The position numbers and the translations under genes are program-made. 45,866 bases of DNA from Deltaproteobacteria bacterium (lineage in GTDB: Bacteria; Desulfobacterota; Desulfobulbia; Desulfobulbales; Desulfobulbaceae): assembly GCA_024280455.1 (NCBI GenBank), contig JAJRQC010000015.1:1-45866 (forward strand), read 5' to 3'. The notes under the pieces are model-generated. The model searched no databases, was not told where the DNA came from, and saw nothing but the letters and a program-made list of their open reading frames with translations. This document shows, in pieces, positions 1-45,866 of the stretch. How positions within the stretch are numbered: the first letter of the stretch is position 1; each line of letters opens with the position of its first letter.

Positions 1-1
1 A

Positions 2-190
2 CTCCGGAAAGTGGTTAATCTTGTAATCTTGGTGGGTTACCTGATTTACCCTTACCACGAATCGCTAAAAATGTCACCCCAAAAAGGCGATTTCGTCTCA
101 AAAAATCAAGCAGTTAGGCCTACAGGGACAGGCACTAGCTTGACGGTTATGGATCGCGCGGGCAAAGATATTTTGAAAATGAGGGAATGA
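2..190 (+). CDS. 3' end of an unrecognised ORF cut by the window edge
   Basis: An open frame runs from the first full codon to a TGA at 188-190, giving 62 residues. The first part is hydrophobic (a possible membrane helix around VVNLVILVGYLIYPY) and the last 35 residues are polar and end in DRAGKDILKMRE. I do not recognise it. It could be the tail of a gene that begins before the window, a small membrane protein starting at the GTG at 11, or chance. No terminator is visible after it. Confidence 0.3.
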   Translation, partial: LRKVVNLVILVGYLIYPYHESLKMSPQKGDFVSKNQAVRPTGTGTSLTVMDRAGKDILKMRE

Positions 191-232
191 ATATATGATG
201 GACTCGTAAAAGGCAAAAAGGCCACTTGCACC

Positions 233-320
233 GTACGGAAAAACAAGGGGTTACATCCTTCCCGCCGTCGGTGGCGAGGCTTTTCGAAGTCTCGTTCCCC
301 TCGCTATCTATGACACCGAC
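233..320. repeat. Diverged intergenic repeat, copy A
   Basis: This stretch beginning GTACGGAAA and ending ACACCGAC aligns by eye with 12424-12527 at roughly 70-75% identity, with one gap of about 15 bases. Shared blocks include GTACGGAAA near the start, GGCTT-TCG-AGTCTC in the middle and CGCTATCTA-GACACCGAC at the end. Both copies are intergenic. Function is unknown. Confidence 0.5.
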
Positions 321-355
321 AATATATGGAAATTTATCACAGGCGGAGCCTGCAC

Positions 356-967
356 ATGAAAAAACTGTTTTGTTTCAGCTGTATTTTTATCCTGTTGTTC
401 AGTGTTGTCCAGGCATATGCCAATGGCGGTGCGGAATATAGGAGTGAAGACGTACTTGTTAAAAAATCAATAACCTATGACAAGAAACTGAACAAACCCA
501 TCACCGGAGTCGTCAAACAGTATGATGATTCAGGGGTTCTGCAGAAAAAAACGACCTATACTGATGGAAAAAAGGATGGAATAGAGGAGCGGTATCACAA
601 GTCAGGTGCCCTGGCGAGCGAAACCCATTTCAAAGACGGCAAACAGGATGGCTTGACCAGGATACTGAGTGAAACAGGGGTGGTGCTGTGGGAAATTCCG
701 TTTAAAGACGGGGAAAAGAACGGGATCGCCAGAAAGCGCAATCAGAAAGGCGTGCTGGTCGCTGAAATACCTTTTAAGGATGGAAAAATACACGGGGTTG
801 AAAAACGGTATTACCGCTCCGGGCAGGTAAAGGAAGAGACAACCTTTCGTGACAATGAAATGGACGGGGTGTACAAATCGTATGCTGAATCAGGAGAACT
901 TGTGGAAGAACTTCTCTATAAAAACGATGAGATTGTTACCCCGGATAAGTCGAAAGGATCAAAATAA
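356..967 (+). CDS. Exported MORN-variant (YwqK-like) repeat protein
   Basis: The protein has 203 residues. It opens with a signal peptide (MKKLFCFSCIFILLFSVVQAYA, residues 1-22), so it is probably periplasmic or surface exposed. The remainder carries at least five tandem repeats of about 23 residues built around DGKKDG-type turns (for example DGKQDGL, DGEKNGI, DGKIHGV), the signature of the MORN_2/YwqK antitoxin-like family. I chose the ATG at 356 because the signal peptide begins there and AGGCGGAG lies 7 bases upstream; an in-frame ATG at 326 would add ten residues before it. No toxin partner is adjacent, so an antitoxin role is not supported. The precise function is unknown. Confidence 0.8.
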   Translation: MKKLFCFSCIFILLFSVVQAYANGGAEYRSEDVLVKKSITYDKKLNKPITGVVKQYDDSGVLQKKTTYTDGKKDGIEERYHKSGALASETHFKDGKQDGLTRILSETGVVLWEIPFKDGEKNGIARKRNQKGVLVAEIPFKDGKIHGVEKRYYRSGQVKEETTFRDNEMDGVYKSYAESGELVEELLYKNDEIVTPDKSKGSK

Positions 968-1105
968 TCGGTTGAATACACATCCCAGGGATGTGTTCCG
1001 AGGAAGTTTTCGGGGAGGTACAATCTTCCTGCCGGTTGCCTTTGGTATGAATCAGGTAAGTATGTTTTTTCTCGGACAATTCAACCTCGGAAAGGGAGCT
1101 ATTTC

Positions 1106-1396
1106 ATGTTTGTAATTTCAATAAACTACACAAGTTCACTCGATCAGATTGACTTATTCCTCGAAGAACATATTGGTTTTTTAAAAAAACAATATAAGAA
1201 AAAGCTGTTTATCGCCTCAGGCCGGAAGATTCCGAGAACCGGAGGAGTGATTTTGGCAAGAGTAAAATACAGGACGGAACTGGATGGAATCATAGAAAAA
1301 GATCCTTTTTTCATACATGGCTTGGCCGAATATGAGGTGACGGAATTCCTTCCAAGTATGACCTTACCGGAATTTGCCGCTTTAAAGGAGTCTTAA
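1106..1396 (+). CDS. YciI-like (YCII domain) small protein
   Basis: This 96-residue protein begins FVISINYTSSLDQIDLFLEEHIGFLKK and contains the small ferredoxin-like alpha+beta YCII fold, including the conserved His (HIGFL, about residue 22) and a GRKIPRTGG segment that fits the family's substrate-pocket turn. Family members are small, often dimeric, mostly uncharacterised putative enzymes. GGGAG lies about 8 bases before the ATG. It stands alone between the MORN gene and hrpA. Confidence 0.75.
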   Translation: MFVISINYTSSLDQIDLFLEEHIGFLKKQYKKKLFIASGRKIPRTGGVILARVKYRTELDGIIEKDPFFIHGLAEYEVTEFLPSMTLPEFAALKES

Positions 1397-1474
1397 AAAG
1401 CAAGAATAAGATTTCGAATGCGCCAACGAATTCCGTGGACCGAATTCCGGGACAGCTTACTCTCCCCTCTCAAG

Positions 1475-1501
1475 CCCCTGGAGAACTATCGGTAGCAGGG
1501 G
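1475..1501. other. Hairpin downstream of hrpA
   Basis: CCCCTG at 1475-1480 pairs with CAGGGG at 1496-1501, and the loop contains a second small self-complementary CTATCGGTAG. It lies about 70 bases past the hrpA stop (minus strand) and 80 bases past the YciI-like gene. There is no T-run on either side, so it is at best a weak or factor-dependent terminator. Confidence 0.35.
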
Positions 1502-1568
1502 TGAATCCACCCTCATTTCCCCATTTTTCCACTTTGCCTGTGTCAACGAATAAAGGACTCCTTGATCC

Positions 1569-4500
1569 CTATTCAACCTGGCGGCAACTGTTTTCCAGTT
1601 CCTGCCAGAGATTTTTCAAGCGTTTTTCAGAGACCGGCATGGCGGTTCCGATCTCCGGGGCAAAGACCGAGACCCGGAACTCTTCAACCATAGTCCGGTA
1701 CAGGGCAATGGATTTTCTACATTCCGGGTTGTGGGTACTGAATTCATGGATATGGGTCAGGCGGTTGACCGCAGTGGTCAGCCGTTTTTGTTTTTGTGCA
1801 TCCTTTGCCGGGTCCTGTTCGGCCCGCTGCAGGCGAATGGCAAGGGCCTGCAGGTACCGGCCTGTATGCATCATCTGCTCGTGTGATCGGGTCAGCAGAA
1901 AATCCGCAGGAAGGATGGTTTTCAGGCATTGCATGAAGTCCTGCTCAATATCCGCATTATAGCTTTTATTCTTGCGGCAGCGGTTGGTCCAGGCGGTGCG
2001 ATCCGCCGAGACCCTGCGGCGGATCGAAATATTTTCTATAATGTTGGCGATAATTGCCTGTACCTTTAGGTGAATCCCCTGTTGTTCCAGCTTGGCAATA
2101 ATTGACTTGAAATCGGACTGGTCAGGGATCAGTCCGTCGCCGGTATGAAAGAGCCCGTCCATGATAAACCGAAAAAGTGCTTCACGGAGCTCAAGGGCCG
2201 TGCCCTTCATGCCCAGTGAAAGCCAGGATGCCGAGTGGCTGCCAAGAGCGGTTTTGCACTCTTTGCGTATCTGTTTCCGGCAGCCGGGAAACTGCAGGCA
2301 GTAGAGAAATTCCATGCCCTGGCGGTTCTTTGACCGGGCCTGCTGTTCATCATCTATATAATTGACATCTACCAGCCCCTGATCGGTTACAGACAGGGCC
2401 GGAAAATACAGTTTGTCGGCTCCGGTCCCGGTTGAGACTGAAATCCTTGCCGGCAGATCCTTGAAATTCCAGGTGGTCAGTCCGGTTCTGGTTGGCAGGC
2501 TGACCTTTTTTTTATCCTGCCTGAGCTGCTGCCCACTGCCGCCAACCATGAAATCAGGCAGGGCGGTCAGTATTTCCGTAAAGCTGCGACTGGTGCTAAG
2601 AATTTTTGAATTTTCACCCCTGAGTTGGTATCGCATCAGCAGGTGGCGGGGCAGGGTATCGGTCTGCCAGTCATTGCGGTTGACGATCAGTTGAAACTCA
2701 CGCAGCAGCGCCTTTTCAAGGGCCGGATACAAGGACCCGCTGTACAGGTCGAGCCGATCCATGATCCGGTCAACCGCATCAGGCAGCGGCACCATCCTGC
2801 GGCGAAGTTTTTTCGGCAGCCGCTTGCAGAGATAGAGGATTTTTTCATCAAGCAGGCCGGGAACCAGCCATTCAAAAGGAGCAGGGGAGAGCGAAGAAAC
2901 CTGTTGGGGAGTCAGTGAAACCGTGACCCCGTCTTTTTCATCTCCAGGCTTAAAATGGTAATGCAGGGGAAGATCGAACTCTCCGGCCCGCAGGGTTTTA
3001 GGATACAGATAGAGCTCATCCTGCTGCGGCATTTCTTTGCAGATGTCCTCTTCGTTCATCCATAAAAAATTGTCCGATTTTTTCTTTTTTAACAGTCGGT
3101 TCAAGGTGAATTTGTCATAGGCCGAACCGATACGCTGCTCGTAAAATGCAAAGAGAACCTGATCATCGACCAGAATATTTCTCCGGCGGACCCGTTCTTC
3201 CATGGTCGATATTTCCTGGATCAGGGCCAGGTTATGCTGTAGAAACGGATAACGGCCGCTCAGTTCTCCTTCAATCAGGCCCTGGTGGATAAAAATTTCA
3301 CGTGCCTCTTTGGCGGTTTTTTCATTTATCCGGCCGTAATTTACCTTTCTGCCCGCCACAATGGGCAGACCGAAAAGAGAAACCCGTTCCAGCGCCTGGA
3401 CCTGACCGGATTTTTTTGACCAGTGTGGATCGGAATAGTTGTATCTGCAGAGCTCTTTTCCTAGAACTTCCAGCCATTGCTCATCAATAAGGGCGGTGGT
3501 TCTGGCAAACAGTCTTGAGGTCTCAATGAAATCCGCAGCTATGATCCAGGCCACGTTTTTTTTATTATACAGGCATGAACCTGGAAAAATCGTCACTTCA
3601 CGGCCGCCGCTGACCGTGTACAGATTTTTTTCTTTCTTGCGGCCGATATTTCTTAAGAAACCACTGGCCAGGGCCATATGGATTGCAGCATAGGATGCCG
3701 GTTCGCTGTTGGAAACAAATCCTTTGATGGGTTTGAGCAGCCGGTTGATCTGTTCATGGATATCAAACCATTCACGCATCCGCTGCCAGGAAAGATAATG
3801 GGTTGTGCAGAATTTTCGTAATTTGGAACTGCTGAACGTGCCCTTGCTGAACTCCTGCCAGCTGTTCCAGATATTGAGCAGGCTCAGGAAATCGGACTGT
3901 TTATCGATAAACTGCGCCTGGGCCTGATCGGCGAGCTTTTCTTTTTCCGCAGGCCGCATGCGCGGATCCTGGATTGAGAGCGCTGCACAGATGATTATTG
4001 TTTCCCGCAGTGAATTTTGATTTGCTCCTTCAATAATGATTCGGGCAATACGGGGATCAAGGGGCAGACGGGCCATGATCCGTCCGCGCTCGGTGAGCCG
4101 GTCACGGGCATCAATGGCGCCTAGTTCGTGCAGCTGGCGAAAACCGTCGCTGATGGCCCGGGGTGAGGGCGGATCCAGAAAGGGAAACCGGCGCGGATCG
4201 CCCAGGCCCAGGGAAATCATCTGGAGGATGACTTCGGCCAGGTTGGAACGTTGTATTTCAGGGCGGGTAAACTCCGGCCGTCCCAGGTAGTCTTCTTCGC
4301 TGTACAGGCGCAGGCAGGTGCCGGGTCCGGTTCGCCCGCAACGACCTGCTCTCTGATCGCAACTGGCCTTTGAAATCCGTGCGACCAGCAGGCTGGAGGT
4401 CCGGGCCCGGACATTGTACTCTGGAATACGGGCAAGGCCGGTGTCGACCACAAACCGGATTCCGGGCACGGTTATCGAGGTCTCGGCCACATTGGTGGCA

Positions 4501-5321
4501 ACAATGATTTTTCGTTTTGTATAGGTCCGGAATATTTTTCGTTGATCACCGGCCTGGAGGCGGCCAAAGAGCGGCAGGATCAGGTGGCGGTCCGGATCAA
4601 GAGCGTGCTGAAGTGCGGACAGGGTATCAAGAATATCACGCTCGGTGGGCATAAATACAAGTATGTCACCACCGGGTTGCAGGCACAGTGTCTGCACTGC
4701 CTCGCAGGCCTGGTCGGCATGATTAATTTCCCCACCGTTGGATTCCTCCTGAAATTCGACGGTGATGGGAAAGGTCCGGCCTGAGACCTGGAAAATCCGG
4801 GCATTGCCGAAGTGGCTGCTGAATTTTTCGGTATCTATGGTGGCCGAGGCAATGATGAGTTTCAGCTCCGGTCGTTTGGGCAGCAGTTGTTTAAGATAGC
4901 CCAGCAGGAAATCAATGTTCAGGCTCCGTTCATGGGCCTCGTCAATGATGATGGTGTCATAGCGCTTGAGCAGACGATCTCTTCTGGTTTCGGCCAGCAA
5001 AATCCCGTCGGTCATGAATTTAATTCTGGTGCTTTCCTGTGTCCGGTCTTGAAAACGGACCGTGGAGCCGACCAGGTCGGGCCGTTTAAGCTCATCACTC
5101 ACCCGCTCGGCCATGGAGACCGCAGCCAGCCGTCGCGGCTGGGTACAGCCGATGATTTGTTCTCTGCCCCGGCCGGCGTCAAGACACATTTTGGGTAGCT
5201 GGGTGGTCTTGCCGGAACCGGTATCGCCTGCAATAATCAATATCTGGTTTTCACGGATTGCGGCAATGATGCGATCCTTTTCTGCTGTTATGGGCAGGTT
5301 GGTGGGATAGTTCAGATTCAT
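1569..5321 (-). CDS. hrpA: ATP-dependent RNA helicase HrpA (DEAH box)
   Basis: The protein has 1250 residues, close to the family's usual 1280-1300. It has Walker A GDTGSGKTT (32-40), DEAH (127-130), SAT (159-161) and the helicase motif VI QRAGRCGR (323-330). After the helicase core come the HA2/OB-fold regions and a long C-terminal DUF3418-type region typical of bacterial HrpA. Family members unwind RNA in mRNA processing and in rescue of collided ribosomes. It lacks about 60 residues at the N-terminus compared with the E. coli protein. No clear Shine-Dalgarno precedes the ATG. It is transcribed alone, opposite to most of the window. Confidence 0.95.
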   Translation of the reverse strand: MNLNYPTNLPITAEKDRIIAAIRENQILIIAGDTGSGKTTQLPKMCLDAGRGREQIIGCTQPRRLAAVSMAERVSDELKRPDLVGSTVRFQDRTQESTRIKFMTDGILLAETRRDRLLKRYDTIIIDEAHERSLNIDFLLGYLKQLLPKRPELKLIIASATIDTEKFSSHFGNARIFQVSGRTFPITVEFQEESNGGEINHADQACEAVQTLCLQPGGDILVFMPTERDILDTLSALQHALDPDRHLILPLFGRLQAGDQRKIFRTYTKRKIIVATNVAETSITVPGIRFVVDTGLARIPEYNVRARTSSLLVARISKASCDQRAGRCGRTGPGTCLRLYSEEDYLGRPEFTRPEIQRSNLAEVILQMISLGLGDPRRFPFLDPPSPRAISDGFRQLHELGAIDARDRLTERGRIMARLPLDPRIARIIIEGANQNSLRETIIICAALSIQDPRMRPAEKEKLADQAQAQFIDKQSDFLSLLNIWNSWQEFSKGTFSSSKLRKFCTTHYLSWQRMREWFDIHEQINRLLKPIKGFVSNSEPASYAAIHMALASGFLRNIGRKKEKNLYTVSGGREVTIFPGSCLYNKKNVAWIIAADFIETSRLFARTTALIDEQWLEVLGKELCRYNYSDPHWSKKSGQVQALERVSLFGLPIVAGRKVNYGRINEKTAKEAREIFIHQGLIEGELSGRYPFLQHNLALIQEISTMEERVRRRNILVDDQVLFAFYEQRIGSAYDKFTLNRLLKKKKSDNFLWMNEEDICKEMPQQDELYLYPKTLRAGEFDLPLHYHFKPGDEKDGVTVSLTPQQVSSLSPAPFEWLVPGLLDEKILYLCKRLPKKLRRRMVPLPDAVDRIMDRLDLYSGSLYPALEKALLREFQLIVNRNDWQTDTLPRHLLMRYQLRGENSKILSTSRSFTEILTALPDFMVGGSGQQLRQDKKKVSLPTRTGLTTWNFKDLPARISVSTGTGADKLYFPALSVTDQGLVDVNYIDDEQQARSKNRQGMEFLYCLQFPGCRKQIRKECKTALGSHSASWLSLGMKGTALELREALFRFIMDGLFHTGDGLIPDQSDFKSIIAKLEQQGIHLKVQAIIANIIENISIRRRVSADRTAWTNRCRKNKSYNADIEQDFMQCLKTILPADFLLTRSHEQMMHTGRYLQALAIRLQRAEQDPAKDAQKQKRLTTAVNRLTHIHEFSTHNPECRKSIALYRTMVEEFRVSVFAPEIGTAMPVSEKRLKNLWQELENSCRQVE

Positions 5322-5666
5322 TTCAGATCAGAGTACGGAAAAAGAAGGGGCTGAGGGACAAGGGGTAACCGGAAATCGCTGTTGGATTATTACCTGAGAA
5401 TCGGTTGGAATCATACTGCTTGTTTGTTGTCATCGGACTGCTGCCGGGGCGGTTGCATGAAATTCAATGGAACTGATCCGGTTTAGTTCTTGGAAAGAGG
5501 TCAAATGTTTGATAATCTTGTTCTGATAAGCGTTTTTTGTTAGTGATGTGTCAACGACAATGCAATTTATACCGGAAATCTTTTCAGATAACATCTGAAA
5601 ATATTATTCTGTTTTCTGATTACCACTGAAGTTCAGCTCAGTGTACAAATATTGGAAACACTCCAA

Positions 5667-5777
5667 CGTCATGCCCGAGTGTTGTTGTCGGGCATCCAGG
5701 AAGGTTGGCCTGATCACGGGGTATATCCTGGATCGAAGTCTGCGCTTATCTCCTGCCCAACAGCCTGCGGGAATGAC
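5667..5777. repeat. BIME-like paired palindromic repeat (GTCATGCCCG family)
   Basis: The left unit CGTCATGCCCGAG (from 5667) is itself a palindrome closing at TCGGGCATCCAG, and the element ends with the inverse unit GCGGGAATGAC at 5767-5777. The first 32 bases recur at 38498-38529 with one mismatch. It is related in design to 5893-5973 and 38358-38427. Confidence 0.7.
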
Positions 5778-5892
5778 CGGAGAAAAATAAGGACAGGAAT
5801 GACAAACAGTCAACAGCCGATACAATAACGAAACGAAGCTGAGTATTAATGGTAATCAGATTCTATTTTGTTACATGCAATAATGAGTTCCT

Positions 5893-5973
5893 CGTCATCC
5901 CCGAAGGGAGTTGTCGGGGATCCAGTGGGCTGGAAACATCGTGGATCCCCGCCAAAAGCACGCGGGGATGACG
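5893..5973. repeat. BIME-like paired palindromic repeat (GTCATCCCCG family)
   Basis: CGTCATCCCCG at 5893 is matched by its inverse CGGGGATGACG ending at 5973. Internal halves GGGGATCCA and GTGGATCCCC pair with each other. The element lies 66 bases before the galU start codon and could lie in the galU leader or affect hrpA/galU expression. Confidence 0.75.
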
Positions 5974-6039
5974 GAAAAAAGACCAATAGTACAAAGTAGA
6001 ATTAACCCTGAAAAAATTACTTTACCAGGTGAAAACAAT

Positions 6040-6933
6040 ATGAAAAAAATACGAAAGGCGGTTATCCCTGTGGCCGGTTTGGGAACCAGATTTTTACCAG
6101 CCACCAAGGCCATCCCCAAAGAGATGTTGACCATTGTTGACCGTCCCACCATTCAATACATCGTTGAAGAGGTCGTGGCCTCCGGTATTGAAGAAGTGGT
6201 CCTGATTACCAGTGCCGGTAAATCAGCGATTGAAAATCATTTTGACTATGATTTCCAGCTGGATACTGTTTTGAAGGAGAAAAACAAGTCCACGCTCAGG
6301 GAAGAGTTGATGAATATCTCCAACCTGATCGATGTTGTTTCCGTGCGCCAGAAAGAACCGCTCGGCCTTGGCCATGCCATCTGGATGGCCCGTAATGTCA
6401 TTGGTGATGAGCCTTTCCTGGTCCTGCTGGGCGATGATCTTGTCCGCAGTAAGGTGCCCTGCTGCAAGCAGATGATAGAGCTCTATAATGAGGTCGGGGA
6501 ATCCATTGTCGCCATTCAGCGGGTTCCCAAGGATCAGACCTTTCAGTATGGTATCATCGAAGGCGTAGAAACCGAGCATGACCGAACCTTTAGAGTTAAA
6601 CGAATGGTGGAGAAGCCGGCTCCGGGTACTTCGGATTCGGACATGGCTATTATCGGCCGTTATCTGCTCATGCCGGAAATTTTCGACCTGCTGGGCAAAA
6701 CCACACCCGGCCATGGCGGTGAAATTCAGCTCACCGACGCCCTGCAGGCCCTGTCCATCCGCAGGGGAATGTATGCCTACGAGTTTATCGGCAACCGGTA
6801 TGATGCCGGTGATAAACTCGGCTATCTTAAAGCCATTGTAGATTTTTCGCTGGAGCACCCCACCCTGGGGGCACCGTTTAAGGAATATCTGCAAACCATC
6901 TGTGCAGGCGGTAAGTGCTCCGTACCTTCCTGA
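6040..6933 (+). CDS. galU: UTP--glucose-1-phosphate uridylyltransferase
   Basis: The 297-residue enzyme makes UDP-glucose from UTP and glucose-1-phosphate for envelope polysaccharides. The nucleotide-binding signature GLGTRFLPATKAIPKEM is at residues 13-29, and the later VEKPAPG, GRYLL and GGEIQLTDAL segments are typical of GalU. I placed the start at 6040 (MKKIRKAVIPVAG), with AGGTG 8 bases upstream; an upstream in-frame ATG at 5911 would translate through the palindromic repeat and is unlikely. Length matches the family. Confidence 0.93.
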   Translation: MKKIRKAVIPVAGLGTRFLPATKAIPKEMLTIVDRPTIQYIVEEVVASGIEEVVLITSAGKSAIENHFDYDFQLDTVLKEKNKSTLREELMNISNLIDVVSVRQKEPLGLGHAIWMARNVIGDEPFLVLLGDDLVRSKVPCCKQMIELYNEVGESIVAIQRVPKDQTFQYGIIEGVETEHDRTFRVKRMVEKPAPGTSDSDMAIIGRYLLMPEIFDLLGKTTPGHGGEIQLTDALQALSIRRGMYAYEFIGNRYDAGDKLGYLKAIVDFSLEHPTLGAPFKEYLQTICAGGKCSVPS

Positions 6934-7156
6934 TTTTTTTAATATTCGGCTAGCACCCCATCTTCGCTCGATCCTGCTTGTTCACATATGACTCAATATA
7001 GCTCTCAAACAGGCTCGGAGTCTCACAGGCTCGCTACCTGAGCGAACCTGCGGCACTATCCAAATATTTACAACTCATCGAAACAGGCTATCTCTGAGAA
7101 ACAACCCGAATGGTTACTGATTTTTTTCTTGCGTTCTTTTTCTTTTGGGGGCTTTG

Positions 7157-9694
7157 ATGCCGTTGTATGAAGTAGCTGTTATTGCCCCTTTAGCAACCAC
7201 TCTGACATATGACCAGCCGATAGAATATGAGGGAACCTTAAGCCCCGGTTTACGGGTGCTTGTTCCCCTGGGAAACCGGCTGGTCACCGGCTATATTCTT
7301 GGTCCGGCTGATATACCGGAAGTTCGTCCCGGTGCAAAGAAAAAGAAGGTCGTGCTCAGGCCCATCGTTGACCTGCTCGACTCTCGTCCCCTTTTCCCGG
7401 CCGCCATGATTCCGCTGTTTCGGTGGATTGCCGACTATTATCACCATCCCATAGGCGAGGTTATCCGCACCGCTCTGCCCGGCGGAATGACTGCAGGCAG
7501 CGGCAGGGTTATCCGTCTGACCCGGCAAGGCAAGGATCGCCTGGATGAGTTGAAGGCGGATACGAAATTCGGCTCCGCCGCCTGGATGGATAAACTTCTT
7601 TCCGACGGCGAACTGGACAAGGGAACGGTCGCCCGGATGTGGCGTAAAATAACCCTCCAGCGCAGGTTGAAAAAATGGGAACAACAGGGACTGCTGGTCA
7701 TTGAGCAGGTTCTGACTAAAGAAAGAGTGCGCAGCAAAAGGGAAGTTGTTTTAGCCCTTGCCCCTGAACCGGCCGAAAATTTTGATATTTCAGCGTGCTC
7801 CACCGCAGAAGAAGCATTCCGGCAACTGCGGCAACATATCTCTATCGATCCGGGTAAGGCCGAGCTGACCCTGCTTGAACATTTCTGCCGTTTTTTTATT
7901 ACCGGGGGCGGAAAGCCGGTGAGCAGGCGTGACTTGAACCGCATCTACTCCGGAACCTCCAAGGCTGTTAAAACCCTTGTTGCTAAAAATGTTCTCACCA
8001 TAAGCGAGCGCCGTATCTATCGTGACCCCTTTGGCGACCGGCCGCTGTTTGCAGAGCGGCCTGAACAGTTGACCGACGAACAACAACAGGTTTTGAGCCG
8101 TCTTTTGCCTGCGGTCAAAGAAGGGAAATTTGAAACTTTTCTCCTGTTTGGCGTCACCGGCTGCGGTAAAACCGAGGTCTATCTTCAGGCAACGGAACAG
8201 GCGCTGGCCCAAAACAAAACGGTTCTGGTGCTGGTTCCGGAAATTGCTCTGGCCTCACAGGTTGAAGGCCATTTTTATTCACGATTCGGCGACACCCTTG
8301 CCGTTCTGCACAGTGGCCTGACGGCAGGGCAGCGGCTCGATGAATGGCAGCGCATCGAACAGGGGAAGGTGCAGGTGGTTATCGGTGCCCGTTCGGCAGT
8401 CTTTGCCCCGCTTGCCGAGCTTGGTTTGATTATTGTCGATGAAGAGCATGAGTCCTCCTACAAGCAGGATGATGGTCTGCGCTATAATGGACGTGATGTC
8501 GCGGTTCTACGGGCACGGTACGCGGGCTGCCCGGTCCTGCTGGGCTCGGCAACTCCGTCGGTCAACAGTTTTCACAATGCCCGATCGGGAAAATACACCC
8601 TGCTGACCATGAAACGACGGGTAGCCGACCGAAAACTGCCCGAGGTTGATATTGTCGATTTAACCTCGATTAAAAAATCCAGACCGGATCTGTTTTTTTC
8701 AGACCAGTTGCTTGACGCCCTGAAAGAGAACATGGAGCAGCGGCAGCAGAGTCTATTGTTCGTCAACCGTCGAGGGTATGCCTCTTTTCTGCTGTGCAGG
8801 GACTGCGGTCATGTGATTCGCTGCCGCCATTGCCAGGTTTCCATGACCCTTCACCGGGGTTCAAATCACCTTATCTGTCATTACTGTGGCTACACCCTGC
8901 CCACCGATATCCTTTGCCCTGGATGCCGAACCGGAAAAGTCGTTCCCCTGGGCATTGGCTCCGAGCGGATTGAAAATGAGGTCACTCAAATCCTGCCCCA
9001 CGCCCGGGTTGCACGACTGGACAGCGATACGGCCGGAACACGAAAAAATTATCTGGCCCTGCTCAAAGACGTTCGGGATCGTAAAATTGATGTTTTGGTC
9101 GGCACTCAGATGATCGCAAAGGGGCTGCATTTCCCCCATGTGACCCTGGTCGGTGTCGTCCTGGCCGACAGTGGTTTGAATATGCCCGATTACAAGGCCA
9201 GCGAGCGTACTTTTTCTCTGCTCTCCCAGGTAACGGGCAGGGCGGGCAGGGGAGAGTTGCCCGGCCGGGTTATTGTCCAGACCCATCAACCCGGGCATTA
9301 TGCGGTCCGTTTTGCCGCTGCTCATGATTATGTTGGTTTTTATGAACAGGAGGTCGCAGATCGCCATGAGCTTGGCTATCCCCCATTTTCCCGTCTGGTC
9401 AATATTCGCTGCAGCGGGAAAAACGAAATGAAGGTCCAACAGACGACAGTAAGGGTCCGCGATTTTTTGCAACATCGTCTTGAGAGTACAGAGAAGAAAA
9501 AAATAAAAATACTTGGGCCTGCACCGGCACCGCTTTCCATGCTCAGAGACAGGTATCGCTACCAGCTGTTGTTGAAAAGTGATGATATTGTCGCTCTTCA
9601 TCGCCTCTGCGACCAACTGCTTGCCGCCGGCTCTAAAGTCTGTCCGGGAACAGTACGATTAGCCGTGGACATTGATCCTGAGAATATGATGTAG
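7157..9694 (+). CDS. priA: Primosomal replication-restart helicase PriA
   Basis: The 845-residue protein begins MPLYEVAVIAPLATTLTYDQP, the 3'-end DNA-binding domain. It contains Walker A GVTGCGKT (332-339), DEEH (428-431) and the two zinc sites formed by eight cysteines (547, 550, 556, 559, 574, 577, 587, 590). PriA reloads the replisome at stalled or recombined forks. The ATG at 7157 follows a GGGGG tract by 6 bases; a TTG at 7145 is a poorer start. The length is slightly above the usual 730-830, mainly from a charged region before the helicase core. Confidence 0.95.
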   Translation: MPLYEVAVIAPLATTLTYDQPIEYEGTLSPGLRVLVPLGNRLVTGYILGPADIPEVRPGAKKKKVVLRPIVDLLDSRPLFPAAMIPLFRWIADYYHHPIGEVIRTALPGGMTAGSGRVIRLTRQGKDRLDELKADTKFGSAAWMDKLLSDGELDKGTVARMWRKITLQRRLKKWEQQGLLVIEQVLTKERVRSKREVVLALAPEPAENFDISACSTAEEAFRQLRQHISIDPGKAELTLLEHFCRFFITGGGKPVSRRDLNRIYSGTSKAVKTLVAKNVLTISERRIYRDPFGDRPLFAERPEQLTDEQQQVLSRLLPAVKEGKFETFLLFGVTGCGKTEVYLQATEQALAQNKTVLVLVPEIALASQVEGHFYSRFGDTLAVLHSGLTAGQRLDEWQRIEQGKVQVVIGARSAVFAPLAELGLIIVDEEHESSYKQDDGLRYNGRDVAVLRARYAGCPVLLGSATPSVNSFHNARSGKYTLLTMKRRVADRKLPEVDIVDLTSIKKSRPDLFFSDQLLDALKENMEQRQQSLLFVNRRGYASFLLCRDCGHVIRCRHCQVSMTLHRGSNHLICHYCGYTLPTDILCPGCRTGKVVPLGIGSERIENEVTQILPHARVARLDSDTAGTRKNYLALLKDVRDRKIDVLVGTQMIAKGLHFPHVTLVGVVLADSGLNMPDYKASERTFSLLSQVTGRAGRGELPGRVIVQTHQPGHYAVRFAAAHDYVGFYEQEVADRHELGYPPFSRLVNIRCSGKNEMKVQQTTVRVRDFLQHRLESTEKKKIKILGPAPAPLSMLRDRYRYQLLLKSDDIVALHRLCDQLLAAGSKVCPGTVRLAVDIDPENMM

Positions 9695-9760
9695 ACTGCT
9701 TTGAGAGAAAGTGTTGCGGACACTCACTTGCTGTGAGGGGTTTGGCGGGGTTTAAAAAAC

Positions 9761-9803
9761 AAGCCCTGCCCGGAAAAAAGGAGGGGAAAACCGGACAGGG
9801 CTT
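9761..9803. terminator. Hairpin between convergent priA and zraP-like gene
   Basis: Arms AAGCCCTGCCCGG (9761-9773) and CCGGACAGGGCTT (9791-9803) form a 13-position stem with a single C-A mismatch. It sits between the ends of two convergent genes, the expected place for a bidirectional terminator, although the flanking T-tract is poor. Confidence 0.55.
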
Positions 9804-9857
9804 GGGGCAGATTGAAACGTACTCTAGGCACCCTTTAGAGTATTGAATAAAATCGGT

Positions 9858-10313
9858 TTAGAGTTGTCCCTGCTGATGATGTGGCGCACCGCCCATCATC
9901 GGACCACCGGTCATCATCATATTGCACCCGGGACGCATGCCTGGAGGTCCCGTAAAACCGTGACCCGGCAGACCATTTGCAATGGCTTTTGCCCGTAACT
10001 GTTCGCGGATGTCAAAGATTTCGCCTGCAAGGGCGGCTACTTTTTCGGGATTCGGATTTGTTCCCTGCATCATTGCCCGCATCTCGGAGCGTTTCACCAT
10101 CATACTTTTTCGCAGGTCTCTTGAGTCCTGTAAAAATGCGTCTTTCGCCTTCATCATCTCTGCGCTCATTCCGCAGTTTTGTTTCATGGTCGGGCAGGGC
10201 ATTTTACCATCTTTATCCGGGGAAGCTGCAACCGTCTGAATTCCGGCCAGGGATATGGCCCCGGCGACAAAGAGCAGAAGGGTGAGTTTTGAAAAGGATT
10301 TCCTTTGAATCAT
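9858..10313 (-). CDS. ZraP/Spy-like periplasmic metal-responsive chaperone
   Basis: The 151-residue protein has a signal peptide (about residues 1-30, cleavage after VAA-SP). A helical middle follows (MMKAKDAFLQDSRDLRKSMMVKRSEMRAMMQG ... EIFDIREQLRAKA), matching the LTxxQ/heavy-metal-resistance fold of ZraP, Spy and CpxP. The tail is rich in Met, His and Gly (NMMMTGG, MMGGAPHHQQ), fitting metal binding. In the Zra system the protein buffers zinc or copper and dampens its sensor kinase. GAGGA lies 7 bases before the ATG. The divergent neighbour is a ZraS-like kinase, and a sigma-54 promoter lies 50-66 bases upstream. Confidence 0.85.
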   Translation of the reverse strand: MIQRKSFSKLTLLLFVAGAISLAGIQTVAASPDKDGKMPCPTMKQNCGMSAEMMKAKDAFLQDSRDLRKSMMVKRSEMRAMMQGTNPNPEKVAALAGEIFDIREQLRAKAIANGLPGHGFTGPPGMRPGCNMMMTGGPMMGGAPHHQQGQL

Positions 10314-10363
10314 TGAGTTTTCCTCAGGGCAATTCTTTAATTAGTCTGGATTGGTTTTGAAAT

Positions 10364-10379
10364 TGCATGGATCATGCCA
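10364..10379 (-). promoter_or_regulatory. Sigma-54 (-24/-12) promoter of the zraP-like gene
   Basis: Read on the minus strand the site is TGGCAT-GATCC-ATGCA, matching the RpoN consensus TGGCAC-N5-TTGCA at all but two positions and keeping the invariant GG and GC at correct spacing. Transcription would begin near 10352, about 40 bases before the start codon at 10313. Sigma-54 dependence matches what is known of zraP genes. Confidence 0.8.
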
Positions 10380-10473
10380 GACTGAACAGCTTGAAACGTA
10401 TATTTGTAACCTACTGATATGTAAAAGAGTTATTGTTGGCTCGCTCGAGATGCTCCAAGCCCTGCACCAAATA

Positions 10474-10490
10474 CGGGTAAAAAATACCCG
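10474..10490. promoter_or_regulatory. Palindromic operator candidate 1 (GGGTA-N5-TACCC)
   Basis: CGGGTAAAAAATACCCG has dyad symmetry in both 6-base arms around an A-rich centre. It lies about 100 bases upstream of the sigma-54 promoter, the normal position for an enhancer-binding activator of the ZraR type, and about 80 bases before the kinase gene. Confidence 0.65.
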
Positions 10491-10507
10491 GTCCTCTCTC
10501 CGCTGGT

Positions 10508-10522
10508 GGGTAATATTTACCC
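10508..10522. promoter_or_regulatory. Palindromic operator candidate 2 (GGGTA-N5-TACCC)
   Basis: GGGTAATATTTACCC is symmetric except at its central bases. Its centre is 33 bases from the centre of the first site, about three helical turns, so the two could be bound by one activator oligomer. It shares the 5-base arms of site 1 exactly. Confidence 0.65.
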
Positions 10523-10570
10523 GCTATCTCTGAGTATGCCCGGTCAATACATCGTGTTCAAAAGTATAGA

Positions 10571-12418
10571 ATGAAGTGGTTACCCCGCCCTAAGTTTATT
10601 TATGTCTCTCCCTGGCTGCTCGCTGCGGCAACAGGGTTACTGGTGTTGATTGTCGTCACCTTTGCCTTAAGCAATATCCAGAGAGAAAAGCGGTTGATGA
10701 CTAATGCCATGCTGCAGAAGGCGGCAACTCTGTATCGGGTTATCCGTTCCGGGGCAAGAGCTTCGTATGTCTCGGACCTGCGCAGAGGAATCTGGGAGCC
10801 GGATCCCTGGAATGACCATGTACAGCGGGTTATTGATCATCTATCCGACGACCCGGATCTGTATTTTCTGGCCGTTGTCGATGGCAGCGGCGAGGTCTTT
10901 GCCCATAGCAGACCGGTGATGCGGGGACAAAAAATAGCGATACGGATTCCTGAACATCTCTCCGGCAAGAATTCCAGGGGACAATTTATCTATCGAGTGG
11001 GTGAAGAAAAAGGGCAGGGCCGTTTTTTTGAAGTCATCCGACCCTATATCCCCTTTCAATCCATTCGCCCACCGCTGCCGCTGTCTCTGTTTGAGCTTCA
11101 TAAAAAATTCACCGGGCCTGCGGATGAATCCTTGTCCGGACCGTTCAGTCTCAACAATACCTGGAAGGATGACAGAGATTATTTCGTGATAGTGGCCCTG
11201 GACATGAAGGGGTATGACCGCGCCCTGCGTCGCTTGCGTTTTCAGGTCTTGATGCTCTCTCTTGCCATGCTGCTGGTCGGTATCGGCGGCTGGCTCTCCC
11301 TTGCCGCAGTGCAGGGGTACAGGGTTTCCAGACAGGCACTGCATGAAATCCAGGCATTTACCGGTCTGCTGGTCTCTAAACTGCCGGTGGGAATTATTGC
11401 CACTGATAAGAGGGGCACCATCGCGACCTGGAACAAGGCTGTTGCCGAGCTCATGGGTATAGAGGAAAATTCAGCCACCGGGAAGCAGCCTGATGCAATT
11501 CTTCCTCAAGTCCTTGCCGATTTTTTCTCCGGTGCAGACGATTGTGAGGATGTCTCCCTGGGATGTGTGCCTGAGGTGCGGCTTGTTGTTCATGGAGAAG
11601 AGCTGGTTTTGAATTGCCATCACCTGGTTATTTCAAACCGAGACGGTGTGTCTGAGGGAGAGGTTCTGCTACTCTCCAATATGACCGAGCTCAAGAATCT
11701 TGAAAAGGAGATGCGTGAAACAGAGCGGCTGGCCGCCGTGGGAAGAATGGCGGCAGGAGTGGCCCATGAGGTGCGAAACCCCTTGAGTTCGATTAAAGGG
11801 CTGGCGCTGCTGCTCAAGGGAAAGTTTTCACAACAGAGCAACGAACATGAAACCGCAGCCCTGTTGATACAGGAAGTTGAACGTATGAACAGGACCATTT
11901 CCGAACTGCTCAGTTTTGCCCGGCCGGCACCTCTTGAACTCACTGAAGTCGACATGCACGCCCTGCTTGAGCAGCAGGTCAGGTTGCTGCTAGCTGATGC
12001 CGCCAGCGACAGTATAGTGTTTGATCTTGAGGTTACCGATGATCTGCTGCCGGTTGCCGCCGATCAGGACAGGATAAAACAGGTTATTTTGAATATTCTG
12101 TTAAACGGCGTCCAGGCAATGGACAGCGGGGGAACGTTGACCGTACGGGCCTGGAACAACCCGGACAATAAGACGGTTGTTCTGACGGTTACGGATACCG
12201 GGGTGGGAATGGGTAAGGAGACGCTCAGTCAGGTCTTTTTCCCTTATTTTACAACCAAAAGCCGGGGCACCGGCATTGGCCTTGCCCTGTCGCAGAAAGT
12301 GATTGCCGATCACGGCGGAACCATCTATTTGAGCAGTGTTCCGGGGCAGGGGACAGTGGTGAGAGTAGAGTTGCCCTGGTATGACGTTCCTGCTGATCAC
12401 CCGCTCTGGGAAGGTTAA
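10571..12418 (+). CDS. ZraS/AtoS-type membrane sensor histidine kinase
   Basis: The 615-residue kinase has a first membrane helix at about 13-34, a periplasmic sensor domain (35-222), a second helix at about 224-247 and a PAS domain at about 260-375. The HisKA site is AGVAHEVRNPLSSIKG with phospho-acceptor His399, and a HATPase_c domain follows (N box NILLNGVQAM, G boxes DTGVGMG and GTGIGLALS). It faces the ZraP-like gene, as zraS does in enterobacteria. Unlike the usual zraSR pair there is no sigma-54 response regulator behind it; the next gene is an unrelated minus-strand ORF. The partner regulator is probably encoded elsewhere. The Shine-Dalgarno is weak. Confidence 0.88.
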   Translation: MKWLPRPKFIYVSPWLLAAATGLLVLIVVTFALSNIQREKRLMTNAMLQKAATLYRVIRSGARASYVSDLRRGIWEPDPWNDHVQRVIDHLSDDPDLYFLAVVDGSGEVFAHSRPVMRGQKIAIRIPEHLSGKNSRGQFIYRVGEEKGQGRFFEVIRPYIPFQSIRPPLPLSLFELHKKFTGPADESLSGPFSLNNTWKDDRDYFVIVALDMKGYDRALRRLRFQVLMLSLAMLLVGIGGWLSLAAVQGYRVSRQALHEIQAFTGLLVSKLPVGIIATDKRGTIATWNKAVAELMGIEENSATGKQPDAILPQVLADFFSGADDCEDVSLGCVPEVRLVVHGEELVLNCHHLVISNRDGVSEGEVLLLSNMTELKNLEKEMRETERLAAVGRMAAGVAHEVRNPLSSIKGLALLLKGKFSQQSNEHETAALLIQEVERMNRTISELLSFARPAPLELTEVDMHALLEQQVRLLLADAASDSIVFDLEVTDDLLPVAADQDRIKQVILNILLNGVQAMDSGGTLTVRAWNNPDNKTVVLTVTDTGVGMGKETLSQVFFPYFTTKSRGTGIGLALSQKVIADHGGTIYLSSVPGQGTVVRVELPWYDVPADHPLWEG

Positions 12419-12423
12419 GGGCT

Positions 12424-12527
12424 GTACGGAAATACAGGAAGTTATAACCTTTCCGTCTTCGGTTTCGTGGCTTCTCGGAGTCTCACGAGTTCGCTTACCG
12501 GAAGTCTTCGCTATCTACGACACCGAC
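12424..12527. repeat. Diverged intergenic repeat, copy B
   Basis: This is the partner of 233-320, from GTACGGAAAT to ACACCGAC. It directly follows the stop codon of the kinase gene, where a response regulator gene would normally be. A shorter block similar to its middle (CTCGGAGTCTCAC) also appears near 7013-7040 upstream of priA. Confidence 0.5.
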
Positions 12528-12560
12528 CATCTTGCATCTTATTTTCTTTTTTACAGCCCC

Positions 12561-12767
12561 CTAAGCGCAGGGGTTCTCTGAGACAACGCTTTTGAAGTTG
12601 TTGTTGAGGAATTCACATTCGGCAGGAGTAAGATCAAAACGTAATTCAGCCTCGCCAAGAATGCTGTCACGCTTTTTTTCCGGATGCTTGCTGACGGTTT
12701 CGCTGAGCCAGCAGATGGCTTTTTTCAGGTTAGCGGACGGCGTTTGCAATGGTGTGGATTGAGGCAT
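12561..12767 (-). CDS. Small conserved hypothetical protein
   Basis: This 68-residue acidic protein includes LKKAICWLSETVSKHPEKK and EAELRFDLTPAECEFL, which resembles a family of small deltaproteobacterial proteins of unknown function that I recall only generally. There is no signal peptide, membrane segment or metal site. The start ATG at 12767 has only a weak GGTG upstream. It is transcribed toward the kinase gene and away from algH. Function is not assigned. Confidence 0.55.
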   Translation of the reverse strand: MPQSTPLQTPSANLKKAICWLSETVSKHPEKKRDSILGEAELRFDLTPAECEFLNNNFKSVVSENPCA

Positions 12768-12955
12768 TTAATTCACCGGAAGCTGGAATTTTTTTCTGGA
12801 GCGCTGTTTTTCTAAGGCAGCAGTATAAAATGAGTTTGGCGCCGGCGCCATATTTTTTTTCGAGGCAAAGGAATACTTTCTTGACGGCGGCAAGGCAGCT
12901 TTGCTACAGTATAAAGTGTATGGAGAGAATACTCAGGGCATAGGGGACACAGCTT

Positions 12956-13507
12956 ATGGAAAGCTTAAATGGACATTTTCTCATTTCAACCCCGCAGATG
13001 CCGGACCCTCGCTTTCAGGAGCAGGTGATTTACCTGTGTGCTCATAATGATGAGGGGACCATGGGGCTGGTGATTAACAATCCCAACTATGAGATCACCC
13101 TGCTTGATGTCTTTCACGGTGCCAATCTCCCCTTGCCGGAGGGCCCGTTGCCGCCCGTCTATGTCGGTGGCCCTGTTGAGCTGGATGCCGGTTTTATTCT
13201 CTTTGCCTCTGACGACAAGGAATATTTTTCTCTCAATGTTACGGAGAATGTCTCTCTGTCCAGAGACTCCCGCCTGTTGGAGGAAATCGCCCGCGGTGAA
13301 GGCCCGGAAAATTTTCTGTTTATGCTCGGCTATGCCGGATGGGGGCCGGGGCAGCTGGAAATGGAGCTGATGGATAACGGATGGCTTACCGTGCCCGGTG
13401 ATATTGAAACCCTGTTTCATACCCCGGATGAAAATAAATGGAAAATGGCGGCTCAACGGTATGGTATTGATATCTCCATATTTGGCGATGTTATTGGTTA
13501 CGCCTGA
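12956..13507 (+). CDS. AlgH/YqgE family protein (DUF179)
   Basis: The 183-residue protein matches the family from end to end: it starts NGHFLISTPQMPDPRFQEQVIYLCAH, then has GTMGLVINNP, YVGGPVELDAGFIL and GYAGWGPGQLEMEL. The family has been linked to transcriptional control of alginate in Pseudomonas, but the biochemical role is not settled. AGGGGA precedes the ATG. A strong terminator lies directly downstream. Confidence 0.92.
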   Translation: MESLNGHFLISTPQMPDPRFQEQVIYLCAHNDEGTMGLVINNPNYEITLLDVFHGANLPLPEGPLPPVYVGGPVELDAGFILFASDDKEYFSLNVTENVSLSRDSRLLEEIARGEGPENFLFMLGYAGWGPGQLEMELMDNGWLTVPGDIETLFHTPDENKWKMAAQRYGIDISIFGDVIGYA

Positions 13508-13528
13508 CTAAAACCTGATCTTAATCAT

Positions 13529-13566
13529 AAACGCACCTGCCTTGATTCCGGCATGTGCGTTTTTTT
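13529..13566 (+). terminator. Rho-independent terminator after algH
   Basis: Arms AAACGCACCTGCC (from 13529) and GGCATGTGCGTTT form a stem with one mismatch, followed by a T6 run at 13561-13566. It separates algH from the next operon. Confidence 0.85.
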
Positions 13567-13583
13567 ATGGGATGTGATCAATA

Positions 13584-14006
13584 ATGGTAGAGTTACAAGA
13601 AGTACAACTTGAAGAGATCTTTCAATGTGCCCGTTGCGGGTATTGCTGTCAGGGAGAGACCACGGTTTCTCTTGATGAGGATGATCAACGGCGGATGATC
13701 GAAGAACTTGGTCTGACCCGTGAGGACGTAACTGAAAAATATTGGCGAGTGACCGGCAGGGTCGTCCAGATGCAGATAGTCGACGGCCATTGTATCTTTT
13801 ACGACAAAGACACCGGCTGCAGCGTGCACAAGGGCAGGCCATGGCGATGTGGACAGTGGCCTCTGCATCCGAGCATGCTGGATGACGAGAATAATTATAC
13901 AACCATAAGCGCATCCTGCCCGGGTATAAACAAGGAACTCAGCTATGAAGAATTCTGCAGAAAGCTGCAAAAATTGCTTGAGCAGGAAGGAAAACTGATC
14001 TGTTGA
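13584..14006 (+). CDS. YkgJ-type cysteine-cluster protein
   Basis: The 140-residue protein contains the family pattern CARCGYCCQGE (about residues 12-22), then CIFYDKDTGCSVHKGRPWRCGQWP and a final CPGI. The conserved cysteines are thought to bind zinc or an Fe-S cluster; the exact function is unknown. It is the first gene of a tightly packed run: its TGA overlaps the TTG start of rlmH by 4 bases (TTGA), indicating translational coupling. Confidence 0.88.
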   Translation: MVELQEVQLEEIFQCARCGYCCQGETTVSLDEDDQRRMIEELGLTREDVTEKYWRVTGRVVQMQIVDGHCIFYDKDTGCSVHKGRPWRCGQWPLHPSMLDDENNYTTISASCPGINKELSYEEFCRKLQKLLEQEGKLIC

Positions 14007-14470
14007 AATTTGTTTTTCTCTTTCTCGGCAAGACCAGACAGGATTATCTTGATGCAGCTATCCGCGATTACACTGATCGGCTTGGTCGATACCTGCCGGT
14101 GGAGCTTGTGGTCCTCAAAGAAAAGTATAACCGCAATGGGTCGGATGCGGTTATCAAACAGGCCGGTGCCGACCAGCTCCTGGCCCGCTGCGGAAAAAAC
14201 AGCTTTAAAGTAGCCCTGGACCTGTCCGGCAGGCAATATGACTCAACCGGGCTTGCCCATGTGGTCCGTGGATTTCAGGATCGTGGTCTGCAGACGGTGT
14301 ATTTTCTTATCGGCGGACACCTGGGGCTGCACTCTTCAGTTGTCAAAGGGGCAGACCTTGTCTGGTCGCTTTCAAAGCTGACCTTTACCCATGAAATGAC
14401 CCGGATGATCGTCCTTGAACAGTTGTACAGGGCCTGTACGATAAATGGGGGCCAAAAATATCATAAATAA
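14003..14470 (+). CDS. rlmH: 23S rRNA (pseudouridine1915-N3)-methyltransferase RlmH
   Basis: The 155-residue SPOUT methyltransferase has exactly the family length. It shows the S-adenosylmethionine knot motif LIGGHLGL and the C-terminal signature SLSKLTFTHEMTRMIVLEQLYRA...YHK. It methylates a pseudouridine in helix 69 of 23S rRNA on assembled ribosomes. The start is a TTG at 14003 overlapping the upstream stop codon; AGGAAGG lies about 12 bases before it. Later start codons would remove the first beta strand. Confidence 0.93.
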   Translation: MKFVFLFLGKTRQDYLDAAIRDYTDRLGRYLPVELVVLKEKYNRNGSDAVIKQAGADQLLARCGKNSFKVALDLSGRQYDSTGLAHVVRGFQDRGLQTVYFLIGGHLGLHSSVVKGADLVWSLSKLTFTHEMTRMIVLEQLYRACTINGGQKYHK

Positions 14471-14471
14471 C

Positions 14472-15212
14472 ATGGAAACAAAAAAATATATAAAAAATAT
14501 ACCCGAAAGCTTTCGCAAATTTGCAAAGGAGGTTCAGTCGAATTCGGTCACTCCTCCTCACTCCATGTATGTCGTAGGCAGTGTTCTGACACCTGACTAT
14601 GTCCCCGGCGGTTCCGACATAAACTCCCTCATCGTTATTGAAGAACACCAGCTTGATTTTCTGGATTTTCTCATCCTGATGGGCAAGGAATTCAAGCAAC
14701 ACGGAATAGCTCCGCCCCTGGTGATGACCGCTGAATATATCGACCATTCCCTGGATGTCTTTCCCATTGAGTTCTTTAATTTTCAGGCAATTCATCACAC
14801 CCTGTTTGGAGAAGATCTCCTTGATCGGTTACAGATTGCCGACCAACATCTTCGCTTGCAGTGCGAACGGGAAATCAAGGCAAAACTGCTCTGGCTTGGC
14901 CAGGTCTACATTGAAACCCTTGGCGACCGGAATATGCTGTCGGAAAAACTGGCCGCATCCATTACCGGATACTTCCCTCTGTTTCGGGCCATCATTCATC
15001 TGGCCGGACGGGATGTGCCTCTGGGCTGCAGCGAGGTGCTGCAGACTCTGAATGAAACACTTAGCCTTGAAACAGATATTTTTAAGAGGATCCATCAAAT
15101 GAAAATCTCAGGCCAACAACCGGCGCAACAGGGTGAGCTCTGTTCCTGTTTCAGCAGTTACTATCAAGCAACCCAGCATGTTGCCGGCTATGTCGATCAG
15201 CTCTCCTGCTAA
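14472..15212 (+). CDS. Putative nucleotidyltransferase-fold protein
   Basis: The protein has 246 residues from this start. The segment VVGSVLTPDYVPGGSDINSLIVIEE (about 31-55) looks like the GS-x(n)-D-x-N/D core of a minimal nucleotidyltransferase domain, and the C-terminal half is helical, as in substrate-binding helical bundles. Substrate is unknown. An earlier in-frame ATG at 14445, overlapping rlmH, would add nine residues; I prefer 14472, one base after the rlmH stop, but neither has a strong Shine-Dalgarno. It overlaps the start of the TPM gene. Confidence 0.65.
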   Translation: METKKYIKNIPESFRKFAKEVQSNSVTPPHSMYVVGSVLTPDYVPGGSDINSLIVIEEHQLDFLDFLILMGKEFKQHGIAPPLVMTAEYIDHSLDVFPIEFFNFQAIHHTLFGEDLLDRLQIADQHLRLQCEREIKAKLLWLGQVYIETLGDRNMLSEKLAASITGYFPLFRAIIHLAGRDVPLGCSEVLQTLNETLSLETDIFKRIHQMKISGQQPAQQGELCSCFSSYYQATQHVAGYVDQLSC

Positions 15213-15969
15213 AATCTTTTTTATTGTATTTCTATTTCTGCTCCTGCCCCTGTCGGTAGCAGCGGAGCCTGAGATACCCGCGCAAGCGCCCGGATATGTC
15301 GTTGATCTAGCCGGGGTGCTGGATGCCGGCAGAAAAAAACAGCTCGACAATCTTCTCCGAGATCTTGAACAGAAAACCACTGCCCAGGTGGTTATCTTAA
15401 CCGTAAAGTCACTGGATGGTCAGGATATCAACTTATTTTCTCTCCAGACCGCCGAGCAGTGGAAGATCGGTCGTAAGGGTAAGGACAACGGGTTGTTGTT
15501 TGTGGTTGCCATCCAGGACCGGAAATATCGTTTTGAGGTCGGCTATGGTCTTGAAGCCGTCCTGCCTGACAGCCTGGTAGGTTCGATCGGCAGGAAAATT
15601 CTGGTTCCTTATTTTAAACAGGGTCAATATGCCGAGGGGATAACTGCGGCAACCGGTGCAGTCTTGAAAGTTCTTGAAACCTTTTACGGCGTTACAATTA
15701 CTGGAATTGATCAACTGGTTGCAGTTGGCCGTCCAAAACGTAACGATAGATCTTCCGGGTTCCTGTTTTTCTTTTTCATCCTCATCGGCATTGTGATCGT
15801 GTATTCACGATCCGTGAATAAAAAGATGCACGGAAAGGGCGGTAACCGTTCTGGCGGCCCTGGTATGGGACCGATCATTTTCCCGGGCGGCGGATGGGGC
15901 GGAGGGTTCGGTGGATTCAGCGGCGGCGGTGGCGGCTTTGGCGGCGGCGGCGCATCAGGAGGCTGGTAG
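15190..15969 (+). CDS. TPM-domain membrane protein (YgcG family)
   Basis: A signal peptide or anchor (MSISSPAKIFFIVFLFLLLPLSVAA) leads into a TPM domain (about VVDLAGVLDAGRKKQLDNLL to residue 165). A transmembrane helix follows (SSGFLFFFFILIGIVIVYS, about 190-210), then a short Gly-rich tail (GGGWGGGFGGFSGGGG). TPM proteins are found with LemA in envelope stress or quality-control loci; some family members have phosphatase activity. The start is ambiguous (15190, 15178 or 15133), all within the previous gene. lemA follows 86 bases later. Confidence 0.85.
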   Translation: MSISSPAKIFFIVFLFLLLPLSVAAEPEIPAQAPGYVVDLAGVLDAGRKKQLDNLLRDLEQKTTAQVVILTVKSLDGQDINLFSLQTAEQWKIGRKGKDNGLLFVVAIQDRKYRFEVGYGLEAVLPDSLVGSIGRKILVPYFKQGQYAEGITAATGAVLKVLETFYGVTITGIDQLVAVGRPKRNDRSSGFLFFFFILIGIVIVYSRSVNKKMHGKGGNRSGGPGMGPIIFPGGGWGGGFGGFSGGGGGFGGGGASGGW

Positions 15970-16055
15970 ACCGCATTTTTTGTATTCGGATAAATTTTGT
16001 ATTCTGATAATCAGGTGTTGCATTTGCGGGTGCATGAACAATTAAGGAGGATTCA

Positions 16056-16631
16056 GTGAGCCAGGGTATTAAAACGGTTTTGATTATTCTTGGGGTCCTG
16101 GTGGCCCTGGTTGCCGGTGTTGTCCTGTGGGGCGTAGGGCAGTACAACCGGGTCGTGACCATGGATGAACAGGTGAAGTCCCAGTGGGCCCAGGTGGAAA
16201 ATCAGCTCAAACGCCGTTTTGACCTGATACCCAATCTGGTGGAAACCACCAAGGGGTACGCTAAACATGAGAAGGAAATTTTTGAAAACATAGCCAATGC
16301 CCGTACCAAATATTTTCAGGCCGGCAGCGTTGAACAAAAGGTTGCGGCTGCAAACGGGTTTGAGCGGGCCCTGTCCCGACTGCTGATGCTGCAGGAGCAG
16401 TATCCGAACTTAAAGGCCAACGAGTCCTTTCTAAAACTGCAGGATTCCCTGGAGGGCACGGAAAATCGTATCGCGGTTGAACGAAAACGGTACAACGATG
16501 CCGTACGCCAGCTCAACACCTATCGCCGGACAGTGGTCGGTCGTTTTATTACCGCCATGGCCGGAGTCGAGGCTGCACAGTATTTTGAGGTGCCTGAGTC
16601 CCAGCAGGAAGTACCCAGGGTGAAATTTTAA
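16056..16631 (+). CDS. lemA: LemA family membrane protein
   Basis: The 191-residue protein has one N-terminal membrane helix (residues 6-28), then the helical LemA bundle starting YNRVVTMDEQVKSQWAQVENQLKRRFDLIPNLVETTKGYA, the clearest family signature. The start is GTG with a strong AAGGAGG 5 bases upstream. Its pairing with a TPM-domain protein is a known conserved association; the molecular role is not well established. Confidence 0.93.
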   Translation: MSQGIKTVLIILGVLVALVAGVVLWGVGQYNRVVTMDEQVKSQWAQVENQLKRRFDLIPNLVETTKGYAKHEKEIFENIANARTKYFQAGSVEQKVAAANGFERALSRLLMLQEQYPNLKANESFLKLQDSLEGTENRIAVERKRYNDAVRQLNTYRRTVVGRFITAMAGVEAAQYFEVPESQQEVPRVKF

Positions 16632-16640
16632 TTCTATTTC

Positions 16641-17018
16641 TTAATCTCGGTAAAATTTATGGACGCCGTATTGGGCGACATAGGTCATATCCCCGGCCCA
16701 GGAAGGGTTGACGTCTTTGCGGTGATAAAAGGTTGCTCCGTCTGTAAAGTCGGATGTGGTCATGGCTTTTAAAGCAGACTGAAGGCAGTCAACCAGAGCG
16801 TCGGATTCCGTGGGCAGGTAGGAACTTTTTTGAAAGGTCCAGCTGAACTGATAGGGCGCATTTACGACCTGCTCGACACTTTCATGTGTCTTCACCGCAC
16901 GGTTCAAGGTCACGTGGGCCACTGCCAGCTGGCCGATCTGCGGCTCGCTTCGTGCTTCGTGATAAATATTTAATGTGAGCCAGAGTAGTCCTTCCAGGAA
17001 ACTCATCGTAAGCACCAT
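16641..17018 (-). CDS. SleB-type cell wall hydrolase (Hydrolase_2)
   Basis: The 125-residue protein carries NIYHEARSE with the catalytic Glu (about residue 21), LAVAHVTLNRAV, PYQFSW and the late TFYHRKDVNPSWA signature of the SleB/CwlJ muramidase-like family. There is no signal peptide, so it would be cytoplasmic or exported by another route. A second start, ATG at 17006, would remove the first four residues. It is convergent with lemA, with only 9 bases between the ends. Confidence 0.85.
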   Translation of the reverse strand: MVLTMSFLEGLLWLTLNIYHEARSEPQIGQLAVAHVTLNRAVKTHESVEQVVNAPYQFSWTFQKSSYLPTESDALVDCLQSALKAMTTSDFTDGATFYHRKDVNPSWAGDMTYVAQYGVHKFYRD

Positions 17019-17365
17019 TTAAAGAGGTATGTGTAACTGTTCATATCCGTATTGAGAAAAGAATAACCAATTATCAGGAAAAAGCAATACGTTGCCCCGC
17101 TATAATCAATCTGAGAACTATTACGCATTGAACTTACAGTATAATTTTTTTTACTTATTACGAATTTGTTACTCGCGTGCGATGAAAAGTCGCTACTGCA
17201 GAATTAATCGTTGGAATTTCCATCCAGTCCATTTTTATGTATATTCTCGGGTGAATCGATTGCGCGAATACTTTTGTATTTTTCCGCTAAAATGAAAATA
17301 CACCTTTCCTGCCTGGAGTGAGTGAAGGCTGTTACCACTGAACAACCGTATGAAGGGCATGGACT
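17019..17365. other. 347-base intergenic region upstream of recD2
   Basis: AT-rich DNA separates the divergent hydrolase and recD2 genes. TATAAT-like boxes occur at 17101 and 17140, but neither has a convincing -35 at proper spacing. I see no gene, repeat or RNA here. Confidence 0.5.
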
Positions 17366-19810
17366 GTGACCATCGAAGAAAAAATTCGAGGCATTGTTGA
17401 ACGGATAACCTATCACAACGCCGACAGTGGCTGGTCCGTGATAAAGGTTACTCCGTTTAACGGCCATGGCGAACTGGTCACGGTGACGGTTCATCAGATG
17501 CGGGTCTTTGCCGGTGCCACCATGGAGTTTGCCGGTAACTGGGCTGTTCATCCCCGATTCGGTCGCCAGTTCAAGGCGGTCCGGGCCACCGAACTCAAGC
17601 CTGCAACCGCCGGAGCTCTTGAAAAATATCTCGGTTCCGGCCTGATTAAAGGGGTTGGTCCGAAAACCGCCCGCAAGATTGTCCGTCATTTTGGCTCCGA
17701 TACGTTGGAGGTCTTTGAACACCATATAGAACGGTTGACGGAAGTGCAGGGGATTGCCGCAAAAAAACTCGCTTTAATAAAGAAGGCCTGGTCGGAGCAC
17801 CGGGCAATTCGGGGCGTAATGATCTTTCTCCAGTCCCATGGCCTTTCCACCCTTTTTGCCGTTCGTATATATAAACAGTATGGTGATAATGCGATTTCTC
17901 TGGTCACTGAAAATCCATACCGGCTGGCGGTTGATTTTTATGGGATCGGTTTTTTTTCCGCCGACAGGATTGCCCTGTCCATAGGTTTTGCTGAAAATTC
18001 ATCCCTGCGCATCAGAGCGGGCATTCGACACGTTCTCTCGGCAAGCAGAGAGCAGGGGCATTGCTATCTCATGCTCGATCAGATCAAGACCAGGGTTGCA
18101 GAACTTCTCCAGTTTGATCCTGGTACGGCTCTCGAAGAGCTTCTGGTTGACATGGCCGCAAAGCGTGAACTCTGCGTGCGGGATCTCAAGGTCAAAAAGG
18201 ATACAATCGCCCGGTGCTATTATTCCCGCAGCCTTTATTATGATGAGGAGTATGTTGCCCGAAGAGTTGCCGGCCAATGCGAAAAAATAGTGGTTGATGA
18301 GGAAAGGGCGAACCACTGGCTTATGCGCTACGGCTCAAAGAGTGCAATTCAACTCAGCAGACAACAACAGCAGGCTGTTCTTGGTATTACCGGGGAAAAG
18401 TGCGCTGTTCTGACCGGCGGGCCCGGTTGCGGCAAGACCACCATTACCCGGGTGTTGGTGTCGCTGATGCAGGCCATGGGCCGTTCGGTGCTGTTGGCCG
18501 CCCCTACCGGCCGCGCGGCCCAGAGGATGACCGAGGTGATCGGACTTGAAGCAAGGACTATCCATCGGCTGCTTGAATACCAGGGCAGGGATTTCAAGCG
18601 CAACGAGGAAAACCAGCTGCATACCGATATGCTCATCGTTGACGAGTGCTCAATGCTCGATATCAGCCTCAGCGCCTCGCTCCTCAAGGCTGTTTCCAGG
18701 GATACGGCGATTCTTTTTATTGGTGATGCCGATCAGTTGCCCTCGGTTGGCGCCGGCAATGTGCTGCTTGATATTATTACATCCGGCGTAGTTCCCTGCT
18801 TTCATATCACTGAGATTTTTCGTCAGGCCAAAGAATCGCAGATTATAGCCAATGCCCATTTGATCAATTCCGGCAAAGTCCCGCGTATTAATTCACCTTT
18901 TAAAGATCCAGAACTCTGGAAGTCCTCGGATTGTTTTTTTATGGACGCCGAGGAGGCGACAGTCCGCGAGCTCCAGGTCATTGCCCGGATTAAAAGACAT
19001 TATGCAACGGTGGAGGATCGTGAACAGGCAGCAGGTGGTGATCCGTATTCATGTACGGAAAACTCGTATCCCGCATCGGAGTTGCAGCTCCCGGAGTCAT
19101 TTGGCCATGTATCCGGTCAAGCCGTAATGACCGCTGATTCGGCAGCAGGTGAACTGGCTGCGGTCCTGAAAAAGATCCACCCCTGGTCTTCACTCTACTA
19201 TGGGTTGACTGCAGCGGATGTAATCCGAGAACTCTACGCAACATGGATTCCCAGGTATCACAAAGGACTGGAGATTCAGGTGCTGTCGCCGATGATCAGA
19301 GGAAGCCTTGGAACAGCCCGTTTAAATACGATGATCCAGGCCACGGTTAATCCTGCTGCCCGGGGCAGACAGGAACTGGCTCTGGGGGAAAAGATATTTC
19401 GGGTCGGCGACCGGGTTATCCACCGGCGCAATAATTATGATCTGGAGGTCTTTAATGGTGATATAGGTGTAATTGTAGCGATAGATAACACTGACCTTCG
19501 GTTGACGGTTGCCTTCCTGCCGGCTCATCGCGAAGTTGAGTATCAGCGTGAGCAGATCACGGAACTTGACCACGCCTTTGCCATTACCGTGCATAAGGCG
19601 CAAGGGTCCGAGTTCGATGTAGTCATTCTGCCGATAGTGTCCCAGCACTATCGAATGCTCTTTCGTAATCTTCTCTATACCGGCCTGACAAGAGCAAGCA
19701 GGCTCGCAATTTTTGTCGGCACCCGAAGGGCTTTTGCCATGGCCGTCCACAACAAAGATACCTCTGAGCGTCAAACGGCACTGGCCGCGTTGATCAGGGA
19801 ATGTACCTGA
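17366..19810 (+). CDS. recD2: RecD2/YrrC-type ATP-dependent DNA helicase
   Basis: The 814-residue SF1B helicase has an N-terminal OB-like domain (IVERITYHNADSGWSVIKV), helix-hairpin-helix repeats (GLIKGVGPKTARKIV), Walker A GGPGCGKTT (351-359), DECS (426-429), GDADQLPSVGAGN and the C-terminal motif VHKAQGSEFD. RecD2 acts outside RecBCD in DNA repair and mismatch tolerance. The start is GTG with AGGG upstream. Between FFMDAEE (about 524) and IQVLSPM (about 637) it carries about 70 more residues than I expect for the family, of low complexity and hydrophilic. Confidence 0.93.
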   Translation: MTIEEKIRGIVERITYHNADSGWSVIKVTPFNGHGELVTVTVHQMRVFAGATMEFAGNWAVHPRFGRQFKAVRATELKPATAGALEKYLGSGLIKGVGPKTARKIVRHFGSDTLEVFEHHIERLTEVQGIAAKKLALIKKAWSEHRAIRGVMIFLQSHGLSTLFAVRIYKQYGDNAISLVTENPYRLAVDFYGIGFFSADRIALSIGFAENSSLRIRAGIRHVLSASREQGHCYLMLDQIKTRVAELLQFDPGTALEELLVDMAAKRELCVRDLKVKKDTIARCYYSRSLYYDEEYVARRVAGQCEKIVVDEERANHWLMRYGSKSAIQLSRQQQQAVLGITGEKCAVLTGGPGCGKTTITRVLVSLMQAMGRSVLLAAPTGRAAQRMTEVIGLEARTIHRLLEYQGRDFKRNEENQLHTDMLIVDECSMLDISLSASLLKAVSRDTAILFIGDADQLPSVGAGNVLLDIITSGVVPCFHITEIFRQAKESQIIANAHLINSGKVPRINSPFKDPELWKSSDCFFMDAEEATVRELQVIARIKRHYATVEDREQAAGGDPYSCTENSYPASELQLPESFGHVSGQAVMTADSAAGELAAVLKKIHPWSSLYYGLTAADVIRELYATWIPRYHKGLEIQVLSPMIRGSLGTARLNTMIQATVNPAARGRQELALGEKIFRVGDRVIHRRNNYDLEVFNGDIGVIVAIDNTDLRLTVAFLPAHREVEYQREQITELDHAFAITVHKAQGSEFDVVILPIVSQHYRMLFRNLLYTGLTRASRLAIFVGTRRAFAMAVHNKDTSERQTALAALIRECT

Positions 19811-20080
19811 AACCGGAATCGGAGAATGTAGAGTCTTGAGTTTTTTCAGCCCCGAAAATATTCACTGCTGAGGCAATCGTTTTTCAGGAGCGCTTTCTAC
19901 CAAGAAAATTTAACATTAAATCTTCCAAGGTTAAGGAACAGCGGTACATATGCATGGCATATCCTGAATAACAATTCAGCATGATTTGACCAAGGTGTTG
20001 TCAATTTTTGCTTGAAAACAAAGAAGTTTTATGATAGATAGATTCCTCTTATCATCGACTTATCATAAGTTCGCCCCCTG

Positions 20081-20102
20081 CAGGCAGAAGCTCTTCAGCC
20101 TG
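20081..20102 (+). promoter_or_regulatory. Leader hairpin, possible attenuator
   Basis: CAGGCAGAAG (20081-20090) pairs with CTTCAGCCTG (20093-20102) with one A-A mismatch and is followed by ATTTT. It lies downstream of the candidate -10 box and upstream of folD, so it could terminate or pause transcription. Confidence 0.45.
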
Positions 20103-20113
20103 ATTTTAACTGT

Positions 20114-20151
20114 GTGAGAAACTCAGATCAAAAAAGTGAGAAACTCAGGTC
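20114..20151 (+). promoter_or_regulatory. Direct-repeat operator candidate upstream of folD
   Basis: GTGAGAAACTCAGATC at 20114-20129 and GTGAGAAACTCAGGTC at 20136-20151 differ at one base and start 22 bases apart, about two helical turns. Each contains a TGAG-AAA-CTCA dyad. The arrangement looks like a tandem protein-binding site; the regulator is unknown. Confidence 0.5.
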
Positions 20152-20179
20152 TTAAAATAAATAGAAGGTAAGGAGTACT

Positions 20180-21067
20180 ATGAGTGCAAAAATAATCAGC
20201 GGAACTGAAACAGCTAAAGCTATCCGTGAAGAATTGAAAACCGAAGTTGCCCAGTTAAAAGAAAAACATGACCTTGTTCCCGGGCTGGTCACCATTCTGG
20301 TTGGAGAGGATCCTGCTTCACAATCCTATGTCGCTGCAAAAAATAAAACCGCTCATAACCTGGGCATTCATTCCGAGCAGATAACGCTGGACGTTGAGAC
20401 CAGTGAGGAAGACCTCCTTGCCCTGGTTGATAAATATAACAACGATCCGAAAATTCACGGTATTCTTGTTCAGCTTCCCCTGCCGAAACATATCAATGAG
20501 GCCAAGGTATTATACACCATTGATCCGAATAAGGATGTCGACGGCTTCCATCCGGTGAATGTGGGTAAGATGATGCTTGGAGAACAGTGTTTTCTTCCCT
20601 GTACGCCCCATGGCTGTCTTGAGCTCCTGCAACGCTCCGGTATCGAAACCAGTGGCGCAGAGGTTGTGGTTATCGGTCGCTCAAATATTGTCGGCAAACC
20701 TGTTGCCAACTTGATGATGCAGAAGCGTAAAGGCGGGAATGCTACGGTCACTCTCTGCCATACCCGAACCAAGGATATGGATTTTCATACCAAAAGAGCC
20801 GATATCCTGGTGGTTGCCGCCGGTGTTGCCAACATGATTAAGGCCGATCAGGTAAAAGAGGGTGTTGTGGTTATAGATGTCGGGGTCAACCGTATAGGTA
20901 TGTCGAAGACCGGAAAGGCCATCCTTGCCGGTGATGTTGAGTTTGAATCCGTCAAGGAAAAGGCCTCCGCCATTACTCCCGTTCCCGGCGGAGTCGGCCC
21001 GATGACGATTACCATGCTTATGAAAAATACCGTCCAGGCCGCACGTCAGTTATCCGGGTTGGAGTAA
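20180..21067 (+). CDS. folD: Methylene-THF dehydrogenase / methenyl-THF cyclohydrolase
   Basis: The 295-residue bifunctional enzyme interconverts formyl-THF, methenyl-THF and methylene-THF using NAD(P). Signatures include YVAAKNKTAHNLGI with the catalytic Lys, GILVQLPLPKHI, the nucleotide-binding VVVIGRSNIVGKPVANLM and PVPGGVGPMTITML. AAGGAG lies 8 bases before the ATG. In this operon it serves the methyl branch between formyl-THF and MetF. The formyl-THF ligase gene (fhs) is not in the window. Confidence 0.96.
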   Translation: MSAKIISGTETAKAIREELKTEVAQLKEKHDLVPGLVTILVGEDPASQSYVAAKNKTAHNLGIHSEQITLDVETSEEDLLALVDKYNNDPKIHGILVQLPLPKHINEAKVLYTIDPNKDVDGFHPVNVGKMMLGEQCFLPCTPHGCLELLQRSGIETSGAEVVVIGRSNIVGKPVANLMMQKRKGGNATVTLCHTRTKDMDFHTKRADILVVAAGVANMIKADQVKEGVVVIDVGVNRIGMSKTGKAILAGDVEFESVKEKASAITPVPGGVGPMTITMLMKNTVQAARQLSGLE

Positions 21068-21089
21068 CGTACAGGTTATTATATATTTC

Positions 21090-21123
21090 AGGGCGCAATC
21101 CGGGTGTACTTCGGGACTGCCCT
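21090..21123 (+). other. Hairpin between folD and cooS
   Basis: AGGGC (21090) and GCCCT (ending 21123) enclose a loop with further short complementarity. It lies in the 89-base folD-cooS gap and is a weak candidate for mRNA processing or partial termination. Confidence 0.3.
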
Positions 21124-21156
21124 CTTAGTCTTTGACTTCTGCTGAGGAGCCGCATC

Positions 21157-23151
21157 ATGACAAGTCAGAAAGGATGTGAAAGTTGTAATACCATAACCGG
21201 AGAGTCGACCATAGATCTCCTGAATCAGGATCTTGCCAAGCAGGTTCGCACCGCCTATGATCGGCTTGAAGACCGCGGCATGTCCGCCTGTCTCTTTGGG
21301 TCCGGCGGCACCTGCTGTCGAATTTGCAATATGGGGCCCTGTCAGATAATTGACGGCGTTGAGTCCATGATCGGTGTCTGTGGCGCAACCGCTGATACTG
21401 TAGCCGCCAGAAACTTTGCCCGAATTGTTGCTGCCGGAACAGCTGCCCATACCGATCATGCCCGTGAAATGGTTCGTGGATTTATCGCCACCGCCAAAGG
21501 GGAGACCCCGCATGAGATCAAGGATGTGGATAAACTCAACAAGATGGCGGAACTCTTTGATATCGAAATTGAAGGTCGAGACAAAAATGAGATAGCCCTG
21601 GAACTCGGTGAACGGGCACTGGCAGAATTTGGCCAGCAGGAAGGCACTTTGACTATGCTCAAACGAGCGCCTGAAAAGCAGCAGGAGATCTGGAAAAGAG
21701 AAGGGGTTGAACCCCGTGGTATCGACCGTGAGGTTGTCGAGACCATGCACCGGACCCATATGGGTGTTGACCAGGAATATCACAATATCATGAAGCAGGC
21801 CGCTCGCTGCTCACTGGCCGACGGCTGGGGAGCTTCCATGCTGTCCACCGAGCTCACCGATATCATGTTCGGCACCCCGGTTCCAATACGGGCTATTGTC
21901 GATCTTGGCGTACTGCGTGAAGATATGGTCAATGTAACCGTACATGGCCATGAGCCGCTGTTGGCTGAGTCACTCTGCCTGGCTGCTGATGACGAAGAGA
22001 TTCTTGCCCTGGCCAAGAAGGTCGGGGCCAAGGGTATCAATCTTGCCGGTGTCTGCTGCACCGGTAATGAGATCCTGATGCGACGTGGTATCCCGGTCGC
22101 TGGTTCCTTTATCCAGCAGGAGATGGTGTTGGCAACCGGAGCGGTTGAGGCCATGGTCGTCGATGTTCAGTGCGTCATGCAGTCGGTTGCCCAGGTAGTA
22201 AAAAACAAACACACCGACATCATCACCACCAATTACCGGGCCAAGATGCCCGATGCCATCCATATTCAGTTTGAGGAACACGATGCCTATAATTGTGCCA
22301 AGGAAATCCTCAAAAAGGCTATCGGCAACTTTAAAAAACGCGGCGAGTACTATATCCCGGAAAATAAAAAACTCGACGTTGTGGTCGGTTTTTCCCACGA
22401 GACCATCAACTACATGCTTGGCGGCCGTTTCCGTCAGTCTTATCGGCCGCTCAATGATAATATTATCAATGGCCGTATCCGAGGCGTAGGTGCTCTGGTT
22501 GGTTGCGAGCATTACAAGTACTCAGATGATGTTCATTTTGAAATTGCCAAAAAACTGATCGAGAATAATGTCCTTGTGCTGGTAACCGGTTGTGCTGCCC
22601 AGGCCTTGGGGCGCCGCGGTCTTCTGCGTCCGGAAGCAGCAACTGAATATGCCGGTGAAGGTCTGAAATCTGTCTGTGAGACCGTTGGCATGCCTCCGGT
22701 TCTCCATGTTGGATCCTGCGTCGATAACTCCCGTCTGCTTATTGCCCTGACTGAAATGGTTAAAGAAGGCGGACTTGGTGATGATATCTCCGAACTGCCT
22801 GCAGTTGGTTCGGCTCCGTTGTGGATGAGTGAAAAAGCCGTTGCAATCGGTCAGTACTTCGTCACCAGCGGCGCCCATGTTGTCTTTCAGAACCTGCCGA
22901 CTACCGGGGCCAAGGCATTTAATGAGTTTATTTTAAAAGGCATGAAAGATGTCTATGGTGCCAGTTGGGGTGTAGCCGAGACCGCTGAGGAAATTGCCGA
23001 TGCAATGATTGCCGCCATTGATGAGAAACGTGATGCCCTTGGAATCAACAAGAAGCAGGAGCGGGTACTCATGGATATGCAGATGCGTCGTGATCTTGAA
23101 GCCGGACAGGCTCTGCCTGGTGCCGGCTGTGGACATGGTGGTAATCAATAA
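21157..23151 (+). CDS. cooS: Anaerobic Ni-Fe carbon monoxide dehydrogenase catalytic subunit
   Basis: The 664-residue CooS/AcsA-type subunit reduces CO2 to CO for acetyl-CoA synthase (or runs in reverse). The N-terminus has the cysteine sets for the surface and B clusters (CESC near 7-10, CCRICNMGPC about 53-62). C-cluster residues appear in GVCCTGNEIL, VDVQCVMQS, GCEHYKY, TGCAAQALG and HVGSCVDN. It ends in a His/Cys/Gly-rich GAGCGHGGNQ tail. GAGGAG precedes the ATG. Because AcsB is encoded four genes later it should work in a CODH/ACS complex. The nickel-insertion ATPase gene cooC is not adjacent. Confidence 0.95.
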   Translation: MTSQKGCESCNTITGESTIDLLNQDLAKQVRTAYDRLEDRGMSACLFGSGGTCCRICNMGPCQIIDGVESMIGVCGATADTVAARNFARIVAAGTAAHTDHAREMVRGFIATAKGETPHEIKDVDKLNKMAELFDIEIEGRDKNEIALELGERALAEFGQQEGTLTMLKRAPEKQQEIWKREGVEPRGIDREVVETMHRTHMGVDQEYHNIMKQAARCSLADGWGASMLSTELTDIMFGTPVPIRAIVDLGVLREDMVNVTVHGHEPLLAESLCLAADDEEILALAKKVGAKGINLAGVCCTGNEILMRRGIPVAGSFIQQEMVLATGAVEAMVVDVQCVMQSVAQVVKNKHTDIITTNYRAKMPDAIHIQFEEHDAYNCAKEILKKAIGNFKKRGEYYIPENKKLDVVVGFSHETINYMLGGRFRQSYRPLNDNIINGRIRGVGALVGCEHYKYSDDVHFEIAKKLIENNVLVLVTGCAAQALGRRGLLRPEAATEYAGEGLKSVCETVGMPPVLHVGSCVDNSRLLIALTEMVKEGGLGDDISELPAVGSAPLWMSEKAVAIGQYFVTSGAHVVFQNLPTTGAKAFNEFILKGMKDVYGASWGVAETAEEIADAMIAAIDEKRDALGINKKQERVLMDMQMRRDLEAGQALPGAGCGHGGNQ

Positions 23152-23164
23152 ATAAAGTCCTTAC

Positions 23165-23192
23165 GACAGGTCTATCTGCGGGTGGGCCTGTC
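23165..23192 (+). other. Hairpin between cooS and metF
   Basis: GACAGGTC and GGCCTGTC form an 8-position stem with one G-T wobble in the 107-base gap. There is no T-run. It may stabilise the upstream mRNA end. Confidence 0.35.
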
Positions 23193-23258
23193 CAGCGTAT
23201 TGAGAGAGAATAAGCCCCGCCAGGGTCTATCAGGAAATATGAAGGGGAAGGAGGATCG

Positions 23259-24539
23259 ATGAAATCAGGGAGTAATCTGGAGCGGGTACTTGCAAGCGGT
23301 GAGTTTGCCGTGACCGGTGAGCTGGGGCCGCCCAAAAACAGCGACCCTGAGGTGGTCAGAAAAAAAGCACGCATCCTCAAGGGGAATGTGGATGCGGTTA
23401 ATATTACAGACTGCCAGACCGCTATTGTCCGGATGTCCAGTATCGGTGCCGGTCTGATAACACAGTCTGAAGGAGTTGAACCGGTCATCCAGATGACCTG
23501 TCGTGACCGCAATCGGATCGGTATGCAGAGTGACCTGCTGGCTGCTTCAGCCATGGGCTTGAAGAACCTGCTCTGCCTCACCGGTGATCACCAGAAATTT
23601 GGTAATCATCCCGGTTCAAAAGGTGTCTTTGATATGGATTCCATCCAGATGCTCGGCATGGTTCGGGACATGCGGGATGCGAAAAAATTTCAATGCGGTG
23701 AAGAGATTAAAGGTTCCGCACCCAAGCTTTTTCTTGGCGCTGCCGCCAACCCCTTTGCCTATCCCTTTGAATTTCGTGCTGTTCGTCTGGGCAAAAAGGT
23801 TGCTTCCGGAGCCGATTTTATCCAGACACAGATCATCTACAACGTAGAAAAATTTGCCAAATTCATGGAGATGTGCCGTGATATGGGCCTGGATAAAAAA
23901 GTCTACATCCTGGCTGGTGTTACCCCGCCTAAGTCTCTGGGCATGGCCCGGTACATGAAAAAATTCGTTCCGGGTATGGACGTGACCGATGAGGTCATTG
24001 ACCGGATGAAAGGTGCCAAAGATAAGAAGCAGGAAGGCATCAATATATGTGTCGACATTATAAATCAGGTCAAGGAGATCAAGGGTGTTGCCGGTGTCCA
24101 TGTCATGGCCATTGAGTGGGAGGAGGCCGTCGCCGAGATTTGCGAAAAAGCCGGTCTGCTGCCCAGACCGACCTTTGATGCGGTAGACGAACCCGCTGCC
24201 ACCGAAACCGTTGTCACTGAGACTGTTACCGTTCGACCTCCTGAAAAGAAGGTTGATGCCGCTGATACGCAGGCGGCCGATGATGTGCTTGTCCAGGCCA
24301 GAAAAGAGGCCCAGCAGATAGTTGCTGCCGCCCGTGCCGAGGCCCAATCGATTAAAACACAGGCTGCACCCGGGTCTGTAGAAGAGAATAAAGGCAATAT
24401 CGTTGCCGGTGCCCAGAGTGATGCAGGAGAACATGCGATGAATGAAAAAGAGCGCCTGATGGCGTTGGAGTCTATGAAGCAGGGACTTGAGGCGTTAAAA
24501 AGGCCTATGGCCTGGACGACGATCAATTTGCAGCCCTGA
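23259..24539 (+). CDS. metF: Methylenetetrahydrofolate reductase with C-terminal tether, frame-disrupted
   Basis: The ORF has 426 residues. About the first 300 are the TIM-barrel MTHFR domain (GEFAVTGELGPPKN, VNITDCQTAIVRMSS, LCLTGDH, GADFIQTQIIYN, LAGVTPPKS), which reduces methylene-THF to methyl-THF. A Pro/Thr/Ala linker and coiled-coil-like VQARKEAQQIVAAARAEA follow, then a helical segment starting MNEKERLMALESMKQGLEAL (24438). At an A5 tract (24497-24501) the helical sequence clearly continues in the -1 frame as KKAYGLDDDQFAALMNFAG, directly into the acsD ORF. In the 0 frame it ends after 14 unrelated residues at TGA, overlapping the acsD ATG (TGATG). A strong AAGGAGG precedes the metF ATG. 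No MetV gene is adjacent. Confidence 0.9.
   Translation: MKSGSNLERVLASGEFAVTGELGPPKNSDPEVVRKKARILKGNVDAVNITDCQTAIVRMSSIGAGLITQSEGVEPVIQMTCRDRNRIGMQSDLLAASAMGLKNLLCLTGDHQKFGNHPGSKGVFDMDSIQMLGMVRDMRDAKKFQCGEEIKGSAPKLFLGAAANPFAYPFEFRAVRLGKKVASGADFIQTQIIYNVEKFAKFMEMCRDMGLDKKVYILAGVTPPKSLGMARYMKKFVPGMDVTDEVIDRMKGAKDKKQEGINICVDIINQVKEIKGVAGVHVMAIEWEEAVAEICEKAGLLPRPTFDAVDEPAATETVVTETVTVRPPEKKVDAADTQAADDVLVQARKEAQQIVAAARAEAQSIKTQAAPGSVEENKGNIVAGAQSDAGEHAMNEKERLMALESMKQGLEALKRPMAWTTINLQP
24497..24501 (+). other. Frame junction between metF and acsD (A5 tract)
   Basis: The sequence TTAAAAAGGCC joins the two reading frames. Zero-frame codons are TTA AAA AGG; a -1 shift at AAA gives AAG GCC TAT GGC and restores a continuous helical protein. 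The -1 frame is open only from 24491 because a TGA lies at 24488-24490, so any shift must happen in this narrow window. One extra A would make metF and acsD a single ORF. Confidence 0.7.
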
Positions 24540-25966
24540 TGAACTTTGCCGGCGCTGAAGCCATCTTAAAGAAAGAACCGCCGACTGGTGCTGCAGCTCC
24601 TGCAGCTCCTGCAGCTCCTGCAGCTCCTGCAGCTCAATCAGCCGCACCTGCCGTAGAAGCTGCCCCTGCCCCCAAGGTGGATGCAGAAGCTAATGGCGCA
24701 GCAGCCAAAGCAAAGGCGGATGCCGAAGCCAAGGCCAAAGCGGAAAGCGAGGCCAAAGCCGCAGCTGAAGCGAAGGCCAAGGCTGAGGCAGATGCTCAAG
24801 CTGATGCAGAGGCAAAACAAAAGGCGGATGCCAAAGCCAAAGCGGAAAGTGAGGCCAAAGCCGCAGTCGAGGCCAAAGCGAAGGCTGAGGCTGAGGTAAA
24901 GGCCAAGCGGGAAGCCGAAGCAGCTAAAGCCGCCGAAGCAAAACCGGTATCAAAGCCTGTCCCTGAAGGTCTTGGTGCTCCAGAACTTGCTGCTGAACAA
25001 ACACCTTTTGCAGATCGGGCCACCAAGGTGCCTGCTTCCTCGTATAAACAGGACTATTCCGGTACAATCCGCGAGGTTGTGCTCGGTAATGGCGACAATA
25101 CCATCACTGTCGGTGGTTCTGAAGTCCTTCCTTTCCATCTCTTTGAAGGAAAGATGCCTCACGAGCCGCTTATTGCCATGGAAGTCCAGGATGTCAAGCC
25201 GGATAACTGGCCTGCCACTCTGACCCAGTATTTTGATGACGTCATGGATAATCCTGTTGCCTGGGCACAGAAATGCGTCAATGAGTACAATGCCGATGCC
25301 CTTAATATTTACCTGATCGGTACCGATCCCAACGGAGAAAACAGGTCGGCAGCCGATGCGGCTAAAGATGCGGCCGCAATTATCGAGGCCGTTGATGTGC
25401 CTATCATTGTCTGGGGTTGTGGTAACAACGAAAAAGATACCGACACCCTGCGTGAGGTTACTTCAATAATCGGTGATAAGAAAGTCTGTCTGGCCCCTCT
25501 GGAAGATGCCAACTATCGCGCTATCGGCGCAACCGCCATGGCCTTTCAGCATCCCATGGTTGCAGCCTCGCCCATTGATGTTAATCTGGCCAAACAGTTG
25601 AACATTCTCCTTGAGAACCTCGGGGTCAGCCTTGATAACGTCTTGATGGATCCCTCCATAGGAGCCCTTGGATACGGTATTGAGTACACTTACTCGGTCA
25701 TGGAGCGGATTAGAATTGCCGCTCTGACCCAGCAGGACGAGAAACTCCAGGTGCCGATTATCTGTAACCTCGGCCGAGAGGTTTGGAAGACCAAAGAGGT
25801 CGGCCTGCCCTCCGATGCGGTCCTTGGTGACCAGGAACGCCGTGGAATCATGATGGAGGCCATGACCGCTTCCTGTATGATGATGGCCGGTGGTGAGGTT
25901 TTGATCATGCGTCACCCCAAGGCGATCAATATGGCCAAGTCGCTTATCAAAGGCTTGATGGCATAA
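24539..25966 (+). CDS. acsD: CODH/ACS corrinoid protein small subunit (delta) with long helical linker
   Basis: The ORF has 475 residues, against about 310-320 for the classic subunit. The canonical AcsD domain starts near residue 165 (YKQDYSGTIREVVLGNGDNTITVGG) and includes PFHLFEG, AMEVQDVKPDNWP, DPNGENRSA, NIYLIGTD and DPSIGALGYGIEY. With AcsC it carries the corrinoid methyl group to AcsB. Before it lies MNFAGAEAILKKEPP, an AAP repeat tract made by five GCAGCTCCT-type units, and about 80 residues of KAKAEAEAKA pattern. The ATG overlaps the metF stop. An alternative start at 24438, with AGGAG 7 bases upstream, would need a -1 shift. Confidence 0.93.
   Translation: MNFAGAEAILKKEPPTGAAAPAAPAAPAAPAAQSAAPAVEAAPAPKVDAEANGAAAKAKADAEAKAKAESEAKAAAEAKAKAEADAQADAEAKQKADAKAKAESEAKAAVEAKAKAEAEVKAKREAEAAKAAEAKPVSKPVPEGLGAPELAAEQTPFADRATKVPASSYKQDYSGTIREVVLGNGDNTITVGGSEVLPFHLFEGKMPHEPLIAMEVQDVKPDNWPATLTQYFDDVMDNPVAWAQKCVNEYNADALNIYLIGTDPNGENRSAADAAKDAAAIIEAVDVPIIVWGCGNNEKDTDTLREVTSIIGDKKVCLAPLEDANYRAIGATAMAFQHPMVAASPIDVNLAKQLNILLENLGVSLDNVLMDPSIGALGYGIEYTYSVMERIRIAALTQQDEKLQVPIICNLGREVWKTKEVGLPSDAVLGDQERRGIMMEAMTASCMMMAGGEVLIMRHPKAINMAKSLIKGLMA
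24591..24636 (+). repeat. 9-base tandem repeat in the acsD linker
   Basis: CTGCAGCTC repeats five times in a row, coding for (Ala-Pro-Ala)-type units. It is an in-frame microsatellite, so copy-number changes would lengthen or shorten the linker without breaking the frame. Confidence 0.75.
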
Positions 25967-26017
25967 TTAAAGATTCAAACAGTTTTATAACTTAAACTAT
26001 ATCCAGGAGTTATCTCA

Positions 26018-28225
26018 ATGTCGAAGATCATCTGTTCCGCAGCGATTCGTGGCGCCAAGAATATCATTGACATGGCCGAAGCAAGCTACGAAGAGGCCCT
26101 GAAAAAATTCGGCCCTGAACAGGAAGTTTCCTTCCCCAATACAGCGTACTTTCTGCCTATTATCTATTCCATGCTTGGAGCCAAAGTTGAAAAACTCGGC
26201 GACATGAAGGATATCTTCCAGGAATGCCGTGGTCTTCTTCCTGCGGTTGTCACTGAGGATATATGGCTACCGTATCTGGCCCCGGCCCTTGATGCCGGTA
26301 TGGCCACCTTCTTTGCCGAGGAAATGTATGAGGCTATTCGTTACTTGAATGAGCCTAATTTTTACACCAAATCCGAGGACCCAATAGAAGAAAATTTATG
26401 GCTTGGTGCTGCCGATGACGTCATCTTCCGTAAACGCGGTGTGGAGTTCGTCGATGGAACAGCTCCCGGTTTTGCTGCTATTATGGGTACTCCTTCTGAT
26501 AAAGAAGTTGCCTCTAAAATTGCCCTGGAGTTGCAGGAAAAGAATCTGTACATCTTCATGCATGACCAGAGTGAGGGCAAGAATATGGCCGAACTGCTGG
26601 TTGAAAACGGTGTCCAGGTCGGCTGGGGTACCCGTCTGGTTCCCTTTGGTAAATCCTATACTTCAGCCGTCTTTGCCATCGGTTTTGCCTGTCGAGTAGC
26701 GCTTGCCTTTGGTGGTATCAAACCCGGCGATTATAAAGGCAACCTGTTGTACAACAAGGATCGGACCTTTGCCTTTATCATGGCGTTCGGCCCGGTTTCC
26801 GATGAATGGTATGCCAATGCCGCCGGAGCCATCAACTGGGGTTTCCCGACTATTTCCGACTACGATATTCCCGAGGTTCTGCCAACCGGTATATGTACAT
26901 ACGAGCACGTTGTTTCAAATATTGCTCATGATGAAATTGTTCAGAAGGCCATTGAGGTTCGTGGTCTGAAGGTCAACGTAACCAAGATTGACATCCCCAT
27001 GTCGTTTGGTCCCGCCTTCGAGGGTGAGCGTATCCGCAAAGATGACCTCTACATGGAATGCGGCGGTGGTCGAACCACAGGTGTCGAGGTTCTTATTTCC
27101 AAGGAAATGGATGAGGTGGAAGATGGCCTTGTTATCATGGAAGGTCCTGATATCTGCGATATTGAAGAGGGGCAGAATCTCCCCATCGGTATCCTGGTTG
27201 AGGTTGCCGGACGTGAAATGCAATCTGACTTTGAACCCATCCTTGAGCGTCAGTTTCATCACTTGATGAACTATGTCCAGGGAATCATGCACATTGGTCA
27301 GCGAAATATCATGTGGGTTCGGATTGGTAAAGGGGCGGTCGAAAAAGGCTTTTCCTTTAAACATCTCGGGATTGTTCTTCATGGGAAACTGCATCAGGAA
27401 TTCGGCGCTATTCTCGATAAGGTGCAGGTCAAAATTTACACCATCCAGGAGAAGGTTGAAGAGGTCATGGAACTGGCAAAGGGTGTCTATACCGAACGTG
27501 ATCTGCGTTTAGGTGCGATGACCGACGAAAGTGAAGAAGTTTTTTATTCCTGTACCCTCTGTCAATCCTTTGCTCCCAGCCATGTCTGTGTAATCACCCC
27601 TGAGCGAATCGGTATGTGTGGTGCCTACAACTGGCTTGACGGCAAAGCCTCGTTCCAGATCAACCCGACCGGTCCAAACCAGCCCATTGATAAAGGCGAA
27701 TGTACCGACGTCGACAACGGATATTACACCGGCATCAATGCGTTTGTTAAGCAGGCCTCCCGTGGAGCAGTAACCGAGGTCAGCTGTTACTCGTTGATGA
27801 ACAATCCCATGACTGCTTGCGGCTGCTTTGAAGCCATTGCCGCCATGCTGCCCCAATGTAACGGTATCATGGTCGTCAATCGTGATTTCAGAGGCATGAC
27901 CCCATCGGGCATGAAATTCACCACCCTGGCCGGTATGGCCGGTGGAGGTATGCAGACCCCTGGTTTTATGGGGGTTTCCAAGCATTACATGACCAGCAAT
28001 AAATTGTTCAAGGCCGAAGGCGGGCTCAAACGTGTTGTCTGGATCCCCAAAATGCTCAAGGATGAGATTGCTGATAAACTTCGTCAGTGTTGTGAAGACA
28101 TCGGTATGCCTGAGCTTTTTGACATGATTGCTACAGAAGAGCAGGGGACGACCGAAGAAGAGATTCTTGTGTTCCTCAAGGAAAAAGGGCATCCGGCCCT
28201 TGAAATGGATACAGCCATTGGCTGA
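26018..28225 (+). CDS. acsB: Acetyl-CoA synthase (CODH/ACS alpha/beta subunit)
   Basis: The 735-residue protein has the normal bacterial AcsB length. It joins CO, the corrinoid-bound methyl group and CoA into acetyl-CoA. The A-cluster ligands are visible as CTLCQSFAPSHVC...GMCGAYNW followed by ACGCFEAI, whose Cys-Gly-Cys binds the distal nickel. The N-terminal domain starts SKIICSAAIRGAKNIIDMAEASYEEALKKFG and carries the CO-channel region. AGGAG lies 8 bases before the ATG and the gap from acsD is 51 bases. Confidence 0.96.
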   Translation: MSKIICSAAIRGAKNIIDMAEASYEEALKKFGPEQEVSFPNTAYFLPIIYSMLGAKVEKLGDMKDIFQECRGLLPAVVTEDIWLPYLAPALDAGMATFFAEEMYEAIRYLNEPNFYTKSEDPIEENLWLGAADDVIFRKRGVEFVDGTAPGFAAIMGTPSDKEVASKIALELQEKNLYIFMHDQSEGKNMAELLVENGVQVGWGTRLVPFGKSYTSAVFAIGFACRVALAFGGIKPGDYKGNLLYNKDRTFAFIMAFGPVSDEWYANAAGAINWGFPTISDYDIPEVLPTGICTYEHVVSNIAHDEIVQKAIEVRGLKVNVTKIDIPMSFGPAFEGERIRKDDLYMECGGGRTTGVEVLISKEMDEVEDGLVIMEGPDICDIEEGQNLPIGILVEVAGREMQSDFEPILERQFHHLMNYVQGIMHIGQRNIMWVRIGKGAVEKGFSFKHLGIVLHGKLHQEFGAILDKVQVKIYTIQEKVEEVMELAKGVYTERDLRLGAMTDESEEVFYSCTLCQSFAPSHVCVITPERIGMCGAYNWLDGKASFQINPTGPNQPIDKGECTDVDNGYYTGINAFVKQASRGAVTEVSCYSLMNNPMTACGCFEAIAAMLPQCNGIMVVNRDFRGMTPSGMKFTTLAGMAGGGMQTPGFMGVSKHYMTSNKLFKAEGGLKRVVWIPKMLKDEIADKLRQCCEDIGMPELFDMIATEEQGTTEEEILVFLKEKGHPALEMDTAIG

Positions 28226-28234
28226 TTAAGATAA

Positions 28235-28273
28235 TGTAACTACGTTCAGGAACGTTCTATCTGAACAGTTACA
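28235..28273 (+). other. Strong hairpin between acsB and acsC
   Basis: TGTAACTACGTTCAG (28235-28249) pairs with CTGAACAGTTACA (28261-28273): 13 pairs with a 2-base bulge and an 11-base loop. No T-run follows. It sits just after the acsB stop and may protect the acsB transcript end or set different levels for acsB and acsC. Confidence 0.55.
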
Positions 28274-28352
28274 AAATAATTGCTATGAGTTGCCGGTTAC
28301 GGGAAAAATATCCCACCGGCTTTTGCGATACGCTTTAAGGAGGAAAGAGACA

Positions 28353-29705
28353 ATGGCGTTAACCGGTATACAGATTCTCAAGATGCTGCCCAAAAAGAAT
28401 TGTGGTGAATGCAGCATCCCCACATGTCTTGCCTTTGCCATGAAAGTGGCAGCAGGCCAGACCGAGATCGAAGAATGCCCCTATGTCAGTGATGAGGCAA
28501 AGGCTACCATTGGTGAGGCATCTGCTCCTCCAATCCGTACCATTAAGATCGGTTCCGGTGATGCAGAGTTTGTCGCCGGCGGAGAGACCTGTCTCTTCCG
28601 TCATGAGAAACGGTTTGAAAATCAAACCGGAATTGCCATCCTCATGTCAGCAGACGAGGATGCCGCCTCTATCGACGGAAAAATCGAACGTTTTAACGCC
28701 ATGGTCTATGAGCGCGTCGGTGTATACATGCGTGCCAATCTGGTTGCCCTTAAGGACACCGGTGACGGTGGCGCCTTTACCGCCCTGACCGAAAAGGTCA
28801 TTGAAAAACTGCCCAAAGCCGCTGTTATCCTGATGTCTGAAAGCGCTGAGAATCTGAAAACTGCAGCAAATGCCTGCGGTGATCGTACACCGATTCTCTT
28901 TGGTGCAACCGCAGACAACTGTGATGATATTGCCGCCCTTGGTAAAGAGCTGAATGCTCCTGTCGGGGTTAAGGGCAAAAACCTTGATGATCTGGTCGAG
29001 GTTTCCGGTAAGCTTATTGACGCCGGAGTTAAGGACATGGTTCTTGATACCGGCGCCCGGACCATGCGGGGAGCACTTGAAGACAACATTGTTGCCCGCC
29101 GCTCCGCAGTCAAGGAGAAGTATAAGCCGCTCGGTTTCCCGACCATTACATTTCCCTGTGAGATGACCGACGACCTGATGATGGAGGCCATGATCGCCTC
29201 CGTTCTGATGGCCAAATATGCAGGTATTGTGGTTCTGTCCGATATTCAGGGTGATGTCCTCTTCCCGCTCCTGCTTGAGCAGTTGAACATCTTCACCGAT
29301 CCGCAGCGGCCCATGGTCGTCCAGGAAGACATTTACCCGATAACCGGGCCGGATGAGAATTCACCGGTGCTGATTACCTGTAACTTCTCCCTGACCTACT
29401 TTATCGTCTCCGGTGAGATTGAAGGCTCCAAGGTTCCTTCCTGGCTGCTGATAAAAGACACAGAAGGTCTGTCTGTTCTGACCGCCTGGGCCGCCGGTAA
29501 ATTCGGTGCCGATCTTATTGCCCAGTTTGTCAACAAATCAGGCATCGGCGATAAGGTAAAACATCACGAGTTGATTATTCCCGGGTATCTTGCAACCATT
29601 AAGGGCGAACTTGAAGAGGAACTTCCCGACTGGACCATCACCATCGGTCCGCGTGAAGCCGGACATCTGCCCGCGTTCCTCAAGGACTGGAAGCCGGCAG
29701 CGTAG
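28353..29705 (+). CDS. acsC: CODH/ACS corrinoid iron-sulfur protein large subunit (gamma)
   Basis: From the start at 28353 the protein has 450 residues. The N-terminal [4Fe-4S] motif uses Cys17, Cys20, Cys25 and Cys42 (KNCGECSIPTC...EECP). The TIM-barrel and C-terminal corrinoid-binding domain follow. It accepts the methyl group from methyl-THF and hands it to AcsB. AAGGAGG lies 9 bases upstream of this ATG; a longer ORF from 28290 would place extra residues before the conserved MALTGIQILK start. The methyltransferase gene acsE, usually nearby, is absent here. Confidence 0.95.
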   Translation: MALTGIQILKMLPKKNCGECSIPTCLAFAMKVAAGQTEIEECPYVSDEAKATIGEASAPPIRTIKIGSGDAEFVAGGETCLFRHEKRFENQTGIAILMSADEDAASIDGKIERFNAMVYERVGVYMRANLVALKDTGDGGAFTALTEKVIEKLPKAAVILMSESAENLKTAANACGDRTPILFGATADNCDDIAALGKELNAPVGVKGKNLDDLVEVSGKLIDAGVKDMVLDTGARTMRGALEDNIVARRSAVKEKYKPLGFPTITFPCEMTDDLMMEAMIASVLMAKYAGIVVLSDIQGDVLFPLLLEQLNIFTDPQRPMVVQEDIYPITGPDENSPVLITCNFSLTYFIVSGEIEGSKVPSWLLIKDTEGLSVLTAWAAGKFGADLIAQFVNKSGIGDKVKHHELIIPGYLATIKGELEEELPDWTITIGPREAGHLPAFLKDWKPAA

Positions 29706-29730
29706 ACCGGAACCAGGGCTAAGGAATTAT

Positions 29731-29776
29731 GGATCAGGAATAGAGATTTAATTCTCATTCTGATCCTTATTTTTCT
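29731..29776 (+). terminator. Terminator-like hairpin between acsC and fdhA
   Basis: GGATCAG (29731-29737) pairs with CTGATCC (29760-29766), with an inner GAGA/TCTC extension, and is followed by TTATTTTTC. It fits an intrinsic terminator or attenuator that could partly uncouple the acs genes from the fdhA-hdrA-mvhD genes. Confidence 0.55.
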
Positions 29777-29822
29777 CCATTCCTATCCCCTGGACACCAA
29801 CCCTAACTCCTGATTCATACAC

Positions 29823-32800
29823 ATGACAGTTACACTCACCATAGACGATAACCAGGTCATCGCCGAGAAAGGGTTAACCATCCTCGAGGTAGCCAAACGT
29901 TCCGAGATTACCATCCCGACCCTGTGCCATATTGCCGGGACTGTCTCCGAAAATCCCTGTGAAATCTGTGCGGTTCAGATAGCCGAAGCGGAAAAATATG
30001 GTCTGAAGTCCTCTTTGTCCACAGAAGGACTCTTCCGAGCCTGTGTGACCCTGGCAAAAGAGGGCATGGAAATCCATACAGGTTCCGACGATGTTATTGC
30101 TCATCGCCAGGAACGGCTTGCAATTTTGTCACAGACCCATTTCGGCGACTGTAAAGCTCCATGTAACCTTACCTGCCCAGGCCAGATTAATGTTCAGGGG
30201 TATATCGCTCATGTGGCTAAAGGGGAATACGAAGAGGCCCTGCGGCTGGTCATGGATCGGAATCCGGTGCCGTTTTCAGTCGGCCGGGTCTGTCCCCGAT
30301 TCTGTGAGACCCGCTGTCGTCGTATTCTTATCGACGAACCTGTTTCAATCAACCACTTGAAACGTTTTGTTGCCGACTGGTGCATGGCCAACAATATCGA
30401 TCTTGCTATCCCTAAAGATAAACCAACCGGCAAGCGAATTGCGGTTATCGGCGGTGGACCTGCCGGACTCTCAGCTGCTTTTTTCCTGACCCGCAAGGGA
30501 CATGACGTAACGATTTTTGAGTCGGAACCCAAGCTTGGCGGTGCCCTGCGCTATGGGTTCCCGGAGTATAAAGTCCCCAAGGAAATTCTGGATTACGAGA
30601 TCAATGCCATTCTCAAGATGGGGATTAATATACGACTCAGTCAACGCTGGGGCAAGGACTTCAGCCTCCAGGACCTTAATGACATGGGGTATGATGCAAC
30701 CTTCATAGCAGTTGGCGCAGGAATTGATCAACCGATGGATGTGCCCTGTACCGATAAAGGCCATGTCTACACCGCAACCGAATTTCTTTACTTGATCAAC
30801 GAGGGCAAGCCCCTTGAACTCGGTAAGAGAGCGGCGGTGATCGGCGGCAATAATATTGCCATGGAGGTCGCCCGCAGCCTGCGAAGAAACGGGGTTGAAC
30901 AGGTCACGGTTATTTACCCCAGAGCCCGGATTGAAATGCCGGCCAATCAGCGAAATATCAAGGAAGCTGAAAAAGAGGGCGTACAATTCCTTTTAATGGC
31001 TTCTCCGGTCGGGATTTGCGGACTAAGTGAAAACGAAAGCCGCCTCAAGCTTGACCTGATCCGGATGAAACTTGGCGAGCCCGATAAACGTGGTAAACGA
31101 GAACCGCTGCCCATCCCCGATTCCACGAATTCGCTCAGCGTCGACACGGTGGTCAGTTCGCTTGGCCAGTTGGCTGTCGATGGATCAGTCACCGGCGGTG
31201 CACTTGAAGAGTCTATAAAAATTTCTCCAAAGGGTATGTTCGTTGCCAACCCCCGTTCATCACAGACCAGTGTGGACGGTGTTTTTGCAGGGGGCGATGC
31301 TGCTACCGGTTCTAAATCCGTTATCCAGGCGGTTGTTTCAGCCCGAAGAGCGGCAAACAACATCCATTCATATGTTATGGATGTGCCAAAGGATCCTGCC
31401 GACAACCGTTTTAACTTTACCCGTGGTAAATCATTTGACGATGTCGCCCTGAAAAACTTTGACGGCATCAACGTAAAACTTCGGGAAAAAATGCCCGAAC
31501 GCCCCCCCGAGGTCTGTGTTCAGGATTTCGACGAGGTCAAGCTTGGTTTTACCGAAAAAATGGCCCACAGAGAAGCCGAACGCTGTCTGTCCTGCGGTTG
31601 TACGGCCTTTGAACGCTGCGATTTGAAGCGCCTTGATATTGATTTCCAAGTCAATATCAATAAAACGGGGATGGGAAAAATTCCCTGGTACCCCATTGAT
31701 TCCGATCATCGGGCAATTCGGGTCGATCGCAATAAATGTATTTACTGCATGCGCTGTGTGCGCTCCTGTGAATATGATGCCCTGGAATTAAAGGTGCAGT
31801 CCCTTGATCCTATGGGCAGACCACTGGGCCTGGAAATTATCTTTAATGAAAATTGTGTTTCCTGCGGCAAATGCGTGGACAACTGTTCCACCGGTGCGCT
31901 TAATAAAAAGAATCGCATTGTTCCGATTCAGTCAGAGGTTGTTCAGGATATTCGTACCACCTGTCCTTACTGCGGCACCGGCTGTCAGATTGACCTCAAA
32001 GTCAAGGGTAAAACCATTCTTGAGGTTACAGCTGATTCCGATGCGATCCCGAATTTCGGCGATCTCTGTGTCAAGGGACGGTTCGGCCATAACTTTATCC
32101 AGCATCCCGATCGGCTGAAAACGCCGATGATTCGCTGGCACAAGGACGGCGTTCTTGAACCCGCCACCTGGGAACAGGCCCTTGACTTCATGGCCGGTTC
32201 ATTTGCCCGTATTCTTGGCGAATACGGTGCTGATGCCCTGGCCGGACTCTCATCGGCCCGGTGTACCACCGAAGAAAATTATGCTTTTCAAAAGTTTTTC
32301 CGGGTGGCCATCGGCACTAACAACGTTGATCACTGTGCCCGCTACTGACACAGCCCAACGGTGACCGGTCTGGTCACAGTCCTTGGCTCGGGAGCAATGA
32401 CCAACACCATTGAGGGGGTCGTTGATAACGATGTCCTGCTGGTGATTGGTTCAAATACCACCGAGACCCATCCGGTTATCGGTGTTCGCATGCGCCGTGC
32501 GGTTAAAAAGGGAGCCAAGCTTATCGTTGCCGATCCGAGAAAGATCGGGCTGACCGATGATGCGGCCCTGTGGTTACGGCAACGACCCGGAACCGATGGT
32601 GCATTGATCAACGCGCTCTGTCATGTCATTCTGCGGGAAGGGCTTGAAGATGCAGCGTATATCAAGGAACGAACGGAGAATTTCAAGGCCTTTAAGGAAT
32701 CGGTCTCGGAATGTACTCCCCAGTGGGCCGAACAGATCACCGGTGTTGCTGCTGTTGATATTGAACAGGCCGCAAAGCTCTACGCTGGAGCTGAGCGGGC

Positions 32801-33995
32801 TGGAATCTATTATACCATGGGAATTACCCAGCACACCTCGGGCACGGATAACGTCTGCGCCCTGGCCAACCTTGCTCTGCTGACCGGGAATCTCGGTAAG
32901 CATGGGGCCGGTCTCAATCCACTGCGGGGACAGAACAATGTTCAGGGCGCCAGCGACATGGGCTGTAATCCTGTGTTCTATCCCGGATATCAGCGGGTCG
33001 ACGATGAGGGCCACCAGCAAAAATTTGAAGAATTGTGGGGAACACCGCTCTCTCCGGAGCCGGGTTTAACCGCAACCGAGATGCCGGCTGCCATACATGA
33101 GGGCAAACTGAAAGGGCTGTGGATCATGGGCGAAAACCCTGTTCTCAGTGACCCGAACAGTGCCCATGTCAGCGAGGCCTTTAAACATCTTGATATCCTG
33201 GTTGTGCAGGACATCTTCTTAACCGAGACCGCTGAGATTGCCGACGTCGTGCTGCCGGCGGCTTCTTTTGCGGAAAAAGACGGAACGTTTACCAATACCG
33301 AACGTAGAGTACAGCGGGTTCGTAAAGCCGTCCCTCCGCCGGGCAGTGCGCTCGATGACCTGACTATCATCAATCAGGTCAGCGCCCGGATGATCGGCAA
33401 CGGCAGGCAGAAGGCAAATGATGCTGCCGCCACTTTTGATGAGATTACCAAAACCTGGGTTGCGATGGCCGGTATGGACTATGATCGGCTTGAGAGTGAA
33501 AGCCTGCAGTGGCCTTGTCCTGAAAGGAATCACCCCGGAACCCCGGTTCTGCATGAAAACGGGTTTCCCCGCGGCAAGGCACTTTTTTCAGCCATTACCT
33601 GGAACGGACCCGATGAGCTGCCTGATGAGGAATATCCACTGGTGCTTTCCACTGGCCGTATTCTCTATCAGTACCATACGGGAACCATGACCAGGCGCTC
33701 CGAAGTGCTTGAAGAGTCGGCCCCGTCGCCGTATGTGGAGATGAACCCGGCTGATGCTGAAATCTTAAGCCTTGAAGAAGGTGAAACCGTGCAGGCAAGC
33801 ACCCGTCGCGGACAAATAACCCTGCCGGTCAGGATTACCGATCGGGTGTATAAGGGGATGGTATTCATGCCGTTTCACTATAAAGAGGCCGCAGCCAACC
33901 TGTTGACCAACGACGCCCTTGATCCTGTATGTAAGATACCCGAGGCCAAGGTCTGCGCCATTAAAATAGAAAAAGTTGAAGATGTATCTGCGTAG
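29823..33995 (+). CDS. fdhA: Fused selenocysteine formate dehydrogenase: [2Fe-2S]-GltD-ferredoxin-FdhA
   Basis: This is one 1390-residue protein if UGA at codon 842 (32346-32348) is read as Sec. The order of domains is: a NuoG-like [2Fe-2S] domain (Cys35, 46, 49, 74); a GltD/NfnB-like N-terminal [4Fe-4S] region (Cys110, 114, 118 and CPRFCETRC) and FAD/NAD(P) Rossmann modules (IGGGPAG 209-215, IGGNNIAMEVA about 340-350, GVFAGGDA about 486-493); two [4Fe-4S] clusters (Cys639-642-645-649, Cys678-681-684-688); and the molybdopterin domain with CPYCGTGC (714-721) and Sec842 in the ARY-U-HSPTV context. It should interconvert CO2 and formate with electrons from NAD(P)H and/or an iron-sulfur partner. 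No Shine-Dalgarno is visible; the ATG fits the domain start. Confidence 0.9.
32361..32377 (+). promoter_or_regulatory. SECIS hairpin of fdhA
   Basis: GTGACC-GGTCT-GGTCAC forms a perfect 6-base-pair stem with the GGUCU loop, starting 12 bases after the UGA. The E. coli fdhF element has the same GGUCU apical loop. This supports Sec insertion at 32346-32348. Confidence 0.85.
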
Positions 33996-34139
33996 AGCCG
34001 ATGCATGAACGTCGCATCTATAAGTAGAACGAAATTTGTGAAAATAACAAAACTCGAGAATGCATCAGCGTAGATCGGATGTATTCAAAAATAATAAGAT
34101 GTTAAAAAAGAATCAGTAACTTTCACTCTGGAGATTGTA

Positions 34140-37100
34140 ATGGGAAAAGGAATGGAACATAGAGCCGGATCAGTAATGGTCGTCGGCGGTGGTATTGCCG
34201 GTGTGCAGGCCGCCCTGGACCTGACTGAACTCGGTTACTACGTTTATCTGGTGGAAAAGGCAGCTGTTGTCGGCGGAGTTATGGCTCAGCTCGATAAAAC
34301 ATTTCCCACCAATGACTGCTCTCTTTGAATACTTGCGCCCAAGCTCGTAGAGGCCGGTCGGTCTCCAAATATTGAGATGCTCACTAATGCCGATTTTCTG
34401 GCATTGGACGGAAAACCAGGTGATTTTACCGCAAAAATCAGGCAGCGCCCGCGCTATATTGATGCGGATTCCTGTACGGCCTGTGGTCTGTGTACGCAGT
34501 ACTGCCCTAAACATCATGTGGATTCCTATAACGAAGGGTTGTCGATCACCCGACCCATCCATATCGATTATGCCCAGGCAGTACCAGCCACCTACTACAT
34601 CGATCCCTCAACCTGCCTGCATTTGCTCCATGACACCTGCCAGATCTGTGTGCCTGTCTGTCAGAGCCACGCCATTAACTTCAAGCAGCAGCCGGAAGAG
34701 CTGGAACTGAAAGTAGGGGCGGTCATTCTGTCCCCGGGTTTCGGTAAGATTGGAGAAGATACACTGGCAAAATTCAGCTACGGTAAACATCCTGATGTTG
34801 TCACCAGTTTTGAATTTGAACGGATGACAACCGCCTCCGGACCGTTTCTGGGTGAGGTAAAGTGTTTTTCCGACGGCCGGCATCCTAAAAGTATCGCTTT
34901 TATCCAATGCGTCGGCTCCCGAGATCTCGGTTGCGACAACGGCTACTGTTCCTCGGTCTGCTGCATGTATGCCATAAAAGAAGCCATGGTTGCCAAGGAG
35001 CATGACCCGGAAGTTGAAATCACCGTCTACTACATGGACATCCGCACCCAGGGCAAGGATTTTGACAAGGCCCAGCAGCGGGCCGAAGCCATGGGTATTC
35101 GCTTTATCCGGGCCAAGGTCGGTGCTGTAACCCCATGGGAAAACAGGTTGCAGTTGACCTATTCCACCCTTGACGGCCGTCATGAGTTTGACCCCTTTGA
35201 CATGGTCGTCCTGTCCGTAGGTCTTGAGTCTCCGCGCGATGCCAAGGGTATTGCCGAAATTACCGGAATTGAACTCAACGAATATGACTTTGCTAAATCC
35301 AACACCTTTGATCCCCTGACCACCAACCGGGAAGGGATAATCGTCGCCGGTGCCTTCCAGGGCCCCAAGGATATCCCGGAATCGGTAACCCAGGCCTCGG
35401 CCGCGGCAGGAATTGTCGCCGGCCTGCTTGAAAAACAACGTGGGCAGGGAATTATCCATAAGGATTATCCTGCAGAAAAAGCTGAAACTGATGAACCGCG
35501 GATTGGCGTCTTTGTCTGCCATTGCGGGATCAATATCAGTTCGGTGGTTGATGTTATCAAGGTCGAAAACTCGGTTGAAGACATGGAAGGAGTGGTCTAT
35601 CACACCGATTCGCTCTACTCCTGTTCTCAGGATGCGATCGAGACCCTGAAGAAAACCATTATCGAACATGATCTGAACCGGGTTGTTATAGCGGCCTGTT
35701 CGCCGCGTACCCATGAACCGCTCTTTCAGGAGACCTTGAAAGATGCGGGTCTTAACCCCTGTCTGGTTGAGATGGTGAACATCCGCGATCAATGTTCCTG
35801 GGTCCATGCCGGTGAGCCGGGTGCAGCGACCGACAAATCCGAGGATCTTGTCCGGATGGCTGTTGCCAAGGCCCGAAAACTCAAACCATTACCGGCACAG
35901 ACCGTACCGGTTACAGCCAAGGCCCTGATTGTCGGCGGTGGAATTGCCGGGATGACGGTCGCCCTGACTCTTGCCGATCAGGGGTTTGAATCGGTACTGC
36001 TGGAAAAGAGTAAGGCCCTTGGTGGAAATCTTGGGTTGCTCAACCATACCCTGGACCACAGTGAGACCGCCTCGCATCTGAAGGCTCTGGTTGCTAAGGT
36101 CAAGAAGAATAAAAAAATCGATGTGCTGACCAATGCCTCTCTTGAACAGAGTGCCGGTTTTATAGGTAATTTCTCCTCCGTGATTTCGGCAGGTGCCGGT
36201 AAATCGAAGAAGGAGCATACCGTTGATCACGGGGTTGTTATTCTTGCAACCGGAGGTCATGAGCATCGTCCGGACGGCTACCTGCTTGAGAAAAGCAGCA
36301 AGGTTCTGACCCAGCAGGAATTGGAGAAACGGCTTGCCGGTACATCCAAGAACCGGGCTCCGGATTCGGTTATTATGATCCAGTGTGCAGGCTCTCGCGG
36401 TGATGATCTCAATTACTGCTCCAAGGTTTGCTGTAATCATGCGGTTAAAAATGCACTGCAGATCAAAGAGCTTAATCCTGCTTCCCAGGTTATTGTCCTG
36501 TACCGCGACATGCGAACCTACGGCTATGCCGAGGATGCCTATCGTGAGGCTCGTTTGAAGGGAGTTGTGTTTATCCCCTACGACCTTGACCATAAACCGG
36601 AGATCTATGAGAAGAGCCGCAAACTGCATGTGAAGTTTTTTGATTCACTCATGCAGGAAGAGGTGGACATGACCCCGGATCTGGTTGCCCTGTCGGTAGG
36701 GATCGTGCCCGACGGCACCGAGGATCTGAGCAAGCTGCTCAAGGCCCCTCTGACCGATGATAAGTTTTTTCTTGAGGCCCATGTCAAGCTGCGACCGGTA
36801 GAACTGCCGGTGGCAGGTGTGTATGTCTGTGGACTGGCGCACGGCCCTAAACCGGTAGACGAAACCATAGCCCAGGCCCAGGCTGCAGCTGCCAAGGCTG
36901 CCATACCGCTGGTCAAGGGTTCGGTCTCGGTTGATCCTATTGTGTCCACAGTTGATGAAGACACCTGTATTGGCTGTAGTCTCTGCGCCAGTCTCTGCCC
37001 ATTTGGTGCGATTGAAATGATCAAGGTCGGCAAAAAACGCAAGGCCAGAACCATTGCCGCCTCGTGCAAGGCCTGTGGTATCTGTGCAAGCCATTGCCCG

Positions 37101-37199
37101 ACCTTTGCCATCTCCATGGGTGGATTTACCAATGACCAGATAAATTCCCAGATTGAGGCCTTTGGTAAGGCCACTGAAAAAGAAACCGCTGAGGTATAA
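34140..37199 (+). CDS. hdrA: Double-length selenocysteine HdrA-like electron-bifurcating flavoprotein
   Basis: The protein has 1019 residues with UGA codon 63 (34326-34328) read as Sec in [19 protein letters not shown], where other HdrA proteins have Cys. The first half has a Rossmann fold (VVGGGIAG 14-21), a [4Fe-4S] motif at Cys112-115-118-122 and CQICVPVC. The second half restarts with an HdrA N-terminal FVCHCG (458-463), a second Rossmann motif VGGGIAG (598-604) and a C-terminal ferredoxin domain (Cys943-946-949-953 and [11 protein letters not shown]). HdrA uses FAD to split electron pairs between high- and low-potential acceptors. hdrB and hdrC are missing. mvhD follows 3 bases later. 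The gap from fdhA is 144 bases. Confidence 0.93.
34350..34365 (+). promoter_or_regulatory. SECIS hairpin of hdrA
   Basis: GAGGCC-GGTC-GGTCTC forms a 6-pair stem (one G-U) with a GGUC loop, starting 22 bases after the UGA. The loop content and distance match a bacterial SECIS. Confidence 0.75.
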
Positions 37200-37202
37200 A
37201 GA

Positions 37203-37802
37203 ATGAGCGATGAATTTAAGCCCAGGATTCTGGGATTTCTCTGTAACTGGTGCTGTTATGCCGCTGCCGATGCGGCCGGGGTCTCACGGTTCCAGTATCC
37301 ACCCAACCTGAGAACCATCCGGGTCATGTGCACCGGACGGGTTGATCCGGCCTTTATCCTTCGCGGGTTCATTGAGGGTGCCGACGGCATCTTCACCGGC
37401 GGCTGACAACTCGGCGAATGCCATTACCAGGTTGGTAATTACGATGCAATGGGTGCGGACAGTCTGATCCGCAGAGTGTTGGAAGAAGTCGGTATAAAAA
37501 AAGAACGGTATGACCTGCAGTGGGCTTCCGCTGCCGAGGCCCCGCGCTTTGTGCAGTTGATCACCGAGTTCACCGATCAGATGAAAGAACTCGGTCCGCT
37601 CGGCAAGGCCGAAGGGCTGAGCCCGGAAGAGGTCAAGGAACACCTGGAAAAGGCTCTTGAGTTTGTCAGTGCTCAGAAGAGCCGGATCAGCTACGGCAAC
37701 GCGGCTAAAGCTGTCCGCAAGGACGGGGTCTGGACAAAGGATCATATAGATGAGATCATTAATACAAAAATGGCCAAAACTCTGGAGAAGGCCTTTGCCT
37801 GA
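37203..37802 (+). CDS. mvhD: Selenocysteine MvhD-like electron-transfer subunit
   Basis: The protein has 199 residues when UGA codon 68 (37404-37406) is read as Sec, in TGG-U-QLGECHYQVGN; other MvhD proteins have Cys here in a similar GG-C-x3-xCHY context. The [2Fe-2S] ligands include FLCNWCCY (Cys14, 17, 18) and MCTGRVDP (Cys43). MvhD links HdrA to a hydrogenase or formate dehydrogenase. It starts 3 bases after hdrA, so the two are co-translated. The C-terminal half is helical and charged and ends near a strong terminator. Confidence 0.92.
37423..37439 (+). promoter_or_regulatory. SECIS hairpin of mvhD
   Basis: ATTACCA-GGT-TGGTAAT is a perfect 7-base-pair stem with a GGU loop, starting 16 bases after the UGA. 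It is the third GGU-loop hairpin at a suitable distance from an in-frame UGA in this operon. Confidence 0.8.
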
Positions 37803-37826
37803 TTCTCAATACTTTTTCTTTTAGGT

Positions 37827-37866
37827 TAAAAAAGCCCGAGCATCCAGCGAGATGCCGGGCTTTTTT
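37827..37866 (+). terminator. Strong intrinsic terminator closing the Wood-Ljungdahl block
   Basis: AAAAAAGCCCG and CGGGCTTTTTT pair, extended inside by GCATC/GATGC across a bulged A, and the 3' arm ends in T6. It lies 25 bases after the mvhD stop. Confidence 0.9.
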
Positions 37867-37886
37867 CATGTTTTAGTTGAGGGCCC

Positions 37887-38090
37887 GTGCAGGATGTACC
37901 ACGTATACCATCTAAAACTATTCGTTGTCCATTGAAGAAGGCAGATAAAAAAAGTTGTCCGGTTTGCGGCGGCTCCGGACTGATCAGTTTTTTTCAGGGT
38001 GAGAGCCGTTTTCTGCTGACCATGGAAGAATGCCTGGAATGTAATGGAACCGGTTTGCGGCAGAAAAAAAAGAAAAAGAAAAAGAAATGA
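37887..38090 (+). CDS. Small zinc-ribbon (DnaJ-type CxxCxGxG) protein with poly-Lys tail
   Basis: The 67-residue protein has CPVCGGSG (24-31) and CLECNGTG (49-56), two halves of a DnaJ-like zinc-binding site, and then ends in eight lysines. It starts at GTG 37887 with GAGGG 4 bases upstream. It is probably a small zinc protein of unknown role. The Lys tract is coded by A8-G-A5-G-A5, with a slippery A_AAA_AAG at 38066-38072. The stop overlaps the next start (ATGA). Confidence 0.7.
   Translation: MQDVPRIPSKTIRCPLKKADKKSCPVCGGSGLISFFQGESRFLLTMEECLECNGTGLRQKKKKKKKK
38066..38072 (+). other. Slippery heptamer A_AAA_AAG
   Basis: In the zero frame the codons are AAA AAG preceded by A, the classic -1 frameshift site known from dnaX. 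A -1 shift here leads through a Lys-Glu linker into the next ORF without meeting a stop. Confidence 0.5.
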
Positions 38091-38284
38091 AGATTGAAAA
38101 TGATCCATGGGAGGCCATCGGAACTCTTGAAGAGGATGAGGCCATTCATGTCTTGACCAGACTCTATTCCCTGTATGAAAAGGATCTGGACGCAGGAAAG
38201 GATGATTCAGGGCCACGACTTTTTTTTCAACGGCTGGCCACAACCATTGAGCAGTGCAGGGAGTGCAACCTGAATCGGCGTTAA
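38087..38284 (+). CDS. Small acidic hypothetical protein
   Basis: The 65-residue protein includes NDPWEAIGTLEEDEAIHVLTRLYSLYEKDL and ends in TIEQCRECNLNRR. It is predicted helical and has no membrane segment. I recognise a general likeness to small deltaproteobacterial proteins but no known function. Its ATG overlaps the TGA of the zinc-ribbon gene by 4 bases and has only an A/G-rich tract upstream, so it is probably translated by coupling or as a frameshift fusion. Confidence 0.6.
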   Translation: MKIENDPWEAIGTLEEDEAIHVLTRLYSLYEKDLDAGKDDSGPRLFFQRLATTIEQCRECNLNRR

Positions 38285-38357
38285 CTGTTCATCCGGCAGA
38301 GGTTTTTTTTATTTTTTTTACGAGTCCGTCAGGTTTGACTTCGTGTCCGGAGGACGC

Positions 38358-38427
38358 GCGTCATTTCCGCGCTGAGCAAACGTCATCCCCGCGCTGAGCA
38401 AACGTCATCCCCGCGGAGGCGGGGATC
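38358..38427. repeat. Tandem GTCATCCCCG-type units
   Basis: Two 22-base units (38358-38379 and 38380-38401), CGTCAT-TCCGCGCTGAGCAAA with one or two differences, are followed by a third that continues as a full palindrome, CCCCGCGGAGGCGGGG. The first two look like truncated left halves amplified in tandem. Confidence 0.7.
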
Positions 38428-38497
38428 CATAACAAACATAAAGGAACTTCTGTGCTCCTGTCTTTACGGAAATGACGAAATGTTTGTAGCCGTGGCC

Positions 38498-38529
38498 GTC
38501 ATGCCCGAGTGCTGTTGTCGGGCATCCAG
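38498..38529. repeat. Palindromic repeat, second copy of the 5668 unit
   Basis: The 32 bases are identical to 5668-5699 except for one base (GCTG versus GTTG). Inner arms TGCCCGA and TCGGGCA form a hairpin. Confidence 0.75.
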
Positions 38530-38633
38530 AAGTCCACTTAATTGCCCCCTTTCAGGGTGCTTCCTGAGGCCTCCTGCTCTGCAGGAGGATCTTCACTTTT
38601 ACAAAACCATCAAATGAAGAAGCATTAAAAAAA

Positions 38634-39254
38634 ATGGAAATTCTTGTCTTTGAACAGAACGGATCCGGGGCCTACAAAGTCTCCGGGCTCAGGCAGTACG
38701 GCAGTCCCGAAGATACCTTCACCGTCATTACCATTGATCAGCAACTACCCAAATTTGTCGATGAACCCGAGAAGTATATTGATGCCGACATCAAGGCCGA
38801 TCTGGTTCTTGACTATCTAACCCATCCCGATCTTTCCCATTACCTGATTGAGGTCTGTAATACCAAAAAAATTCCTGTAATTGCCTCGGGCAAACATAGC
38901 GAACTGGCCTATACCCCCTTTACCTGCTGCGGTCTCGGCAAACATAAACGACTTGGCAGTTATGGCGAACATTTTGGCTTTCCCGAATACAAGGTCGAAC
39001 TTGACGGCGATTTAATTAAAAGTATCACTGTGGTTCGGGGAGCGCCATGCGGTGCCACCTGGGAGGCCTTTGCCGATGTCATCGGAACTCCCGTTGATGA
39101 GGCCCTGACCCTGCTGCCGCGCCTTGTCCAGTACCTGTGCATGGCAAATCCCAGCCGCTTTGACCCGATTACCGGCAAGAGTCCGGTCCACTTTGCCGGT
39201 CATGTCCACCATGCCGCCCTGAAAAAGGCGATCAGCCTGGCACAAGAAAGGTAA
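38634..39254 (+). CDS. DUF166 family protein
   Basis: The 206-residue protein matches DUF166: it begins MEILVFEQNGSGAYKV, has DLVLDYLTHPDL, a conserved FTCCGLGKH cysteine pair (about residues 96-104) and VVRGAPCGATWEA. The family is shared by archaea and some anaerobic bacteria and has no established function. The paired cysteines suggest a metal or redox site. A GAAGAAG sequence lies about 12 bases before the ATG. Confidence 0.85.
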   Translation: MEILVFEQNGSGAYKVSGLRQYGSPEDTFTVITIDQQLPKFVDEPEKYIDADIKADLVLDYLTHPDLSHYLIEVCNTKKIPVIASGKHSELAYTPFTCCGLGKHKRLGSYGEHFGFPEYKVELDGDLIKSITVVRGAPCGATWEAFADVIGTPVDEALTLLPRLVQYLCMANPSRFDPITGKSPVHFAGHVHHAALKKAISLAQER

Positions 39255-39370
39255 AAGCAGAGCTTCTTTTTCAGGGAACAATATGGTTATTATTTAAACC
39301 AGTATCCTTGTAATGTGCTCGAGTGGTCATTATAGTGACTAGCAAAGGAAAGCTAAAGGGAGGTATAGCC

Positions 39371-39634
39371 ATGCAGACAATTGAAACTTTTATTCCAATT
39401 ACTCAGGCCAAAGCCAAGCTTTTGGATATGGTAAGGCAGTTGCGCGATACGGACGACACCATAGCGATCACAAAAAATGGCGTTCCTGAAGCTGTTCTCT
39501 TGTCCATGAGGAAATTTGAAGGTTTATTAGAAACCATTGATATCCTGGCTGATCCTGAAATGATGAAGCAGCTTAAAGCTTCCGCAAATGATGTGAAAGC
39601 AGGCCGGTTAATAGATCTTGATGAGGCGTTTTAG
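39371..39634 (+). CDS. Phd/YefM-type antitoxin
   Basis: The 87-residue protein begins TFIPITQAKAKLLDMVRQLRDTDDTIAITKNGVPEAVLLS, the DNA-binding fold of Phd/YefM antitoxins, with an acidic C-terminal tail that would wrap the toxin. GGGAGGT lies 6 bases before the ATG at 39371; earlier in-frame starts lack this. Its stop TAG shares one base with the toxin start codon. Confidence 0.9.
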   Translation: MQTIETFIPITQAKAKLLDMVRQLRDTDDTIAITKNGVPEAVLLSMRKFEGLLETIDILADPEMMKQLKASANDVKAGRLIDLDEAF

Positions 39635-39957
39635 TGATCTATCAGGTTAAACTCACCTTTTTTGTAAATAGGGTCGCTAAAACATTCAACCCTGGGGTAA
39701 AAAAATCCGCGAAAGCTGCCCTGAAGGAACTTGCCGAGGATCCTTTTCTTGGTAAAGAATTACAGGCTGAATTAAGTGGATTCAGGTCGTATAAATTTCA
39801 GAGGTACCGGATTATTTTCAAAACCAATACCCGAGAAAAGATCATCATTGTCTGGGCCATCGGCCACCAGCGCGATATTTACGAAACCTTTAGTGAACAT
39901 CTTTTAAGTCTTTCACCTGAAGATGAAGAAGGGGAGATGCCTCCTTTGCAGGGTTAA
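39634..39957 (+). CDS. RelE/ParE-superfamily toxin
   Basis: The 107-residue protein begins at GTG. It shows the RelE-like pattern FNPGVKKSAKAALKELAEDPFLGKELQAELSGFRSYKFQRYRIIFK and IIVWAIGHQRDIYETF. Members cleave mRNA on the ribosome or poison gyrase; the Arg-rich RSYKFQRYRI strand fits an RNase toxin. The one-base overlap with the antitoxin suggests strict coupling. It could stabilise the repeat-rich region around it. Confidence 0.87.
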   Translation: MIYQVKLTFFVNRVAKTFNPGVKKSAKAALKELAEDPFLGKELQAELSGFRSYKFQRYRIIFKTNTREKIIIVWAIGHQRDIYETFSEHLLSLSPEDEEGEMPPLQG

Positions 39958-40141
39958 CTTGAGTGGAAGAATGTTTACTCGGGGAAATAAGAAAAAAGCA
40001 ATATTTCAAGACCTGACCCCGATTTCGATGACCCCGATTTCGACCCAAAATACTTGAGTGCCAAAGAAAAAGTCCTGATTACATGCTGCATGATTTCATC
40101 TCTTGAAACACGGCAGGATAATGGAGTTGATCAGCCAGTAA

Positions 40142-40166
40142 GTTGGGTTAAGGTACGAAACCCAAC
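40142..40166. repeat. REP palindrome, left flank of RAYT
   Basis: GTTGGGTT and AACCCAAC pair around the 9-base loop AAGGTACGA. It is the inverted counterpart of 40758-40782; loop match is 7 of 9 bases. Confidence 0.8.
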
Positions 40167-40190
40167 AACCCCATAACCCTATCCAACGCA

Positions 40191-40733
40191 ATGCAATATC
40201 GTCGTTGCTGAATATCAGGCGGAACATATTTTTTCACCGTTGTTGCCCATAACCGGCGACCATTTCTCGGTGAACCGGAAAACATAACCCTTCTTCGTTC
40301 CATATTCAGCGAGATAAAGGAACAACATCCCTTTAACATTGATGCCATTGTGATTTTGCCGGATCATATCCATTGCCTCTGGACAGTGCCCGAAAAGGAT
40401 TCCGATTATCCTATGCGCTGGCGGTTGATAAAAAGTGCGTTCACCAGGGAGTGCCGGTCAAAATACAAGGGAACACCGGAACAATCCAGGAAGAGGAAAA
40501 ACGAACAGGCCGTATGGCAGCGCCGTTTCTGGGAACATACGATACAATGCGGCAACGATTTCAGGCGGCATGTGGAGTATATCCATTACAACCCCGTCAA
40601 GCACAGGCTGGCTGCATTTCCCGCTGATTGGCCATTTACCAGTTTTCATCGGTATGTTAAGAAGGGCCTGTATCAGCCGGATTGGGGTGCGGGCGAAAAG
40701 ATGACATTGCCCTGTGATGTCGGCAGGGAATAG
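40191..40733 (+). pseudogene. REP-associated tyrosine transposase (RAYT), interrupted
   Basis: From ATG 40191 the frame reads MQYRRC-stop-ISGGTYFFTVVAHNRRPF and then runs openly for about 170 codons to TAG at 40731-40733. The HUH motif PDHIHC and the Y1 motif HYNPVKH are intact, as are the WQRRFWEHTI and SSFHRY-like segments. Only the TGA at 40209-40211 breaks it. An internal GTG at 40350 would give a 127-residue fragment beginning just before the HUH motif. RAYTs process single-stranded REP hairpins. A single recent nonsense mutation is the simplest reading. Confidence 0.85.
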
Positions 40734-40757
40734 ATTGCTTTGTTACAGCAGGCAATT

Positions 40758-40782
40758 GTTGGGTTTCGTCCCTCAACCCAAC
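40758..40782. repeat. REP palindrome, right flank of RAYT
   Basis: GTTGGGTT-TCGTCCCTC-AACCCAAC lies 25 bases after the RAYT stop, in opposite orientation to the left copy. Such inverted flanking is typical of REP-RAYT modules. Confidence 0.8.
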
Positions 40783-40933
40783 CTACATTTTTTCTATACG
40801 GGCACTCAATTTCAGGGGCATCGATTTTATCTTCGGCTCTACAACAGAATATAACTCCTGATATGGTTAACCGCGTCAAAAATAAATCATTTCCATTGCC
40901 TGATGAATTCAACGTATTGATAATGAAAAATAT

Positions 40934-42376
40934 ATGGCCAGAACAAAGATAATTGCAACCCTGGGACCGGCAACAGCTGATAAAGCCATTATTGAACGGC
41001 TGATACTGCTGGGGGTAAATGTATTCCGCCTTAACTTCAGTCATGGTGATCATGCCTTTCATGAACGGCTTATCCATGATGCGCGAGCCGTTGCAGAGGA
41101 GTTGAACCGGCCGATAGCCCTGCTTCAGGATATTTCCGGCCCCAAAATCCGGGTCCAGCCCATGGAACCGGTTCTCCTGGTTGATGGTGATCTGCTTCAT
41201 ATCTGGAAACGGAAACCGCCCGAGGGTGCCCAAAACTGCATTTCCATCAACTATCCAAAAATAATTGAAGGGGTTTCAGTCGGCGATCAGGTCTACTTTG
41301 CCGACGGAACCATTCGTTCAATCGTTAAGCAGCTGGATTCCGACAAGGTTACTGTACAAATTCTGACCGGAGGAAAGCTGACCACCGGCAAAGGCGTGAA
41401 CCTGCCACGGGGCCAGCTTGACCTGTCGGCGATCACCGCCAAAGATACAAAAGATATCCTTTTCGGCATCTCCAAAAAAATAGACATCATCGCACTTTCT
41501 TTTGTACAGTCAGCCGATGACATCCAGCTGGCCAAGGAACTTGTGCATGGGGAAGGGGAGGACATCCCTGTTTTTGCCAAGATCGAGAAAGGGGCGGCCC
41601 TGGATAATATAGAAGATATTATTGTTGAAGCCGATGGCCTGATGATTGCCAGGGGTGACCTGGGGGTTGAGATGGGGCCGTATGTTATACCGGTGGTCCA
41701 GAAACAGATCATTGAAAAGGCCAGGGAAAAGGGGCTGCCGGTGATCATTGCCACCCAGATGCTGATGTCGATGGTGTCCTCACCTTATCCCACCAGGGCG
41801 GAGGTCTCTGATATTGCCAATGCGGTCCTCGACGGTGCTGATGCGGTGATGTTATCTGATGAGACAACAATCGGGGATTACCCTGAAGAGGCGGTCATGG
41901 TTCTAGCCGACACCATAAACGAGACCGAAAAATTTTATCCCTGGTACCGGGAATTTGTTGAGATGCGGGACAACCGCAAGGCAATGGCGGCCGCCGCAGT
42001 TGCCCTTTCCCAGCGGATAGAGGTGTCGGCACTCGTCACCTTTACCGAGACCGGCCTGACCGCTCTGATGGTTGCCCGGCAACGGCCCGAGGTCAAGATT
42101 ATCGCTGTGACAAGTAATGAAAAGACCTACCGGAGACTGGCCGTTGTCTGGGGGGTGGAGCCGATTTTAGTCGCCAGAAAGTATGAGGACAGCGACAAGG
42201 CCATTCTGAATTTTTATAAAAGGGCGGTCAAAAATAAAAAAATCGATCCGGAAGAACCGTTTATCGTCACCATCAGCCGGCATTCAACAAAAACAGGGAC
42301 CACCAATGTGGTCCAGCTTGTCGACAAGCAGAGCATAAAAGAGCTGCAGAACCTGGCCTACAAGCCCAAAAAATAA
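40934..42376 (+). CDS. pyk: Pyruvate kinase
   Basis: The 480-residue enzyme makes pyruvate and ATP from phosphoenolpyruvate and ADP. Motifs are TLGPAT, FRLNFSHGD, FAKIEKG with the catalytic Lys, ARGDLGVEMG and ATQMLMSMV...PTRAEVSDIANAVLDGADAVMLSDETT. The last differs from the commoner SGET by an Asp. The ATG has no clear Shine-Dalgarno, and part of the upstream DNA derives from the RAYT module. An aldo/keto reductase follows 33 bases later, probably in the same operon. Confidence 0.95.
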   Translation: MARTKIIATLGPATADKAIIERLILLGVNVFRLNFSHGDHAFHERLIHDARAVAEELNRPIALLQDISGPKIRVQPMEPVLLVDGDLLHIWKRKPPEGAQNCISINYPKIIEGVSVGDQVYFADGTIRSIVKQLDSDKVTVQILTGGKLTTGKGVNLPRGQLDLSAITAKDTKDILFGISKKIDIIALSFVQSADDIQLAKELVHGEGEDIPVFAKIEKGAALDNIEDIIVEADGLMIARGDLGVEMGPYVIPVVQKQIIEKAREKGLPVIIATQMLMSMVSSPYPTRAEVSDIANAVLDGADAVMLSDETTIGDYPEEAVMVLADTINETEKFYPWYREFVEMRDNRKAMAAAAVALSQRIEVSALVTFTETGLTALMVARQRPEVKIIAVTSNEKTYRRLAVVWGVEPILVARKYEDSDKAILNFYKRAVKNKKIDPEEPFIVTISRHSTKTGTTNVVQLVDKQSIKELQNLAYKPKK

Positions 42377-42409
42377 CCTGATGATTATGGACGGATAAGG
42401 AGTCTGAGA

Positions 42410-43426
42410 ATGGAGTATCGATATATAGGTCGGAGTGGTCTGCGGGTGAGTCCTGTAGGTCTTGGAACCATGACCTTTGGTTCCATGTGCGACAAAAAAG
42501 AATCCTTTGCGATCATGGATAAGGCATATGATGCGGGGATTAACTTTTTTGATACCGCCGAAGTGTACCCGGTTCCACCACGGGCTGAAACCGCAGGCAT
42601 CACCGAGGAGATTGTCGGAGAATGGCTGCAGGGGAAATCCAGGGATTCGCTGATTATTGCCACCAAGGTTGCCGGTGCGGCCTCGGGCTGGTTTGTGCCG
42701 CCGATACGGGCAGGTCTAACCGCCATTGACGCCCACCATATTGTAAAGGGGGTTGAGGGCAGTCTGCGTCGATTGAGGTGTGAGTATATCGACCTCTACC
42801 AGATGCACTGGCCTGATACCGTTGTCCCCAGGGAAGAATCCATGGAGGCCTTTGACCGGCTGGTTCGTTCGGGCAAGGTTCGCTATTTGGGCACCTCCAA
42901 CGATACGGCCTACGGGACAACCAAGTCCAATATGATCGCCGAGCACAAAGGCTATAAGCGCTTTGAATCGATCCAGAATAATTTTTCTCTGCTCAACCGC
43001 CGGTTCTTGGATGAGATGGTCGAGATGTGCAGGAGAGAAAAAATATCCCTGCTGCCGTATTCACCTATGGCAGGCGGGGTGTTGTCGGGCAAGTACAATA
43101 TCGATCGGAGCGTGGCCGGCCGTTTTAATCAATACGGCAAAGACGATGACTCTAGAATCAGGGCCATGGTCAACCGGTTCATTAACGAGAAAACGATGGT
43201 CTCCACCTCCCGTTACATGGAGATAGCACAGGAGATCGGCATTTCTTCGGCAACCCTGGCCGTTGCCTGGAGTAAACAGTTTGACTTTGTCGCCTCCACC
43301 CTGATCGGGGTAACGACTGCCCGACAGCTGGACGACGTTCTTGCGGCAATTGATCTCGAGTTGTCCGAGGAAGTGCTACAGAAATGCGATGCAGTGCACA
43401 GTGAAATTTTGTATCCCATGGGGTAG
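42410..43426 (+). CDS. Aldo/keto reductase (YajO/Tas-like)
   Basis: The 338-residue TIM-barrel oxidoreductase starts MEYRYIGRSGLRVSPVGLGTMTFG. The catalytic set is visible as NFFDTAEVYP (Asp, Tyr), IIATKVAG (Lys) and LYQMHWPD (His). NADPH-binding residues lie near the GVTTARQLDDVLAAIDLELS end. The substrate is unknown. AAGGAG precedes the ATG. It follows pyk closely. Confidence 0.93.
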   Translation: MEYRYIGRSGLRVSPVGLGTMTFGSMCDKKESFAIMDKAYDAGINFFDTAEVYPVPPRAETAGITEEIVGEWLQGKSRDSLIIATKVAGAASGWFVPPIRAGLTAIDAHHIVKGVEGSLRRLRCEYIDLYQMHWPDTVVPREESMEAFDRLVRSGKVRYLGTSNDTAYGTTKSNMIAEHKGYKRFESIQNNFSLLNRRFLDEMVEMCRREKISLLPYSPMAGGVLSGKYNIDRSVAGRFNQYGKDDDSRIRAMVNRFINEKTMVSTSRYMEIAQEIGISSATLAVAWSKQFDFVASTLIGVTTARQLDDVLAAIDLELSEEVLQKCDAVHSEILYPMG

Positions 43427-43534
43427 CCCGCACTCTTTTATCTGAGGAGAATGGCGCAAAGCGCCTTGTGCTATACCGCGGCCTCGTGACATCACTCTGC
43501 GGTGCCATCTGGGTGTATTTGTCAGATGCGGGGT

Positions 43535-44059
43535 TCAGTACGGGGCCTGGCCGATGAAGTTGCCCGGCGGGTTGTAGTTGCAGACCCAGATCTGACCTTT
43601 GTCTGTACAGACAGCCATGCCACATCCTAGCTCTTTTGAATCCCTCCAGATCATCTGGGTGTAATGGCCGCATATTGCACCATTTCGACATTTTTTTGAC
43701 AGTGCATTGTAGTCATTTCCTTCCTGGGCCCAGCTGTCTGCTACATGACGGGCATTGATTTCCTGAACCTGCCGCTTGCCGTTGGACCATCGCACCGCGC
43801 TTGCCCAATAGAGGTTTTCACCATACCTGCCCGAGGGCCCATGGCGCATCCGGCAGCCTTTTTTTGCTAGTTTGATTGCCCTGTCCCGGGCATATTCAGC
43901 CAGAGAATCCGACCAGACCAGCGGGGCTATGCCCAGTTGATTACGAATTGTGTTATGGGCCGCAGTCATGCCCTGCATTTTCCCTGATTCTCCTGCGGTT
44001 GCCATGGTCGTACTCCAAAGGCAAAAGAAAAAAACCGGTACTATCAGCATGGATTTCAT
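43535..44059 (-). CDS. Secreted CAP/SCP-domain protein
   Basis: The protein has 174 residues from the preferred start (MKSMLIVPVFFFCLWSTTMATA, signal peptide). The CAP fold is shown by NTIRNQLGIAPLVWSDSLAEYA, GENLYW, GHYTQMIW and VCNYNPPGN, with six cysteines likely paired outside the cell. The His/Glu tetrad residues appear present. An upstream ATG at 44098 would add 13 residues before the signal peptide. It is the last gene of a minus-strand run after the GNAT gene. Confidence 0.88.
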   Translation of the reverse strand: MKSMLIVPVFFFCLWSTTMATAGESGKMQGMTAAHNTIRNQLGIAPLVWSDSLAEYARDRAIKLAKKGCRMRHGPSGRYGENLYWASAVRWSNGKRQVQEINARHVADSWAQEGNDYNALSKKCRNGAICGHYTQMIWRDSKELGCGMAVCTDKGQIWVCNYNPPGNFIGQAPY

Positions 44060-44114
44060 GGCGAATCTACTCGTGATTTTGGTTTGAAAGAGGGCCATGC
44101 AGTTGGATGAAAAA

Positions 44115-44597
44115 TTAACCGTGGGCGAGTTTTTCGAGTTCTTTACCTGTCAGCCGGTAGATGATCCACTCCTCCTGTGGTTGTGCGCCCAGGGATTCAT
44201 AAAATTCTCTTGCAGGGGTGTTCCAGTCAAGAACACTCCACTCAAAACGTCCGCATCCCCTGGTGACCGCTGTCTTTGCCAGGTATTTGAGCAGGGCCTT
44301 GCCGGCGCCGGAACTGCGGTATTCCGGTTCAATATAGAGATCTTCCAGATAGAGGCCCTGTTTACCAAGCCAGGTTGAGTAATTAAAAAAGTAGACCGCA
44401 AAACCGATGGGGGTATCGTTTATGGAACAGATCAGGCCGTGACCGGTTGCGTCATCACCAAACAGCGATTCCCGAATGTCCGATTCCGAGGCCAGCACCT
44501 CATGCTCCGCTTTTTCGTAGATGGCAAGGCTGGTGATAAAACCAAGGATGAGAGCGGCATCCTCAGGGGTCGCTTCACGGATTTGAAGATCAGCCAT
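44115..44597 (-). CDS. GNAT acetyltransferase, diamine/spermidine-type
   Basis: The 160-residue protein begins MADLQIREATPEDAALILGF. It contains the acetyl-CoA binding motif LYLEDLYIEPEYRSSGAGKALL and the FNYSTWLGK and EWSVLDWNTPAREFYESLGA signatures of SAT1-like diamine acetyltransferases, so a polyamine or thialysine-like substrate is plausible. The start at 44597 is chosen because the family fold begins there; it is one base from the end of the threonine aldolase gene. Confidence 0.88.
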   Translation of the reverse strand: MADLQIREATPEDAALILGFITSLAIYEKAEHEVLASESDIRESLFGDDATGHGLICSINDTPIGFAVYFFNYSTWLGKQGLYLEDLYIEPEYRSSGAGKALLKYLAKTAVTRGCGRFEWSVLDWNTPAREFYESLGAQPQEEWIIYRLTGKELEKLAHG

Positions 44598-44598
44598 C

Positions 44599-45678
44599 TC
44601 AGACACACTGATGAAAGGTCTCGTATTGGTCGACAAGTTCACAAACGCGATCTATGTGTTCATCCGATGTGATAAAAGAGGTTACAAGGCGGACAAAGAC
44701 CTCATTTTCCTTGAGCGTGATACCTTCAGGCAGGGCATGGTTCGGCCACTGGTAAAACTCTGCTCCTGCATCGTGCAGGGTGTCGGATAACTGCTGTGGC
44801 ATGGCGACAAAGAGTTCATTTGCCTGCCGCGGCCAGATCTGTGGAATCGAAGGATTGGGGACAAGTCTTTTTTCCAGCTGCTGGGCCTTACTGTTGGCGT
44901 GACGTGCCAGCTCGAGCCAGTGATCATTTTTCAGCCATCCGGTAAACTGGGCCCCGAAAAAACGGCCCTTTGAAACAAGATGTCCGGAACGCTTTCTTCT
45001 GTAGCTGAAGGACTCGGAATGTTCAGGATTAAAGAAGAGAACCGCCTCGGCCATAAGGGCTCCACACTTGGTGGCGCCCAGAGAGAGAACATCAACCCCG
45101 GCCTTCCAGGTCAGGTCGGCAGGTGAACAGTCAAGGGCGGCAACAGCATTGGCAAAACGAGCTCCGTCCATGTGGACCGACACCTCATATTCGTGGGCCA
45201 GAGAGCAGAGCTGACTGAGTTCGGTCGGGCTGTAAACAAGTCCTGCTTCATTGATTTGTGTGATGCTCAAGGCACCGGGACGAGCGGTATGGGGTGGATC
45301 CTGGGCCGTACGCCTGAAATATTCTTCAAGATGCCTGGGTTCCAGTTTCCCGGCCTGGGTTGAAATGGGCATGAGTCGACCTCCGCCGGAGAAAAATTCA
45401 GGCGCGGTAGATTCATCCCTAAGGATATGGGCCTGATGATGACAGAGAATGGCCTCCCAGGGTTTGGCAAGGCAGGACAGGGCCAGCGAGTTGGCTGCGG
45501 TGCCGGTGGCAACAAAAAACACCTCCAGTTCACAGGAAAAAACATCTTTCAGTGCCCCGGCTGCCTCGGCACACCACTGATCATCACCATATCCATGGGT
45601 AAAACCTGAATTGGCGGTCTCGATCATCTCAAGAATCTGCCTGGATGCACCAACCTGGTTGTCACTGCCGAATTGCAT
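44599..45678 (-). CDS. Low-specificity threonine aldolase (PLP enzyme)
   Basis: The 359-residue protein splits threonine or allo-threonine into glycine and acetaldehyde. It has FSCELEVFFVATGTAANSLAL, MDGARFANAVAAL and the PLP-lysine site SLGATKCGALMAEAV. AGGGA lies about 8-9 bases before the ATG. It leads the operon with the GNAT and CAP genes. Its leader contains a 9-base-pair inverted repeat (45694-45735). Confidence 0.92.
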   Translation of the reverse strand: MQFGSDNQVGASRQILEMIETANSGFTHGYGDDQWCAEAAGALKDVFSCELEVFFVATGTAANSLALSCLAKPWEAILCHHQAHILRDESTAPEFFSGGGRLMPISTQAGKLEPRHLEEYFRRTAQDPPHTARPGALSITQINEAGLVYSPTELSQLCSLAHEYEVSVHMDGARFANAVAALDCSPADLTWKAGVDVLSLGATKCGALMAEAVLFFNPEHSESFSYRRKRSGHLVSKGRFFGAQFTGWLKNDHWLELARHANSKAQQLEKRLVPNPSIPQIWPRQANELFVAMPQQLSDTLHDAGAEFYQWPNHALPEGITLKENEVFVRLVTSFITSDEHIDRVCELVDQYETFHQCV

Positions 45679-45693
45679 ATGCTGTTTTCCCTT

Positions 45694-45735
45694 AGAGTGC
45701 GCTCAAAAATAATTTCGCATTCTGGGGCGCACTCT
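45694..45735. promoter_or_regulatory. Inverted repeat in the threonine aldolase leader
   Basis: AGAGTGCGC (45694-45702) and GCGCACTCT (45727-45735) are perfect inverted copies 24 bases apart, beginning 16 bases upstream of the minus-strand start codon. It may be a protein-binding site or an mRNA hairpin close to the ribosome site. Confidence 0.5.
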
Positions 45736-45737
45736 GA

Positions 45738-45828
45738 ACATTTAGAAAAGCGATCTTCAATTATACAATCCTCGACGTAGCCCTGCTACGCCTGCGGTTG
45801 CATGCAATCAGATCACTTCTCTAAATGT
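45738..45828. repeat. 91-base element with 18-base inverted ends
   Basis: The ends ACATTTAGAAAAGCGATC and GATCACTTCTCTAAATGT match as inverted copies at 16 of 18 positions. The inside carries CGTAG-CCCTG-CTACG and a CG-rich TGCGGTTGCATGC. It has no ORF and looks like a MITE-like or structured RNA element; the window ends 38 bases later. Confidence 0.5.
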
Positions 45829-45866
45829 CCACATTACACCTCATCTCTACGAAGTTATTTCTGAGC

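Follow-up and report, generated by a model that had tools for sequence, protein, structure and literature searches.

The corrinoid iron-sulfur protein pairs a small subunit, AcsD, with a large one, AcsC. The AcsD chains of known structure (PDB 2h9a, 4c1n, 4djd and 9fzy) are stand-alone proteins of 309-323 residues. A fusion of AcsD to methylene-THF reductase (MetF) is named once in the open-access literature searched, where the abbreviation list of the genome paper on Desulfurivibrio alkaliphilus AHT2 includes an mthfr/acsD fusion (PMC5016858). The text of the same paper names DaAHT2_0827 as the methylene-THF reductase, and we infer that this is the fusion gene. The locus described here likewise appears to encode a fusion, with the difference that its copy is one base short. 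Searches of the open-access literature, including passages of PMC10553843, PMC12827605, PMC2702500 and PMC5016858, turned up no mention of an internal translation start in a MetF-AcsD fusion. A shorter second product in the same frame as a longer gene, and inside it, has a counterpart in Cas11b; the title of PMC11899642 claims that short product as shown, whereas in the present case, that of a metabolic fusion gene, conservation is the basis for proposing the second product.

The window, a stretch of 45,866 nucleotides, is contig C167 of a 4.15-Mb assembly in 173 contigs. It holds a Wood-Ljungdahl cluster of folD, a CO dehydrogenase gene, metF, acsD, acsB, acsC, a formate-dehydrogenase-like gene and an HdrA-like gene. 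On the forward strand, folD (20180-21067; NCBIfam) and the gene for an anaerobic CO dehydrogenase catalytic subunit of the acsA/cooS type (21157-23151; TIGR01702, E 1e-177) precede metF and acsD, which are followed by acsB, encoding acetyl-CoA synthase (26018-28225; NF040764, E 0), and acsC, encoding the corrinoid protein large subunit (28290-29705; NF003195, E 1e-171). The family match of acsC begins at residue 22 of the ORF, so its real start is probably further in. The formate-dehydrogenase-like protein (29823-33995) is interrupted by a TGA at 32346-32348 (NVDHCARY-stop-HSPTVTGL), which we take to be the position of selenocysteine in FdhA proteins. The TGA is in frame, and given its position the two ORFs probably make up a single selenoprotein joined to a GltD-like part. 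Downstream of the cluster, at 39323-39957, is a toxin-antitoxin pair with a PhdYeFM antitoxin and a ParE-like toxin. A plasmid search returned no match.

As the window reads, metF and acsD are two overlapping ORFs on the forward strand. The metF ORF (frame 0; 23259-24539, 426 residues) starts 4 bases after a Shine-Dalgarno sequence, AAGGAGG (23248-23254), and encodes an MTHFR domain at residues 7-299 (23277-24155; Pfam PF02219, E 7.3e-41) followed by a variable linker. The acsD ORF (24539-25966, 475 residues) contains the entire matched CdhD stretch (PF03599, E 6.3e-45, residues 179-457), and PDB matches identify its product as the corrinoid protein small subunit (2h9a_B, E 7.7e-84). The last 300 residues align with almost the full length of the solved AcsD chains; in contrast to those stand-alone chains, the domain here is preceded by a helical segment, a long Ala/Lys/Glu linker and MetF. 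The stop of frame 0 overlaps the ATG of the acsD ORF in TGATG (24537-24541), and no Shine-Dalgarno-like sequence was seen before this restart at 24539.

The helical segment (24438-24568, forward strand) is where the two frames meet. Frame 0 encodes MNEKERLMALESMKQGLEAL, and the acsD frame carries the segment on with KKAYGLDDDQFAALMNFAGAEAIL. Around the A5 tract at 24497-24501 frame 0 reads GCG TTA AAA AGG, and past ...GLEAL it encodes just KRPMAWTTINLQP; the acsD frame is open from 24491 and encodes KKAYGLDDDQFAALMNFAG, which is the continuation seen in relatives. The initial annotation had described a helix that starts at 24438 and carries on in the other frame after the A5 tract, and both the ORF reading and the relatives bear it out. 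Its account of an unrelated short tail ending at TGATG also holds, except that the tail has 13 residues and not 14. In a structure model of a fusion from another locus (L002), which is of low confidence (mean pLDDT 59.6, pTM 0.42, 17 sequences), the residues around the internal start proposed below are helical.

The proposal that metF and acsD form one coding unit is supported by the relatives. AcsD is present in 47 of the 57 genomes searched, the window genome included, and in 35 of these 47 an open frame spans 839-981 residues, so that the fusion looked for in homologs is widely found; wherever the full locus was fetched, MetF is in the same ORF as AcsD. The 12 genomes without a long frame are the window genome, whose MetF-AcsD reading frame is interrupted by the frame change at 24497-24501, and 11 more. 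Most of them are cut by contig ends or N runs, as judged from coordinates and loci for all except G047 and G049, and the G053 copy has an in-frame TAG. The matching public records include Desulfobulbaceae MAGs, a Desulfobulbales MAG, Candidatus Electrothrix (a cable bacterium) and Desulfurivibrio. Across the order Desulfobulbales, to which these relatives belong, at least 186 of 242 genomes have AcsD matches; in several genera of one family AcsD is of another type, and its frames run to about 525-550 residues. MetF-AcsD fusions also occur elsewhere in the phylum, where the linkers differ. Both the MTHFR and the CdhD/AcsD domains are recognised by Pfam at the window locus, and the same pair is a single gene in relatives. 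Judged by these relatives, the window locus is a MetF-AcsD fusion gene of the Wood-Ljungdahl cluster that is normally a continuous ORF of about 900 codons.

What, then, has split the window copy? In all 27 relatives with a visible junction a single frame runs straight through. The closest relative reads GCG TTG AAA AAG GCC against GCG TT- AAA AAG GCC in the window, that is, GCGTTGAAAAAGG against GCGTT-AAAAAGG. The A count there is likewise five, so the sixth A that had been considered is not found, although the relative does carry one base more, a G. Loss of the G of TTG is the simplest account; an alternative is a TTG-to-TTA change together with the loss of one A. Since the simplest missing base lies outside the A run, a plain homopolymer error does not describe the loss, which is a point against reading it as an error.

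The sequence at the junction as it stands, A AAA AGG (24497-24503), resembles a slippery site, and the initial annotation suggested programmed -1 frameshifting that would yield a MetF-AcsD fusion, with ordinary termination yielding free MetF. A -1 slip at this heptamer would restore the reading of the relatives, a G-rich stretch is visible by eye upstream of it, and the folding energy of the 60 bases downstream is -10.2 kcal/mol. However, none of the 27 aligned relatives changes frame here, the closest reading TTG AAA AAG in a single frame, and the slippery-looking heptamer exists only because a base is missing. Moreover, the other frame breaks in the window genome and in relatives are scattered. 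With neither a slippery site nor a frame change conserved in the 27 relatives, programmed frameshifting was rejected, and we regard it as highly improbable.

The background rate of such breaks was surveyed with ORFs from 1.2 Mb of a single-contig relative (G012) compared with 749 kb of the window genome. Four of 71 orthologous places were flagged; three of these are net one base short in the window genome, and the fourth was traced to the reference. The metF-acsD gene is outside the 71 sampled places because a stretch boundary runs through the G012 copy. In the reverse comparison, 4 of 98 places were automatically flagged as frame changes in G012, and such breaks are thus not special to the window assembly. 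The three breaks in the window genome, each net one base short, are in loci L186 (near 11775), L128 (near 11355) and L187 (near 3735), and by eye they adjoin A runs or AA. Among the relatives, three fused genes without N runs are broken away from the junction, at residues 86-103, 155-180 and 214-225. Taken together, the comparisons indicate that the break pattern is one of scattered indels or errors and not of a programmed site, and frame calls in the window assembly need care.

A deletion or an assembly error had been the other possibilities put forward at the outset, and the evidence supports this pair. Most likely, the split reflects an error of consensus or assembly in which one base was lost at 24496/24497; a fresh, non-programmed mutation is less likely. 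Error is favored because one-base breaks of this kind also occur in other genes of the genome. The sequence would permit a real and recent deletion in the lineage, with AcsD still made by termination-reinitiation at TGATG or by low-level slippage, and the called acsD ORF does hold the full CdhD match. Such a deletion would nonetheless damage both products of a gene whose AcsD part has a single match in the genome, and no Shine-Dalgarno sequence precedes the restart. The junction DNA likewise has a single match in the genome search, and a 20-mer across it occurs once in the window. The other cluster enzymes that were scanned match their families (the formate-dehydrogenase-like protein with its in-frame TGA at the selenocysteine position), and the single acsD match within an otherwise whole-looking cluster again favors a sequence error. 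In addition, at the one-base-break rate sampled, many other genes would be broken too. We therefore consider a real deletion unlikely and prefer a one-base sequence error.

The linker just ahead of the helical segment holds the more informative feature. An SD-like AGGAG had been pointed out before 24438; it lies at 24425-24429, 8 bases before an in-frame ATG (24438-24440, in ATG AAT GAA; both on the forward strand), and it proves to be a conserved feature. At this place, within an otherwise variable linker, the fused ORFs have GCAGGAGaacatgagATGAATGAA or a sequence close to it. GGA-GAN and the ATG are present in 45 of 45 full-length ORFs; a codon alignment was made from these 45 full-length fused ORFs without N, less L112 and L034, which leaves 43. 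In all 43 the glycine at -4 is encoded by GGA and the internal start codon is ATG. At the other 42 conserved glycine columns GGA reaches at most 33%, and it makes up 16% of all glycine codons in the fused genes. The residue at -5 is alanine in 42 ORFs (GCA in 34 and GCG in 8) and serine in one; GCC and GCT, which together account for 64% of the alanine codons in these genes, are never used there.

The start region is also weakly structured, with a mean of -4.7 kcal/mol against -12.0 kcal/mol at other places of the same genes (n = 43), and 34 of the 43 start regions are in the lowest tenth of structure relative to 60 sampled positions of their own gene. This low structure may partly reflect A-rich composition. 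SD-like 4-mers at -14 to -5 precede 90 of 1323 other in-frame ATGs. The site thus combines a Shine-Dalgarno sequence at proper spacing with an in-frame start, both kept beyond what the protein constrains. The codon and structure tests are evidence of constraint, not of translation. From the conservation of its nucleotides, the site is probably an internal translation start for free AcsD, and the fused gene probably yields both products.

The feature extends across the order. A pattern that allowed any glycine codon (GGN), which matches the window at 24426-24446, was searched in 242 genomes, the window genome included; it gave 137 matches in 132 genomes from 12 of the 15 families listed, all with GGA, and the reversed pattern gave no match in the same 242 genomes. 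Of the 137, two (G162 and G217) fall outside metF-acsD, in unrelated genes; the other 135 are taken as found, and some of them are on short contigs without the AcsD part. Six AcsD-bearing genomes missed by the pattern were picked, and all six keep GGA-GAR and the ATG with other residues between. In another order of the phylum with the same fusion, the helical segment was recognized in 8 of 36 scanned loci, the remaining 28 being explicable by 5'-cut loci or divergence, and an SD-like sequence with a start is present in 2 of the 8. The internal start consequently looks like a trait of the Desulfobulbales and not one common to all such fusions. The helical segment in the 8 loci is related to that of the Desulfobulbales and mostly lacks an internal start. 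In this other order (loci L045-L059 and L216-L230) the fusion has a longer linker with repeats that are TPR-like by eye.

A role as pause sites has been discussed for SD-like sequences inside genes, and the conserved GGAG...ATG could be a pause signal, or a protein constraint at the boundary of the fused domains, instead of a start. Its position at the MetF/AcsD boundary is compatible with pausing, and the residues G, E, M, N and E are also invariant as protein in 17 aligned fusions. Nevertheless, the glycine codon is fixed although the protein requires glycine alone. The two residues between GGA-GAR and the ATG vary (His, Asp, Glu or Asn at the first; Glu, Ala, Lys, Asp, Ile or Val at the second), yet the Shine-Dalgarno sequence, the spacing and the ATG stay constant, and the region is unusually unstructured. 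A pause signal or protein constraint thus seems quite unlikely, and an internal start for free AcsD is preferred.

The explanation that very likely accounts best for the locus as a whole, given the comparative sequence data, has three parts: a fusion gene, a probable one-base error, and a proposed internal start that would give free AcsD. Since metF has a strong Shine-Dalgarno sequence of its own, the fusion would be made by ribosomes that start at metF, while ribosomes that start at the internal site, ATG 24438, would produce free AcsD beginning at the helical segment. This arrangement would supply more AcsD than MetF and so could balance AcsD to AcsC in the corrinoid protein, with part of the AcsD tethered to MetF via the fusion. 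Because the base is lost downstream of the internal ATG, both the fusion and free AcsD would be broken; compared with free AcsD, the called acsD ORF would be 34 N-terminal residues short, and it shows no Shine-Dalgarno sequence of its own. AcsE-like proteins are encoded elsewhere in the window genome, so the fusion need not replace AcsE, and a replacement was discarded as an explanation. One protein of the same genome, at 5878-7359 of contig C66 (G000, locus L233), has 571 residues and two tandem AcsE-like pterin-binding domains.

For annotation, the split itself matters little and is best regarded as a probable one-base error, to avoid recording one gene as two, whereas a gene caller that reports the long ORF alone would overlook free AcsD. 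It is likely that metF-acsD of the Desulfobulbales is a two-product gene in which the internal site determines how much corrinoid protein is made relative to methylene-THF reductase, while some of the corrinoid protein stays tethered to the enzyme that produces its methyl donor. If so, a central CO2-fixation gene of sulfur-cycling bacteria would make two proteins from one frame, and the internal site would offer a direct handle on the stoichiometry of the Wood-Ljungdahl pathway and on possible channelling within it.
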